From positions 2,723,501 through 2,787,500 of the forward strand of contig NZ_CP013118.1 in assembly GCF_001443605.1 (NCBI RefSeq): a stretch of DNA of 64,000 nt. Direction: 5' to 3'. The notes under the pieces are model-generated. The model saw only the letters and a program-made list of their open reading frames with translations. It was not told the DNA's origin and ran no database searches. The DNA is from Salinivirga cyanobacteriivorans (GTDB taxonomy: Bacteria > Bacteroidota > Bacteroidia > Bacteroidales > Salinivirgaceae). Position 1 is the stretch's first letter, and the number at the start of each line of letters is the position of its first letter. Shown in pieces: positions 1 through 64,000 of this stretch. A program made the translations under genes and the position numbers.

Positions 1-1599
1 GATTTTGCCATACAGGCTGTAGAAAACCCAACCCGGCATGAGGTTACGCCTATGTATTTTTTCAATACGCGAGAAAGTGAGTTCTCGCCCTGTTATGGAA
101 AAGACAACTACTCAATCGTTTACTTTACAACCACTACTGAAGGAACTACCGGAAATGAGATAAACCCTGTTACAGGACAGTACTATGCCGATATTTATCA
201 ATCGCGGGTAGACCGGAAAGGTGAGTGGTCTGACCCCACACCTTTGGGTGAAAACATTAACACTGAATTTGATGAGGGTGTAGCCTGTACAAATGAGAAA
301 GCCAATACGATGTACTTTACAGCCATTCGCGACAATAAAGATGGCGATATGGTAACCCAGATTTACAAGAGCGAAAAGCAAGGTATTGACTGGGGTGAAG
401 CTACCCGTGTTGCTATTTATGAGTCAGACTCTATTATGGTAGCGCATCCGGCCATTTCATATGATGAAAAAACACTCTACTTTGTAAGTAATAAATCTGG
501 CGGTCAGGGCGGGAAAGATATTTGGAAAGTTACAGCCAGCGACGATGGCTGGGGCACACCCGAAAACCTTGGACCTGACATTAACACAAGTGGCAATGAG
601 GTATTTCCCTTTATCCACAAGGATGGAACTTTATATTTTGCATCTGACGGACATGTTGGTATGGGAGGATTAGATTTATTTATGGCCCGGCCACAAGGCA
701 GCAAGTGGGAAGTAGAAAACCTGGGTTACCCGATGAACTCACCAAGAGACGATTTTGGAATTGTTTTCGAACGTGAGCTGGAACGTGGCTTTATGTCATC
801 GAATCGGGATGATGCCAGAGGTGAAGATGATGTTTTTCAATTTGCATTGCCTCCACTTGAGTTCACGCTTAAACTGACTATTAAAAACGAAAAAACAGGA
901 CAAATTATACCAGATGCCTCTGTAAACTTAATTGGCTCTGACGGAACAAACGAAGTTAAAACCAGTGAGGCTGATGCCACTGTTGAGTATGAATTGAATC
1001 CCAATACAGATTACAGAATTATAGCCCGCAAAGGAGGGTTTCTTGCTGGTAAAGAGAAACTTTCTACCAAAGGATTAACTGAAAGTAAAGAGATTGAACT
1101 CGACGTATTTATGCCACCAAACGATGAGCCAAGGCTGGTTAAAGTATTTTATGATTTTGGTAAATGGGATCTGAAACCAGAATCAATGGTAGCGCTTGAG
1201 GAACTCGTAGAGCTGCTTAGAGACGACAATCCGAATATTACTATAGAATTAAGTTCACATACTGATTTTCGCGGAAGCGATGAGGCAAACAGAGAGCTGT
1301 CATACAAGCGCGCAAAAAGTGTTGTGGATTTCCTTATTCTTTACGGTATTGATGCCGAACGTCTCACATCGAAAGGATATGGTGAGTCCAAACCCAAAGA
1401 AATTTCGCCACGTGAGGCTCAGGAATATGCAAATAGACCAGGGTGGGAATTTCTAAAAGCAGGTGATGTACTAACAGAATCCTATATCAGAAATTTACCA
1501 ACCGAAGAGATGAAAGAAATTGCACATTCACTTAACCGTAGAACAGAATTCCGTGTAACAGGCACAGATTACGTTCCCCGAATTCGACGAAAGAAATAG
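1..1599 (+). CDS. PD40 beta-propeller / OmpA-like envelope protein (5' partial)
   Basis: The reading frame is open to the window edge, so the true start lies upstream; 532 residues are visible. The first ~270 residues form a PD40/WD40-like propeller with repeated blades such as YFVSNKSGGQGGKDIW and YFASDGHVGMGGLDLF. A carboxypeptidase-regulatory-like beta domain follows (from about nt 870). The C-terminus is an OmpA peptidoglycan-binding domain (about nt 1137-1560) with the signature SHTDFRGSDEANRELSYKRA. This order matches PorE-like T9SS accessory proteins and many other Bacteroidota OmpA-family proteins. PorE also has an N-terminal TPR part, which would lie outside the window. Role inferred: envelope anchoring to peptidoglycan. 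PorE identity is possible but not proven. Confidence 0.85.
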   Translation, partial: DFAIQAVENPTRHEVTPMYFFNTRESEFSPCYGKDNYSIVYFTTTTEGTTGNEINPVTGQYYADIYQSRVDRKGEWSDPTPLGENINTEFDEGVACTNEKANTMYFTAIRDNKDGDMVTQIYKSEKQGIDWGEATRVAIYESDSIMVAHPAISYDEKTLYFVSNKSGGQGGKDIWKVTASDDGWGTPENLGPDINTSGNEVFPFIHKDGTLYFASDGHVGMGGLDLFMARPQGSKWEVENLGYPMNSPRDDFGIVFERELERGFMSSNRDDARGEDDVFQFALPPLEFTLKLTIKNEKTGQIIPDASVNLIGSDGTNEVKTSEADATVEYELNPNTDYRIIARKGGFLAGKEKLSTKGLTESKEIELDVFMPPNDEPRLVKVFYDFGKWDLKPESMVALEELVELLRDDNPNITIELSSHTDFRGSDEANRELSYKRAKSVVDFLILYGIDAERLTSKGYGESKPKEISPREAQEYANRPGWEFLKAGDVLTESYIRNLPTEEMKEIAHSLNRRTEFRVTGTDYVPRIRRKK

Positions 1600-1613
1600 T
1601 AAATTGGTATATC

Positions 1614-1648
1614 ACAGCTCCGGTGTAATGGCATCGGAGCTGTTTTTA
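1614..1648 (+). terminator. Rho-independent terminator after the OmpA/PD40 gene
   Basis: Perfect 9-bp arms ACAGCTCCG (1614-1622) and CGGAGCTGT (1635-1643) enclose a 12-nt loop and are followed by a T run. It sits 15 nt past the stop codon. Confidence 0.75.
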
Positions 1649-1670
1649 TATTAAATAAATGTAAAATGAT

Positions 1671-1678
1671 TAATTTTG
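1671..1678 (+). promoter_or_regulatory. Putative Bacteroidota -7 element (TAATTTTG) for purM
   Basis: TAATTTTG matches the TAnnTTTG consensus and lies 20 nt before the purM ATG. No convincing -33 TTG is visible at the right spacing. Confidence 0.4.
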
Positions 1679-1698
1679 TGGCCAATAATTAATTTGTA

Positions 1699-2868
1699 AT
1701 GAACAACAACAGATACGCCCGCAGAGGAGTTTCAGCAAGCAAAGAGGATGTACACAAAGCAATTTCTGCCCTTGACAAGGGGATTTACCCCAATGCTTTT
1801 TGCAAAGTAATTCCTGATGTTTTAGCCGGCGATCCCGAATATTGCAATGTAATGCATGCTGACGGAGCTGGAACCAAATCATCTTTAGCCTATATGTACT
1901 GGAAAGAAACAGGCGACCTGTCGGTTTGGAAAGGCATTGCCCAGGATGCAATCGTTATGAATATTGATGATTTACTTTGCGTAGGTATAACAGATAATAT
2001 TTTGGTATCTTCGACCATCGGGCGAAATAAAAACCTGATACCCGGTGAGGTAATCAGTGCCATCATCAATGGTACCGATGAGGTATTGCAGCAGCTTACA
2101 TCCTTAGGTGTAAACACTGTGTTTACCGGTGGTGAAACAGCCGATGTTGGAGATTTGGTACGTACCGTAATTGTAGATTCAACTGTTACAGCCAGGGCAC
2201 GCCGCGACCAGATTATCACCAACGAACAAATTCAGGATGGAGATGTGATTGTAGGACTTAGCTCAACTGGTCAGGCAACATACGAGAATGCATATAACGG
2301 CGGCATGGGAAGTAACGGATTAACCTCGGCCCGCCATGATGTTTTTGCGCATTACCTGGCAAAGAGGTATCCAGAAAGTTTTGACCCGGCAGTGGATGAG
2401 TCCCTGGTATATTCAGGAACAAAAAAGCTTACAGATGCAATAGAAGACCTCGAGCTCGATGCCGGAAAATTAGTGTTGTCGCCAACTAGAACTTATGCAC
2501 CTGTTATAAGCAAAATTTTGGACCAATATCGCTCAAAAGTACATGGAATGATACATTGTAGCGGTGGAGCACAGACCAAAGTGCTTAATTTTGTTCAGAA
2601 TTTGCATGTGGTAAAAGACAATATGTTTCCAACCCCACCACTTTTCAGGTTAATACAACAGGAGTCGGAAACCGATTGGCAGGAAATGTACAAAGTATTT
2701 AATATGGGACATCGCTTTGAGCTCTATGTCCCTGCCGATATAGCAAGTGATATTATAGATATTGCAGCAACTTTTAACATTGAAGCACGTAAAGTGGGAT
2801 ATGTCCAATCAGCAGACAAAAAGAAATTGACTATAGATAGTGAACACGGAAAATTTGAATATCATTAA
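1699..2868 (+). CDS. purM: Phosphoribosylformylglycinamidine cyclo-ligase (AIR synthetase)
   Basis: PurM catalyses ATP-dependent ring closure of FGAM to AIR, step 5 of de novo purine synthesis, in the cytoplasm. Family hallmarks visible are DGAGTKSSLAY near residue 55, the acidic segment VMNIDDLLCVG and FTGGETADVGD near residue 142. The length of 389 aa fits the longer Bacteroidota form; the common bacterial PurM is nearer 345 aa. An ATG start follows a candidate promoter at 1671. The gene leads a tight run with prfA and pyrF, an order I recall as common in Bacteroidota. A different PurM-like synthase is possible but less likely. Confidence 0.88.
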   Translation: MNNNRYARRGVSASKEDVHKAISALDKGIYPNAFCKVIPDVLAGDPEYCNVMHADGAGTKSSLAYMYWKETGDLSVWKGIAQDAIVMNIDDLLCVGITDNILVSSTIGRNKNLIPGEVISAIINGTDEVLQQLTSLGVNTVFTGGETADVGDLVRTVIVDSTVTARARRDQIITNEQIQDGDVIVGLSSTGQATYENAYNGGMGSNGLTSARHDVFAHYLAKRYPESFDPAVDESLVYSGTKKLTDAIEDLELDAGKLVLSPTRTYAPVISKILDQYRSKVHGMIHCSGGAQTKVLNFVQNLHVVKDNMFPTPPLFRLIQQESETDWQEMYKVFNMGHRFELYVPADIASDIIDIAATFNIEARKVGYVQSADKKKLTIDSEHGKFEYH

Positions 2869-2880
2869 TTGGAGGAAAAA

Positions 2881-3957
2881 ATGAGTAATTTACTGGAAAA
2901 ACTGGAGGGTATAAAGATACGATTTGAGGAGGTTGCAGAATTAATTACAGATCCGGAAGTGATTGCCGATGTAAAGCGTTATGTAAAACTCAATAAAGAA
3001 TATAAGAACCTGGAACCCATCATCGAGACAGGTAACGAATATAAACTTGTGCTCGAAAACATCGAAACCTCAAAAGAAATGCTCAGCGGAGAAGACGAGG
3101 AGATGAAAGAGATGGCCAAGATGGAGCTCGAGGAGCTTGAAGCAAAAAAAGATGAGTTAGAAGAAAAGATAAAGATCTTGCTGGTACCAAAAGACCCTGA
3201 GGATGAGAAGAATGTGGTGCTTGAAATTCGCGCCGGAACAGGCGGTGATGAAGCCAGTATTTTTGCCGGAGACCTCTTCCGGATGTACAACAAATACTGT
3301 GAAAATAAAGGCTGGAAATTTCAAATGACCAGCAATACCGAAGGTACAGCCGGCGGGTTTAAAGAAGTTATCGCCAATATATCAGGGAATGGTGTGTACG
3401 GTATAATGAAGTATGAATCGGGTGTACACCGCGTACAACGTGTTCCACAAACCGAAACCCAGGGTCGGGTGCACACTTCAGCAGCAACAGTTGCAGTATT
3501 ACCTGAAGCTGAGGAGTTCGATCTGGAAATAAATCCGAATGACATTCGAAAAGATACTTATTGTAGTTCGGGACCGGGTGGACAATCGGTAAACACAACC
3601 TATTCGGCCATTCGACTTACACACATTCCGAGCAATATTGTAGTGACCTGCCAGGATGAAAAATCGCAGCTTAAAAACCTGGATAAGGCTATGAAAGAAT
3701 TACGTACACGTCTCTACAATTTGGAATACCAGAAACGCATGGACGAAATTGCCTCCAAGCGCAAAACAATGGTCTCATCGGGCGATCGCTCTGCAAAAAT
3801 CAGAACCTATAATTTCCCACAGGGTAGAGTTACAGATCACCGTATTAACCTCACCATGTATAACCTGCAGGCAGTAATGAATGGTGAAATAGATGAGATA
3901 ATTGAGAAGTTGCAGACGGCTGAGAATGCTGAAAAACTCAAAGAAAGTAATTTATAA
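2881..3957 (+). CDS. prfA: Peptide chain release factor 1
   Basis: RF1 recognises UAA and UAG and triggers peptidyl-tRNA hydrolysis on the ribosome. The catalytic loop [12 protein letters not shown] carries GGQ near residue 231. The codon-recognition tripeptide lies in [10 protein letters not shown] (PxT type, as RF1 rather than the SPF of RF2). The length of 358 aa is normal. I chose the ATG at 2881 because GGAGG sits 5 nt before it, unusually good for this genome. An in-frame TTG at 2869 would place that Shine-Dalgarno inside the coding region. The gene begins 12 nt after purM and ends 3 nt before pyrF, so the three are probably co-transcribed. Confidence 0.96.
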
Positions 3958-3960
3958 AAC

Positions 3961-4794
3961 ATGAACGCTGAAGATCTTTTTGACCAGATTAGAAAAAAAC
4001 AAAGTTTTTTGTGTGTAGGATTAGATGCAGATGAAGATAAAATCCCGTCGCACCTTTTTAAATACGACGACCCCGTATTTGAGTTTAACAAAGCCATAAT
4101 TGATGCTACACATGATCTGGTGGTAGCTTATAAACCCAACCTGGCATTTTATGAGGCCATGGGCACCAAAGGCATTATAAGTCTTGAAAAAACCAATGCG
4201 TATATTCAGGAGAATTTCCCTGAAATAATTATGATCGCCGATGCTAAGCGTGGCGATATCGGCAATACCGCAAGAATGTATGCCCGGTCGGTTTTTGAGC
4301 AATTTGGTTTCGATGCCGTTACATTGTCGCCGTATATGGGCAAAGACAGTATCGATCCTTTCTTTGAATACAAAGATAAATGGGTCGTTCTTTTAGGCGT
4401 GACTTCTAACAGTGGAGCCGAAGATTTTCAACTGGCCAACACAGATACCGGCCGCCCGTTTTTTATGGAAGTGATAGACAAAGGGTCTAAGTGGGCCGAT
4501 GAGAATCAGCTCATGTTCGTTGCTGGTGCTACAAGACCGGAAATGCTAAAAGAAATACGGCAGGTTATTCCGAACCATTTTTTGTTGGTTCCTGGCGTTG
4601 GTGCCCAGGGCGGAAACCTGGAAGATGTAGCTGCAAATGGAATAAATTCACAGTGTGGATTACTTGTAAATAGCTCCAGAGCCATAATTTATGCCGGAAA
4701 TAATGAACATTTTGCCCAGGAAGCCAGAATTTCGGCCCATGATTTGCAGGATAAAATGAAAGCCATACTTCTTGAGCATAATTTATTGGACTAA
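3961..4794 (+). CDS. pyrF: Orotidine 5'-phosphate decarboxylase (type 2)
   Basis: PyrF decarboxylates OMP to UMP, the last step of de novo pyrimidine synthesis. The catalytic Asp-Lys motif is seen as DAKRGDIGNT near residue 93. FLCVGLDADEDKIP at the N-terminus and LLVPGVGAQGG toward the C-terminus fit the TIM-barrel phosphate site. At 277 aa it matches the longer 'subfamily 2' enzymes. It starts 3 nt after prfA, which suggests operon expression with purM and prfA. Confidence 0.95.
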   Translation: MNAEDLFDQIRKKQSFLCVGLDADEDKIPSHLFKYDDPVFEFNKAIIDATHDLVVAYKPNLAFYEAMGTKGIISLEKTNAYIQENFPEIIMIADAKRGDIGNTARMYARSVFEQFGFDAVTLSPYMGKDSIDPFFEYKDKWVVLLGVTSNSGAEDFQLANTDTGRPFFMEVIDKGSKWADENQLMFVAGATRPEMLKEIRQVIPNHFLLVPGVGAQGGNLEDVAANGINSQCGLLVNSSRAIIYAGNNEHFAQEARISAHDLQDKMKAILLEHNLLD

Positions 4795-4828
4795 TTGTCG
4801 TTTATGTTCTACAATATGCTTTTCACTA

Positions 4829-4859
4829 TTGTATCAGTAGATAATTGTTGGTAAATTTG
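4829..4859 (+). promoter_or_regulatory. Putative Bacteroidota-type promoter
   Basis: TTG at 4829-4831 and TAAATTTG at 4852-4859 are separated by 20 nt, close to the -33/-7 layout of Bacteroidota sigma-A promoters. The ATG of the secreted protein gene follows 38 nt downstream. Confidence 0.55.
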
Positions 4860-4897
4860 CGGGGATTTTAATACGTTGTTAAATTTTTGATTTCAGA

Positions 4898-5464
4898 ATG
4901 AAAGGTTCATTTGTTGGCATACTTGTTATTTTATTCATAGCTGGAGCTATGTTTAAAGTGCATGCCCAAAATGCCCGACAAAATGAACCAGCCCACCTTT
5001 TCCATGATGAAGAGCCACCTACCATTCAGGCTAATGTACTCATAACAGACGACAGAACACAATCCGACACCCTGGATATTTCACTTGATTTCAGGCGTGT
5101 AATTCAACAGCATTTGCGAGAGTCTTTTCCTGCAGTAAAGTTTGTTTTTGTACAGAAAATGCGGGAATTGAAAAGATCTGGCGATCACGTTAATATTATG
5201 ATCTCAGTAAAATATAGTGGAATAGAAGCAGATGCCAGCAACAAAATCGCAATGACCCACTATCATGTAACTGTTTACGATGTTTCGCGCACACCAATTC
5301 ATATCAAGGATGGTGCAGTTAAATATGATAAAAATAATTCTACTTCTGAGGGAAAAGCAAAAGCTGTAGAATATACAGTAACTGTTGCAAACAAAAGATT
5401 AGTAGCTTTCTTAAAACGGAATATCAAGCATCGTACATTTCAGAAAACAGCCCAAAATATTTAA
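4898..5464 (+). CDS. Small secreted protein of unknown function
   Basis: I do not recognise this 188-aa protein. Residues 1-23 look like a signal peptide (Met-Lys-Gly, a hydrophobic stretch, then HAQ before the mature part). The mature part is polar with alternating beta-type segments (DTLDISLDF, HVNIMISVKYSG, HYHVTVYD) and a basic C-terminus. No catalytic motif, cysteine pair or sorting tail is visible. It has its own likely promoter at 4829 and stands between pyrF and lplA, which say nothing about its job. Periplasmic or surface location is inferred from the signal peptide only. Confidence 0.7.
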   Translation: MKGSFVGILVILFIAGAMFKVHAQNARQNEPAHLFHDEEPPTIQANVLITDDRTQSDTLDISLDFRRVIQQHLRESFPAVKFVFVQKMRELKRSGDHVNIMISVKYSGIEADASNKIAMTHYHVTVYDVSRTPIHIKDGAVKYDKNNSTSEGKAKAVEYTVTVANKRLVAFLKRNIKHRTFQKTAQNI

Positions 5465-5611
5465 TCAGAGTAGATTAAATGGGTAAAACTGTTTTATTTA
5501 TTTCTTTCGTACCAAATAAATTTCTCATCTTTGTAAAATGCCTGAACAAATAGAAATTGTAAGGGTTAGGGGAATATGTTTTTAAGTTAAATCGTATTAA
5601 TCAGATAAGAT

Positions 5612-6592
5612 ATGTTGTGCATAAAATCAACAACTCAAAATCCGGCATTTAATCTGGCAACTGAGGAGTATTTATTGAGAAATAAAGAGGAAGAGTGTTT
5701 TTACCTTTATATAAACGGCCCTTCAATAATCGTAGGAAAACATCAGAATACCCTGGCAGAGATTAACATAGATTATGTGAAAGCACAAAATATTGATGTT
5801 ATCAGGCGCTTGTCCGGTGGTGGCGCTGTATTTCACGATCCGGGAAATCTTAATTTCACCTTCATTAAAAAAGGGGAAAAAGATCAACTGGTGGATTTCA
5901 GAAAGTATACACGTCCCATTTTAGATGTATTGCAAGCATTAGGCGTGAATGCACGCTTTGAGGGACGCAATGATTTAACTATAGATGGAAAAAAGTTTAG
6001 CGGTAATGCTGAACATGTCTATAAAAACAAAATTTTGCATCACGGCACATTACTTTTTAGTTCAAAACTACCCGATCTTTCGCAGGCCCTGAAAGTTAAT
6101 CCGCTTAAATACAAAGATAAGGCCGTTAAATCGGTTCGAAGCCGGGTTACCAATATCAGCGATCACCTGAAAGAAGCAATTACCTTGCAGGAATTCGAAG
6201 ATCGCATTATGACCCATATTCGCGACATGTATGCTGATAGCCGTATTTATGAACTTACAGAGGAAGATAAGCAAGGTATTCAGAAACTTGTAGATGAGAA
6301 GTTTGGCACCTGGGATTGGAACTTTGGTTATTCTCCTGAGTATAATTTCCAGAAAGGGATTAAAACCGAAGGCGGGCATATTGAGGTTAATCTTGATGTT
6401 AATAAAGGTATTATCCGAAAAGCTAAGATTTTTGGTGACTTTTTTAATACAAAGGACATCAGTGAGGTGGAATCTCTTTTAATAAATACACCACATGAAT
6501 ATAAACATTTAAAAGAGCAGCTGAGTCGTATTGATGTGAGTCAGTATTTTTCAAAAGTTACGAGAGAAGAATTCTTGGAAGGTTTGTTTTAA
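5612..6592 (+). CDS. lplA: Lipoate-protein ligase A
   Basis: LplA activates free lipoate with ATP and attaches it to lysines of E2 and GcvH domains in the cytoplasm. The substrate-binding signature RRLSGGGAVFHDPGNLNFTF is near residues 64-83. GKKFSGNAEHV near residue 128 carries the lysine expected to contact lipoyl-AMP. The length of 326 aa includes the C-terminal accessory domain of stand-alone LplA; the shorter LipB transferases lack it. The ATG start is about 20 nt past any upstream in-frame alternative, with a 147-nt leader region after the previous gene. It is 18 nt upstream of mnmD, so the two may be co-transcribed. Confidence 0.92.
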   Translation: MLCIKSTTQNPAFNLATEEYLLRNKEEECFYLYINGPSIIVGKHQNTLAEINIDYVKAQNIDVIRRLSGGGAVFHDPGNLNFTFIKKGEKDQLVDFRKYTRPILDVLQALGVNARFEGRNDLTIDGKKFSGNAEHVYKNKILHHGTLLFSSKLPDLSQALKVNPLKYKDKAVKSVRSRVTNISDHLKEAITLQEFEDRIMTHIRDMYADSRIYELTEEDKQGIQKLVDEKFGTWDWNFGYSPEYNFQKGIKTEGGHIEVNLDVNKGIIRKAKIFGDFFNTKDISEVESLLINTPHEYKHLKEQLSRIDVSQYFSKVTREEFLEGLF

Positions 6593-6610
6593 CTAACAAT
6601 TTTGCTCCGA

Positions 6611-7267
6611 ATGAAAGTTAAACCAATTGAGACCGATGATGGTAGCCATAGCCTGTATGTTGAATCACTTGATGAACACTACCATTCTACAAAAGGTGCA
6701 TTGCAGGAGTCGAGGCATGTTTTTATTGAGGCCGGACTAAAGCAAAAAACCGCGTCTCCCTTAAGAGTTTTGGAAATAGGAATGGGGACCGGGCTGAATG
6801 CTTTATTAACCTTTGCCGATCGTGAAAAAGAACAGGAAATATTCTATACAGCACTGGAAAAATATCCATTGCCGGAAACAGTTACAGGTAAATTGAACTA
6901 TGCACAATTGGTTGGTGTGGGTGAGGAGATACTGGGACGCATTCATCGGTCAGCATGGGAAAGTTGGCAGGAGATTGGTCCCGGATTTCATTTAAAAAAA
7001 CTAGAAATTGATTTACATAGTTGGAAACCGACAGAAACTTATGATCTGGTATATTTCGATGCTTTCGGGCCTGACAAACAGCCTGATATGTGGTCGGTAC
7101 CAATTTATCAAACCATTTACAATGCTATAAATCCAAATGGCTTGTTGCTGACTTATACAGCAAAAGGTGCAGTGCGCAGAGGTCTGCAGGAAGTCGGTTT
7201 TGAAGTAGAAAGATTGCAGGGACCTCCGGGGAAAAAGCATATGACAAGAGCTGGAAAACGCTTATAG
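6611..7267 (+). CDS. mnmD: tRNA 5-methylaminomethyl-2-thiouridine-forming methyltransferase, MnmD-like
   Basis: The MnmD (DUF752) family uses SAM to methylate nm5s2U34 to mnm5s2U34 in tRNA wobble positions. The SAM motif LEIGMGTGLNALLTF lies near residue 54. DLVYFDAFGPDKQPDMWS near residue 143 and the C-terminal YTAKGAVRRGLQEVGFEV and GPPGKKHMTRA are family hallmarks. This is a stand-alone methylase; enterobacterial MnmC is fused to an FAD oxidase that is absent here. I prefer the ATG at 6611 to the TTG at 6602 because the protein alignment begins with MKVKPIETDDGSHSL. Length is 218 aa. Confidence 0.9.
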   Translation: MKVKPIETDDGSHSLYVESLDEHYHSTKGALQESRHVFIEAGLKQKTASPLRVLEIGMGTGLNALLTFADREKEQEIFYTALEKYPLPETVTGKLNYAQLVGVGEEILGRIHRSAWESWQEIGPGFHLKKLEIDLHSWKPTETYDLVYFDAFGPDKQPDMWSVPIYQTIYNAINPNGLLLTYTAKGAVRRGLQEVGFEVERLQGPPGKKHMTRAGKRL

Positions 7268-7305
7268 TTTTTATGCTAAAAACATTAAAAATTACCATAC
7301 TTCAT

Positions 7306-7313
7306 TAAATTTG
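7306..7313 (+). promoter_or_regulatory. Putative -7 element (TAAATTTG) for gldA
   Basis: TAAATTTG matches TAnnTTTG exactly and lies 22 nt before the gldA ATG. No clear -33 TTG is seen. Confidence 0.4.
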
Positions 7314-7335
7314 CAGGTTAAATCATTGCAGCCCT

Positions 7336-8259
7336 ATGTCGATAAAAACACAGAACCTTACGAAACTTTTTGGAGCCCAAAAAGCACTTGATAATGTAAC
7401 ATTTGAAGTAAAAACAGGAGAAGTGGTTGGTTTTCTCGGACCTAATGGCGCTGGGAAATCTACAGCCATGAAGATTCTCACCGGACTAATTCCCCAAACC
7501 GAAGGAGACGCATGGGTAAATGACGTTAATGTGCGCGAAGACAGCATGGCGGTGAGAAAAACCACAGGTTATTTGCCTGAAAATAATCCGCAATATGACG
7601 ATATGTATGTGAAAGAATATTTAAATTTTGTTGCAGGGTTGTACAAAATGGGCAAATCGAAAAATGAACGAATAGCTTCACTTATCGATCAGGTTGGATT
7701 AACTCCCGAACAGCATAAAAAAATTGGGGAGCTTTCAAAGGGTTACCGTCAACGGGTAGGTTTGGCACAAGCTTTACTGCACGATCCTTCTGTGCTTATT
7801 CTCGATGAACCCACTTCAGGGCTCGATCCCAATCAAATTATTGAGATTCGCAACCTGATATCATCTGTAGGTAAGGCTAAAACAGTTTTGCTTTCTACAC
7901 ACATTATGCAGGAGGTTGAGGCTATTTGCGACCGCATCGTAATAATAAATAAAGGACAAATTGTAGCCGATGACACCACTGCGAATGTAAAAAAGAAAAT
8001 TGGGGGTGAACAACAGGTTATCTTGGTCGAATTTAATTCAAGCCCTGAAATCAAAAGGCTGGAAAAGATTGAGGGAGTTGAAAGGGTTGTTAAAAAAGAG
8101 GGTCATCTTTATGAATTAACAGGCGCCAGGAATGTGGATATACGCACCAATTTGTTTAATATGGCTGTGAAAGAGAAATTAACGGTGCTCTCAATGCAGG
8201 AAAAAAGTCAAACCCTTGAGCAAATTTTCCAGGAACTCACCACCCCAAAGCAATTATAG
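7336..8259 (+). CDS. gldA: ABC transporter ATP-binding protein, GldA-type
   Basis: This is the cytoplasmic ATPase of an ABC exporter; in gliding Bacteroidota GldA works with GldF and GldG. Walker A GPNGAGKST is near residue 35, the ABC signature LSKGYRQRVGL near 133, and Walker B VLILDEPTSGLDP near 154. The last ~90 residues form the C-terminal extension typical of GldA and NatA-type ATPases. The length of 307 aa fits. No gldF or gldG is nearby, so the membrane partner must be encoded elsewhere. The GldA assignment rests on family resemblance; a generic antibiotic or lipid exporter ATPase cannot be excluded. Confidence 0.85.
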   Translation: MSIKTQNLTKLFGAQKALDNVTFEVKTGEVVGFLGPNGAGKSTAMKILTGLIPQTEGDAWVNDVNVREDSMAVRKTTGYLPENNPQYDDMYVKEYLNFVAGLYKMGKSKNERIASLIDQVGLTPEQHKKIGELSKGYRQRVGLAQALLHDPSVLILDEPTSGLDPNQIIEIRNLISSVGKAKTVLLSTHIMQEVEAICDRIVIINKGQIVADDTTANVKKKIGGEQQVILVEFNSSPEIKRLEKIEGVERVVKKEGHLYELTGARNVDIRTNLFNMAVKEKLTVLSMQEKSQTLEQIFQELTTPKQL

Positions 8260-8289
8260 AATGACACAATGCTTTAGCATGGTATCATT
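8260..8289. terminator. Possible bidirectional stem-loop between convergent genes
   Basis: A 14-bp imperfect stem (two mismatches) with a 2-nt loop lies just past the gldA stop codon and faces the convergent 3' end at 8382. It lacks a strong T run, so termination is uncertain. Confidence 0.35.
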
Positions 8290-8381
8290 TAACGTGAATT
8301 CGAAAATTTAAATCGAACTTACATAAATTTAAGGCACTTTTTCCTGAGTAATTATACAATATTTTGTGATCTTAAATGTAA

Positions 8382-11300
8382 CTAAATGCCTTTTTCAGGT
8401 ATCTGAAAGCCCATTACAAGAATATCATCGATTTGCTCTTCTTCACCCTGCCAATTTTCAAGGAACTGAATGAGTTCATGTTTTTGTTTTTGCATGCTTT
8501 GCTCATGAATTTTTAATATTAGCTCCTGGAAACGGGACTTTTTTATTTTTTTGCCTGTTTTTCCACCAAATTGGTCGTGAAATCCATCGGTGAACATGTA
8601 AAATTTATCACCGGGCTTAAATTCTATTTCCAGAACGGTAAAAGGCTTTAGTTTGGGGTAGAGGGCAATTGTAAACCGGTCACCCTGGTATTCATTTAAT
8701 TGTTGATTATTAATGTGGTAAATAGCATTATGTGCACCGGCAAACAGGGCTTTGTTGGTTCCTCTATCAAAGGTCAGTATCGTCATGTCAAGCCCGTCGC
8801 GTTGTTCACCTGGTGTGTTTTTTTGCTGCAATGCCTGAATGACCTCGGTACGCAAAAGTTCTAATATTTTATCGGGTCGGGTAGTTTGTTCCTTTAGTAC
8901 AATCTCGCGCAGGAACGACATGCCCAAAATGCTCATAAAAGCTCCTGGGACACCATGTCCCGTGCAATCTGCAGCCACCACAACTGTTTTATTGCCTACC
9001 TCGGCCCACCAGTAAAAGTCTCCGCTCACAATATCTCTGGGGCGGAAAAGTAGGAACGATTCGGGGAAGTGTACAAGAAAACTCGACATTTCCGGCATCA
9101 GGGAGGATTGTATACGTTGGGCATAATCGATGCTCTGGGAGGTCGATTTATTGATTTGCTCCAGTTGATCACGCTGCTGAACAACCATGTCGCGCTGTGT
9201 TGCAATTTCGTTACGTTGTTCTGTAACCTGGGCAACAAGGGCATTGAGCTCTTCGTTCTTCTCCTGTATTTCAATTGTGCGCTCTTTTACCTGTATTTCC
9301 AGCTCTTTTTGTCGTTTTTTCAACACGCGGGTGCGCCACCTGAAAAAGAGCAGGATAATCGATAGAAGTATAATTCCGTAAGCTAAATATGCCCATACTG
9401 TCATCCACCATGGTGCAGAAATCGTTATTTTTTGGTTGGCTGTTTTGCTTTTTAAACCATCGGGAGTTTTTGCTTTTACCTGAAAGGTATATGTTCCGGG
9501 GGGTATGTTCCTGTAATCGACTTTCGATTCACTATTGGGCAGGCTCCATTTTTGCTCCAAAGGATAAAGTCTTGTGATGTATTTTATGTCTTCAATGTTT
9601 TGATATTTAGTCGATCCAAAATAGAATGTGATATGTCGGGCATTATATGGAACCTGAAGATTTTTTGGTTTATTATAAAATGGAACTGCGCCTTTTGTGC
9701 TTATTTTTAATGGATTGTGTTCAGTGGAGGCTTTTGTATTATGAAAATCGATCCATCTTTGTTTTATCTGTAGCGCATCAATCATAACCCCGGGTGCAGT
9801 TGTGTCAGAACTCAGTCTGGATAAATTCAAATATGTGAGGCTTTTACCTGTACCCCACCAGGCTGTGTTGTTTTGATCGATATAGGCTGAGTTTGTGTGA
9901 AAGTCCAGACCTTTGAGACCATCTTTTTTCTTGAAATACTGAATTTTAATAGATTTTGATTTTGGTAAATCAAGGTTTCCGCTGTATTCAATCAAATTGA
10001 GACCGTGTTCAGTTCCAACCCAAATTCTGTTTTGGTTATCTGCTATGATTGATTTAATGTTATTTGAACTTAGTCCATCCTTAATAGTCAGGGTAAAGCT
10101 GTTCGTATCATTTATAACCATGATGCCGGCATCATGAGTTCCGACCCATATTGATCCGTCTTGCATTTGAACCGTTGAGTATATTGCATTAGAGGTTAAT
10201 CCACTTGAGGTATTGTAATGGAAAAATTGTTGTCCGTTATATCGGTTCAGGCCTCCACCATCAGTTGCAAACCAGATATCCCCGTTTTGGTCTTCCATTA
10301 TGTCAAATACATCATTATTGCTCAGCCCATTACTTTTGTTGAACTGTGTAACCGAGTCGCCGTTGTGCATGAATACTCCGTCATCCCAGGTTCCAAACCA
10401 CAGGTTTCCTTTTGAGTCAGCCAGCATACTGATAATTTTCAGACGTTTTTTATCAGGATTTAAGTTGACTTCAAACAACCTGTTTTGATTGATTTTATAT
10501 ACACCGCCTTTATAAGTGCCAAACCATAAATTATTTTTGTGGTCTTTCATGGCCGAGAGAACAATATGGCTCTTCATTTTTGCCGAATCGCGGTCGTAAT
10601 ATTTAAATGTACTGTCACCCATATGACATATTCCGGCAGTTTCTGTGCCCAACCATAAGTTATGATTCTCATCTTCTGCAAAAGCCCAGATATTTTCGCT
10701 TTTCAAGCCCTGCTCTGTGGTGATATGTGTAAATCCATCTATTTTTAGTCGGTTTACTCCTCCACCGTAAGTTCCCATCCACAGCAAGCCATTTTTTATG
10801 GTGATATCTGAAATGTAGTTATGGCTTAGGCCAAGTTTTTCGGTGTATCTGATATAACGGGCTGTCTCATAATTTTTATCATCCGATTCTAGTTTAAATA
10901 CCCCGTACCCGGCACTTCCAATCCATAAATTATGCGAGGCATCTTGTTCTATTTTTTTGATTTTAAGCCTTATGTGAAGCTCCCTGAAAGTATTTTTATT
11001 AAAAACCACAAGGTTTCTGTGGGTTCCCAGCAGCAAATTGCCGAATTTATCTGTCGAAAAATCTTTAACTTGATTGGTTGTGTTTTTATTTTTGAAATAG
11101 TAATTGGTAATTTTTTGCGCATTTATTACCGACGGGCCCTTAGCTGTGCCAATCCAAATGGAGTCGCTGTTTTTAGCAAATGTAGTAAACACCTCATTAT
11201 CCGGTAATCCGTTTTTTTCTGTAAGTTGAAGTATGGCATCTTCGGTTATCACAAATAAGCCATTATTTCGTGTTGAAACCCATATTCTGCCTTGCTGGTC

Positions 11301-12023
11301 GGCTGTTATTTCATAAACATAGAGTTCATGAAGATTGGCTTTATTGGGAAGAACGGTTACCTGATGACCATCGAAAATTGCCAGCCCGTTCCCCTGTGTA
11401 CCCATCCAAATATGGCCTTTGCTATCTTCATAAAGTGCCCTGATGAAGTTTCCTGGCAAACCATTTTGTTTTCTGAATTCTGTAAAAGTATGGCCATTAT
11501 ATCGAATAAGTCCACCTTCGTAGCTACCAAACCATAATAACCCTCTGCTGTCGGTTAGGAGGCTAAGGATGTATGATGAGCTAAGTCCTTGCTCCACGTC
11601 CAGGTATTGCACATCACATACCGCCTGATCTTTGTACCTGGGCAAAGCCGCGTTTTTTAAAGCAGGATAACGAATGGTCTTTTTCAGCGCAGTGTCTGCA
11701 CGCCAGTTTGTTTGGTAGTAGATGGTGTCGAAACGTAAAGGAATTTGGGTTTTGATCGTTTTAATAGTAGTAATGGAATCAACAGGTTTTGAGTTTATGC
11801 CAAGAAAAGATGTTGTGGTTGTAGGTTTAAACCGTCTTTGAATGAGTTCAGGTATAAAAACAGGGAAATTGTCAGGTGCAATTTCTACCGTGTCTGCTGC
11901 ATAAAATTTGCCATGTAATGTGTTTGTGGTAGGCTTGTGCTGCTGGCTAAAAAGTGTCTGCGAATAAAAAACAGTCAATAAAAAAATAAAAATCGTACAG
12001 TATTTAAACCCTGAATTTTGCAT
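8382..12023 (-). CDS. Two-component-type beta-propeller receptor with SpoIIE/PP2C phosphatase output
   Basis: A 1213-aa membrane receptor-like protein. After a signal peptide (to about residue 26) come many ~40-residue propeller repeats, residues ~130-750, with cores such as DSRGLLWFGSYEGGL and DQNGDIWFATDGGGLN. Next is a Y_Y_Y domain (~795-860), one membrane helix (~872-896), a long coiled coil (~900-965) and a PP2C/SpoIIE phosphatase. Phosphatase motifs RDIVSGDFYWW, AADCTGHGVPGAFMSILG and FTDGFHDQFGG retain metal-binding Asp residues. In most Bacteroidota proteins of this layout the output is a histidine kinase; here it is a Ser/Thr phosphatase. I chose the ATG at 12023: GGAGG lies 10 nt upstream and a TATTTTTG box at 12052-12045. 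The longer frame from 12080 would start upstream of that box. Likely role: periplasmic ligand sensing that controls a phosphorylated partner. Confidence 0.85.
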   Translation of the reverse strand: MQNSGFKYCTIFIFLLTVFYSQTLFSQQHKPTTNTLHGKFYAADTVEIAPDNFPVFIPELIQRRFKPTTTTSFLGINSKPVDSITTIKTIKTQIPLRFDTIYYQTNWRADTALKKTIRYPALKNAALPRYKDQAVCDVQYLDVEQGLSSSYILSLLTDSRGLLWFGSYEGGLIRYNGHTFTEFRKQNGLPGNFIRALYEDSKGHIWMGTQGNGLAIFDGHQVTVLPNKANLHELYVYEITADQQGRIWVSTRNNGLFVITEDAILQLTEKNGLPDNEVFTTFAKNSDSIWIGTAKGPSVINAQKITNYYFKNKNTTNQVKDFSTDKFGNLLLGTHRNLVVFNKNTFRELHIRLKIKKIEQDASHNLWIGSAGYGVFKLESDDKNYETARYIRYTEKLGLSHNYISDITIKNGLLWMGTYGGGVNRLKIDGFTHITTEQGLKSENIWAFAEDENHNLWLGTETAGICHMGDSTFKYYDRDSAKMKSHIVLSAMKDHKNNLWFGTYKGGVYKINQNRLFEVNLNPDKKRLKIISMLADSKGNLWFGTWDDGVFMHNGDSVTQFNKSNGLSNNDVFDIMEDQNGDIWFATDGGGLNRYNGQQFFHYNTSSGLTSNAIYSTVQMQDGSIWVGTHDAGIMVINDTNSFTLTIKDGLSSNNIKSIIADNQNRIWVGTEHGLNLIEYSGNLDLPKSKSIKIQYFKKKDGLKGLDFHTNSAYIDQNNTAWWGTGKSLTYLNLSRLSSDTTAPGVMIDALQIKQRWIDFHNTKASTEHNPLKISTKGAVPFYNKPKNLQVPYNARHITFYFGSTKYQNIEDIKYITRLYPLEQKWSLPNSESKVDYRNIPPGTYTFQVKAKTPDGLKSKTANQKITISAPWWMTVWAYLAYGIILLSIILLFFRWRTRVLKKRQKELEIQVKERTIEIQEKNEELNALVAQVTEQRNEIATQRDMVVQQRDQLEQINKSTSQSIDYAQRIQSSLMPEMSSFLVHFPESFLLFRPRDIVSGDFYWWAEVGNKTVVVAADCTGHGVPGAFMSILGMSFLREIVLKEQTTRPDKILELLRTEVIQALQQKNTPGEQRDGLDMTILTFDRGTNKALFAGAHNAIYHINNQQLNEYQGDRFTIALYPKLKPFTVLEIEFKPGDKFYMFTDGFHDQFGGKTGKKIKKSRFQELILKIHEQSMQKQKHELIQFLENWQGEEEQIDDILVMGFQIPEKGI

Positions 12024-12044
12024 AAAGTTGGTTCCTCCAATTAA

Positions 12045-12052
12045 CAAAAATA
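12045..12052 (-). promoter_or_regulatory. Putative -7 element (TATTTTTG) for the propeller-SpoIIE gene
   Basis: On the minus strand TATTTTTG matches TAnnTTTG and lies 22 nt before the chosen ATG. A 17-bp palindrome at 12067-12083 sits just upstream. Confidence 0.45.
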
Positions 12053-12066
12053 GGATTATTTTTATG

Positions 12067-12083
12067 ACTTTGAAATTCAAAGT
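12067..12083. promoter_or_regulatory. Palindrome ACTTTGAAATTCAAAGT, possible operator
   Basis: Perfect 8-bp arms around a single central base lie next to the candidate promoter at 12045. The position suits an operator, but nothing identifies a regulator. Confidence 0.3.
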
Positions 12084-12157
12084 TGTCGCAAATGGCTAAA
12101 TTAACCTCCTTTTTTTTAGGATCCTTGCCTGCGTTTGCCAAAAAGCAAAATCTGTTA

Positions 12158-14140
12158 TTATCGATTTAACTGATAGCTAAGTTTAATTTCATAAGTACGA
12201 CCAGCCTCTGGATAGCCCTCTGTCAGATAGAAAAGTTCATTTGTTAAATTTCGAACATTGAGATGTATTTTAAGCGATTCTAAAATTTTATAGCTGGCCA
12301 TTACATTTATGGTGGTAAATTGGGGTGCTTTGTATGTTCCATTGCTTGTGCTAAAGCGTGAAGATTGATAGTTGACTTCAGCGGTAGTTTTAAATTTTTC
12401 GTGCCAGTGGAGCCGGGCATATGTCTGCAGTTGATGAGCCGGGATATCAACAAATTTTATATCAGGATTGGTGATGTTCTTTTGATCAAGATATGCATAG
12501 CTTCCACCCAGTGAAAAAAATTGGTTTGCTTTCCATCCGATGGCTACTTCACCACCGCGGAAATGTGATTTACCGGTATTTTGCAATTGCCAAAGGTCGT
12601 CCTGCACTTCATCTACGCGCTGTATGGTATTGTCTATAAAATTGTAAAACACCGAAAGGGACCATTGCAAACTGGTGTTTTGGTCACTGTAGTTTATTTC
12701 GGTATTGATTGCATTTTCGGTTTTTAATTTAGGATTAGGAATGGCTCTTCCTATGCGGTACGAATAGCGGTCTTTCATTGTGGCAAAACGGGTTTTACGT
12801 GCCACCGATGCATGAAGCGTTTGTTTATTGCCTAAATTATAAAATATGCCTGTCTGAAGGTGCCATGCTTTATCGTGCCCCATGGCAAAGCTTACGACTG
12901 AGTCTGATTGAGCAATGTAGTCATCTGCCTGCAAGCCTTTGCGGCTCATAAAGGCAATGCCGCTAATTAGTTTTAACCCGTCGTTTATTTGCCAAATATC
13001 TTCCAGGGCTGCTGAGGTTGTGAGGTCTTTTATGTGTCGGGGTGTTTCACCCTTATTAAACGCTTTGTGATGATCGTATTGTATGCGCATACCAGCTTTT
13101 AGCGTATGTGCTGCCAAACTATAAAGATGCAGGTCTATATTGCCCCCCATTCTTTTATCATCATAAGTACTGGTAAAGGCGTAGTTGTAGGTTTGTGATG
13201 TGTATGTGGAGTCGTCGTAACTTTTAAGTGTATTTTCATAACCATCGGCAAACCAGCGCGTTTTTAATATGAGTTGGTTCTGGAGTTTGGTTTTTGAGTG
13301 AAAATATATGCCGTTTTTCTCCCATCGCGGATACCTCCAGTAGCGCACTCTTATGTTTGGGTTGTTGCCCAAATATATGGGAACCCCTTTGTTGGCTTTT
13401 ATCCCTTTAATACTCAGTACATATTCGTCCCCCTTTCGAGGTGTGTAACCGGCCTTCAGGCTGTATTGCAGATTATGAAATTGCGAATTGTCCCGTTTGT
13501 AATCTGTTTCACGATAGAATGTGGTAAATGACCGGGGAAGGTTATAAAATTCTTGTTGCTGTAACTGAAAAGTACCAGCGGCAAACCATTTTTTTCTGCG
13601 AGTACCAATATTAATGGATCCTGAATAAGCGTTAACCCCTTCGCTGCTTATTTTACTGCCGGCTTCAGCATTGAGTTCAAGGTTGTTTGAGGGTTTTGCT
13701 GAAACCAGGTTAATTGCACCACCAAGTGTATTGGCACCATAAAGTAACGAAGTAAAGCCTTTGTCGACTGATATTTTTGATAACTGGCCGACCTGTATAC
13801 GATTCAAATCGATGTAGCCATCGTATGGAATATATACCGGTAGACCATCGACAAAAACCGGAATTCGACGCAAATCATACCCGCGCACAAAAATCAGGGC
13901 TTCGTTGCGACCACCCGACTGCGACATCGTAACTCCCGGCAGCAAATTCAGGGCCTGAGCCGCGTTATCCGGGCTGAACTGTTCTATTTCTTTTTGGTCA
14001 ATACTTTGTAGTGGTGATGTGTTTTGGGTTTCAGTGATGGTTATTTCGCCCAGCTTAAAGATTTTACGCTGTATGCTGTCTTCTTGTGCTGTCAATTGCA
14101 GCGCAGAAATGGCAAGTAAAATTGCTAAGAATTGTTTCAT
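12158..14140 (-). CDS. TonB-dependent outer-membrane receptor
   Basis: A 660-aa protein with a signal peptide (residues 1-18), a plug domain (~45-150) and a ~500-residue beta-barrel ending in an aromatic-rich strand (ELFYLTEGYPEAGRTYEIKL). The plug motifs FVRGYDLRRIPVFVDGLPVY and GANTLGGAINLV are typical. The length matches cobalamin/siderophore-type receptors; SusC proteins are longer (~1000 aa). No SusD partner is present. It starts 12 nt after the tetrapyrrole methylase gene, so the two are very likely one operon. By that context the ligand could be a tetrapyrrole or cobalamin-related compound or a metal chelate, but the sequence does not name it. Confidence 0.88.
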   Translation of the reverse strand: MKQFLAILLAISALQLTAQEDSIQRKIFKLGEITITETQNTSPLQSIDQKEIEQFSPDNAAQALNLLPGVTMSQSGGRNEALIFVRGYDLRRIPVFVDGLPVYIPYDGYIDLNRIQVGQLSKISVDKGFTSLLYGANTLGGAINLVSAKPSNNLELNAEAGSKISSEGVNAYSGSINIGTRRKKWFAAGTFQLQQQEFYNLPRSFTTFYRETDYKRDNSQFHNLQYSLKAGYTPRKGDEYVLSIKGIKANKGVPIYLGNNPNIRVRYWRYPRWEKNGIYFHSKTKLQNQLILKTRWFADGYENTLKSYDDSTYTSQTYNYAFTSTYDDKRMGGNIDLHLYSLAAHTLKAGMRIQYDHHKAFNKGETPRHIKDLTTSAALEDIWQINDGLKLISGIAFMSRKGLQADDYIAQSDSVVSFAMGHDKAWHLQTGIFYNLGNKQTLHASVARKTRFATMKDRYSYRIGRAIPNPKLKTENAINTEINYSDQNTSLQWSLSVFYNFIDNTIQRVDEVQDDLWQLQNTGKSHFRGGEVAIGWKANQFFSLGGSYAYLDQKNITNPDIKFVDIPAHQLQTYARLHWHEKFKTTAEVNYQSSRFSTSNGTYKAPQFTTINVMASYKILESLKIHLNVRNLTNELFYLTEGYPEAGRTYEIKLSYQLNR

Positions 14141-14152
14141 AATTTGCCCCTG

Positions 14153-14920
14153 CTATTCTGATTGGTTTGGGGCTGCGAATATACTATGTACTTTTTTTCC
14201 TATGAAAAAAACAACGGAGCTGTTTTTCGGAATTTTATTTAAAATGCTTTGAATATCGGCTAATGTTGCTGATAGTACCTGCTGATTGGGAAGGGAGGCA
14301 TTGGCTACAGCAACAACAGGAAAGTGTTTGGGCAATTTTTGTTTCAGAAGACAATCCCGGATTTGTGGCAAAATGTTTTCTGCCATATATAAGGCGACAG
14401 TGGCCTGGGTCTGCAAAAGTTGAGCGATTTGTTCCAGGTTTTCGTGCTGATGGTTTTTTTGGTTGGCCATGTAAAATGTGACTGTATCAGCCTCTTTTTT
14501 TTCTGAAATGCGCACGTTCCCATAGACTGCAGCAGCCATTCCTGCAGTGATTCCGGGTATAACAGAAAATGGTAAATTCATTTCAAAAAGTAACTCTGTT
14601 TCGGCAGCTCCACTTCCAAACATAAATGCATCACCTGTTTTGAGCCGCACAACGCGCTTACCCGTTTTGTGATAATCGGCCAATATTTGAATTATTTCCT
14701 TTCTGAGAGTATCGCTGTTTCTGGTTTTGTCCTTATTTATTTTCACCCTTTTGGCTTTGCTTTGGCAGAAATCAATTATGTGCTCAATTTGCGTAGCATC
14801 GTAAACAATCACATCGGCACTGGCAATTGCTTTTTGCGCTTTTACAGCTAGCAGTTCCGGGTCACCGGGTCCGGTGCCTGCGATGATTATGGGTTTTTTT
14901 TGTTTTATGCTTTGGGTCAT
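14153..14920 (-). CDS. SUMT-like tetrapyrrole (uroporphyrinogen-III) C-methyltransferase
   Basis: A 255-aa tetrapyrrole methylase. The N-terminal IIAGTGPGDPELLAVKA and the central VVRLKTGDAFMFGSGAAETE correspond to the SAM- and substrate-binding loops of SUMT (CobA), which converts uroporphyrinogen III to precorrin-2 for siroheme and cobalamin. The second motif is diverged from the usual RLKGGDPFIFGRGGEE, so the substrate may be another precorrin. I chose the ATG at 14920; a TTG start at 14941 would add seven residues. It precedes a TonB receptor gene by 12 nt. No other siroheme or cobalamin gene is in the window, so the pathway role is inferred only from the family. Confidence 0.75.
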   Translation of the reverse strand: MTQSIKQKKPIIIAGTGPGDPELLAVKAQKAIASADVIVYDATQIEHIIDFCQSKAKRVKINKDKTRNSDTLRKEIIQILADYHKTGKRVVRLKTGDAFMFGSGAAETELLFEMNLPFSVIPGITAGMAAAVYGNVRISEKKEADTVTFYMANQKNHQHENLEQIAQLLQTQATVALYMAENILPQIRDCLLKQKLPKHFPVVAVANASLPNQQVLSATLADIQSILNKIPKNSSVVFFIGKKVHSIFAAPNQSE

Positions 14921-15026
14921 GATTAGATGTATATTCAGCAAAGGAGAAATGATTCCAGTATGTTTCCAAAAACAAAACCCTCAATTTTCAATCTCTTAAA
15001 AATCAAGGGTTTCTAGCTATGGTTTG

Positions 15027-15097
15027 AGGTCGGTGGCGGATTCGAACCGCCGTACGCGGTTTTGCAGACCGCTGCCTAGCCACTCGGCCAACCGACC
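15027..15097 (-). tRNA. tRNA-Cys (anticodon GCA)
   Basis: The minus strand reads as a complete cloverleaf. The acceptor stem is GGTCGGT (15097-15091) paired with ACCGACC (15034-15028). The T arm is GGCGG-TTCGAAT-CCGCC and the anticodon loop contains CTGCAAA, giving GCA. The discriminator base at 15027 is U, the identity base expected for tRNA-Cys. The CCA end is not encoded. It lies in the gap between the SUMT-like gene and the second propeller-SpoIIE gene. Confidence 0.96.
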
Positions 15098-15167
15098 ATT
15101 TGCGGATTGCAAAAGTACAATAGTTTCTTCTTTATGCAAAATTATAGGGTATAAAAATCACATGCTG

Positions 15168-18100
15168 CTAAATTCTTAAACCGATAACCAGAACATCGTC
15201 AATTTGTTGATGCACTGTTCCCAGCCATTCTCTAAATGTGTTGTCAAGAATATCTTTTTGTTCTTCCATCGATTTATCCTGCATGTTAATTAATAGCCTT
15301 TTAAAAGGTTTTCGCATGAATTTTCTGCCTTTTTTCCCGCCAAACTGGTCCGGAAAACCGTCTGAAAGCATATAAAAAGTATCTCCCTGCTTAAGTTCTA
15401 TTTCATGGTTGGTAAAAGGTGTTTCTTTTTTCAAATAAATGCCTACCGGCATTTTGTCTGCTTTTATCTCTTTAAGCTCGCCTCCTCTTATCATGTAAAG
15501 CGGGTTAAATGCGCCTGAAAACTCAGCTTTTTTGTTCTCATAGTCGATAATCATTAAAGATGCATCCATACCATCTTTTGCCTCACCCTCTTTGCCTTCT
15601 TGCGACAAAGTTTCTTTGACATATCTCCTGAGTTCGTCTAATATGGTGTTGGCATGCAGGTCTTTTATGGTTGAAGTAATTTCATTAAGAAATGAAATAC
15701 CTAACATACTCATGAAGGCTCCAGGTACTCCATGCCCAGTGCAGTCTGCTGCCATAACAATTGTTTTGTTGCCAATTTTGTTGATCCAATAAAAGTCGCC
15801 ACTTACAATATCACGTGGTTTAAAAAATATGAAATAGTCTTTTAGTTGTCTGTCAATTAATGGTTTATCAGGCAGTGCTGCAGCCTGAATTCTTTTTGCG
15901 TAAGTAATGCTCTGTTTTATATCGTTGTGCTGCTGCTCTATTCTGTTTTTTTGTTCTTTTATTTCATCGTGCTGTACAGTAATTTCTTCTTTTTGTTCAC
16001 TAATAGTTTTGGTACGTGCTTTTACTTTTGCTTCGAGTAAAACTTTATCTCGTTTTAGTTTTCGTTCGCGGAGTATAATAATCAAAAATACCACACCCGT
16101 CAGGAGTAAAATTACCAGTAAATAGAAAATAATCGTTTGCCTGAAAGGTTTATCGATGTGCACTGGTATTTTGGTAATCCCACTTTTCTTTCCCAATACA
16201 GTTTTCGATTCCAGCAATAAATAATATGTGCCAGCCGGAATAAAAGGGAAATTTATAATTTCGTTGTTACTCCAGTCTGACCATTTTTCTGTCAGCCCCA
16301 CCAGTTTATAGCGGTATTTCACAGCATTGTTTTTCAAGAAATATGGAGACGAAACTTTAACAGTAATGGCATTATCCTCGTATTCGAGTTTGATGTCCCC
16401 GGCCTTCAAAAAGGCACCACCTTTATGTTGTATTGAAGCAATATTTAGCCGAAAATTTGGGGTGTAGATAGAATCAGTTTGATTGTTTATTCTATATAAA
16501 TTATTGTAATTATCTATAACCCAAATTTGCTGATTTTCATCCAGAAAAGCCTCATCAATATTATCGAGTAATTTTAAATACTTAATAGCTGCAAGTTTTT
16601 TTTCTCCATAGTAGTCGTAAAGGTTCCATTGATCGGTTTTAATCCAGGTGTACTCCGGTTGGTTATAAAATGCGAATATATCAAGAGCATTGCGTTCTGC
16701 ATATTCCTTTTTCTTTATTGGTTTGTTTTGTTTATTATCCAGAATGTAAATGGCAGACGAAACGATGAAGTGTAGTTTTTTATTGAAATATCTTACTACC
16801 ACTTCATCGAGCATATTGCCCTTAAAATGCATCACATTGGTACTTATTGAGTCTTGCGCATGTAAATCTATTTTAAAAGCCTTTCCTAATCCGCCCACCC
16901 AAATTGTTTTTGGTGTTTGTTCTGCAATAGAATAGATGGGTTCATCAAAGCTATGCTTCATTATAAGGTTCCAATTGTCTCCGGTATATTCCAAAAATAT
17001 TATTTCGTCATTTGTTGCAACCAGTAATTTCCGTGGATCAAACCGTGATTTTTTAATGAAGTTTACGTAAGTGTCTTTCAGAATGACTTTTGCTTTGTGG
17101 TTTTTTATTGTGTATAACCCGGTATTGGAAGCAGCCAAAATTTGATTATTGTGGTGGATTAGTTGAAAACATTTTCCTTTGAACTCAGCTACTTTTTTAT
17201 ACGCATGAGATATGGATTGAAGGCTGTAAATAGTCCTGGTCCTGTATGTTAGTTCAGGTTCCTTTTTTACTGTTTGCGGTTGAGGTTGCTCCTTGGCAGG
17301 TTCCTTACCCGATATTTTTTTTATTGGTGCTTTTATTTTTTGAGCGACTTTCCTGAAGAATTTTCGTACACGCCCCTTTTTTTTCGTGTCATTTGTGTTT
17401 TCAGGTTTTTCTTGCGCTGATACTTGTTTTTTCTTTTTGGTTTTTGCCTCTGTCTTTTCGGGTACCCTGACAGTTATTTGACGGGTTTTATATTGTTTTT
17501 GTTTTGTCAAATAATATAACCCTTCGCTGGTACCGAGGTATATCTCGTTTTGTTTCCTTGTAAAAGCATACAGGTTCCCACTGAGTCCCGGATATTTATT
17601 AAAAAGCATAATGGGCAATGACAGGCTGATTCGACTTATTCCACGGCCATGGGCAATCCATAATCCATTTTTTTTGTCCAGGTAAATGTCATAAACTTTA
17701 TTGTCGGGCAAACCTGTAGTGTAATTAATTGTATAGAGCGTTTTTCCTGTATTGTGATTTATAATCAGTACTCCTCCGATATTTGTAGAAAGAGCTATTA
17801 GTGAGTCGTTTAGGAGTAATCCATCTACAAGCACGCTTTCGTCCAGATATGCCTGGTCTTTAATATTAACTTTCAAAAGGTTTTCTCCATCGAATTTATA
17901 AAGCTTATTGTTCGAAGCACCTAAATATGTAACTCCGCGTTTCACCTTAAAATGAAAAAAAATATCTGAATTGTGGGGTAACGTTACATTTGAGAACAAA
18001 TCGACAGAATCAGGGTCAACACTGCAAATACCATTATCGGTAACTACCTGTAGTTGCTTTCTATGCATAAAAAAACCATGATGTTCATCAAACCGGGGAA

Positions 18101-18572
18101 ATGAGAAGTTTGAAGTGTTGTTGTCTTTGTCTACCAGGTAAACAGACTTTTCACCAATAAAAAACACACTGTCTTGTTCTATGTAAATTTCATCGAATAC
18201 CACATCTTTCATGCTACTATCGGGCAGTAAAGATTGAAAATGATACGATCCGGCACTATCTTTCTTTACCAGACCAAAATCACCGCGAAAACCCACAAAA
18301 ATTCTTCCCCGCTCGTCAGTCTCTATGACTAATGGTACCGATGAGAGTGTATGTAGATTCCATTTTGAACCATTATAGCTTAACAAACCTTTTCTGCATG
18401 TAAAAAGCATTTCCTGGTTAGGTAAATTTATCATGTCCCATACCCTGTAGTTCAATTCATCTTCCATGGGAAAGTGATTGATGTATGGTGTACCTTTTTG
18501 AGCAGCGCTGTTTAAATTTAACAGACATAAAAATATGAAGGCAAAAAATACTTTAATGCTGCTCCGATGCAT
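15168..18572 (-). CDS. Second propeller / Y_Y_Y / SpoIIE phosphatase receptor, with a lysine-rich insert
   Basis: A 1134-aa relative of the protein at 8382-12023. It has a signal peptide (residues 1-24), a divergent propeller region (~30-700), Y_Y_Y domain (~727-790), membrane helix (~808-831), coiled coil (~835-890) and PP2C/SpoIIE phosphatase (~911-1131). AADCTGHGVPGAFMSMLGIS, DGMDASLMI and LSDGFPDQFGG are intact. Unusual is a strongly basic, low-complexity segment at about residues 367-441, inserted into the propeller and rich in Lys, Pro, Glu and Gln. The propeller blades are much less regular than in its relative. The start ATG follows a TAATTTTG box at 18621-18614. Same expected role: envelope sensing coupled to protein dephosphorylation in the cytoplasm; ligand unknown. 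Confidence 0.85.
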   Translation of the reverse strand: MHRSSIKVFFAFIFLCLLNLNSAAQKGTPYINHFPMEDELNYRVWDMINLPNQEMLFTCRKGLLSYNGSKWNLHTLSSVPLVIETDERGRIFVGFRGDFGLVKKDSAGSYHFQSLLPDSSMKDVVFDEIYIEQDSVFFIGEKSVYLVDKDNNTSNFSFPRFDEHHGFFMHRKQLQVVTDNGICSVDPDSVDLFSNVTLPHNSDIFFHFKVKRGVTYLGASNNKLYKFDGENLLKVNIKDQAYLDESVLVDGLLLNDSLIALSTNIGGVLIINHNTGKTLYTINYTTGLPDNKVYDIYLDKKNGLWIAHGRGISRISLSLPIMLFNKYPGLSGNLYAFTRKQNEIYLGTSEGLYYLTKQKQYKTRQITVRVPEKTEAKTKKKKQVSAQEKPENTNDTKKKGRVRKFFRKVAQKIKAPIKKISGKEPAKEQPQPQTVKKEPELTYRTRTIYSLQSISHAYKKVAEFKGKCFQLIHHNNQILAASNTGLYTIKNHKAKVILKDTYVNFIKKSRFDPRKLLVATNDEIIFLEYTGDNWNLIMKHSFDEPIYSIAEQTPKTIWVGGLGKAFKIDLHAQDSISTNVMHFKGNMLDEVVVRYFNKKLHFIVSSAIYILDNKQNKPIKKKEYAERNALDIFAFYNQPEYTWIKTDQWNLYDYYGEKKLAAIKYLKLLDNIDEAFLDENQQIWVIDNYNNLYRINNQTDSIYTPNFRLNIASIQHKGGAFLKAGDIKLEYEDNAITVKVSSPYFLKNNAVKYRYKLVGLTEKWSDWSNNEIINFPFIPAGTYYLLLESKTVLGKKSGITKIPVHIDKPFRQTIIFYLLVILLLTGVVFLIIILRERKLKRDKVLLEAKVKARTKTISEQKEEITVQHDEIKEQKNRIEQQHNDIKQSITYAKRIQAAALPDKPLIDRQLKDYFIFFKPRDIVSGDFYWINKIGNKTIVMAADCTGHGVPGAFMSMLGISFLNEITSTIKDLHANTILDELRRYVKETLSQEGKEGEAKDGMDASLMIIDYENKKAEFSGAFNPLYMIRGGELKEIKADKMPVGIYLKKETPFTNHEIELKQGDTFYMLSDGFPDQFGGKKGRKFMRKPFKRLLINMQDKSMEEQKDILDNTFREWLGTVHQQIDDVLVIGLRI

Positions 18573-18613
18573 TAAAGTTGTACTTTATGGTTTATGAGAG
18601 AAACATTTATTTA

Positions 18614-18621
18614 CAAAATTA
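18614..18621 (-). promoter_or_regulatory. Putative -7 element (TAATTTTG) for the second SpoIIE gene
   Basis: On the minus strand TAATTTTG lies 41 nt before the ATG at 18572. It is back to back with the plus-strand promoter at 18639-18668. Confidence 0.4.
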
Positions 18622-18638
18622 TGTTTATTTTTTTATAA

Positions 18639-18668
18639 TTGACAGGTATTACACAATTTGTAAGTTTG
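18639..18668 (+). promoter_or_regulatory. Putative Bacteroidota-type promoter for the fRMsr gene
   Basis: TTG at 18639-18641 and TAAGTTTG at 18661-18668 are 19 nt apart, as in the -33/-7 consensus. The ATG follows 50 nt downstream. Confidence 0.55.
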
Positions 18669-18718
18669 AGGAGCCCGTGGATTTTCCTATTTTTGGTTCC
18701 TACTAAAAGAAAAACATT

Positions 18719-19180
18719 ATGGATGCAAAAAAGAAACAAGGTCGCTACGATCGTATATATAAACAACTGGAGCAGTTGATGCCCACATGTTCTAATCCTG
18801 AATCGCGCATGAATACAATAATTGCCGTTTTGCACCATAAAATGGATTACTATTTTTGGACAGGGTTTTACTTTTTAAATCAGGGTGAATTACAGGTAAA
18901 AATGTACCAGGGCCCCGTTGCTTGTATGCAACTGGCAAAGGATACCGGAGTGTGCTGGGAAGGAGTCAATACACGTAAGCCTGTATTGGTTAAAAATGTG
19001 GAAGAATTCCCGGGACACATTGCTTGCGACGGTCGCTCTAAAAGCGAGTTGGTAGTGCCACTGTTTGACCCTGAAGACAATTTGCTTGGTGTGTTAGATA
19101 TCGATAGCGATCAACTTAATGCTTTTGATGAGGTTGATGAGCAGAATCTTGTGAAAATACTCCAGTTGATTTGGAGTTAA
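18719..19180 (+). CDS. Free methionine-(R)-sulfoxide reductase (GAF-domain)
   Basis: fRMsr reduces free methionine-R-sulfoxide, a cytoplasmic oxidative-damage repair step. The protein is a single GAF domain of 153 aa, the usual size. Three cysteines sit in the family motifs: GPVACMQ (Cys69), GVCWEG (Cys79) and FPGHIACDGRSKSELVVPL (Cys103). Their spacing of 10 and 24 residues matches the characterised enzymes, so it should be catalytically competent and not merely a ligand-binding GAF protein. It has its own likely promoter. Its stop codon overlaps that of the convergent membrane protein gene: TTAA at 19177-19180 is read as a stop on both strands. Confidence 0.92.
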   Translation: MDAKKKQGRYDRIYKQLEQLMPTCSNPESRMNTIIAVLHHKMDYYFWTGFYFLNQGELQVKMYQGPVACMQLAKDTGVCWEGVNTRKPVLVKNVEEFPGHIACDGRSKSELVVPLFDPEDNLLGVLDIDSDQLNAFDEVDEQNLVKILQLIWS

Positions 19181-19797
19181 AATATTTTCAGCAAGAATGA
19201 AGCATATATGTAAAACCTGATAATGCGTGTTAGTCCGTAAAGGGCCAGTTTTGGTAGCGGATATTTAACAAGGCCGGCCAGCATGCATACTGTTGAGTAG
19301 GGTAAAGGCAGCAAAGCGGCAACTATAATTAATAATCCACCCCATTGCCTTAATCTTTTAACAAAAACAGCATATCGATTTAGTAACCAGTGTTCAACGC
19401 GTTTTTTTGTGCCAAAATAATTACCAATAATATAACTCAATATTCCGGCACCATAAGAAATACCTCCCAAAAGGGTCAGATAAAGTATGGGTTTATCAAA
19501 TTTATTTGCCCAAATAATAAACAGGTCTGGAGGGATGAGGCCTAATAGTGTTTCTGATATGGCATAAACAACCCATACGCCTGCATGAGGTAGTTGACTG
19601 AGCCAAAAGAGAAAGTCGTCACGTAGGTCTTCCAGGATGTAATGTTCCAGACCGAAAATTAGACCAATGATAGATCCCAGAATAATAATTACACGCAAAA
19701 AATTGCGCAGAAAAAAGCGGTAAAAACCACTGCTCCTGAAAAAGCGATGGTAGAGCATAAATCGCTGCCAATTCGTAAGTTTTTGACGGTCTCTCAA
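19177..19797 (-). CDS. VTT/DedA-like inner-membrane protein
   Basis: A 206-aa integral membrane protein with about five hydrophobic segments (IIILGSIIGLIFGLEHYIL, WVVYAISETLLGLIPPDLF, LLGGISYGAGILSYIIGNYF and two later ones). GLIPPDLFIIWA, a reentrant-loop-like segment, GxxxG-rich helix and the late ALLPLPYSTVCMLAGLVKYP fit the VTT (SNARE-associated/DedA, YqaA-like) fold. Members act in lipid or ion handling across the inner membrane; the substrate here is unknown. The N-terminus is basic and cytoplasmic. It is convergent with fRMsr and shares four nucleotides of stop codon with it. Confidence 0.7.
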   Translation of the reverse strand: MRDRQKLTNWQRFMLYHRFFRSSGFYRFFLRNFLRVIIILGSIIGLIFGLEHYILEDLRDDFLFWLSQLPHAGVWVVYAISETLLGLIPPDLFIIWANKFDKPILYLTLLGGISYGAGILSYIIGNYFGTKKRVEHWLLNRYAVFVKRLRQWGGLLIIVAALLPLPYSTVCMLAGLVKYPLPKLALYGLTRIIRFYIYASFLLKIF

Positions 19798-19861
19798 TTC
19801 CGGAATGTTATTATGGGTTTATCTGAGTTAAAAAACGTATTTTTCAAGTATTTATGATGCC

Positions 19862-19876
19862 CGGGAAAATTTCCCG
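19862..19876. promoter_or_regulatory. Palindrome CGGGAAAATTTCCCG, possible operator
   Basis: Perfect 7-bp arms around one base lie in the 254-bp gap between the divergent VTT gene and rmuC. The rest of that gap is AT-rich with only the -7 box at 20007. Confidence 0.25.
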
Positions 19877-20006
19877 AAACTGCTGTAGCAAATTTAGTGC
19901 ACTTTTTCTTTAATAACCGAATTCAGATTAAAAAAGCAGTAAACTATTGAAAAATTTGCTGTATTACTAAGCTAATCAAATAGCAGTCCATTTCCATGAG
20001 AATGTG

Positions 20007-20014
20007 TAATTTTG
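20007..20014 (+). promoter_or_regulatory. Putative -7 element (TAATTTTG) for rmuC
   Basis: Exact match to TAnnTTTG, 37 nt before the rmuC ATG. No clear -33 element. Confidence 0.4.
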
Positions 20015-20051
20015 GCTAATCATTAACATTTTTCAAATGTTGTGACAAAAA

Positions 20052-21368
20052 ATGTACTTTATGGATCAATTTACAACGGTTTTACTATTCGTTCTTTTTG
20101 CAGGTGCTGTCGGGGCTATTATTGTATTTTGGCAGAAGCTGCGCTATTTTAAAGAGCAAAAATATAAAACAGACCTGCAAGTGAGTGAGCTCGGAACCCA
20201 AACCGAATATTACCGTAACCGGAATTATGAGCTGCAGGAACAGTTGTCAAAATTACAAGATGATTTTACAACCATTTCAACAGAAAAAGCCCGCCTGCAG
20301 GAGTCATTAAAACATACCAATGCACAGATGCAGCAAAAAGAGAAAGATTTTGTGCAAATGCAGCATACACTGAAAACAGAATTTAAAAACCTGAGTCATG
20401 ACCTTTTTACGCAAAGTACCGAGGCTTTGAATAAAACTAATAAGACATCTATTGATCAGATTGTGCAACCTTTAAAAGAAAAGCTTCAGCAATACAATCA
20501 GTTGCTGACAGACTTCAGAGAAAAAGATGTAAAGGAGCGCAGCACACTCTCTGCTGAACTCAAACAGCTGCAGGAGTTAAATAAACAGTTAAGCCACGAT
20601 GCCCAAAACCTGGCCGGAGCATTGAAAAATGATTCTAAAATACAGGGAAACTGGGGTGAAATGGTATTGGAACGTATTCTTGAAAAAGCCGGTCTGGAAA
20701 AGAATATAACCTATAAAACGCAGGTATCCACGGTTACCGAAGCTGGCCGGGTGCGGCCCGATGTAGTTGTGTTTTTACCAGAGAACCGTCACCTGATAAT
20801 TGATTCGAAAGTATCACTCAGTGCTTTTGAAAGGCTTGTTAATGCAGAAGACGATACATCCCGTGAGCGCGCACTGAATGAACACTTAACCTCTGTAAAA
20901 AATCACATAACTAATTTGGCACAGAAGAGTTATGAGACTGGTGAAACATTAAACTCCCCGGAGTTTATCTTTTTGTTTATGCCTGTTGAAAATGCACTAT
21001 CCCTGGCTCTGCAATACGATTCAACTCTACAGGATCTTGCATGGAAAAACCGTATTGTGTTGGTTACACCGGCTACATTAATGGCTACTCTGATGACAGT
21101 GGCTAATTTGTGGAAAATAGAGAAACAAAACGAGTTTGCACAGCGCGTAGCAGATGAAACCGGTAAGCTGTACGACAAATTTGTGGGCTTGCTTGAGTCG
21201 GTAAATGATGTGGGCCAGAAAATACATGGTGCTCAACGCAGCCATGAGCAATTGATAAAACAACTCAGCGAAGGGCGTGGCGATTTAATAAGCAGGGCTG
21301 AAAAGATTCGTAAAATGGGCATCAGCCATAAAAAATCGTTACCTTCAAATTTTAATGAGCAGGAGTAG
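20052..21368 (+). CDS. rmuC: DNA recombination protein RmuC
   Basis: RmuC is a membrane-anchored nuclease-like protein that limits recombination at inverted repeats; its chemistry is only partly known. The 438-aa product has one N-terminal membrane helix (residues ~7-25), a coiled coil (~30-130) and the RmuC domain (~140-410) with NWGEMVLERILEKAGL and PDVVVFLPENRHLIIDSKVS. The latter holds the D...D/E-K pattern of PD-(D/E)XK nucleases. An ATG at 20061 would shorten the protein by three residues. It is followed after 17 nt by the GWxTD lipoprotein gene. Confidence 0.93.
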   Translation: MYFMDQFTTVLLFVLFAGAVGAIIVFWQKLRYFKEQKYKTDLQVSELGTQTEYYRNRNYELQEQLSKLQDDFTTISTEKARLQESLKHTNAQMQQKEKDFVQMQHTLKTEFKNLSHDLFTQSTEALNKTNKTSIDQIVQPLKEKLQQYNQLLTDFREKDVKERSTLSAELKQLQELNKQLSHDAQNLAGALKNDSKIQGNWGEMVLERILEKAGLEKNITYKTQVSTVTEAGRVRPDVVVFLPENRHLIIDSKVSLSAFERLVNAEDDTSRERALNEHLTSVKNHITNLAQKSYETGETLNSPEFIFLFMPVENALSLALQYDSTLQDLAWKNRIVLVTPATLMATLMTVANLWKIEKQNEFAQRVADETGKLYDKFVGLLESVNDVGQKIHGAQRSHEQLIKQLSEGRGDLISRAEKIRKMGISHKKSLPSNFNEQE

Positions 21369-21385
21369 AAAATTACTAAGTTTTA

Positions 21386-22618
21386 ATGATTAATAATCAG
21401 CTAAATAGACGGGGCGCAAAATTCTACAGGCATTTATTGTGGATGGTGGCCGTGTTTTCTGTTCTTGCAGGCTGCAAAACCTACTATCAGCCAATTAGCG
21501 AGCGCAATTTTTCGCATCTCTACAATCCTATGCATACCGATATTCATCCCGTTTTAATGCTGAACCGCGTTGCTCCCGATTCGTCGGTTATTTTTTTGCA
21601 CATACCTGTTAGTGACATTGCTTTTCCGGAATTTAAACGGCGCGAGGATCAGGTGGCCGGTGTAGCTATTGAATATTTTTTAGTCGATTCGGCTGGTGCA
21701 AATATGTTTCGCGATAGCGGGTCAGTAAAATACGCCCAACCTCAAAAGCCGGCTACCAATTTTTTACAGCTTCAATTTGGCTTTGCCCATCATCCCGATA
21801 GTGTAAAGTATGTAGATTTACGCATCCAGGATATGCTCTCAGAGCTGGAAACAAATGAGGTAGTGCGTTTGCGAAACGACCATATGGGTAATCCGCAACG
21901 TTATTTTGCATATTTTAATGATAAAAAATACCCTTTTACACGGACAATTGCTGCCGAAGGTGATTCTGTGAAGGTTAATTACAGAGGTGAAAACGATAGT
22001 TTATGGGTGTTTCATCTTACCTACAACCGCAAAGCATTATTGCCTTTCGATACAGCATTTAAGTTTAGCAAAAACGATTTTCTACGGTTTTCAATATCCG
22101 GATCGTATGTAATTAACAGCGACAGTACATTAAACGGAGGGTTGCGGTATGTGGTTGCTAGTCCTTATTTTCCTGCCATCAGGCAGGCAAGGCAAATGCT
22201 TGGGCCTATTCGTTATTTGATCAATGGTAAGGAGTGGCGCCAAATTAATCAATTATCACCCAAGCATGCCGTTGATACATTTTGGTTGAAAGCTGCCCCT
22301 GATGCAGAAAAAGCTAAACAACTCATACAGGTATTCTATAACCGCGTACAGTTGGCTAATATAAAATTTAGTAGTCATCGTGCTGGCTGGAAAACCGACA
22401 TGGGTAAGGTTATTACACTTGCCGGCCTGCCCGATGAAGTACAACTTACTGATACTTCAGAGCATTGGTTTTATTATATCGGTAAAAACGAAAAATTAAA
22501 AATTCCGTTCGCATATAACGATTCACTTGGTGAGTATCAGTTGAATCGTAATGACAGTCTTATGAATGGCTTTTTGATGCACCACATCAACGGGTGGAGA
22601 AAAGGCAAATTTTATTAA
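21386..22618 (+). CDS. GWxTD-domain lipoprotein
   Basis: A 410-aa putative outer-membrane or periplasmic lipoprotein. Residues 18-32 form a lipoprotein signal ending in VLAGC. The C-terminal GWxTD domain is recognised by AGWKTDMGKVITLAGLPDEV near residue 333, followed by a WFYYIGKNEKLKIPF-type strand. GWxTD proteins are common in Bacteroidota and Acidobacteriota, and the function is not established. The N-terminal two thirds are beta-rich and not recognised. The gene is 17 nt after rmuC and 14 nt before rlmB, in what looks like one transcript through the TolB-like gene. Confidence 0.85.
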   Translation: MINNQLNRRGAKFYRHLLWMVAVFSVLAGCKTYYQPISERNFSHLYNPMHTDIHPVLMLNRVAPDSSVIFLHIPVSDIAFPEFKRREDQVAGVAIEYFLVDSAGANMFRDSGSVKYAQPQKPATNFLQLQFGFAHHPDSVKYVDLRIQDMLSELETNEVVRLRNDHMGNPQRYFAYFNDKKYPFTRTIAAEGDSVKVNYRGENDSLWVFHLTYNRKALLPFDTAFKFSKNDFLRFSISGSYVINSDSTLNGGLRYVVASPYFPAIRQARQMLGPIRYLINGKEWRQINQLSPKHAVDTFWLKAAPDAEKAKQLIQVFYNRVQLANIKFSSHRAGWKTDMGKVITLAGLPDEVQLTDTSEHWFYYIGKNEKLKIPFAYNDSLGEYQLNRNDSLMNGFLMHHINGWRKGKFY

Positions 22619-22632
22619 CAAAACTTAACAGC

Positions 22633-23376
22633 ATGGAACAAAAAAGTGATTTTATTTTTGGTATACGTCCCGTAGAGGAGGCCATCAAAAGCGGCCAGCA
22701 TTGTGATAAGGTATTGATAAGAAAAGGCATGGGAGGAGATACCATAGATGCCATAAAAGAGATGATGCGCAACCATCGTATTCCGCTTCAGCAGGTACCT
22801 GACGCAAAGCTAAACCGCATTACACGTAAGAACCATCAGGGTATTATTGCATTGATGTCACCTGTCCCTTTTCAGCAAATTGAGGACGTATTAATGAATG
22901 TTTATGACAAGGGCGAAGATCCGTTTTTTTTAATGCTTGATGAGGTAACTGACGTTCGAAATTTTGGTGCCATGGTGCGTACAGCAGAGTGTGCCGCAGT
23001 GCATGGTGTAATTATTCCCCAAAAAGGTTCGGTGCGTATTGGAGGTGACGCTGTAAAAACATCTGCAGGAGCGTTGTTTAACCTGCCGGTATGCCGTACC
23101 GCAAGTTTGAAAAAAACTGCTTCGTACCTCAAAGATAGCGGCCTGAAACTGGTCGCAGCTACCGAAAAAACCGATGATATGTATTTTAACCAGCCATTAG
23201 ATGGACCGGCCTTGCTTATTATGGGTGCTGAAGATAAAGGTATAAGTCAGGGTTTGCTTGATATGGCTGATGTAAAAGCTGCACTGCCGGTACAGGGTAA
23301 AATATCATCATTAAATGTGTCAAATGCTGCTGCAGTGCTTATGTATGAGATGCTTAGGCAACGAATGAAAAAGTGA
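22633..23376 (+). CDS. rlmB: 23S rRNA 2'-O-ribose methyltransferase RlmB (TrmH/SpoU family)
   Basis: RlmB methylates the 2'-O of G2251 in the 23S rRNA P-loop. The N-terminal substrate-binding domain begins FIFGIRPVEEAIKSGQ. The SPOUT knot motifs are FLMLDEVTDVRNFGAMVRTA (motif 1), LLIMGAEDKGISQGLL (motif 2) and ISSLNVSNAAAVLMYEML (motif 3). At 247 aa it is of normal length. I chose the ATG at 22633; an in-frame GTG at 22594 would overlap the upstream gene. The stop overlaps the GTG start of the next gene by four nucleotides, which suggests translational coupling. Confidence 0.92.
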   Translation: MEQKSDFIFGIRPVEEAIKSGQHCDKVLIRKGMGGDTIDAIKEMMRNHRIPLQQVPDAKLNRITRKNHQGIIALMSPVPFQQIEDVLMNVYDKGEDPFFLMLDEVTDVRNFGAMVRTAECAAVHGVIIPQKGSVRIGGDAVKTSAGALFNLPVCRTASLKKTASYLKDSGLKLVAATEKTDDMYFNQPLDGPALLIMGAEDKGISQGLLDMADVKAALPVQGKISSLNVSNAAAVLMYEMLRQRMKK

Positions 23377-26300
23377 AAAACATTGCGCTTAAAATATCGC
23401 TTATTTTATGCATGCTGGTACTGATTTCGGATACACTTTTTGGCCAGTTTTATAACGGTCATCGTATGCGTTTTGGTAAGAACCGTGTGCAATACCGCGA
23501 TTTTTACTGGCAACATTACGACTTTCAGCGTTATAAAGTTTATTTTCATCAGGGTGGAGATAATACAGCGCGGTATGTGGGGTTGCGAGCACGCGACATT
23601 TTAACAGAGATGGAATATCGACTCGACTACCGACTCGATGGACAGGTAAATTTCATTGTGTATAACGACTTGTTAGATTTCAGACAAAGCAATATTGGTC
23701 TGGTTTCAGGCAATGATCAGTACAATATAGGCGGTACCACAACTATTGCTAATAATAAAGTCATGATTTATAATTATGGCACACACCGGCAATTGGACAG
23801 GCAGGTGCGGCGGGCTTCAGCCGAATTGTTGATTAATGAGATTCTTGTGGGAAGCCGCTTTTCCGACAGATTGGCAAATTCGGCGTTGATATCTTACCCG
23901 GAGTGGTTTATTAAAGGACTTATTGCTTACTATGGAAATGAATTTGCAGCATCAGAGCAGCAAAGTATTAAAGATGGTCTGCTCAATGGTAAGTACAAAA
24001 AAATGCAATGGCTTACTGGCAAGGATGCTGAACTTGCCGGGTTTTCTTTTTGGACCTATGTGGCAATGAATTATGGCGAGCCGGCTTTAAGAGATATCAT
24101 GTATCTCTCCAGGGTGAGTAAAAATATCAATAATGCCATTGTTTTTGTAACAGGCGTACCTTTTCGATACTTGCTGCGCGAATGGGCAGAGTATTCAACC
24201 TATCGTTATGAGCAGGAGGGAACTGGAGTGCCCGGCGCTGAGGCAAAAAAAATAAAAAAGCGAACCAAAAAAAAGGCGCAATACAGCAACCTGGTCTTTT
24301 CTCCCGATGAGCGATATTTTGCCTGGAGTAGAAATGAATCCGGAAAAGTGAAAATTTATATCCAGAATGCAGCTAGCGGCAAGCGACAGAAAGTGTTTGC
24401 TTATGGACATAAATTACCCCAGAAAATTGACCGAAAATACCCTGTTGTGCGTTGGCACCCAAAACTCAATATGTTATCGTGGGTGTATGAGCATGAGCAG
24501 CAAATTAAACTCTGTTTTTATGATGTGAATTCAACTGAGATTAATGCACGCAACATACAGTATATTAATCGTATGTTGGACTATGATTTTAACAGTGATG
24601 GTACGCAAATCGTTTTTTCAGGTATTCATGATGGCAAAACCGATTTATTTACCCTGAATCTGGCATCGAATGAGCAGAACCGGCTCACCGATGATTTGCC
24701 CGACGAGCTTAATCCAAAGTTCACGCCTGAAGGCAACATTATTTTCAGTAGTAATCGTAACAAACCAACAGGAGACACCTTGCAAAGTCATTTGGATTTA
24801 TACCTGACAAATGCCCGGCATTTTGAACCTGTAAAAGTTGTTGCAACTCCGGGTAACCAAACAAAGCCAATAGTGCTGGGGAAGGATTATTATTTATATC
24901 TGAATGATCAGAATGGCATACAGAATCGCTTTGTGGCCAATTACGACAGTGCTATTCAATTTGTTGATACAGCCATTCATTATCGGTTTTTTACTGAGCA
25001 AAAACCACTTACTGATTTAAGGTATGGTTTAATTGAGCATGATGTAGCCAATTCCAGGTCTGCATTTGCAGATCTTCATTTTTATAACCAACGCTATCAT
25101 CTGCTGCAAAAGCCATTCGATTTGACTCCCCTGCAAAAAACGTTAAACATTACAGAGCAGAAAGCTTTTTTTACCACCCGCCGGAAGTTTTACAATAAAC
25201 AAATTGAACGGTTGAAGGAACAACAACGACGCAACGACAGCCTGATTGATATAAATAATTATACTTTTGAATTTGAAAAAAAGCAAAAGTCTGATCAGCG
25301 ATGGCCCGATTTTGAGGCTGATAGTCTTTGGGTTTTAAAGCGCAAGCTTTATTTTACAACTTTTTACACCAACTATACTGTTAACCAGGTCGATTTTAGT
25401 CAGCTTAACCGCAGTTACCAGGTTTATACGGGAGGGGGCGTATTTTTTAATCCCGGGTTTAATGTACTGACTAAATTTGGTGCAGCTGATTTATTTGAGG
25501 ATTATAAGTTGACTGCGGGTTTCAGGCTTGCTGCAAATTTCACAGGAAATGAATACCTGATCAGCATCGAGAATCTTAAATCACGGCTCGACAAGCAGCT
25601 TATCCTCCATCGAATGGGAAGTGAAGAGTATACCGATAATGAGCTTAAACGATCCTATTCTTATCAAACCATGCTTGTGCTCAAATACCCCTTTTCGCAG
25701 GTGTCATCGGTACGTCTTACCGGTAGGTTACGGCTCGACCAAATTGTGTACCCCGCCATCAATAACGAAACTTTAGTAAAACCTGACGACTTCAGGTTGT
25801 GGGGCGGCATGTTGGCCGAATATGTGTATGACAATACCCGGTCTCTGGGATTGAATTTGTACAGTGGAACCCGGGCAAAAGCCTTTTTTGAGCAATATTC
25901 CAGGCTTGAACAAAATACAGGCGATCATATGTTTGTGGTGGGTACAGATGTGCGTCACTATATTCAAATACACCGGCAACTCATTTGGGCCAACAGGTTT
26001 GCAGCATCGTCCAGTTTCGGGAATGCGCTACTGATATATTATCTGGGAGGTGTAGACAACTGGATGTCGGTTAGCGGAAACGGTTATTTCGATCAGACCA
26101 TTCCTGTTGATAAAAGTAAAAACTGGGCTTTTCAGACGGTTGCCACTAATATGCGCGGGTTTCAGCAAAATATCAGAAATGGAAATAGTTTTGCACTGAT
26201 CAATTCAGAATTGCGCTGGCCCGTAATCAAGTATGTTTTTAATCGGCCCTTAAATAGTGATTTACTGGATAATTTTATGATAGCCGGCTTTTTTGATGTG

Positions 26301-26543
26301 GGTAGCGCCTGGTATGGTTGGGACATTACAAATACCGATAATTTTTACCGCTATGATTATATTGAGAACGGACCGGTAAGTGTGCGTATTGATAAGAGAC
26401 GTGATCCATTAGTGGCCGGTTACGGATTTGGTTTTCGCACACGTGTTTTTGGATATTATTTGCGTTTCGATTGGGCATGGGGAATTGAGAATAAAAAAAT
26501 TCTGGATAGGCAGTTTTATTTTTCAATTAACCTCGACTTTTAA
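23373..26543 (+). CDS. TolB-like propeller / outer-membrane barrel protein with degenerate peptidase-MA domain
   Basis: A 1056-aa secreted envelope protein starting at GTG within the rlmB stop codon (GTGA). After a signal peptide (residues 1-24) comes a peptidase-MA-like region (~30-290). It keeps SYPEWFIKGLIAYYGNEF but has ASAELLINEILVG where active relatives have HExxH, so zinc catalysis is unlikely. A TolB-like propeller follows (~300-520, e.g. VFSPDERYFAWSRNESGKVK). The last ~400 residues alternate in barrel fashion and end in FYFSINLDF, a typical terminal beta-strand. A basic patch KKIKKRTKKKAQ joins the first two parts. Probable role: outer-membrane assembly or export scaffold, function unknown. 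Confidence 0.75.
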   Translation: MKNIALKISLILCMLVLISDTLFGQFYNGHRMRFGKNRVQYRDFYWQHYDFQRYKVYFHQGGDNTARYVGLRARDILTEMEYRLDYRLDGQVNFIVYNDLLDFRQSNIGLVSGNDQYNIGGTTTIANNKVMIYNYGTHRQLDRQVRRASAELLINEILVGSRFSDRLANSALISYPEWFIKGLIAYYGNEFAASEQQSIKDGLLNGKYKKMQWLTGKDAELAGFSFWTYVAMNYGEPALRDIMYLSRVSKNINNAIVFVTGVPFRYLLREWAEYSTYRYEQEGTGVPGAEAKKIKKRTKKKAQYSNLVFSPDERYFAWSRNESGKVKIYIQNAASGKRQKVFAYGHKLPQKIDRKYPVVRWHPKLNMLSWVYEHEQQIKLCFYDVNSTEINARNIQYINRMLDYDFNSDGTQIVFSGIHDGKTDLFTLNLASNEQNRLTDDLPDELNPKFTPEGNIIFSSNRNKPTGDTLQSHLDLYLTNARHFEPVKVVATPGNQTKPIVLGKDYYLYLNDQNGIQNRFVANYDSAIQFVDTAIHYRFFTEQKPLTDLRYGLIEHDVANSRSAFADLHFYNQRYHLLQKPFDLTPLQKTLNITEQKAFFTTRRKFYNKQIERLKEQQRRNDSLIDINNYTFEFEKKQKSDQRWPDFEADSLWVLKRKLYFTTFYTNYTVNQVDFSQLNRSYQVYTGGGVFFNPGFNVLTKFGAADLFEDYKLTAGFRLAANFTGNEYLISIENLKSRLDKQLILHRMGSEEYTDNELKRSYSYQTMLVLKYPFSQVSSVRLTGRLRLDQIVYPAINNETLVKPDDFRLWGGMLAEYVYDNTRSLGLNLYSGTRAKAFFEQYSRLEQNTGDHMFVVGTDVRHYIQIHRQLIWANRFAASSSFGNALLIYYLGGVDNWMSVSGNGYFDQTIPVDKSKNWAFQTVATNMRGFQQNIRNGNSFALINSELRWPVIKYVFNRPLNSDLLDNFMIAGFFDVGSAWYGWDITNTDNFYRYDYIENGPVSVRIDKRRDPLVAGYGFGFRTRVFGYYLRFDWAWGIENKKILDRQFYFSINLDF

Positions 26544-26608
26544 GATATGCGAGGATAATACAGTTTTTCAGTTTAATTTTTACAATAATCATATAACCAG
26601 ATAAAAAA

Positions 26609-26977
26609 ATGCGGATGAACGAAATAATATTGCTTCTAATTGTTGGCCTGCTTGCAGGCTTCGTGGGTGGTATGATGGGTGTTGGTGGTGGTGTGGTAGT
26701 TATACCCGCACTTGTGTTTATCATGGGATTTTCGCAGCATCAGGCGCAGGGTACAGCCCTGGCTTTTATGCTGCCGCCAATTGGCCTGATGGCTGCCTGG
26801 AACTACTATAAAGCGGGTTATGTCAACGTTAAGTACGCACTGTTGCTTATGGTCGCCTTTGTTGTGGGAGCCTGGGTAGGTTCCATGATTTCGGTGCAGC
26901 TGCCCGATAAAGTATTAAAGAAAATATTTGGTGTAATGTTGCTATATGTCGCTTACAGAATGATTTTTAAAAGCTGA
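26609..26977 (+). CDS. Half-size TauE/SafE-family membrane protein
   Basis: 122 aa with four hydrophobic helices. The TauE/SafE signature GLLAGFVGGMMGVGGGVVVI is present once (residues ~14-33), followed by IPALVFIMGFSQHQAQGTALA. Classical TauE exporters are ~250 aa with this unit twice. A single-repeat protein would need to dimerise to transport. Members move sulfite, sulfoacetate or other organic sulfur anions across the inner membrane; the substrate here is unknown. It is 65 nt after the TolB-like gene and is followed by the IS element. No partner half is nearby. Confidence 0.8.
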   Translation: MRMNEIILLLIVGLLAGFVGGMMGVGGGVVVIPALVFIMGFSQHQAQGTALAFMLPPIGLMAAWNYYKAGYVNVKYALLLMVAFVVGAWVGSMISVQLPDKVLKKIFGVMLLYVAYRMIFKS

Positions 26978-27026
26978 GCTGATGTATTATTGTTTCATTC
27001 TTTGTAACTTGCAACATAAAACTATT

Positions 27027-27036
27027 ATAAAATGAT
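27027..27036. repeat. Left copy of the 10-bp target duplication (ATAAAATGAT)
   Basis: It is identical to 28005-28014 and directly abuts the left inverted repeat. Two bases can be assigned either to the inverted repeat or to the duplication, so the true target duplication may be 8 bp, the usual IS1595 size. Confidence 0.85.
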
Positions 27037-28004
27037 AGAGGTCAGTAGATAAATTCATATAATATATTATCTTTGATACCAATAAAATCAATGATTTAAT
27101 GGAATTATTCAAAGGACAAAACCTCATAGAGTTTGCTACACGCTTTAATTCGGATGAAAAGTGTATTGAATATTTAGCTCATATTAAATGGCAAGATGGA
27201 TTTAGATGTGTTAAATGTGGTCATACCGGAAGTCAAGTAAGAAAGAATCATTCAAGAACGTGTAATAAGTGTAATCATACTGAATCAGCAACAGCAAATA
27301 CACTATTCCACAAAGTTAAATTTGGTGTTCAAAAGGCTTTTTTTATTTGCTTTGAAATGGCAACTACAACCAAAAGTTTATCTGCAAGTTATGTTGGAGA
27401 ACGCTTTGGGGTTACTGAGAAAACAGCTCGACTGTTTATGCATAAAGTACGGGAAGCGATGAAGTCAAGCGGTAATAACCCAATGAGTGGAAATGTACAT
27501 ATTGATGAGTTTGTAATTGGTGGAAAGGAAGAGGGAAAAGTTGGACGTAGTTACCATATTAAGAAAAAGAAGGTTATATGTGCTGTAGAGCTTACTGATG
27601 ATGGTAAGGTTAAACGCATGTACTCGATGAAAATAGACAACTACTCATCGAAAGAGCTAGAAAAAATGTTCGATGCGCATATTTCTCAACAGGCAAAGGT
27701 AACAACAGATCAATGGAAGGGCTACCGTCCACTCATGTCAAGCTATGATATAAGACAAATCGAGAGTGACAGAGGTTCCAACTTCAAGGCTTTGCACACA
27801 ATGATTCATCAAGTTAAATCTTGGATAAGAACCACTTACTCATGGGTTAGCACTCACAATATCAACAGGTATCTTGACGAGTTTTGCTACCGACTTAATC
27901 GTTCTCAAATGAAAAAGAATATTTTCAATAATTTGGTACGCAGGATGGTTATTGCTGATAAAGTAAAGCAAGCAGATTTAATATGCAGTTAAATACTGAC
28001 CTCT
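27037..28004 (+). mobile_element. IS1595-type insertion sequence (968 bp)
   Basis: Inverted ends AGAGGTCAGTA (27037-27047) and TACTGACCTCT (27994-28004) bound a single transposase gene. A direct duplication flanks both sides. The element is complete, with an intact transposase, so it may still be active. The duplication includes the native ATG of the downstream M20 gene. Confidence 0.9.
27099..27992 (+). CDS. IS1595-family (ISXO2-like) transposase
   Basis: 297-aa DDE-type transposase. An N-terminal zinc ribbon uses Cys37/Cys40 (CVKC) and Cys55/Cys58 (CNKC). The ISXO2-like catalytic domain follows: NVHIDEFVIGGKEEGKVG supplies the first Asp, VTTDQWKGYRPL the second, and the C-terminal HNINRYLDEFCYRLNRSQ the final catalytic region typical of the family. 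Length and order match full IS1595-group transposases, and no frameshift is seen. Its last codons overlap an ATG (27983) that is in frame with the downstream M20 gene. Confidence 0.95.
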   Translation: MELFKGQNLIEFATRFNSDEKCIEYLAHIKWQDGFRCVKCGHTGSQVRKNHSRTCNKCNHTESATANTLFHKVKFGVQKAFFICFEMATTTKSLSASYVGERFGVTEKTARLFMHKVREAMKSSGNNPMSGNVHIDEFVIGGKEEGKVGRSYHIKKKKVICAVELTDDGKVKRMYSMKIDNYSSKELEKMFDAHISQQAKVTTDQWKGYRPLMSSYDIRQIESDRGSNFKALHTMIHQVKSWIRTTYSWVSTHNINRYLDEFCYRLNRSQMKKNIFNNLVRRMVIADKVKQADLICS

Positions 28005-28014
28005 ATAAAATGAT
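28005..28014. repeat. Right copy of the target duplication, containing the M20 start codon
   Basis: ATAAAATGAT repeats 27027-27036. The ATG at 28010-28012 inside it is the native start of the amidohydrolase gene. Confidence 0.85.
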
Positions 28015-29170
28015 TTCTAAAGCCCAAATTACCGAACAATTACCTGAAATACGCACCTGGTATGAGCACTTGCATGCCCATCCTGAACCTTCATTTCAGG
28101 AGAAAGAAACAGCTGCCTATATAGCTTCCGGGCTGAAAAAAATGGGATTGGAGGTACATCGCTTACCCCAAAACGCTGTGATGGGATATTTGCAGGCAAC
28201 CAATGCCATTGGCACCATTGGTTTAAGAGCAGAGTTAGATGCATTACCATTACATGAACAAACCAACGTAAATTATATTTCACAAAATACAGGCACTATG
28301 CACGCTTGCGGACACGATCTGCATATGGCCTGTGCCCTGGGTGCAGCAAAATTACTCTCTGCACATAAAGCAAACCTGAAACACAATGTGCTTTTTGTAT
28401 TCCAGCATGCCGAAGAAAAAATACCGGGTGGTGCTGTGGCTGTAATTGCTTCAGATTTTTTTAAAAGTCATAAGCCCGATGTAATGCTGGCTATGCATTC
28501 GTTCCCCGATTTGAAAGCCGGTGAGGTTGGATTTCGGAGTGGCCCATACATGGCTTCGGGTGATGAGGTTGATGTGCATATAAAAGGTCCGGGCGGGCAC
28601 GCGGCAATGCCACACAAAACTGTAGACACAGTGCTTACCGCAGGGCAGGTGCTGGTAGCCCTTCAGCAAATACAATCGCGTTTTATACCGACCGAAATTC
28701 CTTCGGTACTCACCTTTGGAAATATTTGTGCCGAAAGTGTAATGAATATTATTCCAAGGGAAGTATTGCTTGAAGGAACTTTCCGTACGATGAACGAAAA
28801 GTGGCGTAAAAAAGCGCTAAAACAAATCAAACAAATTGTACAGAATACAGCCAAAGCCACTGGGGCAGATGCCGAAACTGTTATTCGGCCGGGTTACCCT
28901 ACCATCGAAAACGATAAAAACGTTACAGCTAAAATTGAAAATATTGCCACTAAATTACTGGGGTCGAAAAATATTCATCTACTGCCTTTGCGCATGACTA
29001 CTGATGATTTTGGTTATTATGCGCAAAAAATTCCATCTGCATATTTCAGACTGGGTGTAGCCGATTCAAATGGGCGCAGTGCGGGTTTGCACACACCGGA
29101 ATTTTTACCAGACCCCAAAGCGCTTGAAACCGGGGTCAGTCTACTGGTGCAAATTATTCAAAATTATTAG
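28010..29170 (+). CDS. M20-family amidohydrolase (N-acyl-amino-acid hydrolase type)
   Basis: A 386-aa metal-dependent hydrolase of the M20D/amidohydrolase group, which cleaves N-acyl or hippurate-type amides. MHACGHDLHMACALGAAKLL near residue 97 gives the metal-binding Cys/His pair, FQHAEEKIPGGA the catalytic Glu, and TDDFGYYAQKIPSAYFRLGV and LHTPEF the C-terminal ligands. No signal peptide, so cytoplasmic. The native start is the ATG at 28010. An ATG at 27983 inside the IS would add MQLNTDLYK and overlaps the transposase end, so translation could be coupled. The native upstream region is now 968 bp away. Confidence 0.9.
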   Translation: MISKAQITEQLPEIRTWYEHLHAHPEPSFQEKETAAYIASGLKKMGLEVHRLPQNAVMGYLQATNAIGTIGLRAELDALPLHEQTNVNYISQNTGTMHACGHDLHMACALGAAKLLSAHKANLKHNVLFVFQHAEEKIPGGAVAVIASDFFKSHKPDVMLAMHSFPDLKAGEVGFRSGPYMASGDEVDVHIKGPGGHAAMPHKTVDTVLTAGQVLVALQQIQSRFIPTEIPSVLTFGNICAESVMNIIPREVLLEGTFRTMNEKWRKKALKQIKQIVQNTAKATGADAETVIRPGYPTIENDKNVTAKIENIATKLLGSKNIHLLPLRMTTDDFGYYAQKIPSAYFRLGVADSNGRSAGLHTPEFLPDPKALETGVSLLVQIIQNY

Positions 29171-29266
29171 CCTTTGGAAAGTAACATTTTCATGATTCAT
29201 AACCTTGAAATGCGCTTTACCTCATTTATCAAAACTTTTTTTACCTTCGTAAAGTATCATAAAAGC

Positions 29267-30982
29267 ATGACTATGCCTTTGATTTCGCATTTTAAGAGTA
29301 CGCTGATTCTAGCGGGTATTCTGTTTTCCGCTTTTACATCTTATGGACAGGCAATTCCTGAACATGTTAGCAATAAGCCTATTTATAGCTATTTGGATGA
29401 ACTGGCAGGGGAAAAAGTAATTGCCATTCACAGTGCTGTGAAACCCTATACAAAACAATTTATCTACAAAAAACTTAAACAGGCTCAGCTTGCAGATTCT
29501 TTGCTCAATAAAAGGCAAAAGAAAGAGCTGGCGTTTTATCTTAACACTTACCAACTGTATAATAATGAACCGGAAAACCCTTATATAGACGAAAAAGTAA
29601 ATCTTCTTCAGAAATATAGCTCCCACTCAGCCATTAGCAGCACACATTTGGGATTTGTATATCGAGATTCCAATTTTACCGCTGAGGTAAGCCCGATTTG
29701 GGGGTACCGATACCGCACAAACGACAATGGAAGCGTAGACCATTATTGGGGAGGCGCTGAAGCTAATGTCACTTTAGGTAAGCATCTTGGTTTCTGGGCA
29801 TCGCTGCGTGATAACAGCATCAGCGAAATTCTGGCATGGCCTGGTAATTTTACCCGACAGGATGGAGGTAACTATAAAATTGGAAACGGCGGCAGGCCCG
29901 GGGGCGATTACTCCGAAATGCGCGGTGGCGTGTCTTTTGCATGGAAATGGGGACATGTGGAATTATCAAAAGACCATGTCCAGTGGGGTGATCATCAGCA
30001 CGGCCCTAATATCCTTGATTCAAGGGCACCCTCTTTTGCCATGATTAAGTTGCACCTGAAGCCTGCAGATTGGTTCGAATTTGATTACCTGCATGGCTGG
30101 CTGGTTTCTGAGGTAATTGATAGTACCCTGACCTATACCAGTCAGTACGGTGAAAGTCGCCAGGTGTTCAGACCGAAAAATATTGCTGCCAACATGTACA
30201 CGCTTCATCCATTTAAACACACAAGTTTCTCTGTGGGTAATGCCATTATATACAGCGATTTGGGAGGCGCACATCCGGCTTACATGATTCCTTTTTTATT
30301 TTATAAATCTATAGACCATACCCTGAATCATAAAATACAGAACCAGAACTCCCAGCTTTTTTTTAATGCCAGCGTCAGGGCAATTAAACACCTTCATCTG
30401 TATGGTTCCCTGTTTGTTGATGAACTCTCAATTACCCGTCTGGGCGACGAACAGCGGCATAATTTTCTTTCATGGAAAGGTGGCGCAAAACTTCAAAACT
30501 GGCCTTTCCAGAATGTAGCATTGAGTTATGAGTTTACACAAACTTATCCGCTTACCTATAAACACAGGGTCAGGGCCACCACTTATGCTACAAACGAATT
30601 TGGACTGGGACATTATCTTGGCGACAACTCACAGGAGCATTATGGTGCGATTACTTTTCGGTTTATTCCAAAATTAAGGGTAAAGATGGCTTATTGGTAT
30701 GCTTTTCATGCCAATGAATATGCCTATAACCCTGAGGGCGAAACCCGTGTCGATGAATTCCCTGTGCTGGCAGATAAAACCTGGCAGAATAAAACCTTTC
30801 AATTGGCAGCCTCTTATGAAGTTTGGCAAAACATGTATTTGAAATTGATTTTTGAGGATAGCAATATCAAAGGATTTGATGTAGATGAGCACGATGCCCA
30901 GTATTACCTTGATTTGTTTTCACCGGCATACTACCATGGAGCGCAACAAACACTTTCTTTTCAACTTAACATTGGTTTTTGA
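29267..30982 (+). CDS. Wzi-family capsule assembly / outer-membrane protein
   Basis: 571-aa outer-membrane barrel protein. After a signal peptide ending ...FTSYGQA, a helical part (~25-110) leads into a beta-rich region with GAEANVTLGKHLGFWASLRD, HVELSKDHVQWGDHQHGP and many alternating strands ending in LSFQLNIGF. This fits the Wzi family, which anchors capsule or exopolysaccharide at the cell surface. I chose the ATG at 29267: it gives a clean signal peptide and lies 17 nt after TACCTTCG (29242-29249, one mismatch to the -7 consensus). The long frame from TTG 29174 adds an unlikely 31 residues. Its stop overlaps the start of the next gene. Confidence 0.72.
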   Translation: MTMPLISHFKSTLILAGILFSAFTSYGQAIPEHVSNKPIYSYLDELAGEKVIAIHSAVKPYTKQFIYKKLKQAQLADSLLNKRQKKELAFYLNTYQLYNNEPENPYIDEKVNLLQKYSSHSAISSTHLGFVYRDSNFTAEVSPIWGYRYRTNDNGSVDHYWGGAEANVTLGKHLGFWASLRDNSISEILAWPGNFTRQDGGNYKIGNGGRPGGDYSEMRGGVSFAWKWGHVELSKDHVQWGDHQHGPNILDSRAPSFAMIKLHLKPADWFEFDYLHGWLVSEVIDSTLTYTSQYGESRQVFRPKNIAANMYTLHPFKHTSFSVGNAIIYSDLGGAHPAYMIPFLFYKSIDHTLNHKIQNQNSQLFFNASVRAIKHLHLYGSLFVDELSITRLGDEQRHNFLSWKGGAKLQNWPFQNVALSYEFTQTYPLTYKHRVRATTYATNEFGLGHYLGDNSQEHYGAITFRFIPKLRVKMAYWYAFHANEYAYNPEGETRVDEFPVLADKTWQNKTFQLAASYEVWQNMYLKLIFEDSNIKGFDVDEHDAQYYLDLFSPAYYHGAQQTLSFQLNIGF

Positions 30983-32574
30983 TGCGTAATACTTTTCTGC
31001 TCATATTATCCCTCTTATTTATTGGTATGGAGGCAGGCGCACAAAACCTTGTACCCCTTCACCGCTACCGCTCGCGCGATATCGAAAAGTATATGATCTC
31101 CCAACCCCGCAACTATCATACTGCAATGAAGCCTTTTGTAATTGCCGACACAAGCAGGCTATTTAAGCAAACATATACCCGCAATGGAGAAGAGAAAAAT
31201 TGGTGGATGCGTAAATTGCGGTACGAGAATTTGATAATGGTAGAAAAAGAAAATTACCGGCTTACCATTGATCCAGTGTTGCATTTTGAACTCAGTAAAA
31301 ACCGCGATGTGGAGGAACTGCTTTATCGCAACACGCGAGCTTTTATGGTTGCCGGTCGTATAGGTCAAAATGTAAGTTTTCAATCCATTTTGTATGAAAA
31401 TCAGGTGGCATTTCAACCTTATGTGAATGAGATGATTCAGACCAAAGAAATAATTCCACATGCTGCAAAATACAAACCTTATGAAATACCCGTTGGCCAG
31501 TTGAGTCCGGTCGGCTATGATTACAGTATGGCAGAGGGTGTGTTATCATGGAATGCATTACCGCAGCTTAATCTGCAATTTGCTCAGGGTAAGCATTTTG
31601 TAGGCGATGGATACCGGTCGCTTTTGCTGAGCGATAACAGTTATAGCTACCCGTTTTTTAAAGCTATGTTGACTATTGGCCCCCTTCAATACACCAGTAT
31701 GTTTGCTGAACTGCTGGATTTTGACCTGCCACATGGAACAGAAAGTGGTTATCGAAAAAAGCGCTACCAGATGCATTACCTAAGTTGGAATACCACACCC
31801 TGGTTGCAGGTTGGCCTTTTCGAGTCTGTTGTCTATCATGCTGAAGATTCTACAGGATACAGCGGATTTAAGGCCAATTATTTGAACCCGCTTATTTTGT
31901 CACGCACCGCCGAGTATGGTCTTGATACAAAAAACAATATTTTACTTGGGGCTACAATGAAAATAACACTTCCTGCCCGCATACAAATTTATGGACAGTA
32001 TGTGCTTGATGCCACAGCCAATCCTTCCGCTGAGCAAGTTACAGCAGAGGAGACCCGGCAGGGATACCAGCTGGGGGGTAAATGGTTCGATGCATTGGGT
32101 ATACAAAACCTTTATGGGCAAATGGAATTTAATAGCGTAAGTATATTTACCTATGGCCATTCAAGTGCAGCACAAAACTACACGCATACCCGGCAAGCAT
32201 TAACCCATCCCATGGGGTCCGGTTTCAACGAGTTTGTGGCCATTTTAGCTTATTCAGTAAAAGATTTTGAACTGGAAGTGCAGGGTAACCTGGCTCGCTA
32301 TAAAACTAAAACCGCAGAGGATATTTCCGCTGGTAGCTTTTTGATGTATGATCAGGAAATCATTGAACAAGATGATTTGTCTGCTCTTAGTTTAGAAAAC
32401 GAATTTGCCTACGGTCACATGCAACTCTCCTATTTGTTGAACCCCAGAACAGATTTGCGTATTTGTGCCGGTGCTGCCTTAAGGATTAACCAGAATATTA
32501 ACCGGGAAAGTATAGATGCGTGGGTGTTTTTTGGCTTGCGAACCTTTTTATCTAACCAGTTGTTGGACTTTTAG
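30982..32574 (+). CDS. RemB-like outer-membrane barrel protein
   Basis: 530 aa with a signal peptide (residues 1-20, ending GAQ) and a beta-rich body. The segment FVGDGYRSLLLSDNSYSYPF and the later SGFKANYLNPLILSRTAEYG resemble the conserved core of RemB, a gliding-motility-associated outer-membrane protein of Flavobacteria related to Wzi. The start ATG at 30982 overlaps the previous stop (TGATG), so the two are translationally coupled and probably act together at the outer membrane, perhaps in polysaccharide surface assembly. RemB assignment is from memory of the family core and is tentative. Confidence 0.6.
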   Translation: MRNTFLLILSLLFIGMEAGAQNLVPLHRYRSRDIEKYMISQPRNYHTAMKPFVIADTSRLFKQTYTRNGEEKNWWMRKLRYENLIMVEKENYRLTIDPVLHFELSKNRDVEELLYRNTRAFMVAGRIGQNVSFQSILYENQVAFQPYVNEMIQTKEIIPHAAKYKPYEIPVGQLSPVGYDYSMAEGVLSWNALPQLNLQFAQGKHFVGDGYRSLLLSDNSYSYPFFKAMLTIGPLQYTSMFAELLDFDLPHGTESGYRKKRYQMHYLSWNTTPWLQVGLFESVVYHAEDSTGYSGFKANYLNPLILSRTAEYGLDTKNNILLGATMKITLPARIQIYGQYVLDATANPSAEQVTAEETRQGYQLGGKWFDALGIQNLYGQMEFNSVSIFTYGHSSAAQNYTHTRQALTHPMGSGFNEFVAILAYSVKDFELEVQGNLARYKTKTAEDISAGSFLMYDQEIIEQDDLSALSLENEFAYGHMQLSYLLNPRTDLRICAGAALRINQNINRESIDAWVFFGLRTFLSNQLLDF

Positions 32575-32586
32575 GCAATTACTGAA

Positions 32587-33162
32587 ATGATGAATAAAAC
32601 CACAAAAAGAAATATTGTAGTAGCTGTGAGCGGTGCAAGCGGCGCCATTTATGCTCACCGGCTTCTGCATAAGCTGAAACTATTGGAGTCACAAATCGAG
32701 ACGGTTTCAGTCGTTTTTAGTAACAATGCCATGCAAATATGGAAAACGGAGTTGGGCAGGCCATTGCCAGACGATAAGGATTTAAGGTTGTATAAGAACG
32801 ACGATTTTTACGCACCAATCGCCTCAGGCTCTTGTACTACTGATACCATGATAATTGTACCTGCATCTATGGGTATTACCGGGCGCATTGCCAATGGCTT
32901 TTCAGATGATCTGATTAGCCGTGCAGCCGATGTAATGCTTAAAGAACGCAGGAAATTTATCCTTGTACCACGCGAAACTCCTTATAATCTAATCCACATC
33001 CGCAATATGGAAACCATCACCCTGGCAGGTGGTATAATTTGCCCGGCAACTCCTTCTTTTTATAATAAGCCAAAAGACATAAATGAGTTGGTCGATACCG
33101 TTGTTGACAGGATTGTAGATTTGGCTGAGCTGAAACACGACACTTTTCGATGGGGAGAGTAA
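32587..33162 (+). CDS. ubiX: Flavin prenyltransferase UbiX
   Basis: UbiX prenylates FMN to the prFMN cofactor used by UbiD decarboxylases. The N-terminal IVVAVSGASGAIYAHRLLHK is the FMN-binding loop. GSCTTDTMIIVPASMGITGR and the C-terminal ETPYNLIHIRNMETITLAGG and PATPSFYNKP are family motifs. At 191 aa the length is normal. No ubiD gene is in the window, so its client decarboxylase lies elsewhere. It follows the RemB-like gene by 12 nt and is convergent with the M28 peptidase gene, with a 15-nt gap between stop codons. Confidence 0.93.
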   Translation: MMNKTTKRNIVVAVSGASGAIYAHRLLHKLKLLESQIETVSVVFSNNAMQIWKTELGRPLPDDKDLRLYKNDDFYAPIASGSCTTDTMIIVPASMGITGRIANGFSDDLISRAADVMLKERRKFILVPRETPYNLIHIRNMETITLAGGIICPATPSFYNKPKDINELVDTVVDRIVDLAELKHDTFRWGE

Positions 33163-33177
33163 CTTTTGCAGCAGTTT

Positions 33178-34836
33178 TTAATCCATCATTTTTTCGATAA
33201 AGTTTTGTTTGTTTTGATGTTTCACTTTCACTTTTAACTTTTTCTTAGTGTTTGCTACTTCCCAAAGCATTTTGTAACCCACGCGCGTCAGCTCGGTGAG
33301 CTTGGCATAATTAATTTTATCAGGCGTGTCACGGGTTGTATGGTAATCGGGGTGTAAGCCTGTAAAAAAGCAGGCAATGGGAATGTTTTTTCGTTTAAAC
33401 CGGAAATGATCTGATGAAAATGCCCAGGTCGTTCTTTCCCTGAAACCCGGGTGTTTGGAGATTATAACACTGTCCGATTCACGACCGGCCTGTTTTGCTT
33501 TTCTTTTAAAAAAGCGGCGATGTTTGCCATTGGCAATAACATAAGCTGTTTGTCTGTATTTATCGTCATTTTCCCTGTTACGACCCACCATATCAAGGTT
33601 TAAATTGAGCACCACATTTTCCAAAGGGACCGGGCAGTGATCTACAAAATAATCTGAACCCCTCAAACCCATTTCTTCTCCTGAAAAGGCCACAAAAATT
33701 AGACTTCTGCGGGGCTTTATCCCTTTTTCTTCTGCTTTCTGAAATGCGCGGGCCATTTCCATAATTGCTGCTGTGCCGGAGGCATTGTCGTCTGCTCCAA
33801 AATATATGTGCTTACCTCTTTTTCCAACATGGTCGTAATGCGCTGAAACTACAATTATTTCATCTTTTTTATCGGTGCCCTCAATATAGCCAATAACGTT
33901 CTCTGTTTGGAGGGTATCTAGCTTATATTTGTTGGTTTTAATGTAGCAAATGGCTGTATCGTTAGTTAAGTTGATGTTGCGGGAGGCTTTCCCTTTGGCA
34001 ACTTTTTTCTCCAGTTTTTGAAGCTTCTTATATTTCATCTTAAACAATCTGCCGGTTTCCCATGGATTGGCAAAAGCCATTACAATGGTGTCATTGTTTT
34101 GCATGAATGATTGCAGTGAATCAGCATAGCTGCGATATTTCGTATAGTATTTGGGCAGAAAGGGATCCTTAAACTTATAAGTTAGTGCTTTAAGTCGGTC
34201 GTTTTTATTGATTTCAGCCAGTGGGTGTTTTTCAGGATTATACCGAAACAGGCCTGTTTTTGGGAAAAAGATCAGGAAAAATTTCCCTTGGGAGTGCGCT
34301 GCAATATTTTTGACATGGTTGTAGGTTTTTCCCAGGTTATCATCTAAAAGTAATATGGCAACAGTGTCTTTCAGGTTGAGGTTTTTGTAGTTTTTACCAT
34401 AGCCCAAATATTTGAAATGTAATGTGTCGCGAAAGTTCATTTCATGTGTGAAAAGATTGGTGCCAAAAAAGCCCATGTAGGATACTTTATCTGCATATTT
34501 ACCTGTGTTTTTAGCCATTATGCCGACGTTTCCATAATTGTATTTAAGGAGCGTATACCGCTGAAAATATCCATCCAGGTTCAGGCTGTCTAAACCATTT
34601 TTACGGAAATAGTTTGCAATATAGTTTGCAGCGATTCTTTGACCATGCTTGCCGGTATTGCGCCCTTCAAGGCTGTCAGATGCCAGTGTGTAAACATGCT
34701 GTATGAGATGCTGCTTTGTAATTGAATTTACAAAGGGTAATATTTCTGATTGGGCAAATGCAAAGCTGGAGATGCAGGTAATAAAAATTACTGGAGCTAT
34801 CTTCTTAATAAATAACCGTTTCATGCTGTTTATCAT
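33178..34836 (-). CDS. Secreted M28-family zinc peptidase
   Basis: 552 aa with a signal peptide (to ...SSFAFAQ). The two-zinc M28 site is complete: VVSAHYDHVG (His), GADDNASGTAAIMEMARA (bridging Asp), FVAFSGEEMGLRGSDYF (catalytic Glu pair), LNLDMVGR (Asp) and a late HPDYHTTRDTPDKI (His). M28 enzymes are aminopeptidases, and some are glutaminyl cyclases; the first is more likely here. A PA-like insert occupies roughly residues 100-280 before the catalytic core. A TATTTTTG box at 34864-34857 precedes the start. ATG at 34824 is a second possible start, nine bases past the first within the signal peptide. Confidence 0.88.
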   Translation of the reverse strand: MINSMKRLFIKKIAPVIFITCISSFAFAQSEILPFVNSITKQHLIQHVYTLASDSLEGRNTGKHGQRIAANYIANYFRKNGLDSLNLDGYFQRYTLLKYNYGNVGIMAKNTGKYADKVSYMGFFGTNLFTHEMNFRDTLHFKYLGYGKNYKNLNLKDTVAILLLDDNLGKTYNHVKNIAAHSQGKFFLIFFPKTGLFRYNPEKHPLAEINKNDRLKALTYKFKDPFLPKYYTKYRSYADSLQSFMQNNDTIVMAFANPWETGRLFKMKYKKLQKLEKKVAKGKASRNINLTNDTAICYIKTNKYKLDTLQTENVIGYIEGTDKKDEIIVVSAHYDHVGKRGKHIYFGADDNASGTAAIMEMARAFQKAEEKGIKPRRSLIFVAFSGEEMGLRGSDYFVDHCPVPLENVVLNLNLDMVGRNRENDDKYRQTAYVIANGKHRRFFKRKAKQAGRESDSVIISKHPGFRERTTWAFSSDHFRFKRKNIPIACFFTGLHPDYHTTRDTPDKINYAKLTELTRVGYKMLWEVANTKKKLKVKVKHQNKQNFIEKMMD

Positions 34837-34856
34837 TTTTAATATACGTATTCGGA

Positions 34857-34864
34857 CAAAAATA
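34857..34864 (-). promoter_or_regulatory. Putative -7 element (TATTTTTG) for the M28 gene
   Basis: Minus-strand match to TAnnTTTG, 20 nt before the ATG at 34836. Confidence 0.35.
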
Positions 34865-34955
34865 TCAATATTGTTATTTACTCATACTTTTTTGATAATA
34901 ATTTTTTAATTTCATAGAGATTTACTTTTCAGATCGTTACATAAAATCTTATACA

Positions 34956-37900
34956 ATGAAAAATCTATTCCTCATCCTCATTGCATTGACATGCGTTTTT
35001 ACACTCAATGCACAAGACAAAAAAGACAAAGAGATATTTTCCGAATCTAGTTTCTCAGGATTGAAGTTCCGGAGCATCGGTCCGGCTTTTATGTCGGGTA
35101 GAATTGCCGACATTGCCATTCATCCTCAAAACAATAACATCTGGTATGTAGCTGTCGGGTCAGGAGGGGTTTGGAAAACCAGGAACGCTGGTACCACATG
35201 GAACCCCATTTTCGATAAGCAATCATCGTATTCAATTGGTTGTGTAACCATTGATGAGAATAATCCTAATATTGTTTGGGTCGGGACTGGCGAAAATATC
35301 GGTGGACGACATGTAGGTTATGGCGATGGGATCTATCTGAGTAAAGATGCGGGTAAATCCTGGGAGAATATGGGATTGAAAAAATCAGAACATATTTCAA
35401 AGATTATTATTCACCCTGAAAATTCGGATATTGTGTGGGTTGCTGCGCAGGGGCCGCTATGGTCAAAAGGTGGTGAGCGAGGTTTATATAAAACCTCTGA
35501 TGGAGGTAAAACATGGAGAAAAACACTGGGTGATGATGAGTGGGTAGGTGCTACAGATATTGTAATGGATCCACGAAACCCCGATCGGTTATATGCAGCA
35601 ACATGGCAACGACACAGAAATGTGGCAGCATACATGGGAGGTGGCCCGGGAACAGCCATTTACAAATCGGAAGATGGTGGCGAAAACTGGGAGAAACTCG
35701 AAAAAGGCTTGCCCAAATCAAATATGGGTAAAATAGGGCTGGCCATTTCACCACAAAAACCCGATGTAATTTATGCTGCCATTGAGTTAGATAGAAGAAC
35801 CGGAGGCCTTTATAAATCTACAGACAGAGGAGCATCATGGAGTAAACAGTCTGATGCTGTTTCGGGAGCTACCGGCCCGCATTATTACCAGGAGTTGTAT
35901 GCCAGTCCGCACCAGTTCGATAAACTTTACCTGGTTGATGTACGCATGCAGGTGTCAGAAGATGGTGGCAAGACATTTAAACGAATGAAGGAAAAGTTTA
36001 AACACTCTGATAATCATTCTGTTGCATTTCGCGGTGATGATCCGGATTATTTACTTATAGGTACTGATGGGGGTATTTATGAAACGTTTGATGCTGCAGA
36101 AAACTGGCGCTATATTCCCAATTTGCCCATTACCCAGTTTTATAAGGTTGCTGTAGATGATGCCAAACCTTTTTATAACATTTACGGAGGTACTCAGGAC
36201 AATAATACACAGGGAGGACCATCCCGCACCGATGATGTGCGGGGCATTTCCAATTCAGACTGGGAAGTGGTGCTGTTTGCCGACGGACATCAACCTGCAA
36301 CAGAACCGGGCAATCCGGATATTGTTTATGCTGAGTGGCAACAGGGAAACCTGGTACGTGTGGACAGAACTACCGGAGAGTTTGTATACATACAACCACA
36401 ACCCGAAGCAGGAGAAGATTATGAGCGTTTTAATTGGGATGCTCCAATTTTGGTTAGTTCGCATAAACCAACACGCATTTACTTTGCGTCCCAGCGTATC
36501 TGGAAATCAGAGAATCGTGGTGATAGCTGGACGCCCATTTCGGGTGATTTAACGAAAAACCAGAATCGCATTGAATTGCCTATTATGGATAAGCAATGGA
36601 GCTACGATGCACCTTGGGACATGGATGCCATGTCAAACTTCAACACCATCACATCTTTGGCTGAATCGCCCGTTCAGGAGGGTTTAATCTATGCAGGAAC
36701 CGATGATGGAATCATTCAGGTTACTGAAGATGGAGGTGGCAAGTGGCGAAAAATAATGGTCGATGATCTGCCCAAAGTGCCCGAAACAGCCTTTGTAAAC
36801 GATATCAAAGCAGATCTGTTCGACGCAAATACAGTATATGTGGTGCTGGATAACCATAAATATGGTGATTTTGATCCCTACGTGCTCAAGAGTACAGATA
36901 AGGGCAAGTCTTGGAAGTCAATAAAAGGAAACCTGCCTGACCGCACTTTGCTGTGGAGGATTGTGCAGGACCATGTAAATAAAGATTTGATGTTTCTGGG
37001 AACTGAATTCGGCATTTACTTTACGGTTACAGGTGGTGAAAAATGGGCAAAACTTTCAGGTGGAGTACCAACCATCTCATTTCGCGATTTGGCTATTCAG
37101 CGCAGAGAAAACGATTTGGTTGGCGCTTCTTTCGGAAGAAGTTTTTATGTGTTGGATGATTATTCAGCCTTGCGACAGGTAACTGAAGAACAACTGAAAG
37201 GTGAAGCTAAATTATTTCCTACACGTAAAGCATGGTGGTATAAACAACGCTCGACGTTAGGTGGGAAAAAAGGATCGCAGGGAGCGCAATACTTTACAGC
37301 ACCTAATCCACCTTTTGGAGCTGTATTTACTTACTATATAGGGAAAGCGTACAAAACTTTGGAAGAAATAAGGAAGGAAAAAGAGAAAGAACTCATCAAA
37401 GAAGATGAAGATATTCCTTTCCCCGGTTGGGAAAAACTGGATGAAGAGAAATTGCAGGAAAAGCCTAAGATTATTTTAACAGTAAAAAACCTTGAAGGTA
37501 ATGTAATTAGAAAAATTGAGGGCCCGGCCAAAAAAGGATTTCACCGGGTAAACTGGAACCTGAAAATAGCTTCTCAAAGAGCGATCAATCCCGATAGGAC
37601 CAATTCTAATTGGCAGCCCGAAGGACATATGGTAGCACCGGGTAAGTACACCGTGACATTTTCTAAACAAATTGATGGTGTTGTTACAAACCTTTCGGAG
37701 CCAATGGAATTTGAAGTGGAACGAATGAGAAAAGGAGCACTTGAGGGAGCTGAGCCAGATAAGGTAGTGGCATTTTGGGAAGAAATCGAGGTGTTGCAAG
37801 GTAAAATGAGTGCAGTATCTATGGCAATACAAAATACAGAAAAGAAAATGAATGCTATGGAAAAAGCACTTTCAAGAACAGATGTAGACCCCACCATGCT

Positions 37901-38216
37901 TAATTCGAAAATGTATAACCTTAAAATGGAGTTGGACAGGCTTAGACTTAAGTTTTTCGGAAGTAAAGCTAAAAGTGAGGTGGGTGAGCGAAATAACCCA
38001 ACGATTTATAGCAGAATTAGTGCAGCTCAAATGGGAACTAATAATTCAACTTATGGACCTACGCAAACTCATAAGCGTAGCCTTGAAATAGCGCAGAAAG
38101 AGTTTAAAAAGCTAAAAGTACAATTGAAAGAAATAATGAACAACAAAATACCGGCAGTGGAAACAGAATTGCAAGAGCTTGGCGCTCCATGGATATCGGG
38201 GCAAAAGCTACCTTAA
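34956..38216 (+). CDS. Secreted VPS10/BNR-repeat (sortilin-like propeller) protein
   Basis: 1086 aa with a signal peptide (residues 1-19). Residues ~30-740 are a large BNR/VPS10 propeller with repeated S/T-x-D-x-G-x-x-W Asp boxes, for example SKDAGKSWENMG, TSDGGKTWRKTLG and SEDGGENWEKLEKG. A C-terminal beta-domain (VKNLEGNVIRKIEGPAKKGF, then HRVNWNL) and a helical tail (~920-1060) follow. No T9SS sorting tail is visible. Such proteins are often labelled glycosyl hydrolase-like, but I see no sialidase arginine triad, so enzymatic activity is unproven. Likely periplasmic or surface located. Confidence 0.8.
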   Translation: MKNLFLILIALTCVFTLNAQDKKDKEIFSESSFSGLKFRSIGPAFMSGRIADIAIHPQNNNIWYVAVGSGGVWKTRNAGTTWNPIFDKQSSYSIGCVTIDENNPNIVWVGTGENIGGRHVGYGDGIYLSKDAGKSWENMGLKKSEHISKIIIHPENSDIVWVAAQGPLWSKGGERGLYKTSDGGKTWRKTLGDDEWVGATDIVMDPRNPDRLYAATWQRHRNVAAYMGGGPGTAIYKSEDGGENWEKLEKGLPKSNMGKIGLAISPQKPDVIYAAIELDRRTGGLYKSTDRGASWSKQSDAVSGATGPHYYQELYASPHQFDKLYLVDVRMQVSEDGGKTFKRMKEKFKHSDNHSVAFRGDDPDYLLIGTDGGIYETFDAAENWRYIPNLPITQFYKVAVDDAKPFYNIYGGTQDNNTQGGPSRTDDVRGISNSDWEVVLFADGHQPATEPGNPDIVYAEWQQGNLVRVDRTTGEFVYIQPQPEAGEDYERFNWDAPILVSSHKPTRIYFASQRIWKSENRGDSWTPISGDLTKNQNRIELPIMDKQWSYDAPWDMDAMSNFNTITSLAESPVQEGLIYAGTDDGIIQVTEDGGGKWRKIMVDDLPKVPETAFVNDIKADLFDANTVYVVLDNHKYGDFDPYVLKSTDKGKSWKSIKGNLPDRTLLWRIVQDHVNKDLMFLGTEFGIYFTVTGGEKWAKLSGGVPTISFRDLAIQRRENDLVGASFGRSFYVLDDYSALRQVTEEQLKGEAKLFPTRKAWWYKQRSTLGGKKGSQGAQYFTAPNPPFGAVFTYYIGKAYKTLEEIRKEKEKELIKEDEDIPFPGWEKLDEEKLQEKPKIILTVKNLEGNVIRKIEGPAKKGFHRVNWNLKIASQRAINPDRTNSNWQPEGHMVAPGKYTVTFSKQIDGVVTNLSEPMEFEVERMRKGALEGAEPDKVVAFWEEIEVLQGKMSAVSMAIQNTEKKMNAMEKALSRTDVDPTMLNSKMYNLKMELDRLRLKFFGSKAKSEVGERNNPTIYSRISAAQMGTNNSTYGPTQTHKRSLEIAQKEFKKLKVQLKEIMNNKIPAVETELQELGAPWISGQKLP

Positions 38217-38266
38217 ACATATAACCATCGGCATCGCTCAAAGCGACTGAAAGCTTTAAAGTCTTT

Positions 38267-38301
38267 AATTGATCAGGTGGCTTAAAGTCACCTGATCAAT
38301 T
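38267..38301. terminator. Bidirectional terminator between the VPS10 and permease genes
   Basis: Perfect 13-bp arms AATTGATCAGGTG (38267-38279) and CACCTGATCAATT (38289-38301) enclose a 9-nt loop, with a T run downstream at about 38316. It lies between two convergent stop codons. Confidence 0.75.
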
Positions 38302-38320
38302 GATCGCAAGGTACTTTTTT

Positions 38321-39592
38321 TTATACAATAACACCTTCGAGTTTATATCCAAGGTCTTTCACTTGTTGTTGGACACTGTCGATTGGAACATTTTTGCCCT
38401 GTACAGCTACGTATCCGGTGTTTTCATTGGCTTCGACACTTTCAACACCATCTATTTGTTTGAGGTGTTTTTCAATGTTCATTTTGCAGTGCTTGCAATC
38501 CATGCCGGCTACATGCAGGTTTGGATTGTCGAGCTTTTCTCCCGCAACCACTTCGCGGGTTTTGAATTTGCCTTTGTTAAATAAGTTTCCAAGTATTTTC
38601 ATAAAATGATACACAATTAAAAGGATTAGTATTGTCGCAGAGGAGTATATCAACCACTCGGGCAGTATACCATGCTCATGGGTTTGCATACTTTTTTCAA
38701 TAGCAAACCATGATGAGGGTAACAGGTAATCAATAATTAACCCCGAAGCAATTGCACCCACTACAATAGTTATAAGGTATTTAATGAAACTGATTCTTCC
38801 AAGTGATTGCGCTATTACTGTAATTGTTGCAGCATTGGTCGCCGGGCCAGCCATAAGGAATACAAGCGCTGCGCCAGGTGAAATGCCTTTCAAAATCAAC
38901 ACTGCTGCAATAGGCACCGAGGCTGTTGCACACACATAAAGTGGGATGGAGGCCAATATTACGAAAAGGTACTCATAGGCCGGATGTGTCATGTGCTGAC
39001 TGAAAAAGTCATCGGGTACAATTACTGCAATTAAAGCTGCAAGCAATAGACCTAAAGCCAGCCACTTTACAATGTCAGCCATAAAATCGATAAATGCATA
39101 GCGCAGCATGGCTACTATTTTATTGCCTTTTATATGCTGTGAACTACCTTCATTGAGTGGCTTGCTGATTATTTTTTGCTTTTCACCTTTGTTTACCCAC
39201 CAACCGCCAAAAACACCTGTAATCATGGCAACAACAGGCCTGATAAGGGCTAATGGTAACCCAAGCATCGACCAGGTAACCAATATTGAGTCTACTCCGG
39301 TTTGTGGTGTAGAGGTCATAAAGCTTATGGCAGAACCTTTTGACGCTCCGTTTTTATAAAATGATACGCCTGCTGGAATTACACCGCAACTACAGAGGGG
39401 CAGGGGAACACCAATTAGCGAAGCATTGAATACTGAGCGCAGGTTGTGTTTACCCATAAACCGATTTACCTTGTGTTGTGGAAACCAAACATGCAGTACT
39501 CCCGCAAAGAGAAATCCCAACATTAAATAGGGAGCCATCTCTAGCGTAAGGTGCCACAATTCGCTAAAAAAGGTATTTATATAATTTAGCAT
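38321..39592 (-). CDS. SO_0444-type Cu/Zn efflux permease with C-terminal HMA domain
   Basis: 423-aa inner-membrane permease (DUF318-type) with about eight to ten helices in two halves. GVPLPLCSCGVIPAGVSFYK and ISFMTSTPQTGVDSILVTWS mark the first half, and the second repeats the pattern around GISPGAALVFLMAGPATNAA. Residues ~355-423 form a heavy-metal-associated domain with the metal-binding motif GMDCKHCKMNIEKHL. The family is associated with copper/zinc export from the cytoplasm, with the HMA domain probably delivering metal. It is convergent with the VPS10 gene across a shared terminator. No metal-responsive regulator is adjacent. Confidence 0.85.
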   Translation of the reverse strand: MLNYINTFFSELWHLTLEMAPYLMLGFLFAGVLHVWFPQHKVNRFMGKHNLRSVFNASLIGVPLPLCSCGVIPAGVSFYKNGASKGSAISFMTSTPQTGVDSILVTWSMLGLPLALIRPVVAMITGVFGGWWVNKGEKQKIISKPLNEGSSQHIKGNKIVAMLRYAFIDFMADIVKWLALGLLLAALIAVIVPDDFFSQHMTHPAYEYLFVILASIPLYVCATASVPIAAVLILKGISPGAALVFLMAGPATNAATITVIAQSLGRISFIKYLITIVVGAIASGLIIDYLLPSSWFAIEKSMQTHEHGILPEWLIYSSATILILLIVYHFMKILGNLFNKGKFKTREVVAGEKLDNPNLHVAGMDCKHCKMNIEKHLKQIDGVESVEANENTGYVAVQGKNVPIDSVQQQVKDLGYKLEGVIV

Positions 39593-39715
39593 AATAAGAT
39601 CTTTTTGTTTTCAACGCAAATCTCATTCCTTCTGTTTATTTTTATTGTAAGAATAACGGTTATCTTATAAACTTTTTATTTTTTTACGGGTTAATGGCAT
39701 TTAAAAGGTTTTAAA

Positions 39716-39904
39716 ATGAAGGTCAAATTAGTGGTCATTTCCATAGTTTTAATGGTATTGGGTTTTGGTATGATTCATAATGGTAATCCTACCATAGAAT
39801 ATGCTGGTAGTGCAATGATTGGAGTGCCGGCGCTTTATCTGTTATTCTTGCTTTTTAGAGTATATTTTAAGAAACACCATGATCCTCTTGATAGTTCTAA
39901 ATAG
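39716..39904 (+). CDS. Small two-helix membrane protein
   Basis: 62 aa. Two hydrophobic helices (about residues 4-20 and 30-48) are separated by a polar turn HNGNPTIEYAG, with a basic, cytosolic-looking tail FKKHHDPLDSSK. I do not recognise it. It stands alone in the 366-bp gap between the permease gene and the Mrp operon, reading toward the Mrp 3' end. The composition argues for a real small membrane protein, but coding status rests on this alone. Confidence 0.5.
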   Translation: MKVKLVVISIVLMVLGFGMIHNGNPTIEYAGSAMIGVPALYLLFLLFRVYFKKHHDPLDSSK

Positions 39905-39957
39905 CACAATGATTTGAGGCTTTGAGTTTCTGAATTTTTAGACATCCTCATCTCGGT

Positions 39958-40260
39958 TTAATCTTTTTGTTTTTGGGAGTCTTTGTCTTTTTTTGCAATA
40001 AAAGATTTTGCAATTGAGTGGGCTGCCAGAGGTGCTGTCAGATAAATAAAAATTATAACAAGCAAAGCTTTGATGTAGATTGCAGGAGTGTTAAAGAATA
40101 GAGAAACTGCAATTAGCAGCAACAAAGTACCGAATGACGTGGCTTTGGTTGTAGCATGCATACGGCTGTATAAGTCACTGAACTTTACAAGACCGATGGC
40201 TGCTATCAGAATAAAAGCAGATCCTAGCAAAAGTAATATGGAAACTAAATATACTGTCAT
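39958..40260 (-). CDS. mrpG: Na+/H+ antiporter subunit G
   Basis: 100 aa with three helices. SILLLLGSAFILIAAIGLVK and the signature SDLYSRMHATTKATSFGTLL identify MrpG/MnhG. It is the last subunit gene of the operon and its start overlaps the mrpF stop by 4 nt. MrpG is needed for assembly of the hetero-oligomeric antiporter in the inner membrane. The charged tail AKKDKDSQKQKD is cytoplasmic. Confidence 0.93.
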   Translation of the reverse strand: MTVYLVSILLLLGSAFILIAAIGLVKFSDLYSRMHATTKATSFGTLLLLIAVSLFFNTPAIYIKALLVIIFIYLTAPLAAHSIAKSFIAKKDKDSQKQKD

Positions 40261-40538
40261 AAGCTTTTACGTTTTTGTCTGAGATATGTAGAAATGGCTA
40301 TTGTACCAATAAATGAAATTAATGATATTATGATAACCACATCGATATAAAATTCGCTTTTCCAAAGCATACTGTAGATAATGATAAATCCGGTTACTAT
40401 GGAGGCAATAAGATCCATGGCTGCAATGCGATCATTCACGCTCGGGCCACGCACTAACCTTACAAATGAGAGTAAGAGTGCCAGTAGCAAGAATGCCAAA
40501 CCTGTGTAAATAACTATTTCCGGAATTTCATGCATCAT
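40257..40538 (-). CDS. mrpF: Na+/H+ antiporter subunit F
   Basis: 93 aa with three helices. The family core RLVRGPSVNDRIAAMDLIAS is intact. MrpF is a small structural subunit of the Mrp complex. It starts 3 nt after the mrpE stop and overlaps mrpG by 4 nt. Confidence 0.93.
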   Translation of the reverse strand: MMHEIPEIVIYTGLAFLLLALLLSFVRLVRGPSVNDRIAAMDLIASIVTGFIIIYSMLWKSEFYIDVVIIISLISFIGTIAISTYLRQKRKSL

Positions 40539-40541
40539 TTC

Positions 40542-40874
40542 TTATTTTACAAGTGCGATTATTTTGTTTTGAATTGTTTCTATCTCCTTGATTACTTTGT
40601 TGTTGGTGTTGAAATATAAATAGTGTATAAGGAGTGCTTTTTTTTCTTCAGAATAATCTATACTGAGCGTACCGGGTGTCATTGAAACCAGGTTGCTGAA
40701 TAATAGCAAACCTAATTGACTATTGGTGCGGTTTTTTACCCATACATAGTCGGATTTTGTGTGCATAGTGGGTGTAAGTATATCATAAGCAATAAAGAGG
40801 TTTGATTTTACCAGATTATACAGGTAAAACAAAATAAATGCTATGAGTAGATATGTTTTTTTAATTAATTTCAT
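40542..40874 (-). CDS. mrpE: Na+/H+ antiporter subunit E (short form)
   Basis: 110 aa, shorter than the ~160 aa of Bacillus MrpE. The conserved VSMTPGTLSIDYSEEKKALL is present, preceded by a single clear hydrophobic segment (residues ~8-30). The usual second N-terminal helix is missing or reduced. It overlaps mrpD by 4 nt and is 3 nt before mrpF, so it is translated in the operon. It may be a compact Bacteroidota variant; a truncation is less likely since the conserved core is complete. Confidence 0.82.
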   Translation of the reverse strand: MKLIKKTYLLIAFILFYLYNLVKSNLFIAYDILTPTMHTKSDYVWVKNRTNSQLGLLLFSNLVSMTPGTLSIDYSEEKKALLIHYLYFNTNNKVIKEIETIQNKIIALVK

Positions 40875-42358
40875 TTTTGTGACATTAGTACTTTTTCAAT
40901 ATAAACCTGAGGATCAATAATTTGTTTGGCGGCATCATAGGTAATTTCAAATACCTCCGATGCGAATATTCCCAAGGCAATACTTGCAAGTCCGAGCAAT
41001 ATCGATGGTAGTAATCCTGAAAATGACAATTTAGCTCTAGGTAAGCTATGGCTGGTTTCAGGTTGTTTTTTCAGAAAAGCTTCGTTCCAAATTTTTATCA
41101 TACTGTACAAAGTCAGCAAGCTAGTTAAAATCGCTACAGTTGTGATAATGTACTGTTCTGCCTCAAAGCCGGCTTTAATTAGAATAAATTTGGCAAAAAA
41201 GCCTGAAATAGGCGGTATACCTGCCAGTGCAAAAGATGGAACGATAAACAATATTGCAAGTAGCGGTTGTTCTTTAATTAAGCCACCAATATCTTTTAAA
41301 TAAAAAGTTCCTTTTAATTTGCTTATGAGACCGGCAACGAGAAATGTATTGGTTTTTGCGATCATGTTGTGAATTGTAAAGAAAATGGCCCCGGCAATAG
41401 CAAGCGGTGTAAAAATGCCTAATCCCATTATCATGTAGCCAATTTGGCTGATAATATGATAGGACAAGATTCGTCTGGTTTCATAATGAGTTGAAGCTGC
41501 CATACCTCCGATTACCATTGTAAAGCCGGCAACTATAAGCAGGAGGTTGTGCCAAAAAAGGGCGTCTTGTACAAAAAACATTGTAAAGAAACGGAAAAGT
41601 GCATAGACCCCAACTTTTGTAAGCAATCCGGCAAATAAAGAGGTCACAGTTATGTTGGGTGTATGGTAAGATGCAGGCAGCCAGAAGAATAAGGGGAAAA
41701 GCCCGGCCTTAATACCAAATGCTACAAAGAACAGCATAGCAGAAGTATTCATAAGCAGGTTTTCCTGGTCATCCTGTAAGATTTGTGCCAGGTGGGCCAT
41801 GTTTAATGTACCGGTTTTCCCATAAAGTAAGCCCAGCCCGGCCAAAAAAAGCATGGAGCCTATAAGGTTCAAAGCTAAATATTTTATGCCTCCTTCGAGC
41901 TGTTCTTTTTTATTACCCATCGTTATTAGCACAAACGATGATAGCAACATAACTTCAAACCATACATATAAATTAAAAACATCGCCAGTTGTAAATGCGC
42001 CGTTTACGCCCATTGCGAGGGAGAAGAAGAATATGTAAAACCTTGGTCCATAGTTTGCTTCACGCACAAAACCGTGGGCAAATATGGAGATTGCCAAAAA
42101 AATGAAAGCTGAAACAAGCAGCATAATGGCTGCCAGGTAATCTATCACCAGTGAAATACCGAATGGGGCTTTCCAGCCACCAACCTGCAGTACTAATAAT
42201 TCCTGATTTCGAACTTCAGCAAACAAGTAAACGGAGGTGGTAAGCAGCAATAAACTACCTACTATACCAATCAAGGCTCCTGCCTTTTGCGATTTGGTAA
42301 AAAGCAGCACTATGATTAGCGCTAAAGGTATTAATATGGGTAGTAATATTGCATTCAT
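40871..42358 (-). CDS. mrpD: Na+/H+ antiporter subunit D
   Basis: 495-aa proton-translocating subunit related to complex I NuoN/NuoM. About fourteen helices; conserved segments include YVWFEVMLLSSFVLITMGNK (the key Glu) and GIKAGLFPLFFWLPASYHTP (the Lys). IPPISGFFAKFILIKAGF is the typical late loop. It runs 3 nt after mrpC and overlaps mrpE by 4 nt. With MrpA it forms the two antiporter-like modules. Confidence 0.95.
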   Translation of the reverse strand: MNAILLPILIPLALIIVLLFTKSQKAGALIGIVGSLLLLTTSVYLFAEVRNQELLVLQVGGWKAPFGISLVIDYLAAIMLLVSAFIFLAISIFAHGFVREANYGPRFYIFFFSLAMGVNGAFTTGDVFNLYVWFEVMLLSSFVLITMGNKKEQLEGGIKYLALNLIGSMLFLAGLGLLYGKTGTLNMAHLAQILQDDQENLLMNTSAMLFFVAFGIKAGLFPLFFWLPASYHTPNITVTSLFAGLLTKVGVYALFRFFTMFFVQDALFWHNLLLIVAGFTMVIGGMAASTHYETRRILSYHIISQIGYMIMGLGIFTPLAIAGAIFFTIHNMIAKTNTFLVAGLISKLKGTFYLKDIGGLIKEQPLLAILFIVPSFALAGIPPISGFFAKFILIKAGFEAEQYIITTVAILTSLLTLYSMIKIWNEAFLKKQPETSHSLPRAKLSFSGLLPSILLGLASIALGIFASEVFEITYDAAKQIIDPQVYIEKVLMSQK

Positions 42359-42361
42359 ATG

Positions 42362-42703
42362 CTATTCATCTGTTTGTTTGAGCTGGTCGAGGTCATCGGT
42401 ACCAGTGGTTTTGTAAAATTTATATTTCAGGGCAAGCGTATAAACAACTATTCCAAAGCCAATTACAATTGCTGTAAGTACCAGTGCCTGTGGTAATGGA
42501 TCTGTTTCAACCGCAGATATGCCTTTGCCATCTACAAAAACAGGTTTGCCCGAAACTATGCCGGCAGAGAGAAATACCAGCAAATTGGTAGCATTGCTTA
42601 AAAATATTATGCCGATAATAAATTTCAGAATGCTCCTGCGCAATATAAGATATGCTCCTATTGCGTATAATAATCCTATTAATATGGCGAGTAATATTTC
42701 CAT
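42362..42703 (-). CDS. mrpC: Na+/H+ antiporter subunit C
   Basis: 113 aa, NuoK-like, with three helices and the family sequence IGIIFLSNATNLLVFLSAG and DPLPQALVLTAIVIGFGIVV. Its ATG shares one base with the mrpB stop (TAATG). Length is normal. Confidence 0.95.
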   Translation of the reverse strand: MEILLAILIGLLYAIGAYLILRRSILKFIIGIIFLSNATNLLVFLSAGIVSGKPVFVDGKGISAVETDPLPQALVLTAIVIGFGIVVYTLALKYKFYKTTGTDDLDQLKQTDE

Positions 42704-43119
42704 TATTCTTTATTTGATAAGGTGAAAAAAAATTGTAGCGTAACGCCAATTACAGTAAAGAAAACCCCTATATCGAATAGCAATGGTGTGCCTATTTTGA
42801 GTACACTTCCAAAGGGTAATGGGATGGTGGTCCAAACACCTTGAAAAAGTGTACCTACTGCCCACAACCCCGGCAAAACACTGATTAAAGCGATAAATAA
42901 ACCAATGCCGATATAGTGCGCTGGTTTTATTTTGAGCTTTTGTTCTATGTTGGTTGCCGAAAAAGCTAAGCTCGTATATACAACCGATAAGCCAGCCAAA
43001 AGCCCGCCAATGAATCCTCCTCCCGGCTGATTGTGACCCCTCAGCAACGCCAGTACGGCAAATATCAGCAATATAGCCCGGATATATTTCGATGCTATTT
43101 GTAAGATTACTGAGTTCAT
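42703..43119 (-). CDS. mrpB: Na+/H+ antiporter subunit B
   Basis: 138 aa with four helices. The MnhB signature LLRGHNQPGGGFIGGLLAGL is present, with FDIGVFFTVIGVTLQFFFTL at the end. It overlaps mrpA by 4 nt. Since a MrpB-like part is also fused at the end of MrpA in the family, both are expected in the complex. Confidence 0.95.
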   Translation of the reverse strand: MNSVILQIASKYIRAILLIFAVLALLRGHNQPGGGFIGGLLAGLSVVYTSLAFSATNIEQKLKIKPAHYIGIGLFIALISVLPGLWAVGTLFQGVWTTIPLPFGSVLKIGTPLLFDIGVFFTVIGVTLQFFFTLSNKE

Positions 43120-45422
43120 AGCTTTTTTGTTTTTTTCTTTAATAATACGTAAACCCCAACAGCAGCAACGCTAAGTACAGTTATTTCACCAAGCGTGTCC
43201 AATGTTCTGAAATCCACGAGTATTACATTAACCACGTTTTTCCCAAAAGCTTCCTGATAACTTTTTTCAATGAAAAAATCAGAAATCGGGAGGTTAAAAT
43301 CTACATGAATTGCTTTTAAGGCCAGAATTGTCATTACACCTCCAAATGCCAGTGCAATAGCAGCATCGCGCAGACGCGTCGATTTTTTAGAAAGGGTGGC
43401 AAATTTTGGAAGTTTTTGTAACACTAACACAAAAATTACAATGGTTAAGGTTTCTACTATGATTTGCGTTATAGCTAAATCTACAGCACTGTAATAAAGA
43501 TATATTAGTGATATTCCATAGCCCGTTATCCCCATGGCTATAATTGTATTTAAGCGCGATCGTGATATGGCACTATATATCGCTGCCAGCATCATGATGC
43601 CAATGAGCCCGCTAATGTAGAATGGCTGAAGTGTAAATTTAGTATCAAGCTGCCAGTCGCGTGTAATAAAAATTTGCAACCATAGAAGCAGTGATGTGAA
43701 AAGTATAATGGTGAGAATATAATACCTGTGATAACCATGCTGAATGAGTTTTGTGTTTTTCCCTGAGTAGCCCACAAAACGATCGATCCCCGAAAGGAAA
43801 ACGTCTGAAAAATTAATGTAGAATATTCTGTCATTCAGTTTTCTCCAGCCCCGCAATAATTTGTTTTTTTTATATATCAAAAGGAATATAAGTACACCAG
43901 ATATTACTGTGAGAAGACTCAATAGAAATACCAGGTTTAAGCCATGCCACAGTTTTAACTTTATTTGTACGATCTCCACCCTGATTACTTCAATTGCGGG
44001 TTCGATTAAACCAGAAAGAAAATCTGGATATAAACCAAGTGCCAGACTAAGAAATGCCAGCGATGCCGGCCCTGCCAAATAATACAAGTCAATTTTTTTA
44101 GGGCGTTTTATATGGGTTAGTGCTTTGCCCATAAAAACTTTAAATAGAAAATAAAGGGAAATGGTCACCATCAAAATGTTAGAAACAACTCCAAAAATGA
44201 GTACCAAAAAACCTAATCCGGGCGATTGCACTTTTGCCTCATAAATAAGCTCTTTTCCTATAAACCCCAGCAGTGGTGGTAATCCGGCCATTGACAGTAA
44301 AGCTATAGCTGCAACGCCAAATCCATAGGGTAAAATGCGGGCCAGGCCGCCGAGTGAGTCAATATCCCGTGTACCTGTTTTTTTGTCGATATAGCCAGCA
44401 ATCATAAATAGTGAAGCTTTGTAAAAAGCATGCACAAATAGGAATACCATGGCTGCTTTAACCGACAGGTTGGTGTCGATACCAAATAAAAGAACCAATA
44501 AACCCAGGGCACTAATGGTTGTGTAGGCAAGTATTGCCTTAATATCTTTTTGAGTGATGGATAGATATGATCCTACCAACATGGTTATTGCACCAATGAC
44601 GGGTATAATGTGTGTCCATTCATCAGTTCCTCCTAAAACAGGGTTTAAGCGAGCAAGTAGAAAAACTCCGGCCTTTACCATAGTTGCTGAATGCAGGTAG
44701 GCGCTTACGGGAGTAGGAGCTTGCATAGCCCCGGGTAACCAAAAATGGAATGGAAACTGGGCCGATTTAGTGAAAATACCAATTAAAATTAGCAGTAAGG
44801 CTGGTAAATATATTTTGCTGGCCTTTATCTGTTCGGCATGTGCTATCCAGTCTGATAGGTTGTAACTATCAGCTATATTGTCAATTAGTATGATGCCGGC
44901 AAGCAGGGAAAGCCCTCCGAAAGTTGTAATAAAAAGTGACTGAAAGGCAGCCCTTCGGGCTGAGTCTTTTTCATTAAAAAAGCTAATAAGGAGAAATGAG
45001 AGCACACTTGTTAATTCCCAAAAGATGAAGAATTGTATCAAATTGGTAGAAAGTACCAGGCCAAGCATGGCTCCACTGAAAACCGATAAGTAAAAGTAAA
45101 ATCTTGATCTGCCCTCGTAGCTTTTCATATATGCTTTTGCATACAGAAAAACAAGTGCTCCTATCGCTGTAATTAATAATGCGAATATAAGGCTTAGTCC
45201 ATCGAGGGTAAATTCAATATTAAGCGATAGTTCAGGTATCCATGCAAAACTTTGTTTGGTTATTGTTCCTTTTGATATTGCCGGGATTCGTGTTATAAAA
45301 TAGATAAAAGCCCCAAAATGCAGAAGGGCCGGTATTATAGGTTTTACGCCCTTAATTTTTTGGGGAACAAGAAACATGGCAAATGCCACAACCAGGTATA
45401 GTAATAACACGTAAGGTTCCAT
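43116..45422 (-). CDS. mrpA: Na+/H+ antiporter subunit A
   Basis: 768-aa largest Mrp subunit, a NuoL-like antiporter module plus C-terminal NuoJ-like (DUF4040/MnhB-like) domains. Conserved features: FFIFWELTSVLSFLLISFFN (key Glu), AQFPFHFWLPGAMQAPTPVS (Lys and His region), LGLYPDFLSGLIEP, and late DLAITQIIVETLTIVIFVLV and FRTLDTLGEITVLSVAAVGV. Lengths of 750-800 aa are normal. The gene begins 14 nt after the universal stress protein gene and overlaps mrpB by 4 nt. The complex exchanges cytoplasmic Na+ for external H+, fitting a saline or alkaline niche. Confidence 0.95.
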   Translation of the reverse strand: MEPYVLLLYLVVAFAMFLVPQKIKGVKPIIPALLHFGAFIYFITRIPAISKGTITKQSFAWIPELSLNIEFTLDGLSLIFALLITAIGALVFLYAKAYMKSYEGRSRFYFYLSVFSGAMLGLVLSTNLIQFFIFWELTSVLSFLLISFFNEKDSARRAAFQSLFITTFGGLSLLAGIILIDNIADSYNLSDWIAHAEQIKASKIYLPALLLILIGIFTKSAQFPFHFWLPGAMQAPTPVSAYLHSATMVKAGVFLLARLNPVLGGTDEWTHIIPVIGAITMLVGSYLSITQKDIKAILAYTTISALGLLVLLFGIDTNLSVKAAMVFLFVHAFYKASLFMIAGYIDKKTGTRDIDSLGGLARILPYGFGVAAIALLSMAGLPPLLGFIGKELIYEAKVQSPGLGFLVLIFGVVSNILMVTISLYFLFKVFMGKALTHIKRPKKIDLYYLAGPASLAFLSLALGLYPDFLSGLIEPAIEVIRVEIVQIKLKLWHGLNLVFLLSLLTVISGVLIFLLIYKKNKLLRGWRKLNDRIFYINFSDVFLSGIDRFVGYSGKNTKLIQHGYHRYYILTIILFTSLLLWLQIFITRDWQLDTKFTLQPFYISGLIGIMMLAAIYSAISRSRLNTIIAMGITGYGISLIYLYYSAVDLAITQIIVETLTIVIFVLVLQKLPKFATLSKKSTRLRDAAIALAFGGVMTILALKAIHVDFNLPISDFFIEKSYQEAFGKNVVNVILVDFRTLDTLGEITVLSVAAVGVYVLLKKKTKKL

Positions 45423-45436
45423 GCAGACACAATGAA

Positions 45437-46366
45437 CTATCTAATTTTATTTTTATCTAAAATTCCGGCCGGATCAACAAATCCTTGCAAATATTTACTA
45501 AAATTAAGGTTAGTGGCAGCTGATGTTAAACTCAAAACCGGCACAGTCGACTCATTGATGATATGGTGCGCAAAGGCTCCTATGTAATTATCGTAGGTGT
45601 AACCTTCTTTGTGGGTCATTACCAAAATCAGCCCTCCATCTACATCTTTAGCGTATTGAAGAATTTTTCGGAAAGGTGGTTCATCATCTTTAGGAAATAG
45701 TTTAGTAGTACAGTGCAAGCCATTTTCTGTTATAGTTTTTTTCGCTTTTTTAAGTTTTTTATAAATGCGGCTTTCGCGCATTTTAATACCGCCAATTAAA
45801 GCAGATACCAGATGAATCTCTGCACCATAATTTAGACCGTGTACAATAGCACTGAATAGTTTTCGCCTCATCTCTTTGGTAAGGTCCAGTGGAACAATTA
45901 TTTTATCATTCATTTTTTCAATATTCCCCTTGAGCGTTAAAACTGGAACAGGGGATTTGAGTGTTACATGGTATACAGTACTGCCCAAATCTTTACTGGC
46001 ATCTTCGCCCTGGTGGTTTTCACCTAAAATAATCATGCGGGCATTGATATCTTCTGCCACGCTGAGTATTTTTTGATGTAGTTTGCCGCGTTCAACCCGG
46101 CTGCTAATTTTGATTTCTGAGGTTTCTGCTTTCAACTCATCAATCATTTTTTGAAGTTTGTCTTTGATTTGATTGGTGAGTTTTACAAGCTCTTCTGTAT
46201 TACTTTTACCGAAAAATTCAGACAGTATTCCGGGTGTTTCAATTACATGCAGAATTGTAATCTCTAAATTGAATTGCCTGCCCATATTTACGGCATATCT
46301 TAACGCTTGCTCAGAAGGTTTCTGAAAATCAACAGGAACCAAAATATTTTTTAATTTTTTCTCCAT
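45437..46366 (-). CDS. Tandem universal stress protein heading the Mrp operon
   Basis: 309 aa with two Usp domains (residues ~5-145 and ~150-290). The first begins NILVPVDFQKPSEQALRYAV. The second begins DKIIVPLDLTKEMRRKLFSA and ends in the SxVPVL strand. The ATP-binding GxxGx9GS pattern is not clear in either half, so nucleotide binding is uncertain. The end is 14 nt before mrpA on the same strand, so it is probably co-transcribed and may regulate or stabilise antiporter activity under salt or energy stress. That role is inferred from position only. Confidence 0.85.
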   Translation of the reverse strand: MEKKLKNILVPVDFQKPSEQALRYAVNMGRQFNLEITILHVIETPGILSEFFGKSNTEELVKLTNQIKDKLQKMIDELKAETSEIKISSRVERGKLHQKILSVAEDINARMIILGENHQGEDASKDLGSTVYHVTLKSPVPVLTLKGNIEKMNDKIIVPLDLTKEMRRKLFSAIVHGLNYGAEIHLVSALIGGIKMRESRIYKKLKKAKKTITENGLHCTTKLFPKDDEPPFRKILQYAKDVDGGLILVMTHKEGYTYDNYIGAFAHHIINESTVPVLSLTSAATNLNFSKYLQGFVDPAGILDKNKIR

Positions 46367-46801
46367 AATCTAAAATTTAATTATCGCTATAAATGCGCGC
46401 TAATCATGTATTTATATTAACATTGCCTGAAGAGATTTGTTTTAAAAAAACAGTTGCATTACATAACGATTTTGTTAATCTTTTCAGACAGTAAATTTAA
46501 ACGAAATGATAACCTGAAGGTTAAATTCATTTATATTTTTTAATGCTAATTACCGGAATCAATTTAACAAAAGTAATTGAAAACATAGGATTAGTACCTT
46601 TTTTCTGGGAAATAAGGATAACAATCCGGATAGTTAGGTTGTGTATGTATACATAATATGAAACAAGCATGATTAAAATAATTATTAAACACACACGCAG
46701 GAATGATTATTTTACATCATGCGGTTCCATCTGACCACTAAAATCAAAATTATAAACAGATGAAAATAAGGGTTTTTCAGGTTATGTGATTGAATAGAAA
46801 A
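46367..46801. other. 435-bp AT-rich gap between two Usp genes
   Basis: No ORF of interest. It contains a perfect 12-bp palindrome TATGTATACATA (46644-46655). A minus-strand TACTTTTG box at 46575-46568 could serve the Usp-Mrp operon with a leader of about 190 nt. No clear terminator follows the upstream Usp-TPR gene. Confidence 0.4.
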
Positions 46802-47932
46802 TCAGAGATTAAATTTTTCCAGATATTCATCGCCCCATATTCGTTTGACTATTTCTTTTGCATATGATCTGAAATGCGTTACCTTGTTGTCGTTGCCAAG
46901 GGCCTTATGCGTTTCCATTAATCCAATAATTACTGGTATATTGTCCGGGTATTCCTTTAAGGCCATTGTATATTTTTCCAGTGCCTTTTCGTAGTTTTTA
47001 TTTTTATATAAAACCCGGGCAGCATTTAAAATTGATTCAATAGATTTTAAATTGCTTTCAAAATAACTGTCTGTAATATCGCGTGCTTTTGTTGTTATGA
47101 AGTTGCAAGGTACCTCTCGAGTTACTTTTTCAGTAATACTTCCCATTAGAATTCGACTAAGGTTTGATTTCCCGGTTGTTCCCATCAGGAGTAAATCAAT
47201 TTTGTTTTCTTCAATAAACTGGAGGATTTCCTGATGAGGATTGCCCTCCCTCATTTCTATTTTGTGTTTAATGCTTTTGAGCTGAAATTTGTCAAGGAAG
47301 CTGGCAAAATCTTTTTCCTGAGTTGCTTTTAATCGCTTATTTTCTGCTGCATTATCTACTTCAAACCGTTTCGAAAATATATCGATTGGTTTAAATACAT
47401 TCAGGATATAGAGTTCAGCATTAAAATGCTCTGCAAGTGTAATAGCATTTTTCAATGCCCTTTGCGCTGCATCAGAAAAATCAACAGGGCAAACAATTTT
47501 TTTGATATGGTCAATCCCCCTATTTTTTATAACTAAAAGCGGAATTTGGTTTTTCCGTATTAATTTTTCAGTTGTCGTTCCCAGTTTATATGAATCGCCT
47601 TTAGAAGCTTCACGCGCTCCGGCAATTATAACATTGTAATCTTCGTTTTGTGCCTCCTGAATAATGCGCTCAAAAGGAGCCCCGAATTCTATTATTGTTT
47701 TATTAACTGTAACACCTTCGGATTTCACTTTATTGGCATACTCTTGGAGTTTTTTAGCATAATTTTCTTTAACTACTGTCTTCATGTTTGGAGAAAGGTC
47801 ATCATCCTCAATTACATGTATTAAAGACACCTGAGAGTTGAATTCTTGTGCAAAAAGAATTGCATTTTCAATTACTTTATTTGATAAAGGACTAAAATCT
47901 ACGGTGGCCAGTATATTTTTTAATAGTTTCAT
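46802..47932 (-). CDS. Universal stress protein with C-terminal TPR-like tail
   Basis: 376 aa. Two Usp domains: residues ~1-140 (NILATVDFSPLSNKVIENAI) and ~143-282 (KKIVCPVDFSDAAQRALKNA). The second contains LLMGTTGKSNLSRILMGSIT, which matches the G2xG9xG(S/T) ATP-binding loop, so this half should bind ATP. Residues ~290-376 form a helical pair resembling a TPR repeat (YKNKNYEKALEKYTMALKEY, then a second repeat). TPR tails usually mediate protein binding, which would make this an ATP-dependent adaptor. Separated by 435 bp from the Usp-Mrp operon, same strand. Confidence 0.85.
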   Translation of the reverse strand: MKLLKNILATVDFSPLSNKVIENAILFAQEFNSQVSLIHVIEDDDLSPNMKTVVKENYAKKLQEYANKVKSEGVTVNKTIIEFGAPFERIIQEAQNEDYNVIIAGAREASKGDSYKLGTTTEKLIRKNQIPLLVIKNRGIDHIKKIVCPVDFSDAAQRALKNAITLAEHFNAELYILNVFKPIDIFSKRFEVDNAAENKRLKATQEKDFASFLDKFQLKSIKHKIEMREGNPHQEILQFIEENKIDLLLMGTTGKSNLSRILMGSITEKVTREVPCNFITTKARDITDSYFESNLKSIESILNAARVLYKNKNYEKALEKYTMALKEYPDNIPVIIGLMETHKALGNDNKVTHFRSYAKEIVKRIWGDEYLEKFNL

Positions 47933-48128
47933 AATTGCAATTTTTTGTTAATGTTTATTAGGTGAAAGTTTAACAAGCCATTTTGAATTTTTGTTTACGG
48001 GACTGTTAATATAAGATGTAATTTATGATTAACTGGCATTAAATTAGATTTTTACTGTTTGTTTGGGTGGGTTTTTTTGTGCTTAAAAAGAAATGTGATT
48101 TAATGCTGTGATTCTGAATATTGTTCAT

Positions 48129-48163
48129 AAAAAAATGGCTGTTCAAAATGTTGAACAGCCATT
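48129..48163 (-). terminator. Rho-independent terminator for the Bax-inhibitor-1 gene
   Basis: Perfect 13-bp arms AATGGCTGTTCAA (48134-48146) and TTGAACAGCCATT (48151-48163) with a 4-nt loop, followed on the minus strand by a T run. It is 22 nt past the stop codon at 48186. Confidence 0.85.
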
Positions 48164-48185
48164 CAATAATTAAGGTGTTGAATAT

Positions 48186-48935
48186 TTAGTCTCTCCCTGC
48201 AAACAGGGCAAGTAATCTTAATATCTCGATATACAACCAAATGAGGGTAACCATAAGCCCAAATGCTGCATACCATTCCATATTTTTATCTAATCCGGCC
48301 TGGCTGCCTTTCTCTATAAAATCAAAATCGAGTATAAGGTTGAGTGATGCAATTATTACAATAACCAATGATATGCCAATACCCAGCGGGCTCGATTCAT
48401 ACATGAAAGTCAGGTTTGCACCAAACATATTTGCAATTATAGTTACAAAATACACCAGCGCTACACCTCCGGTTGCAGCCATTACACCTGCTCTGAATTT
48501 TTTTGTTGGTTTAATAATACCTGCTCTGTAAAGCATAAGCATTGCAAAAAGCACACCGAAGGTTAAGGCAATTGCTCTCATCACAATTCCTTCTGCCGGG
48601 AACATGGCATTGAAATATGCCGATATAGCGCCCAGAAATAGTCCTTCCAGCACAGCATAAATTGGGGCAACGTATTTGGCAAGGTTTCGTTTGAAAACAA
48701 TTACCATTGCTGCGATAAAACCACCAATAGCGCCACCAATCATCCAGCCCTGTACCATTTCGGGTCCGGCACTTAAAAACTTGCTCCAGGTGTATGAAGC
48801 TCCAGCCACAGTAAGAAACACTAATAATGCAGTTTTTTGAATGCTTCCGTTAATGGTCATGGTTTGTGCTCCGCTTTCAGCAACTGATTTTCTGAATATT
48901 TTTTCGCTCAAAGCGGGGTTAGATGTACGTAGCAT
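48186..48935 (-). CDS. Bax inhibitor-1/YccA family membrane protein
   Basis: 249 aa with seven hydrophobic helices. The first cytoplasmic segment has the SEKIFRKSVAESGAQTMTIN type. Conserved helix 3-5 sequences include YAVLEGLFLGAISAYFNAMF and the final NLILDFDFIEKGSQAGLDKN followed by EWYAAFGLMVTLIWLYIEIL, with the acidic pH-sensing Asp residues of the YetJ/BI-1 family. Members are Ca2+-leak channels or stress-related membrane proteins; the bacterial role is poorly defined. Single gene with its own terminator. Confidence 0.9.
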   Translation of the reverse strand: MLRTSNPALSEKIFRKSVAESGAQTMTINGSIQKTALLVFLTVAGASYTWSKFLSAGPEMVQGWMIGGAIGGFIAAMVIVFKRNLAKYVAPIYAVLEGLFLGAISAYFNAMFPAEGIVMRAIALTFGVLFAMLMLYRAGIIKPTKKFRAGVMAATGGVALVYFVTIIANMFGANLTFMYESSPLGIGISLVIVIIASLNLILDFDFIEKGSQAGLDKNMEWYAAFGLMVTLIWLYIEILRLLALFAGRD

Positions 48936-49016
48936 AATCGTAATTTTTTAATATAACAATTACAAATTTTAGGCCGAACTTAGGGTCTACCCGTGGCCTA
49001 AATTGCAAACGATTTG

Positions 49017-51206
49017 TTAATTTGCCATTTCAGAGAAAAACTTAATGCGCATTAACCTGATGTCTTCTTCTGTATACTCTTCTTCTCCAAGTTCATCCAG
49101 CGCATTTTCAAGGGATTCATTTTCTGCTTCTTCCAGAAAATACGCATATACATCATCTTGTTTTTCTTCATCCACAACCTGGTCGATGTAGTAACCAATA
49201 TTTAATCGTGTACCCGAATAAACAATGGCTTCAACTTCTTTAAGCAGGTCTTCCATTTCCATTCCTTTTGCAGCAGCAATGTCGTCCAATGGTATTTTGC
49301 GATCGATAGATTGTATGATGTATACTTTTAACCCTGATTTATTGACAACTGACTTAACAACCATATCTTCGGGCCGTTCAATCTCGTTCTCGTCAACATA
49401 TTTCTTTATCAATTCCACGAAATCTTTACCATATCTTTTGGCTTTACCTTGCCCTACGCCAGTCATGTTTTGGAGTTCTTCTATACTGATAGGGTAGTGT
49501 ATGGCCATGTCCTGAAGCGATGGATCCTGGAAAATTACAAAAGGAGGTATCTCTTTACGTTTAGCTATTTTTTTACGTAAATCTTTAAGCATTCCAAATA
49601 GCACCGGATCTGCCGATGCGGTATTTGCACTTGAGCTATGTACGTCATCATCCTGCTCGTCATCAGGGAACTCGTGTTCTTTATATAAGGTTACAGCGTA
49701 AGGATTCTTTAAGAATTCTTCACCTTTTTCTGTAACTGTGAGCAGTCCATAATTTTCGATATTCTTACGAAGCAGTTTTTTTATTAACGCCTGCCTGATG
49801 ATGGCATTCCAGAAACGGGCATCATGGTCACCACCCGAACCGAATAAAGGTGATTTATGGTGTTTGTATGATTTTATTGCTGAATCGGCTACACCAGCGA
49901 GCAATTTTGATATATAATCGGCCTTAAAGCTCTCTTTTATGGCCTTAATGGTCTCAATTATTTGAACAATATAGTCCTTCCCTTCAAAGGTTTCTTTAGG
50001 GTTAAGGCAGTTATCGCAATTGCCACATGGCTCTTCCAGGGTTTCTCCAAAATAGTTTAATAACTGCTGCACACGGCATACTCCTGATTCTGCATAAGTT
50101 ACAACTTCGTTAAGCAGTTGATTACCAATTTCTTGCTCGGCAACAGGTTTGCCCTGCATAAATTTCTCAAGCTTTTGTATGTCTTTATAGGCATAAAAAG
50201 CAATGCATTTACCTTCTCCACCGTCGCGGCCTGCGCGTCCTGTTTCCTGGTAGTAGCTTTCCAGACTTTTCGGTATATCGTAATGAATTACAAACCGTAC
50301 ATCCGGCTTATCAATTCCCATCCCAAAAGCAATGGTTGCCACAATTACATCGATTTCTTCCATTAGGAATTTGTCCTGGTTGCCTGTGCGGGTAGCGGCA
50401 TCCATACCTGCATGGTAAGCCAGCGCTTTTATTCCGTTTACGCGAAGCGTCTCGGCAAGCTCTTCTACTTTTTTACGGCTGAGACAATAAATAATACCTG
50501 ATTTTCCCTGGTTATCTTTCAGGAATTTTATGATTTGTTTGTTGACGTTCTTTTTGGGGCGTATTTCATAGTAAAGGTTGTGCCTGCGGAATGATGATTT
50601 ATAGACATTGGCCTCCAACATACCCAGATTCTTTTGAATATCGTGTTGAACTTTTGGTGTGGCAGTAGCTGTTAGTGCAATGATGGGTGCGCGACCAATG
50701 GTTTCTACAATTGGTCTTATACGGCGGTACTCTGGTCTGAAATCATGCCCCCATTCCGATATACAATGTGCTTCATCAATAGCGTAAAACTGAATATTAG
50801 CTTTTTTAAGAAAAAGAATATTTTCTTCTTTAGTTAGGGATTCCGGCGCTACATATAATAACCTGGTTTTGTTATTTAGTACGTCTTCGCGCACCCTTGT
50901 CATTTCTGTTTTATTTAGAGAAGAATTTAAAAAATGAGCAATGCTGTCATCTCCGGCATAACTACGCATAGCATCGACCTGGTTTTTCATTAATGCAATT
51001 AGTGGAGAAATGACGATGGCTGTTCCTTCTTGTAAAAGTGCAGGTAGCTGATAACATAATGATTTACCACCACCGGTTGGCATTAGAACAAATGTATCAT
51101 TGTTTTGAAGCAAATTCTCAATAATAGCTTCCTGGTTCCCTTTGAAAGTATCAAAACCAAAATGCTTTTTCAATTCAGCACTAAGCTTACTATGTTTTTC
51201 ATTCAT
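49017..51206 (-). CDS. recQ: ATP-dependent DNA helicase RecQ
   Basis: 729-aa superfamily 2 helicase. Walker A LMPTGGGKSLCYQLPALL (~residue 40), DEAH box YAIDEAHCISEWGHDFRP (~143), motif VI QETGRAGRDGGEGKC. The Zn-binding four-cysteine cluster is CRVQQLLNYFGE...CGNCDNC. An RQC winged helix follows, then an HRDC domain around FQDPSLQDMAIHYPISIEEL, and a long acidic tail. RecQ unwinds DNA 3'-5' in recombination and repair. A 15-bp palindrome lies 26 bp upstream of the start. Divergent with kdsD. Confidence 0.96.
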   Translation of the reverse strand: MNEKHSKLSAELKKHFGFDTFKGNQEAIIENLLQNNDTFVLMPTGGGKSLCYQLPALLQEGTAIVISPLIALMKNQVDAMRSYAGDDSIAHFLNSSLNKTEMTRVREDVLNNKTRLLYVAPESLTKEENILFLKKANIQFYAIDEAHCISEWGHDFRPEYRRIRPIVETIGRAPIIALTATATPKVQHDIQKNLGMLEANVYKSSFRRHNLYYEIRPKKNVNKQIIKFLKDNQGKSGIIYCLSRKKVEELAETLRVNGIKALAYHAGMDAATRTGNQDKFLMEEIDVIVATIAFGMGIDKPDVRFVIHYDIPKSLESYYQETGRAGRDGGEGKCIAFYAYKDIQKLEKFMQGKPVAEQEIGNQLLNEVVTYAESGVCRVQQLLNYFGETLEEPCGNCDNCLNPKETFEGKDYIVQIIETIKAIKESFKADYISKLLAGVADSAIKSYKHHKSPLFGSGGDHDARFWNAIIRQALIKKLLRKNIENYGLLTVTEKGEEFLKNPYAVTLYKEHEFPDDEQDDDVHSSSANTASADPVLFGMLKDLRKKIAKRKEIPPFVIFQDPSLQDMAIHYPISIEELQNMTGVGQGKAKRYGKDFVELIKKYVDENEIERPEDMVVKSVVNKSGLKVYIIQSIDRKIPLDDIAAAKGMEMEDLLKEVEAIVYSGTRLNIGYYIDQVVDEEKQDDVYAYFLEEAENESLENALDELGEEEYTEEDIRLMRIKFFSEMAN

Positions 51207-51232
51207 TTGAGCATATATTTTCTAAAAATCTA

Positions 51233-51247
51233 TTACTAAGTTAGTAA
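51233..51247. promoter_or_regulatory. Palindrome TTACTAAGTTAGTAA between recQ and kdsD
   Basis: Perfect 7-bp arms around one base lie in the divergent intergenic region, 26 bp upstream of recQ. This looks like an operator for a dimeric regulator, but none is identified. Confidence 0.35.
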
Positions 51248-51401
51248 AATTCCAATACATTTATTTTTATTTTGTCTGTTATTCGGGTGATATTTTTTAG
51301 GTTTTATCAACAAACATGGACTTATTGATCCTGAGTGAAATAAAATCTAGTAATTTTACCCACTTTAACCCGATAAGCATTTTACAAAAACTGTGCATAA
51401 A

Positions 51402-52382
51402 ATGAATGAACATAAACGTAACTATCAGAATATTTTAAAAATTGCAGTCAAGTCCATTGAACACGAAGCTTTAGCTATTAAAAACCTTGTGAATTATTTA
51501 GATGAAGATTTTGCTAAGGTTGTTGAATTGATTTATAATTCTGACGGGAGATTAATTGTTACAGGAATCGGTAAAAGTGCCATTATTGCCAATAAAATTG
51601 TTGCAACCTTAAATTCAACAGGCACACCTGCTGTATTTATGCATGCTGCCGATGCCATTCATGGCGATTTGGGTATTGTACGGGAGCACGATAGTGTTTT
51701 GTGTATTTCAAAAAGCGGCAATACTCCTGAAATCAAGGTGCTGGTTCCTTTAATTAAGTCCAGAGGCAATACCCTGATTGGTATGGTAAGCAATGCCGAT
51801 TCATTTTTAGGTAAAAATGCTGATTATCTCTTAAAAAGTACAATCGAAAAAGAGGCATGTCCCAATAATTTGGCTCCCACCTCGAGTACTACAGCCCAAT
51901 TGGTTTTAGGTGATGCTCTGGCAATTGCGCTCATTGATTATAGAGACTTTGGCGAGGAAGACTTTGCACGTTTTCATCCCGGGGGCGCACTGGGCAAAAA
52001 ACTCTACATGCGTGTAAGCGATTTATACAAAAATAACCCCAGGCCAATGGTTTCTCCAGATACACCAGTTGAACAGGTGATTCTTGAAATATCTGAAAAA
52101 CGACTTGGTGCTGCAATTGTTGTAGACAAAAATTTAGATGTGGTTGGCATTATTACGGATGGGGATTTGAGAAGAATGATGCAGAAAAAGTTGGATATTG
52201 CCTCTACTAAAGCGGAGGATATTATGAGCCGTAATCCAAAAACAATTGCTCCCGAAGCCATGGCAATTAAAGCTTTTAACATGATGGAGGACAATAGTAT
52301 CACACAGCTTGCTGTTGCAGCAGAGGGGAAGTATGAGGGTATGGTGCATTTACACGATATATTAAAAGAAGGCATTGTATAG
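51402..52382 (+). CDS. kdsD: D-arabinose 5-phosphate isomerase (KdsD/KpsF)
   Basis: 326 aa. Converts ribulose 5-phosphate to arabinose 5-phosphate, the first dedicated step toward KDO for LPS or capsule. SIS domain residues ~35-180: GRLIVTGIGKSAIIANKIVA, then VLCISKSGNTPEIKVLVPLI and LAPTSSTTAQLVLGDALAIA. Two CBS domains (~205-326) follow, with VVGIITDGDLRRMMQKKLD. Typical family length. I chose the ATG at 51402; a GTG at 51393 would add three residues. Confidence 0.93.
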   Translation: MNEHKRNYQNILKIAVKSIEHEALAIKNLVNYLDEDFAKVVELIYNSDGRLIVTGIGKSAIIANKIVATLNSTGTPAVFMHAADAIHGDLGIVREHDSVLCISKSGNTPEIKVLVPLIKSRGNTLIGMVSNADSFLGKNADYLLKSTIEKEACPNNLAPTSSTTAQLVLGDALAIALIDYRDFGEEDFARFHPGGALGKKLYMRVSDLYKNNPRPMVSPDTPVEQVILEISEKRLGAAIVVDKNLDVVGIITDGDLRRMMQKKLDIASTKAEDIMSRNPKTIAPEAMAIKAFNMMEDNSITQLAVAAEGKYEGMVHLHDILKEGIV

Positions 52383-52548
52383 CCATGTTTCATAAAACAT
52401 GATTAGAAAAACCAGGAGTTTTGAATACTTCTTTTCTCTGTTTATGCTGTAACAGGTCATAATTATAAACTTTAAACAGAAAGTTGAGTTGTTGAATAAG
52501 AAGACTTTATTTTCCGTTTTGTTTTCAGTGAATTAAAAAACCGGCAGG

Positions 52549-53355
52549 ATGAAAATAGGATTAATTGGAACAGAAAAAGATATTCAAAAACGAGCCCCTG
52601 TTTTTGCGGAAGTATTTGGTGAAAATAGTTTAACTATTTTACACAGCAAAGATGAGGACAATAGTTTTAATTCAACGGATACGGTTGAGGAGCTCGTGCA
52701 GTTGAATGACCTTGTAGTTGTTGAACCAGGTGCAGCTGAGAACCTGAATTTACTCTACCACACCATAAAAAAAGGAGATAAAATATTTCTTGACCTTGGT
52801 TACCCGCTTTCATTACCTGTTATTCAAAAGTGTAAGGCATATCAAGAAGAAGCCGGTAATGTTGTAGCTTTTGATATTACCCCGTATTTTTCTCTAAAAA
52901 ATATTTTTCAGGACTACACCAAACAAGCACATTTACATATCACCAGGTTTAATACCGAAAAAGAAATATTGTTACAGGTCTACCAACTTTTAATTTTTGG
53001 CTGTCTGTATTTAGATTGTGAAAATATACAATCTTTTTTTCATGTAATGCCAGACCAAAATAAAAATGCACGGGCTATTTCATTTAACCTTAGTAATTTA
53101 AAGGATAGATATTTACATCTGTTTGTTGGTAATTATGCCAATGGTAACAGCCATTATATGATGTATGATGAAAATATTGTGGAACAGGGGAATTTTTCGG
53201 AAGGCGAATTTTCTAATCATCCTGACATATTAAAACGACAACTTGATGCGTTATACAATCACAATATTAAAGGAGACCTAAACTGTCTTTATAGTGTGGT
53301 AACTTTGCTTGAAAAGCTTAAAGATTCGGCCGAGAAGAAAGGTTTTTATTTGTAG
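52549..53355 (+). CDS. Rossmann-like protein of unknown function
   Basis: 268 aa. The start MKIGLIGTEKDIQKRAPVFA resembles the NAD-binding beta-alpha-beta of Gfo/Idh/MocA-type proteins, but the canonical GxGxxG is GLIGTEKD and the catalytic EKP/EKPL motif is absent. The middle holds a segment FDITPYFSLKNIFQDYTKQA; nothing else is recognised. It sits 74 nt before a lipoprotein gene and a polyprenyl sugar transferase on the same strand, so a role in surface polysaccharide chemistry is possible but not shown. Confidence 0.55.
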   Translation: MKIGLIGTEKDIQKRAPVFAEVFGENSLTILHSKDEDNSFNSTDTVEELVQLNDLVVVEPGAAENLNLLYHTIKKGDKIFLDLGYPLSLPVIQKCKAYQEEAGNVVAFDITPYFSLKNIFQDYTKQAHLHITRFNTEKEILLQVYQLLIFGCLYLDCENIQSFFHVMPDQNKNARAISFNLSNLKDRYLHLFVGNYANGNSHYMMYDENIVEQGNFSEGEFSNHPDILKRQLDALYNHNIKGDLNCLYSVVTLLEKLKDSAEKKGFYL

Positions 53356-53430
53356 ATCACTTTTAAGCAAGATTTTTGTTTTCTTTGCAAGAATATTTCA
53401 AAATGAACGAATAATCTTATTGACCTAATA

Positions 53431-54267
53431 ATGACCAGAATAATTACACTTGTTTTTATTGCAACATTTTTATTTTTAATTGGTTGCGACCACATAAATC
53501 CGGAAGAAGAGATTCCAGTCTATTTTACGATTGAAGATATTATAGTTGATGAGGACTATGCTCAATTAACAGATGCCTGGGTTTACGTAAATGAAAAACT
53601 GATAGGTGTATATGAATTGCCGGCCCATTTTCCTGTTTTGGAAAGTGGAAATGCAAATATAAGGGTAGTACCAGGAATAAAAGTTAACGGAATAGCTGTT
53701 TCAAGAGGTCCTTACCCATTTTATCAACCCTGGGAGGTTGAAAAAAACCTCGTTCCTGGCCAAACACTCAATTTGAACCCTGTAACTTCGTTTCGTGAAG
53801 GCCTAAATTTTCAATGGGTGGAAACATTCCAATTTGCCACGACAACCCTTGAAGCTTACGATTCTACCAATACCACCATTATCAAAACAGATACCATTAG
53901 CGACGCCCCTTCTTCAACAGCAGGCGCCATCATTGTGGAGCCTGATTCAACTTTTACATTACAATCGGTTGAACAGTACTTTTTACCTTCAGACCGGGAT
54001 GTATACCTGGAGCTGTCTTATAAAACAGACCACTATTTTGAATTTGCATGGCATGTCCAAAACCTAACTGATGGAAGTATAAGAGAAGCGCGCATATATC
54101 AGTTTAATCCAACTGATGGATGGGAACATATTTATATTTACTTAAGCAATTTTATCGATGATTATAATGTTCTTAATCATAAGTTCCGTTTCCTTTTCGG
54201 GGGGAATAATATCACAGATGAATCTAAATATGTTTATTTAGACAATATTAGGTTAATTCACTATTGA
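53431..54267 (+). CDS. Hypothetical outer-membrane lipoprotein
   Basis: 278 aa. Residues 1-20 form a lipoprotein signal with the lipobox FLIGC. The mature protein begins DHINPEEEIPVYFTIEDIIV and is beta-rich, with a late jelly-roll-like section (YLELSYKTDHYFEFAWHVQN, then YVYLDNIRLIHY) resembling carbohydrate-binding folds. It begins 74 nt after the Rossmann-like gene and ends 9 nt before the sugar transferase. No function assigned. Confidence 0.65.
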   Translation: MTRIITLVFIATFLFLIGCDHINPEEEIPVYFTIEDIIVDEDYAQLTDAWVYVNEKLIGVYELPAHFPVLESGNANIRVVPGIKVNGIAVSRGPYPFYQPWEVEKNLVPGQTLNLNPVTSFREGLNFQWVETFQFATTTLEAYDSTNTTIIKTDTISDAPSSTAGAIIVEPDSTFTLQSVEQYFLPSDRDVYLELSYKTDHYFEFAWHVQNLTDGSIREARIYQFNPTDGWEHIYIYLSNFIDDYNVLNHKFRFLFGGNNITDESKYVYLDNIRLIHY

Positions 54268-54276
54268 TCAGGCTAT

Positions 54277-55692
54277 ATGAATAAAAAGCTACTTACCCTA
54301 AAATATGTATTATTTGATTTGCTGGCCGCGGCTATTAGCTGGGGCCTGTTTTACAGTTACCGTAAAATATATGTGGAGCACTTTCCTATTGAAAAAATAC
54401 ACCTGGGAAATGACGACACTTTTTTCCTTGGGCTAAGCATTATACCATTTTTTTGGTTGGCACTCTATTATTTTACGGGTGAATATCGAAACTTGTTAAG
54501 AAAGTCGCGATTGCAGGAACTGGCATCTACATTTAAGCTTGTGCTTGTTGGTTCGGTAATATTGTTTTTCATTCTAATACTGGATGATTATATCTCATCC
54601 TATAAAAACTATTACAGTTCTTTTTTCACATTGTTCTCCCTGCAATTTGTATTTACCTATATTCCCAGGTTAACTATTACCAGTTCGACAATACGTAAAA
54701 TGCGTCGGGGCGAGTTTTCTTTCAATACACTCATTATAGGTGCCCGGGAAAAAGCTGTTGGTTTAATAAAAGAAATGAGCAATAAACCTAAGTCATCCGG
54801 AAATAAGTTTATTGGGTTTGTACCTTTGGAGCCGCAGGAACAATATCCTTTAGAAGAATATTTGCCCAAACTCGGCGATTCATTAGAAGATATTAATACG
54901 ATTGTAAAAGAATACAAAGTAGATGAGGTAATTATATCGCTCGATTATCAGGAAAAAAATAAACTAGAAAAGGTTATTTCCCGGCTGGAGCTATTGCATA
55001 CACGAACCTTAATGCAACCTGATCTTTACGATATTCTTACCGGACATGTTCAGACCACATCGCTATACAGCATTCCTCTTTTGGAGGTTACACATGAACT
55101 TATGCCCCCCTGGCAGGAGAATGTGAAACGATTTCTTGATGTGGTTTTTTCAATTATTGCTATGATTATTTTAATTCCCTTATACCTGGGTATTTCAATA
55201 GCTATTAAAGCAAATTCCAAAGGGCCTGTTTTTTATTCTCATACGCGTATAGGCCGGTTTGGAAAACCATTCACCATTTATAAATTTCGTTCTATGGTGG
55301 TCGATGCTGAGAAAAACGGACCGCAGCTTTCAAATCATACAGATAATAGAATTACAAGTGTGGGACGGTTTTTACGTAAAACCCGCCTAGACGAAATTCC
55401 CCAGTTTTATAACGTGGTACTGGGCAACATGTCTCTGGTTGGGCCAAGGCCTGAGCGCCAGTTTTTTATTGATCAAATTGTGGAGCGTGCACCACATTAT
55501 TATCATCTGTTGCGGGTTCGACCTGGTATTACATCTCTTGGACAGGTAAAATATGGTTATGCAGAAAATGTTGATCAGATGATTGAACGGTTGCGTTACG
55601 ACATTATTTATATTGAAAATATGTCGCTATATGTCGACTTTAAAATCATGATCTATACTATAAAAACCATTTTTGAAGCCAGCGGTAAATAG
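54277..55692 (+). CDS. Polyprenyl-phosphate sugar-1-phosphate transferase (WcaJ/WbaP-type)
   Basis: 471 aa. Four or five N-terminal helices (to ~residue 130), a Rossmann-like region (~145-260), then the catalytic bacterial sugar transferase domain (~285-471). Its membrane hook is RFLDVVFSIIAMIILIPLYL. The catalytic core is TIYKFRSMVVDAEKNG, RLDEIPQFYNVVLGNMSLVG and the final RPE with RVRPGITSLGQVKYGYAE. It transfers a sugar-1-phosphate to undecaprenyl phosphate to start a surface polysaccharide. Its last 25 codons plus stop lie inside the 166-bp repeat copied 7.5 kb away, but this copy is complete. Confidence 0.9.
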   Translation: MNKKLLTLKYVLFDLLAAAISWGLFYSYRKIYVEHFPIEKIHLGNDDTFFLGLSIIPFFWLALYYFTGEYRNLLRKSRLQELASTFKLVLVGSVILFFILILDDYISSYKNYYSSFFTLFSLQFVFTYIPRLTITSSTIRKMRRGEFSFNTLIIGAREKAVGLIKEMSNKPKSSGNKFIGFVPLEPQEQYPLEEYLPKLGDSLEDINTIVKEYKVDEVIISLDYQEKNKLEKVISRLELLHTRTLMQPDLYDILTGHVQTTSLYSIPLLEVTHELMPPWQENVKRFLDVVFSIIAMIILIPLYLGISIAIKANSKGPVFYSHTRIGRFGKPFTIYKFRSMVVDAEKNGPQLSNHTDNRITSVGRFLRKTRLDEIPQFYNVVLGNMSLVGPRPERQFFIDQIVERAPHYYHLLRVRPGITSLGQVKYGYAENVDQMIERLRYDIIYIENMSLYVDFKIMIYTIKTIFEASGK

Positions 55693-55780
55693 GTAGCTAG
55701 TATTTAGCCACAATAGGATACCTGCGACCCATTCCGAATGCTTTTGATGAAACTCTCAGTATAGGCGGAAACTGGTAACG
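55615..55780. repeat. 166-bp direct repeat, copy 1
   Basis: Identical base for base to 63145-63310 (offset 7530). It carries the last 25 codons and stop of the sugar transferase, a 4-bp spacer and, in reverse, the last 27 codons and stop of nadE. The nadE part here is an orphan copy. Up to 5 bp (GAAAA) at the left edge may be shared with the inverted end of repeat B. Confidence 0.97.
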
Positions 55781-56329
55781 CTCCTGTTTTGTGCATTGGG
55801 ACACCCACATTTAATTTCTATAAAAGCTATTTTTCTATTTGGTCATAAACCTACTTTTTTTGCTACAGGTCAAAAAAAGTAGGCAAAAAAACCCCGCCGC
55901 TTACAGAAAAATGCTAAAAACCTGCTCATTATGACTAAAGTTTACGAACTCACACCGATTTTTTCTGAAAAATCGGTGCTCAAACAGCGCAAACTTTGAC
56001 GCCATAATGAACAGGTTTTCTTAACGCATTTTTCTTCATGCGGCTATAAAAGCAACTGTTATCCACTACATCAACGACAAGGCCCAAAGCGGGTTGGCCC
56101 GATCAAATTGGCGGGCTAGCGTTAGCGTGAATGATCAATAAACATAAATGACATAAAAGAGGCTTGTCCAGCTTTTATATGTCATTTAGTTTATTGAACA
56201 GAGCGGGTGGAAGCGTAATTTGATCTAGACTTTTTTGCAACTTTTTTTGTCATAAAAAAAAGTTGGTTGTAAAAAGTTAACTTTTTCTATGATGAGATAA
56301 AGTGGGTCATGCATTGCACAAAACGGGAG
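55781..56329. repeat. Structured repeat A with imperfect terminal inverted ends
   Basis: Left end CTCCTGTTTTGTGCA (55781-55795) and right end (56315-56329) match in 14 of 15 positions. The interior is a chain of hairpins: 12-bp CCTACTTTTTTT stem at 55850-55883; a ~149-nt imperfect foldback 55896-56044 with an inner 11-bp stem (55953-55978); arms GATCAAATT/AATTTGATC at 56101 and 56217; and a CAAC-poly(T) stem at 56238-56265. 55782-56109 is 327/328 identical to 62194-62521. No coding sequence. Confidence 0.85.
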
Positions 56330-56580
56330 GAATTTTAAATTAGAAGATTGCTTTATCCGGGATTTTCGGGTTAGGGCTTGGCTAAAAGTTAAAGCGTCAT
56401 GCTTCAGTGCTGTGAATCGGGTTCTGTTTGCAGACTGGCTCAGATTTTTGGCTACAAGTCATCTGGTGAATTGATCCTTGCCTTTTGATTGATGCAAACT
56501 GTTTCGAAAAGTTAGCAAGTTATTCACCAGATGGCTGGCAATCTACCAATCGCAGGCCGACTCGGAGTCGGTATGCGATT
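56328..56580. repeat. 253-bp direct repeat C1
   Basis: About 98% identical to 61796-62048 (offset 5468), same orientation. Arms CATCTGGTGAAT (56460-56471) and ATTCACCAGATG (56522-56533) can pair across a ~50-nt loop. A 9-bp palindrome at the end (GACTCGGAGTC) also occurs. A short open frame inside is shared by both copies, but nothing supports translation. It starts directly at the end of repeat A. Confidence 0.85.
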
Positions 56581-56644
56581 TCCAGAAAAAGCAAGTCCGA
56601 AGCGAAGTGCCCCGGACCTGGTTTTATTGCAGCTGTTACTATTT

Positions 56645-59600
56645 TTAGTTTACAACGATGCTTTGTGTATGTAGGGTTGTAAGATTTTGATCTATTTTGA
56701 TGAAGTAAATTCCATCAGGTAAATCTTCCATATTGACCGTTTCCTGATATTGAACTGAATTGCTCATTTCATGATGCAATGCCCTGATTAGTTTACCTGC
56801 ACTGTTGTAAATTTTAACAGCAACAGTGCCTGCCTGGTGAAAATTGCAGGTAATATTCAGAGTGTTTTGTACCGGGTTTGGGTAAATGTCTACCTCCCCG
56901 GTTGGTAAATCTGAATTTGTTTCATTCGGTTGCTGTACAATTTCTTCTGCGTCATTGGGCATGCCACCTATTTCATCTAAGAGTTTTTTGCGATTTCGGG
57001 TATACAATTCAAAGGTTTTAGGGATCATTTCCTGGAACTTGAAACTTGCAGATGCGGCTTTCCCGTTTTCCTCCATCATGTAACTGACTTTTCCGGCATC
57101 AATAACCGCGTAAATAGAATCTTCCGGTGTGGGAGGATCAGCAATAATGTCCTCATAGAAACTTAAAGCAGCCTGGTAATTTTCCATATAAACCCTGCAA
57201 TCGGCTGTGAGGTAACCTGCAAGTTTTTTCAACTCTTCATCCTGTTGAATATTGCTGTTGGTATTATAATAATTGATAAGCTGATTCAAATTATTAAGTT
57301 GCACAGCAATAGCCGGCATCATCTTCATGGCAGTGGATGCGAAGCTTGATTCGGGCCATGTGCTTACAATGGATTGCAATTGGGCTTCTGCACCTGTGTA
57401 GTCAGCATCTTCAACTTCATTTATTGCTGTTTCATAAGCAATCATGGGAGCAGAGGGATCATCCAGAGCTTCGCCAAATTCACAATCCCATGGCGGAAAA
57501 AATGTAAAAGACTTGAGCGGAACAAGGTCTTCCTGTGGCACAAAGTTATCGCCCCAGCAGTTATTACTTACATCATGAACAAAGGTCTTAACTTCCTGGC
57601 AATATATTAGTGGATACGAACTACTTGTTTTTTGCACAATATTCCACCTAAAATACCACGGAAAACTATTATCTGTGGCAATAATTTGGTTTTTACGGTT
57701 GTTGTATATTTGCTGACTGCCGGTTTTAGAATCTCCATACATCTCCACGGTGCTCTTGTGAAAAATACCTGCACCATAATCGTTCTCATAAATACGGTTA
57801 TGATTCACCCTGGTTACGGAAGAATAAATTAATAAGCCCTTTGAATTGCCAGTGCCATAATTGTAACGGATGGTATTCCCGGTTACATCATGTTTTTTCA
57901 TGGCTTCGTTGCCGGTGTAATATAAAGCAATGCCATTGCCGGAATTGTTTTCAACCACATTATTGGTTATTGCATAACTCAAATAAGACTCTACCCGCAA
58001 TGCTGATGTGTTCGGACTAAAGTTAAACACGTTATTATCCACAACACAGTTTTCCTGTTTTTCTCCCTCTAAATATAGTGAAGACCCTGTAAAAGAACTG
58101 TTTCGAATCTCTGCCGGTGCATTCCTTGATTTAATGTGGGTATGGGTATTGATGAAAATCACGTTATCGAACGTAACCGCCTGGCCATTATATATTTCCA
58201 CATATCCGGTTCCATCATGGGTAAAATTTTTAATGGTTGTATTTGGCCCACAACTAAAAGGGCCATTAATAACCAGTATATTTCCGGAACTGGTCCCCTC
58301 TATAGTCGCACCCTCTTCCAGCGTAAGGGAAGCGCTACTTTCGAAAGTTACCGCATCTTCGATGATGAGGGTGCCGCCTCCCTGAACCATAATGGCAATA
58401 TTCGACAAACTCTGGTCTGACAATTTAAGACATCCATTTACAATTACCTTACCGGTTTGAGTTGTTCCATGCAAACCAATATTTGGACCACAAGCTAATT
58501 GCGCATTGTTTTCTATAACTAAATTTCCATTTGTAACAAAGTTGGTACTTGTGTATTCACTTTGGAAAAAAACATCATTTGTTATGTTACAATAACTATT
58601 TTCATTAATGGTTAAGGCAACATCATCCTTTAAAACCACAGTGTTGTTGGATAACAATATTGTATCAAAATCTGTGACCTTTACATCTTTATTAATTGGT
58701 ATTGTATCCGTATCAGAAAAGTCGATAGTTTCATCAATTACTGATGGAATATAAAAATAATCTATAAGAAGGTTCTGGGTGGCTTCCAAAGTATCAATAT
58801 AAACATTGCTTTGTTCCCCTTCAATTTCGACCCTAACGCCGTCATTATCGATCATTCCATAGTATAAGACATTTCCCTCAAAGTATATACAAGTATCCAT
58901 GGGCCATTCATAAACCTTAATTGCGATTCCATCACCGTATTGTTTATCCCAATATTGTTCACTAGAAAAATCAAAAAGCATTTCAATAGGTTCTTGGTTT
59001 ATTCCTTGCATTGACAAAACACCTCCATTAGCTAATACCCAATTGCCTTCCCATTTAGAATCAGGCGGTTCATCACCCATATAAAAACTGAGAAGTTCTC
59101 TGTTATTATGCTCAAACTCCGCTTCTAATAATAGTTTTGGGTCATAGTCAGTTATAACATCAATTACATAAACTTTCTGGTTGTCTATTGGGTATGGATG
59201 GCTTGTAACAAAACTAGAATTCGGGTGATTTATATCAGGTTTAGCCAATAAACGGTATGGCAAATATAAAAATCCCGAATCACTAGCCAAAGTTGAATTA
59301 GGACGTTGCAACCAATTCACTCCAGAACTTCCTGCTAGTTTTAGAGCTCCAATTTCCCACTCGCGCATATCCACGGTATCGTCGTTATTTATATCTATAT
59401 CATTCGTAAATACACCATCGCCATTGAAATCATATTTGATAAGGTCATTATACCCAACAAAGGTCATTTCATGTCCATGTCCTTCGGGATTTCCTGCCGA
59501 ATCTGTTTGATAAATCATATCCTTAATTAAGGTTTTCCCTGCATCAAAAGATTCCGGTGGTAATTCTACAAGAGAGTCGTAGTTATTCATGTATGTGACA

Positions 59601-60231
59601 AATACAGCTAACCCACCTGTTGAATCCCCTTTTCCGTGGTCGTTAATCCAATGCTTTAAATTATTTAAACCTTGTGGGGTGGCAACATTAATTGTATTTA
59701 TACTTTCCACCTTATTTGCAAGAGCTTGCTCATACTTATCATAACCTGTCATCCATCTCCTCGGATCCTCTTGAAATGATCCAAAAGTGGCAACATCGGC
59801 GCATCCCATCACTTCAGCTGTCTCGAAACCTGATAGAGGAAAGGTGGGATTGTGTCCTCCATTAGCATTCATATTATAGGTGAAGGAAATTGAAAAAAGG
59901 GATGTTGAATCATTTTCATCAAATGCCATATCACGCATCCTATTAACCTCATACGTAAAAGTATAGCCAATCTCCGCTGAATGAGCACATGCCATTGGTA
60001 ATCCCTGGAAAATTGAACGAAAATAGGGTAATTCAGAATTATCTACAAAGTCGGGAAGTGTTGTATTCGCAGATTTCACATTGTAAGGTAACTGGGGAAT
60101 ACTATCCAGATAGTTTAAACGAGTTTGGTCAGGAACCAGTACCCCCCCCCATTTAAAATTTCTTGTGCAAGAACCGGGCCTGCAAAGAGGAAGTTGAATA
60201 AAAATAAAGTAATAAAAACATGTTTTTTCAT
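56645..60231 (-). CDS. T9SS-exported papain-like / beta-helix protein, frame-split by a G9 tract
   Basis: The start ATG at 60231 gives a clear signal peptide (MKKHVFITLFLFNFLFAG, PVLAQ), but nine G residues at 60150-60142 throw the frame onto a stop 30 nt later. With 10 (or 7) Gs the frame joins the 1144-aa frame below. That frame has a papain-like domain: catalytic Cys in LPMACAHSAEIGYTFTYEVN, His in GHGHEMTFVGYND, while the usual Asn-Ser-Trp-Gly site is SSGVNW. A calcium-loop insert begins DFNGDGVFTNDIDIN. A right-handed beta-helix (~570-860), a TPR-like region (~920-1040) and a C-terminal type A sorting domain (VDIYPNPVQNTLNI to the C-terminal VVN) follow. Probable export and surface attachment. 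Cys peptidase activity is inferred and the Asn loss makes it uncertain. It starts 12 nt after the BNR gene. Confidence 0.8.
60142..60150 (-). repeat. Nine-G homopolymer, putative phase-variation tract
   Basis: A run of 9 Cs on the plus strand is 9 Gs in the gene, 28 codons from the start and directly past the signal peptide. As given the frame is OFF; G10 or G7 is ON. Confidence 0.75.
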
Positions 60232-60243
60232 AATGCAGTAGTT

Positions 60244-61467
60244 TTAGTGTTTAATAAATAATTGATTAAAAGTGGTGCTGGAATTTCTGATTCTTATGAT
60301 ATATGTGCCACCTGGAAGAGCTGAAACATCTATGCTATTTAAATCTTGGTTTAAACTTTTCGATAAAACCTGTTGGCCATTTATCTTGTAAATTAGTAGC
60401 TCTGATATAGAGATATTGGAATTCAGTTTTATATTTATTCGATCATGTGCAGGGTTTGGATAAATTAGTGGTTGATCTACTGAGAAATCACTATTATGCG
60501 AATTATGCACCGTTACCGCATCTATGCTGCGATAAATTTTATCTTGTGATCCATCGCTCACGGCGTACAAATGGCCATCCTTACCCAGTTCAAGTTTGTA
60601 AATAGCCGGGTATTCAATTCCGTTTGTTACATCCTGCCAGGTATCACCAGCATCAGGTGACATCAATACACCGGGAGTTGTCAGTTCAAATCCATGACTG
60701 GCCGCATAAATAGTATCACCAGGAGTTACAACTAATCCAGTCACTGATAAATCATCCCGAAGGGTATCCCATGTTGCACCCAAATCAGTAGATTTGAATA
60801 CACCCCCTTCAAAAGCATACATTTTATTGTAGCAGCCTACATAAAGCTCACCCGATGAACCAATTCTTATTATATCATTACTAAAATATTCAAGTGCAAA
60901 CTTGTCCCAGGTTTCTCCTTCATCCTCACTTTTATAGAGTCCACTTATTGTATATGCATCATAAGACAACGACCCGGCAAATAATATCCCTGATGGATGT
61001 TGAGCAATAGATTGAAATGATTCATTAAGACCTCCTTCATAAATTTCATCCCAGGTGCAGCCTCCATCAACGGATTTTGAAATTGACTGAAAACCACCTG
61101 AAAATATAATAGTATCATTAATAAAACAAAAAAAATCAGAAGTATGCCCCCGGTTGTTAATTTGTTCCCACTCACCCTCTATTCCAATGCGTCGATAAAT
61201 AATACCGCGGGTGACAGCGTAATAGGTATTTTTATAGGTCATTAAATATACCAATGAAGGACTTTCAATTTCATGTTGCCAGGTTTCTGCTCCGTCATAC
61301 GTGGTGTATAAACCTGCAGATCCGCAAATCATGGTAATGTTCTCATTGATACCATAAATATCATTCACCTGAACATTATCGGGCAAAGGAATTTCCTCCC
61401 AAAAGTCCTGAGAAAACAGGGGTCGGGCGAATAAAAACAATAACAAGAATAAAATAAAAGTGCGCAT
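60244..61467 (-). CDS. Secreted BNR-repeat protein with T9SS sorting domain
   Basis: 407 aa with a signal peptide (residues 1-20, ending ...LFSQ). Residues ~25-310 carry BNR/Asp-box blades such as TTYDGAETWQHEI, KSVDGGCTWDEIYEGG, KSEDEGETWDKF and MSPDAGDTWQDV. The C-terminal 80 residues form a type A sorting domain (PLIYPNPAHDRINIKLNSNI to the end). This is the usual layout of T9SS-exported propellers; a substrate is not evident. It is the first of a two-gene minus-strand unit, 12 nt before the papain-like gene. Confidence 0.88.
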   Translation of the reverse strand: MRTFILFLLLFLFARPLFSQDFWEEIPLPDNVQVNDIYGINENITMICGSAGLYTTYDGAETWQHEIESPSLVYLMTYKNTYYAVTRGIIYRRIGIEGEWEQINNRGHTSDFFCFINDTIIFSGGFQSISKSVDGGCTWDEIYEGGLNESFQSIAQHPSGILFAGSLSYDAYTISGLYKSEDEGETWDKFALEYFSNDIIRIGSSGELYVGCYNKMYAFEGGVFKSTDLGATWDTLRDDLSVTGLVVTPGDTIYAASHGFELTTPGVLMSPDAGDTWQDVTNGIEYPAIYKLELGKDGHLYAVSDGSQDKIYRSIDAVTVHNSHNSDFSVDQPLIYPNPAHDRINIKLNSNISISELLIYKINGQQVLSKSLNQDLNSIDVSALPGGTYIIRIRNSSTTFNQLFIKH

Positions 61468-61795
61468 AATATGAATTTCTTATTTATCACTAAGTTGGTG
61501 TTACGATTACTATATTAAGCAGGGATTTGGTCATATACGAATTAACAGCTCCATATTGCTTGCATTTAAACCTGACTTTTACTATAAATTTCCAAATACA
61601 TTTATTCAAAAACAAATTTTTCATAGACAATTTTCCAACAAATTCAGTATCTTTTGTTTGCGAAAATATGGCATTGCACAACAGTGTGTTATAATTTAAA
61701 CTATTGTACCCGTGTTCGACATAATCGAACCAAAATAAACAATGTTACAAGAGGTCGGTTTTTTATAAATAATTCGTGATATAAACATTAATAAA
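61468..61795. other. 328-bp intergenic upstream of the BNR gene
   Basis: No convincing gene. A 63-codon frame on the minus strand has unlikely composition and no ribosome binding site. A small hairpin GTTCGA/TCGAAC lies at 61714-61730. The promoter of the BNR/papain pair should be here, but only one-mismatch -7 candidates are visible. Confidence 0.4.
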
Positions 61796-62048
61796 AGGAA
61801 TTTTAAATTAGAAGATTGCTTTATCCGGGATTTTTGGGAGAGGGCTTGGCTAAAAGTTAAAGCGTCATGCTTCAGTGCTGTGAATCGGGTTCTGTTTGCA
61901 GACTGGCTCAGATTTTTGGCTACAAGTCATCTGGTGAATTGATCCTTGCCTTTTGATTGATGCAAACTGTTTCGAAAAGTTAGCAAGTTATTCACCAGAT
62001 GGCTGGCATTCTACCAATCGCAGGCCGACTCCGAGTCGGTATGCGATT
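61796..62048. repeat. 253-bp direct repeat C2
   Basis: Second copy of C1 with a few substitutions, including GACTCCGAGTC for GACTCGGAGTC in the terminal palindrome. It is followed by 146 bp of unmatched sequence, then repeat B. Confidence 0.85.
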
Positions 62049-62190
62049 ATTGTCACGGCAGCTTATTTGGTAAATTTTTCAAATAGCGTTAAACCCTTGA
62101 GTCTGCTATTACCCATAATTTGTCGTCAGGACTGTACATTTTGATTATTCAAAGCGAAAGTAAAACAGCACAAGCTAAGTTCGCGGCTTT

Positions 62191-63149
62191 TTTTCCTGTT
62201 TTGTGCATTGGGACACCCACATTTAATTTCTATAAAAGCTATTTTTCTATTTGGTCATAAACCTACTTTTTTTGCTACAGGTCAAAAAAAGTAGGCAAAA
62301 AAACCCCGCCGCTTACAGAAAAATGCTAAAAACCTGCTCATTATGACTAAAGTTTACGAACTCACACCGATTTTTTCTGAAAAATCGGTGCTCAAACAGC
62401 GCAAACTTTGACGCCATAATGAACAGGTTTTCTTAACGCATTTTTCTTCATGCGGCTATAAAAGCAACTGTTATCCACTACATCAACGACAAGGCCCAAA
62501 GCGGGCTGGCCCGATCAAATTACTCGTAAACTTCCCGTTTTTCACGGGACAGGCTGTGAGGGCTAAAGCCGTAGGCGGGCCAGCGCCAGGGTGAATGTTC
62601 TACTCGAATTAATCCAAAAAATGATTGAAAATCATAATTATGGATTGTATGAGAGTAAATCCGGATATAGAAAATATTAGCAATTGCTGAAGGCAGTTGT
62701 GCTATATTTTCATAATCGGGGTTCAATCAATATAAATGACATAAAAGAGGCTTGTCCAGCTTTTATTATGTCATTTAATTTATTGAACAGAGCGGGGTGA
62801 AGCGTAATTTGATCTTGATTTTTTGCCCCACTTTTTTATCAAGAAAAAAGTGGGGAGGTCAATTGCTTACCAGAAGTTGCTATAATCAAATAACTTGTTA
62901 GTATACAGCTTATTGCGGTAATTGATAACTTTTAAGCAAATAACCCGAAGATTAATTTTCATCATTTTTCATAAGCTATTCATTAGTAGGATCTTAGGTG
63001 TTTGTGAAATAATTTTGAAATCGCTGCGCATTCGAAATCTATTAAAAAAATAAAGCGGGTCACCCAAAACAGAGATTTTTGTGAGTGTAAATTGCTACTA
63101 ATCAGCATATATTATCAGCGAAATACTATTCATGCACAAAACAGGAAAA
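62191..63149. repeat. Structured repeat B with a 17-bp perfect terminal inverted repeat
   Basis: Left end TTTTCCTGTTTTGTGCA (62191-62207) is perfectly complementary to 63133-63149. The first 328 bp are almost identical to repeat A. The later part is homologous but has two extra segments (~62522-62573 and ~62598-62725) and a stem CCCCACTTTTTT/AAAAAAGTGGGG (62826-62855) where A has a different CAAC-poly(T) stem. The last 4-5 bp overlap the start of the 166-bp repeat. No coding sequence. Confidence 0.82.
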
Positions 63150-63310
63150 TATGTCGCTATATGTCGACTTTAAAATCATGATCTATACTATAAAAACCAT
63201 TTTTGAAGCCAGCGGTAAATAGGTAGCTAGTATTTAGCCACAATAGGATACCTGCGACCCATTCCGAATGCTTTTGATGAAACTCTCAGTATAGGCGGAA
63301 ACTGGTAACG
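63145..63310. repeat. 166-bp direct repeat, copy 2
   Basis: Perfect copy of 55615-55780. Here the nadE part is the functional 3' end and the sugar transferase part is the orphan copy. It borders repeat B on its left. Confidence 0.97.
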
Positions 63311-64000
63311 TTTATATTCATTAATATTTACCAGATGCGTGACCTTGAGCACATCCTGTTTATTGAAACCCATTCCTATCAGATCGTCTACTGATTGTTT
63401 ACGTTCTATAAATTCAAATAGCATTCTGTCCAGAATATCATAGTCGGGCAGGCTGTCGCTATCCTGCTGATCAGGACGTAACTCTGCAGAAGGTGGTTTT
63501 TCAATTGATCCTGCCGGTATTACCGTTTCGTCGCGATTTATATATCGTGCAATTGCATATACATCGCTTTTATACACATCTCCTATCGGGGATAACCCAC
63601 CATTTGTATCCCCGTATAGAGTGGAATAGCCTACGGCAGCTTCACTTTTATTGGAAGTATTTAAGAGCATATTGCCATGTTTGTTGGAATATGCCATCAA
63701 CAACAGACCTCTAATCCGGGCCTGTATATTTTCTTCTGTAACATCGAAATTATTATTAGGAAAAGCAGGTGAAAGTGTGGAGTTTACAATATTGTAAATT
63801 TCTTTTATTGCTAGAGTATGGTGCGGCATTCCCAGGTTTAGAGCAAGTGTTTCGGCATCGCTTACCGAATGGTCCGATGAAAACTCTGAGGGCATTAAAA
63901 GCCCGTGCACATTTTTGGAGCCAAGTGCTTCGCAGGCTAATGCAGCTACAACTGCCGAGTCAATTCCTCCGCTTAGGCCCAATAAAGCTTTTTCGAAACC
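63227..64000 (-). CDS. nadE: NAD+ synthetase, C-terminal synthetase domain (5' partial)
   Basis: Visible ~257 residues of an NAD+ synthase; the gene continues past the window edge. The frame has no real start here, as ...EKALLGLSGGIDS reads straight in from outside. Key sites: the PP-loop SGGIDSAVVAAL, TSNKSEAAVGYSTLYGDTNG and DVYKSDVYAIARYIN. Bacteroidota enzymes often carry an N-terminal glutaminase, which would lie outside. It amidates nicotinic acid adenine dinucleotide to NAD+. Its last 27 codons and stop lie in the 166-bp repeat, yet the gene is complete at this end. Confidence 0.93.
   Translation of the reverse strand, partial: GFEKALLGLSGGIDSAVVAALACEALGSKNVHGLLMPSEFSSDHSVSDAETLALNLGMPHHTLAIKEIYNIVNSTLSPAFPNNNFDVTEENIQARIRGLLLMAYSNKHGNMLLNTSNKSEAAVGYSTLYGDTNGGLSPIGDVYKSDVYAIARYINRDETVIPAGSIEKPPSAELRPDQQDSDSLPDYDILDRMLFEFIERKQSVDDLIGMGFNKQDVLKVTHLVNINEYKRYQFPPILRVSSKAFGMGRRYPIVAKY

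Follow-up and report, generated by a model that had tools for sequence, protein, structure and literature searches.

An IS1595-family element at the start codon of an M20 amidohydrolase gene in Salinivirga cyanobacteriivorans: a probable operon split with the coding sequence intact

The window analysed here, a 64,000-nucleotide stretch of the Salinivirga cyanobacteriivorans genome (NZ_CP013118.1, positions 2,723,501 to 2,787,500), contains an M20 amidohydrolase gene whose start codon lies within the target duplication of an IS1595-family element. Taken as a whole, the locus is probably best read as a recent IS1595 insertion that split a gene cluster at the M20 start, leaving M20 intact and now transcribed behind the transposase. 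The 970-bp element inserted, probably recently, where the second gene of a conserved OMP/TolB-like - TSUP - M20 cluster meets the third, and its 8-bp duplication happens to take in the M20 start codon. Transcription of M20 would now come from the element's own promoter, from read-through of the upstream genes, or from both, and translation would begin at the native ATG or, in part, at an in-frame ATG that overlaps the transposase stop. The features concerned are the following:

23373-26543, forward strand: outer-membrane/TolB-like beta-propeller gene (OMP), first gene of the conserved cluster
26609-26977, forward strand: small TauE/TSUP gene, 122 aa, upstream neighbour of M20
27028-27035, no strand: left TAAAATGA copy, holding the displaced native ATG (27032-27034), from comparison of genomic copies
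27036-28005, forward strand: IS1595-family insertion sequence, with borders from eight near-identical genomic copies and Pfam and NCBIfam matches
27036-27047, forward strand: left terminal inverted repeat, exact over its outer 12 bp and imperfect towards the interior
27068-27075, forward strand: candidate Bacteroidota -7 box for the transposase, TATCTTTG, fitting TANNTTTG
27099-27992, forward strand: transposase gene, 297 aa, zinc ribbon and DDE_Tnp_IS1595, from the ORF list, Pfam and NCBIfam
27983-27985, forward strand: ATG that overlaps the transposase stop and shares the M20 frame, to whose product it would add MQLNTDLYK
27994-28005, reverse strand: right terminal inverted repeat, exact over 12 bp
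28006-28013, no strand: right TAAAATGA copy, holding the working M20 ATG (28010-28012), from comparison of genomic copies
28010-29170, forward strand: M20 amidohydrolase gene, 386 aa, intact, from the native ATG

The element is 970 bp long, runs from TAGAGG to CCTCTA, and contains a single ORF of 297 codons between its repeats, which is the transposase. The DDE domain of this protein matches PF12762 (E 5.9e-17, with profile positions 2-153 of 153 covered), the N-terminal zinc ribbon matches PF12760 (28.6 bits against a cut-off of 25.4), and the NCBIfam model NF033547 is matched at 161.3 bits (cut-off 75). By these matches the element belongs to the IS1595 family, as the original prediction had proposed. 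The tips of IS1595-family elements typically start with GG. In the window element, the outermost bases are instead TAGAGG; the GG sits four bases in (27040-27041), and the borders derived from the copies place TAGA outside it. GG tips are stated for Merlin in PMC8101967, which also gives 8 bp as the usual target duplication of the family and places a zinc ribbon at the N terminus in all IS1595 groups except IS1016. With the family, the window element shares a single transposase gene combining zinc ribbon and DDE domain, terminal inverted repeats, and 8-bp duplications.

The genome, a single contig of 4,812,386 bases, contains nine copies of the element. Eight are near-identical, with at most two differences from the window copy over a 966-bp core, and one of these (L003) is identical to the window copy across that core; the ninth (L009) has diverged and is 87% identical. 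Outside this genome, the nearest relatives seen have 68% (Persicobacter plasmids) and 66% (L121) transposase protein identity. A perfect duplication and a core identical to that of L003 point to a probably recent insertion, and with a copy this young the intactness of M20 is uninformative about its expression.

A repeat search of the window found TATAAAATGAT as an 11-bp exact direct repeat (27026-27036 and 28004-28014, spacing 978), with long inverted repeats just inside it. The window alone could not show the element's borders, which were fixed by lining up the nine genomic copies. The target duplication is thereby 8 bp, TAAAATGA, at 27028-27035 and 28006-28013, and the additional repeat bases belong to the element ends (a T at 27036 on the left, a T and an A at 28004-28005 on the right). 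The 10-bp duplication of the original prediction is thus a real direct repeat, but its size is that of the 8-bp duplication plus matching element-end bases. The native ATG still falls inside the duplication after this correction, and the proposal that the ancestral site can be rebuilt by joining the flanks is sound, as any joint within the repeat gives an identical empty site. The displaced left ATG now begins a six-codon frame, MIEVSR, that ends at 27052. Near the 3' end of the TSUP gene, 18 bp (26954-26971) resemble the M20 start (28004-28021, 83%), probably by chance.

The same duplication length is found elsewhere. Perfect 8-bp duplications, different at each site and at the same distance from GAGG...CCTC, flank seven of the eight near-identical copies, and in the remaining one (L005) an 8-bp duplication fits if one T is missing at the left end. 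The diverged copy L009 has no exact duplication in flanks read by eye. Among five relatives with 66-68% protein identity, 8-bp duplications were seen by eye in four (L121, L150, L151 and L152); none was seen by eye in L153, where the right end of another copy stands at the left. L153, from the Persicobacter plasmid CP012852.1, carries two related elements head to tail with approximately 8 bp between their ends.

The M20 coding sequence itself is intact, given that the congener start codons align to 28010 and that the joined leader offers no upstream start. In the two congeners, L040 (67% identical) and L041 (61%), the only in-frame upstream ATG aligns exactly with 28010, and in the joined flanks the frame before the M20 ATG is open for four codons, with no start among them. 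Comparison of these sequences therefore shows that M20 lost no coding residue to the insertion, and the original claim that the right copy keeps the start of an untouched coding sequence agrees with both congeners, which begin M20 at the same codon. More distant relatives have a few extra N-terminal residues in M20, as might be expected if the native start lay elsewhere and the element had removed or added coding sequence; against the congener alignments and the four open codons of the leader, this is hardly credible.

What the insertion displaced is the 5' side of the gene. In the joined flanks, the native leader from the TSUP stop to the M20 ATG is 54 bp. The OMP gene upstream of TSUP encodes 1056 aa with weak PD40/TolB propeller matches, and its label is a reading of its sequence. 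Neighborhoods were compared at 109 loci with an M20 match, using flanks of 1.5 or 4 kb, some of which are cut by contig ends. TSUP lies directly upstream of M20 in 12 of the 109 (L012, L015, L020, L028, L041, L043, L052-L055, L057 and L105), or in 11 if L012 and L041, which appear to be one locus, are counted once; L110 was left out of this count, as its TSUP match is far off and on the opposite strand. At six more loci (L016, L018, L021, L023, L031 and L032) the OMP gene is directly upstream of M20 and no TSUP was found. The remaining loci have neither TSUP nor OMP upstream, and many of them represent distant M20 relatives from other phyla. The gaps between TSUP and M20 range from -62 to +66 nt and are mostly overlapping or short (the -62 is counted from the first in-frame ATG, and a later ATG is possible), and those between OMP and M20 in the six loci without TSUP range from 1 to 24 nt.

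Because relatives pack OMP/TolB-like, TSUP and M20 genes this tightly, the insertion most likely split an operon. The -7 consensus looked for as the mark of a Bacteroidota promoter is TANNTTTG, which PMC9330008 gives for Bacteroides fragilis. The 54-bp native leader contains no exact match to this box, and a single one-mismatch form, TATTATTG, occurs at 26985. The left flank, described in the original prediction as the old promoter side, thus probably corresponds to a junction within an operon instead of a promoter, since the upstream genes of relatives overlap or abut M20 and the leader lacks an exact -7 box. The element probably split an operon rather than cutting M20 from a private promoter. 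In the closest relative (L040/L011), M20 has neither TSUP nor OMP upstream, with a contig end nearby, and L040 has its own box before M20, TACCTTTG; judging by this arrangement, M20 is not always operonic.

The anatomy of the element bears on how M20 may now be expressed. Element and gene have the same orientation. The exact TANNTTTG box stands 31 nt ahead of the transposase ATG in all nine copies; the pattern occurs 38 times on the forward strand of the window, and an exact match would fall by chance within the 31 nt upstream of a given ATG with a probability of approximately 0.02. A sigma-70 promoter scan, ill-suited to Bacteroidota, gave two sites, fewer than the shuffle mean of 5.1, and a simple consensus scan of 26900-28200 for terminator-like sites came up empty. 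A gap of 17 nt separates the transposase stop, whose last base is 27992, from the M20 ATG at 28010. The shared orientation, the candidate promoter, the lack of a terminator in the scan and the short gap favor the second of the two outcomes originally suggested for M20, silent or driven from the IS. On the simplest reading, M20 would be a cistron transcribed behind the transposase.

The opposite outcome, effective silencing of M20, is unlikely; it would come about through the loss of the gene's operon context, insufficient strength of the transposase promoter, and masking of the start codon by paired terminal repeats in read-through RNA. In the predicted fold of a read-through RNA, 27036-27047 pairs with 27994-28005, just before the M20 ATG, with probabilities of 0.65-1.0, although pairing over approximately 950 nt is a weak prediction and was made with no control. 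Mean pairing over the border region 27990-28016 is predicted as 0.69 in this RNA, versus 0.45 for a transcript beginning within the element. Such pairing of the terminal repeats could lower M20 translation in read-through RNA. An exact promoter box in the direction of M20 and a region in which no terminator was found speak against silencing. A different possibility is that the insertion was selected for altering M20 expression, as an adaptive mobile promoter of the kind known for cfiA in Bacteroides fragilis. The position and orientation of the element would fit, and two other copies lie close to the beginnings of genes, L003 at 12 bp from an ORF start and L009 at 19 bp upstream of a WYL-regulator ORF. 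Four of the nine copies (L002, L004, L006 and L007) merely interrupt ORFs, however, so that landing looks indiscriminate, and an adaptive origin is quite improbable. In three of the nine (L001, L003 and L009) an ORF start is less than 20 bp away, and two (L005 and L008) fit neither description. A preference for start codons is not claimed, three of nine being too few and the comparison having been made after the data were seen; the landing on the M20 start codon is an accident.

It was also considered whether the right end of the element carries a portable start, in which the ATG over the transposase stop opens a frame that continues through the terminal repeat. In that case, in-frame genes behind the element would owe their translation to coupling with the transposase, and their products would carry an invariant leader peptide (MQLNTDL...). 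This is very doubtful, and as a selected feature it was rejected as unproven: the frame enters a downstream ORF in three of the eight near-identical copies (L001, L002 and L006), close to the expected one in three. In L009 the overlapping ATG is followed at once by TAG, while L121 and L150-L153 have an ATG at the same place; this shared position may simply be dictated by the terminal repeat together with a conserved Cys codon.

Several of the other landing sites may be described individually. The near-identical copy at 1510-2479 of L002 breaks an ORF of approximately 506 codons that has a type IX secretion sorting domain at the end of its right part. In L006, the copy is on the minus strand of the locus and breaks a long ORF whose right part gives Toprim/DnaG-like matches. 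The L007 copy breaks an ORF that weakly matches an IS1634 transposase, well below cut-off, possibly as an element inside an element. The diverged L009 copy, the one ahead of the WYL-domain regulator ORF, occupies 2490-3389.

The reading preferred here, with M20 intact and transcribed behind the transposase of a recent insertion, describes what is otherwise ordinary genome traffic. It does offer a clean natural example in which an insertion separates an operonic gene from its 5' side and leaves the protein untouched, and strains with and without the element would show the fate of Bacteroidota genes placed under transposase read-through. Genes that come to lie behind an inserted element are well known in Bacteroidota, and IS-activated genes including cfiA and nim in Bacteroides fragilis are tabulated in PMC9330008. 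As in the cfiA and nim cases, the element lies just upstream of the gene, with a possible host-type promoter reading in. The M20 locus differs in that the sole promoter candidate is the transposase's own, approximately 0.9 kb before M20; unlike cfiA and nim, M20 was probably expressed before the insertion.

Follow-up and report, generated by a model that had tools for sequence, protein, structure and literature searches.

Homopolymer contingency loci are known from Helicobacter and from other pathogens. In Helicobacter they consist of poly-G or poly-C tracts subject to slipped-strand mispairing (PMC2823697). For phase variation in the Bacteroidales, the passages found in a review of the subject describe DNA inversions, and its main text uses neither 'slipped' nor 'homopolymer' (PMC12632263). 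Our literature search, conducted mostly among papers outside subscription, found none that deals with type IX secretion (T9SS) together with phase variation and simple sequence repeats. Here we consider a stretch of 64,000 nucleotides of the Salinivirga cyanobacteriivorans genome (NZ_CP013118.1, positions 2,723,501 to 2,787,500; hereafter the window, in whose coordinates its features are given) in which a run of nine Gs lies between the signal peptide and the body of a gene for a predicted T9SS cargo protein.

The tract occupies positions 60142-60150, where the plus strand has nine Cs and the minus, coding strand nine Gs, directly after the codon of Asn27. From the ATG at 60231 the signal frame reads MKKHVFITLFLFNFLFAGPVLAQEILNGGGYWFLTKLV and then meets a stop at 60115, which gives a short ORF of 38 aa (60115-60231, minus strand) made up of the signal peptide, called by eye and by alignment to relatives, and the tract. 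The body of the secreted protein lies in another frame (56645-60142, minus strand), which, starting at the final G of the tract, runs for 1165 codons without an internal stop to the stop at 56645, or for 1201 open codons when counted from stop to stop. A tract of 7 or 10 Gs places signal peptide and body in one frame, length 7 encoding exactly two glycines and a valine and length 10 three glycines and a valine. The exact tract and the translations agree with the original prediction that the two parts lie in different frames and meet at nine Gs, that one G gained or two lost would join them, and that the signal frame stops soon after the tract; the open body was also correctly predicted, but its size of 1144 aa is the count from the first GTG only, as against 1165 codons from the tract. 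A run of eight or more Gs is by itself not rare in the window, with 0.76 matches expected per shuffled window and the observed two reached in 15 of 100 shuffles; the unusual part is its position at a frame break. The longest G/C run of the window coincides with the only frame break noticed there. General homopolymer noise was rejected as a candidate, since about 60 coding runs in the window that are 6-8 bases long (A/T runs of 7-8 or G/C runs of 6) lie within open frames.

The G runs of related genomes, to which the original prediction had pointed, are short: a comparison of about 95 homologous stretches, taken from Bacteroidales and from other genomes, showed no run longer than six near the gene start, and in them the signal peptide is in frame with the body. 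Of the homologues examined, the window copy alone combines a poly-G run with a broken frame. Many homologues carry a Gly-Gly-(Val/Ile/Leu) motif a few residues past the signal peptide, written in mixed codons such as GGT GGA GTA or GGC GGA GTA, and according to both the exact run and the relatives' codons the window tract falls on this motif. Because the homologues read through with mixed glycine codons, we take the joined frame to be ancestral. Upstream of the signal-peptide ATG, across a gap of 12 bp, profile matches and gene order place a gene for a BNR/Sortilin-like protein of 407 aa with a T9SS tail (60244-61467, minus strand). A relative of this partner precedes the homologous gene in four other stretches (L036, L044, L059 and L077) and partly in two more (L039 and L045), and its recurrence upstream in several genomes therefore marks a conserved gene pair.

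The N-terminal domain of the window copy matched no Pfam family. Its predicted structure (pLDDT 88, pTM 0.90) gave, in a Foldseek comparison with the PDB, 235 matches to papain-like peptidases at E values up to 0.001 (best 2.2e-9; probability 1.00, target-normalised TM up to 0.74), and as modelled the domain (59063-60058) is papain-like in fold. Further along the same strand lie right-handed beta-helix or NosD-like repeats (57638-58204; PF05048 at 23.9 bits against a cut-off of 23.6, and PF13229 at 25.5 bits, just below its cut-off of 25.9) and a T9SS type A C-terminal sorting domain (56660-56887; PF18962, TIGR04183), whose 54.6 bits against a cut-off of 27, at body residues 1086-1161, bear out the full sorting tail that had been predicted. 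The genome also encodes the T9SS sortase PorU (NF033707, 1179.5 bits against a cut-off of 420). With a sorting domain at its C-terminus and a sortase in the genome, the protein has the marks of a T9SS type A cargo, and its product is predicted to be surface-exposed or secreted.

As for the active site, the window protein retains Cys52 and His224, which are conserved in 44 of 44 other sequences. The position aligned with the oxyanion Gln is Gly47 (Gln in all 44 others), the window protein having a Gln one position before it, and the position aligned with the catalytic Asn is Gly271 (41 Asn and 3 Asp among the 44). The protein has, in other words, the fold and the Cys/His pair of a papain-like (C1) peptidase but neither the oxyanion Gln nor the catalytic Asn. 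It deviates at 8 of 64 conserved columns, the most of 45 proteins (the next deviates at 6), in a test that is biased against it since the columns were picked for being conserved among the others (in 90% or more of them). An earlier test on 53 columns in 96 stretches put its deviations at 4, a count no higher than others reached, 20 stretches having as many or more. The absence of decay claimed in the original prediction thus holds for the frame, which has no second lesion, but not for the active site, which judging from the alignment is not typical.

The operon lies on a segment of 7.36 kb (55781-63144) that sequence comparison places between two identical 166-bp copies (55615-55780 and 63145-63310), with the edges TCCTGTTTTGTGCAT and ATGCACAAAACAGGA. 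The copies span the convergent junction of a sugar transferase gene and an NAD-synthetase-like gene, the latter named from a reading of its sequence and not from a family search. Short inverted sequences are found at the edges of the segment, and parts of it are members of dispersed repeats with 90 matches genome-wide. No second copy of the body that could act as a recombination partner was found in the genome, where the other matches are to the sorting tail only. The identity of the 166-bp copies suggests either that the segment arrived recently or that recombination has kept the copies alike, and for this reason the intact body is weak evidence of present selection. The claim that the body is under selection at least some of the time is consequently not proven by its intactness, as the operon between the duplications is perhaps a recent arrival and active-site residues are altered.

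Our preferred reading, held tentatively and with somewhat less than even confidence, takes the G9 run for genuine, prone to slippage and contingency-like. What the sequences establish is the tract itself, the frame break, the open body, the sorting domain, the conserved partner gene, the family motif and the presence in the genome of PorU and of MutS, which is complete and does not suggest a mutator. The locus has a slippable run inside the frame, a run length that sets the frame while the rest stays open, and a product predicted to be secreted. During replication the number of Gs would change, and with it whether the signal peptide is read in one frame with the papain-like/beta-helix surface protein that T9SS is to export. 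A cell carrying the assembled sequence would make the 38-aa peptide only and would not export the full protein, and lengths of 7 or 10 would yield the full pre-protein. We infer that different cells differ in tract length, that such changes can be undone and that the bacterium makes use of them; switching is plausible.

Switching finds its best apparent support in another genome of the same family (G003), which has two T9SS-cargo paralogues that are 87-88% identical (L290:5246-6726 and L291:5862-6521). In L290 the frame is broken exactly at a G9 (5810-5818), both flanking parts being otherwise open and the second having a T9SS sorting domain (44.4 bits) at its end; in L291 a G10 (6501-6510) stands at the same tract codon and is read in frame as GGGDLVK until the contig ends, 11-12 bases past the tract. 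A second poly-G site follows about 40 bases on, with G8 in L290 and G12 in L292, a contig of the same genome whose start falls inside a gene of this kind, and a homologue in another genome (G178) reads through and is without a G run. L290 and L291 are paralogues and not alleles, so that they speak for a tract whose length changes from copy to copy in step with the frame, and not for switching by cells. We also count in support of switching a second T9SS-type gene of Salinivirga (L123:3109-3720, near 4,738,152), which has a G10 at a frame break inside its signal peptide, MKKISIIIVIFILTMGGG, though its body, in the other frame, is damaged too, being interrupted by a stop and cut short. In genome G004 a rhodanese-domain protein has a G9 within its signal peptide, in frame. 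Against switching stand the read-through of 24 of the 25 coding G9+ tracts classified in other Bacteroidales, the end of L291 soon past its tract, the perhaps recent arrival of the segment, the altered active site and the complete MutS. The original prediction of a contingency locus thus stands as regards the anatomy, to which the paralogue pair adds support, but it has a strong competitor in a miscount or an ordinary frameshift, as breaks recur in this assembly at runs of 9-10 bases (L122, L123 and L259).

An assembly miscount, by which the true number of Gs would differ, the gene would be intact and expressed, and nothing would be switching at a useful rate, is the rival that survives best, and we consider it somewhat unlikely. 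Exact G/C runs number 22, 2, 6 and 2 genome-wide at lengths 7, 8, 9 and 10, and lengths 9-10 are more frequent than expected if numbers fell steadily from length 7 on by a ratio of up to 0.3. We count this excess in favour of a slippage-prone tract, and undercalling would not yield it. Eight G/C runs reach at least nine bases. Four of them seem to lie in genes (that of the window and those in L122, L123 and L116), and the remaining ones fall between genes, within sequence resembling group II introns or within CRISPR-like arrays. Two such arrays (L120 and L121, near 4,176,321 and 4,192,877) have a nearly identical C9 sequence at one end or inside, and a transposase-like gene adjoins that in L120. 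When runs were classified, by open frames and by eye on samples of the genome, three of the four coding tracts proved to lie at frame breaks, two of these in otherwise damaged genes: L123, described above, and an outer-membrane-type gene (L122:5610-6642, near 4,239,521) with a G9 at the frame break, a second frameshift upstream and an IS3-type transposase gene adjoining it. The fourth, in L116, reads through. It is a C9 near the end of an HTH gene (L116:3405-3692), just upstream of genes for a small Cys-rich peptide and a radical-SAM-like protein, and the neighbourhood is possibly a peptide natural product locus.

In other Bacteroidales 24 of the 25 coding G9+ tracts classified read through, which speaks against coding G9 runs being commonly found in the off state; the exception is a small zinc-ribbon-like gene of genome G024 that is apparently frame-broken at its G9 run (L198:1530-1538). 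The difference from the three of four found here (Fisher p 0.004; 0.15 once the two tracts whose genes are damaged elsewhere are set aside) favours assembly miscounts or ordinary decay in this genome. An unusual richness of Salinivirga in poly-G was rejected, other Bacteroidales having comparable or higher G9 counts. Miscounting is further suggested by a DUF2075-like gene (L259, near 1,586,770) whose frame is lost at an A9 run and a second time through a shift of one base, and that is either a pseudogene or the result of assembly errors. In a survey of frame transitions, one class of isolated frameshifted genes is expected to reflect sequencing errors and not genuine indels (PMC3711429), which keeps the weight of the miscount high. 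However, nine other A9 or C9 runs in open frames (L116, L137, L141, L225, L235, L241, L242, L248 and L251) read through, as do the shorter runs of the window, and two of the three breaks at coding G9+ tracts are in genes that are damaged in other ways too.

Slippage at the run explains the break under every reading but the miscount, and a slippage indel at the longest homopolymer could also have inactivated an accessory gene for good, with decay now beginning. We think such a recent, fixed loss unlikely. It would be in keeping with the further damage in the genes of the other two G9-G10 breaks, with the changed catalytic Asn and Gln and the deviation at conserved columns, and with an operon that sits between identical duplications. 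At a substitution divergence below about 0.005, moreover, an unselected body would often still be free of stops and indels. What weighs against fixed loss is the lack of a second lesion in 1165 codons, together with the bias of the deviation test and the unexceptional place of the window protein in the earlier one. Pseudo-peptidases, besides, can be functional. Recoding, in which a minus-one ribosomal slip on the heptamer G GGG GGG, contained in the zero frame of the nine Gs, would enter the body frame, or RNA polymerase slippage would act, so that G9 gives some full-length protein, is very improbable, and a programmed ribosomal frameshift was rejected, since the sequence downstream of the tract folds no more stably than its shuffles (z 0.65) and no relative conserves the slippery run or uses an out-of-frame body.

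If the contingency-like reading of the window tract is right, a Bacteroidales bacterium varies a T9SS cargo by homopolymer slippage. The work provides concrete poly-G loci in two genera. If the number of Gs has been miscounted, a gene has been wrongly called broken. A broader proposal, that poly-G tracts serve in the Salinivirgaceae as on/off switches for T9SS-exported surface proteins and were acquired independently by different gene families (that of the window gene, that of L290/L291 and possibly that of L123), would add a slippage-based layer of phase variation to an order known mainly for DNA inversion, but seems to us doubtful.

Among described systems, the window gene resembles the contingency loci of the Helicobacter type in having a poly-G tract in the 5' part of a surface-protein gene, a frame set by tract length and an otherwise open reading frame; it differs from them in its Bacteroidales host, in its T9SS cargo product and in being known here from one assembled sequence. 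With the inversion systems it shares the bacterial order and the surface location of the products, but the window locus is without an inversion. Its closest protein relatives are the T9SS type A papain-like cargo proteins, encountered here in Bacteroidales and in other MAGs, which likewise have a signal peptide and a papain-like domain, in part also the beta-helix and sorting domain, and in several cases the BNR partner; unlike the rest of that family, the window copy has a poly-G tract and a broken frame and lacks the aligned Gln and Asn. The G003 paralogues come from the same bacterial family and are alike in the T9SS tail of the broken copy and in a G9 break with both parts otherwise open, whereas their body is not recognisably related to that of the window gene, their tract lies in the middle of the gene, and they form a pair of which one member is in frame.
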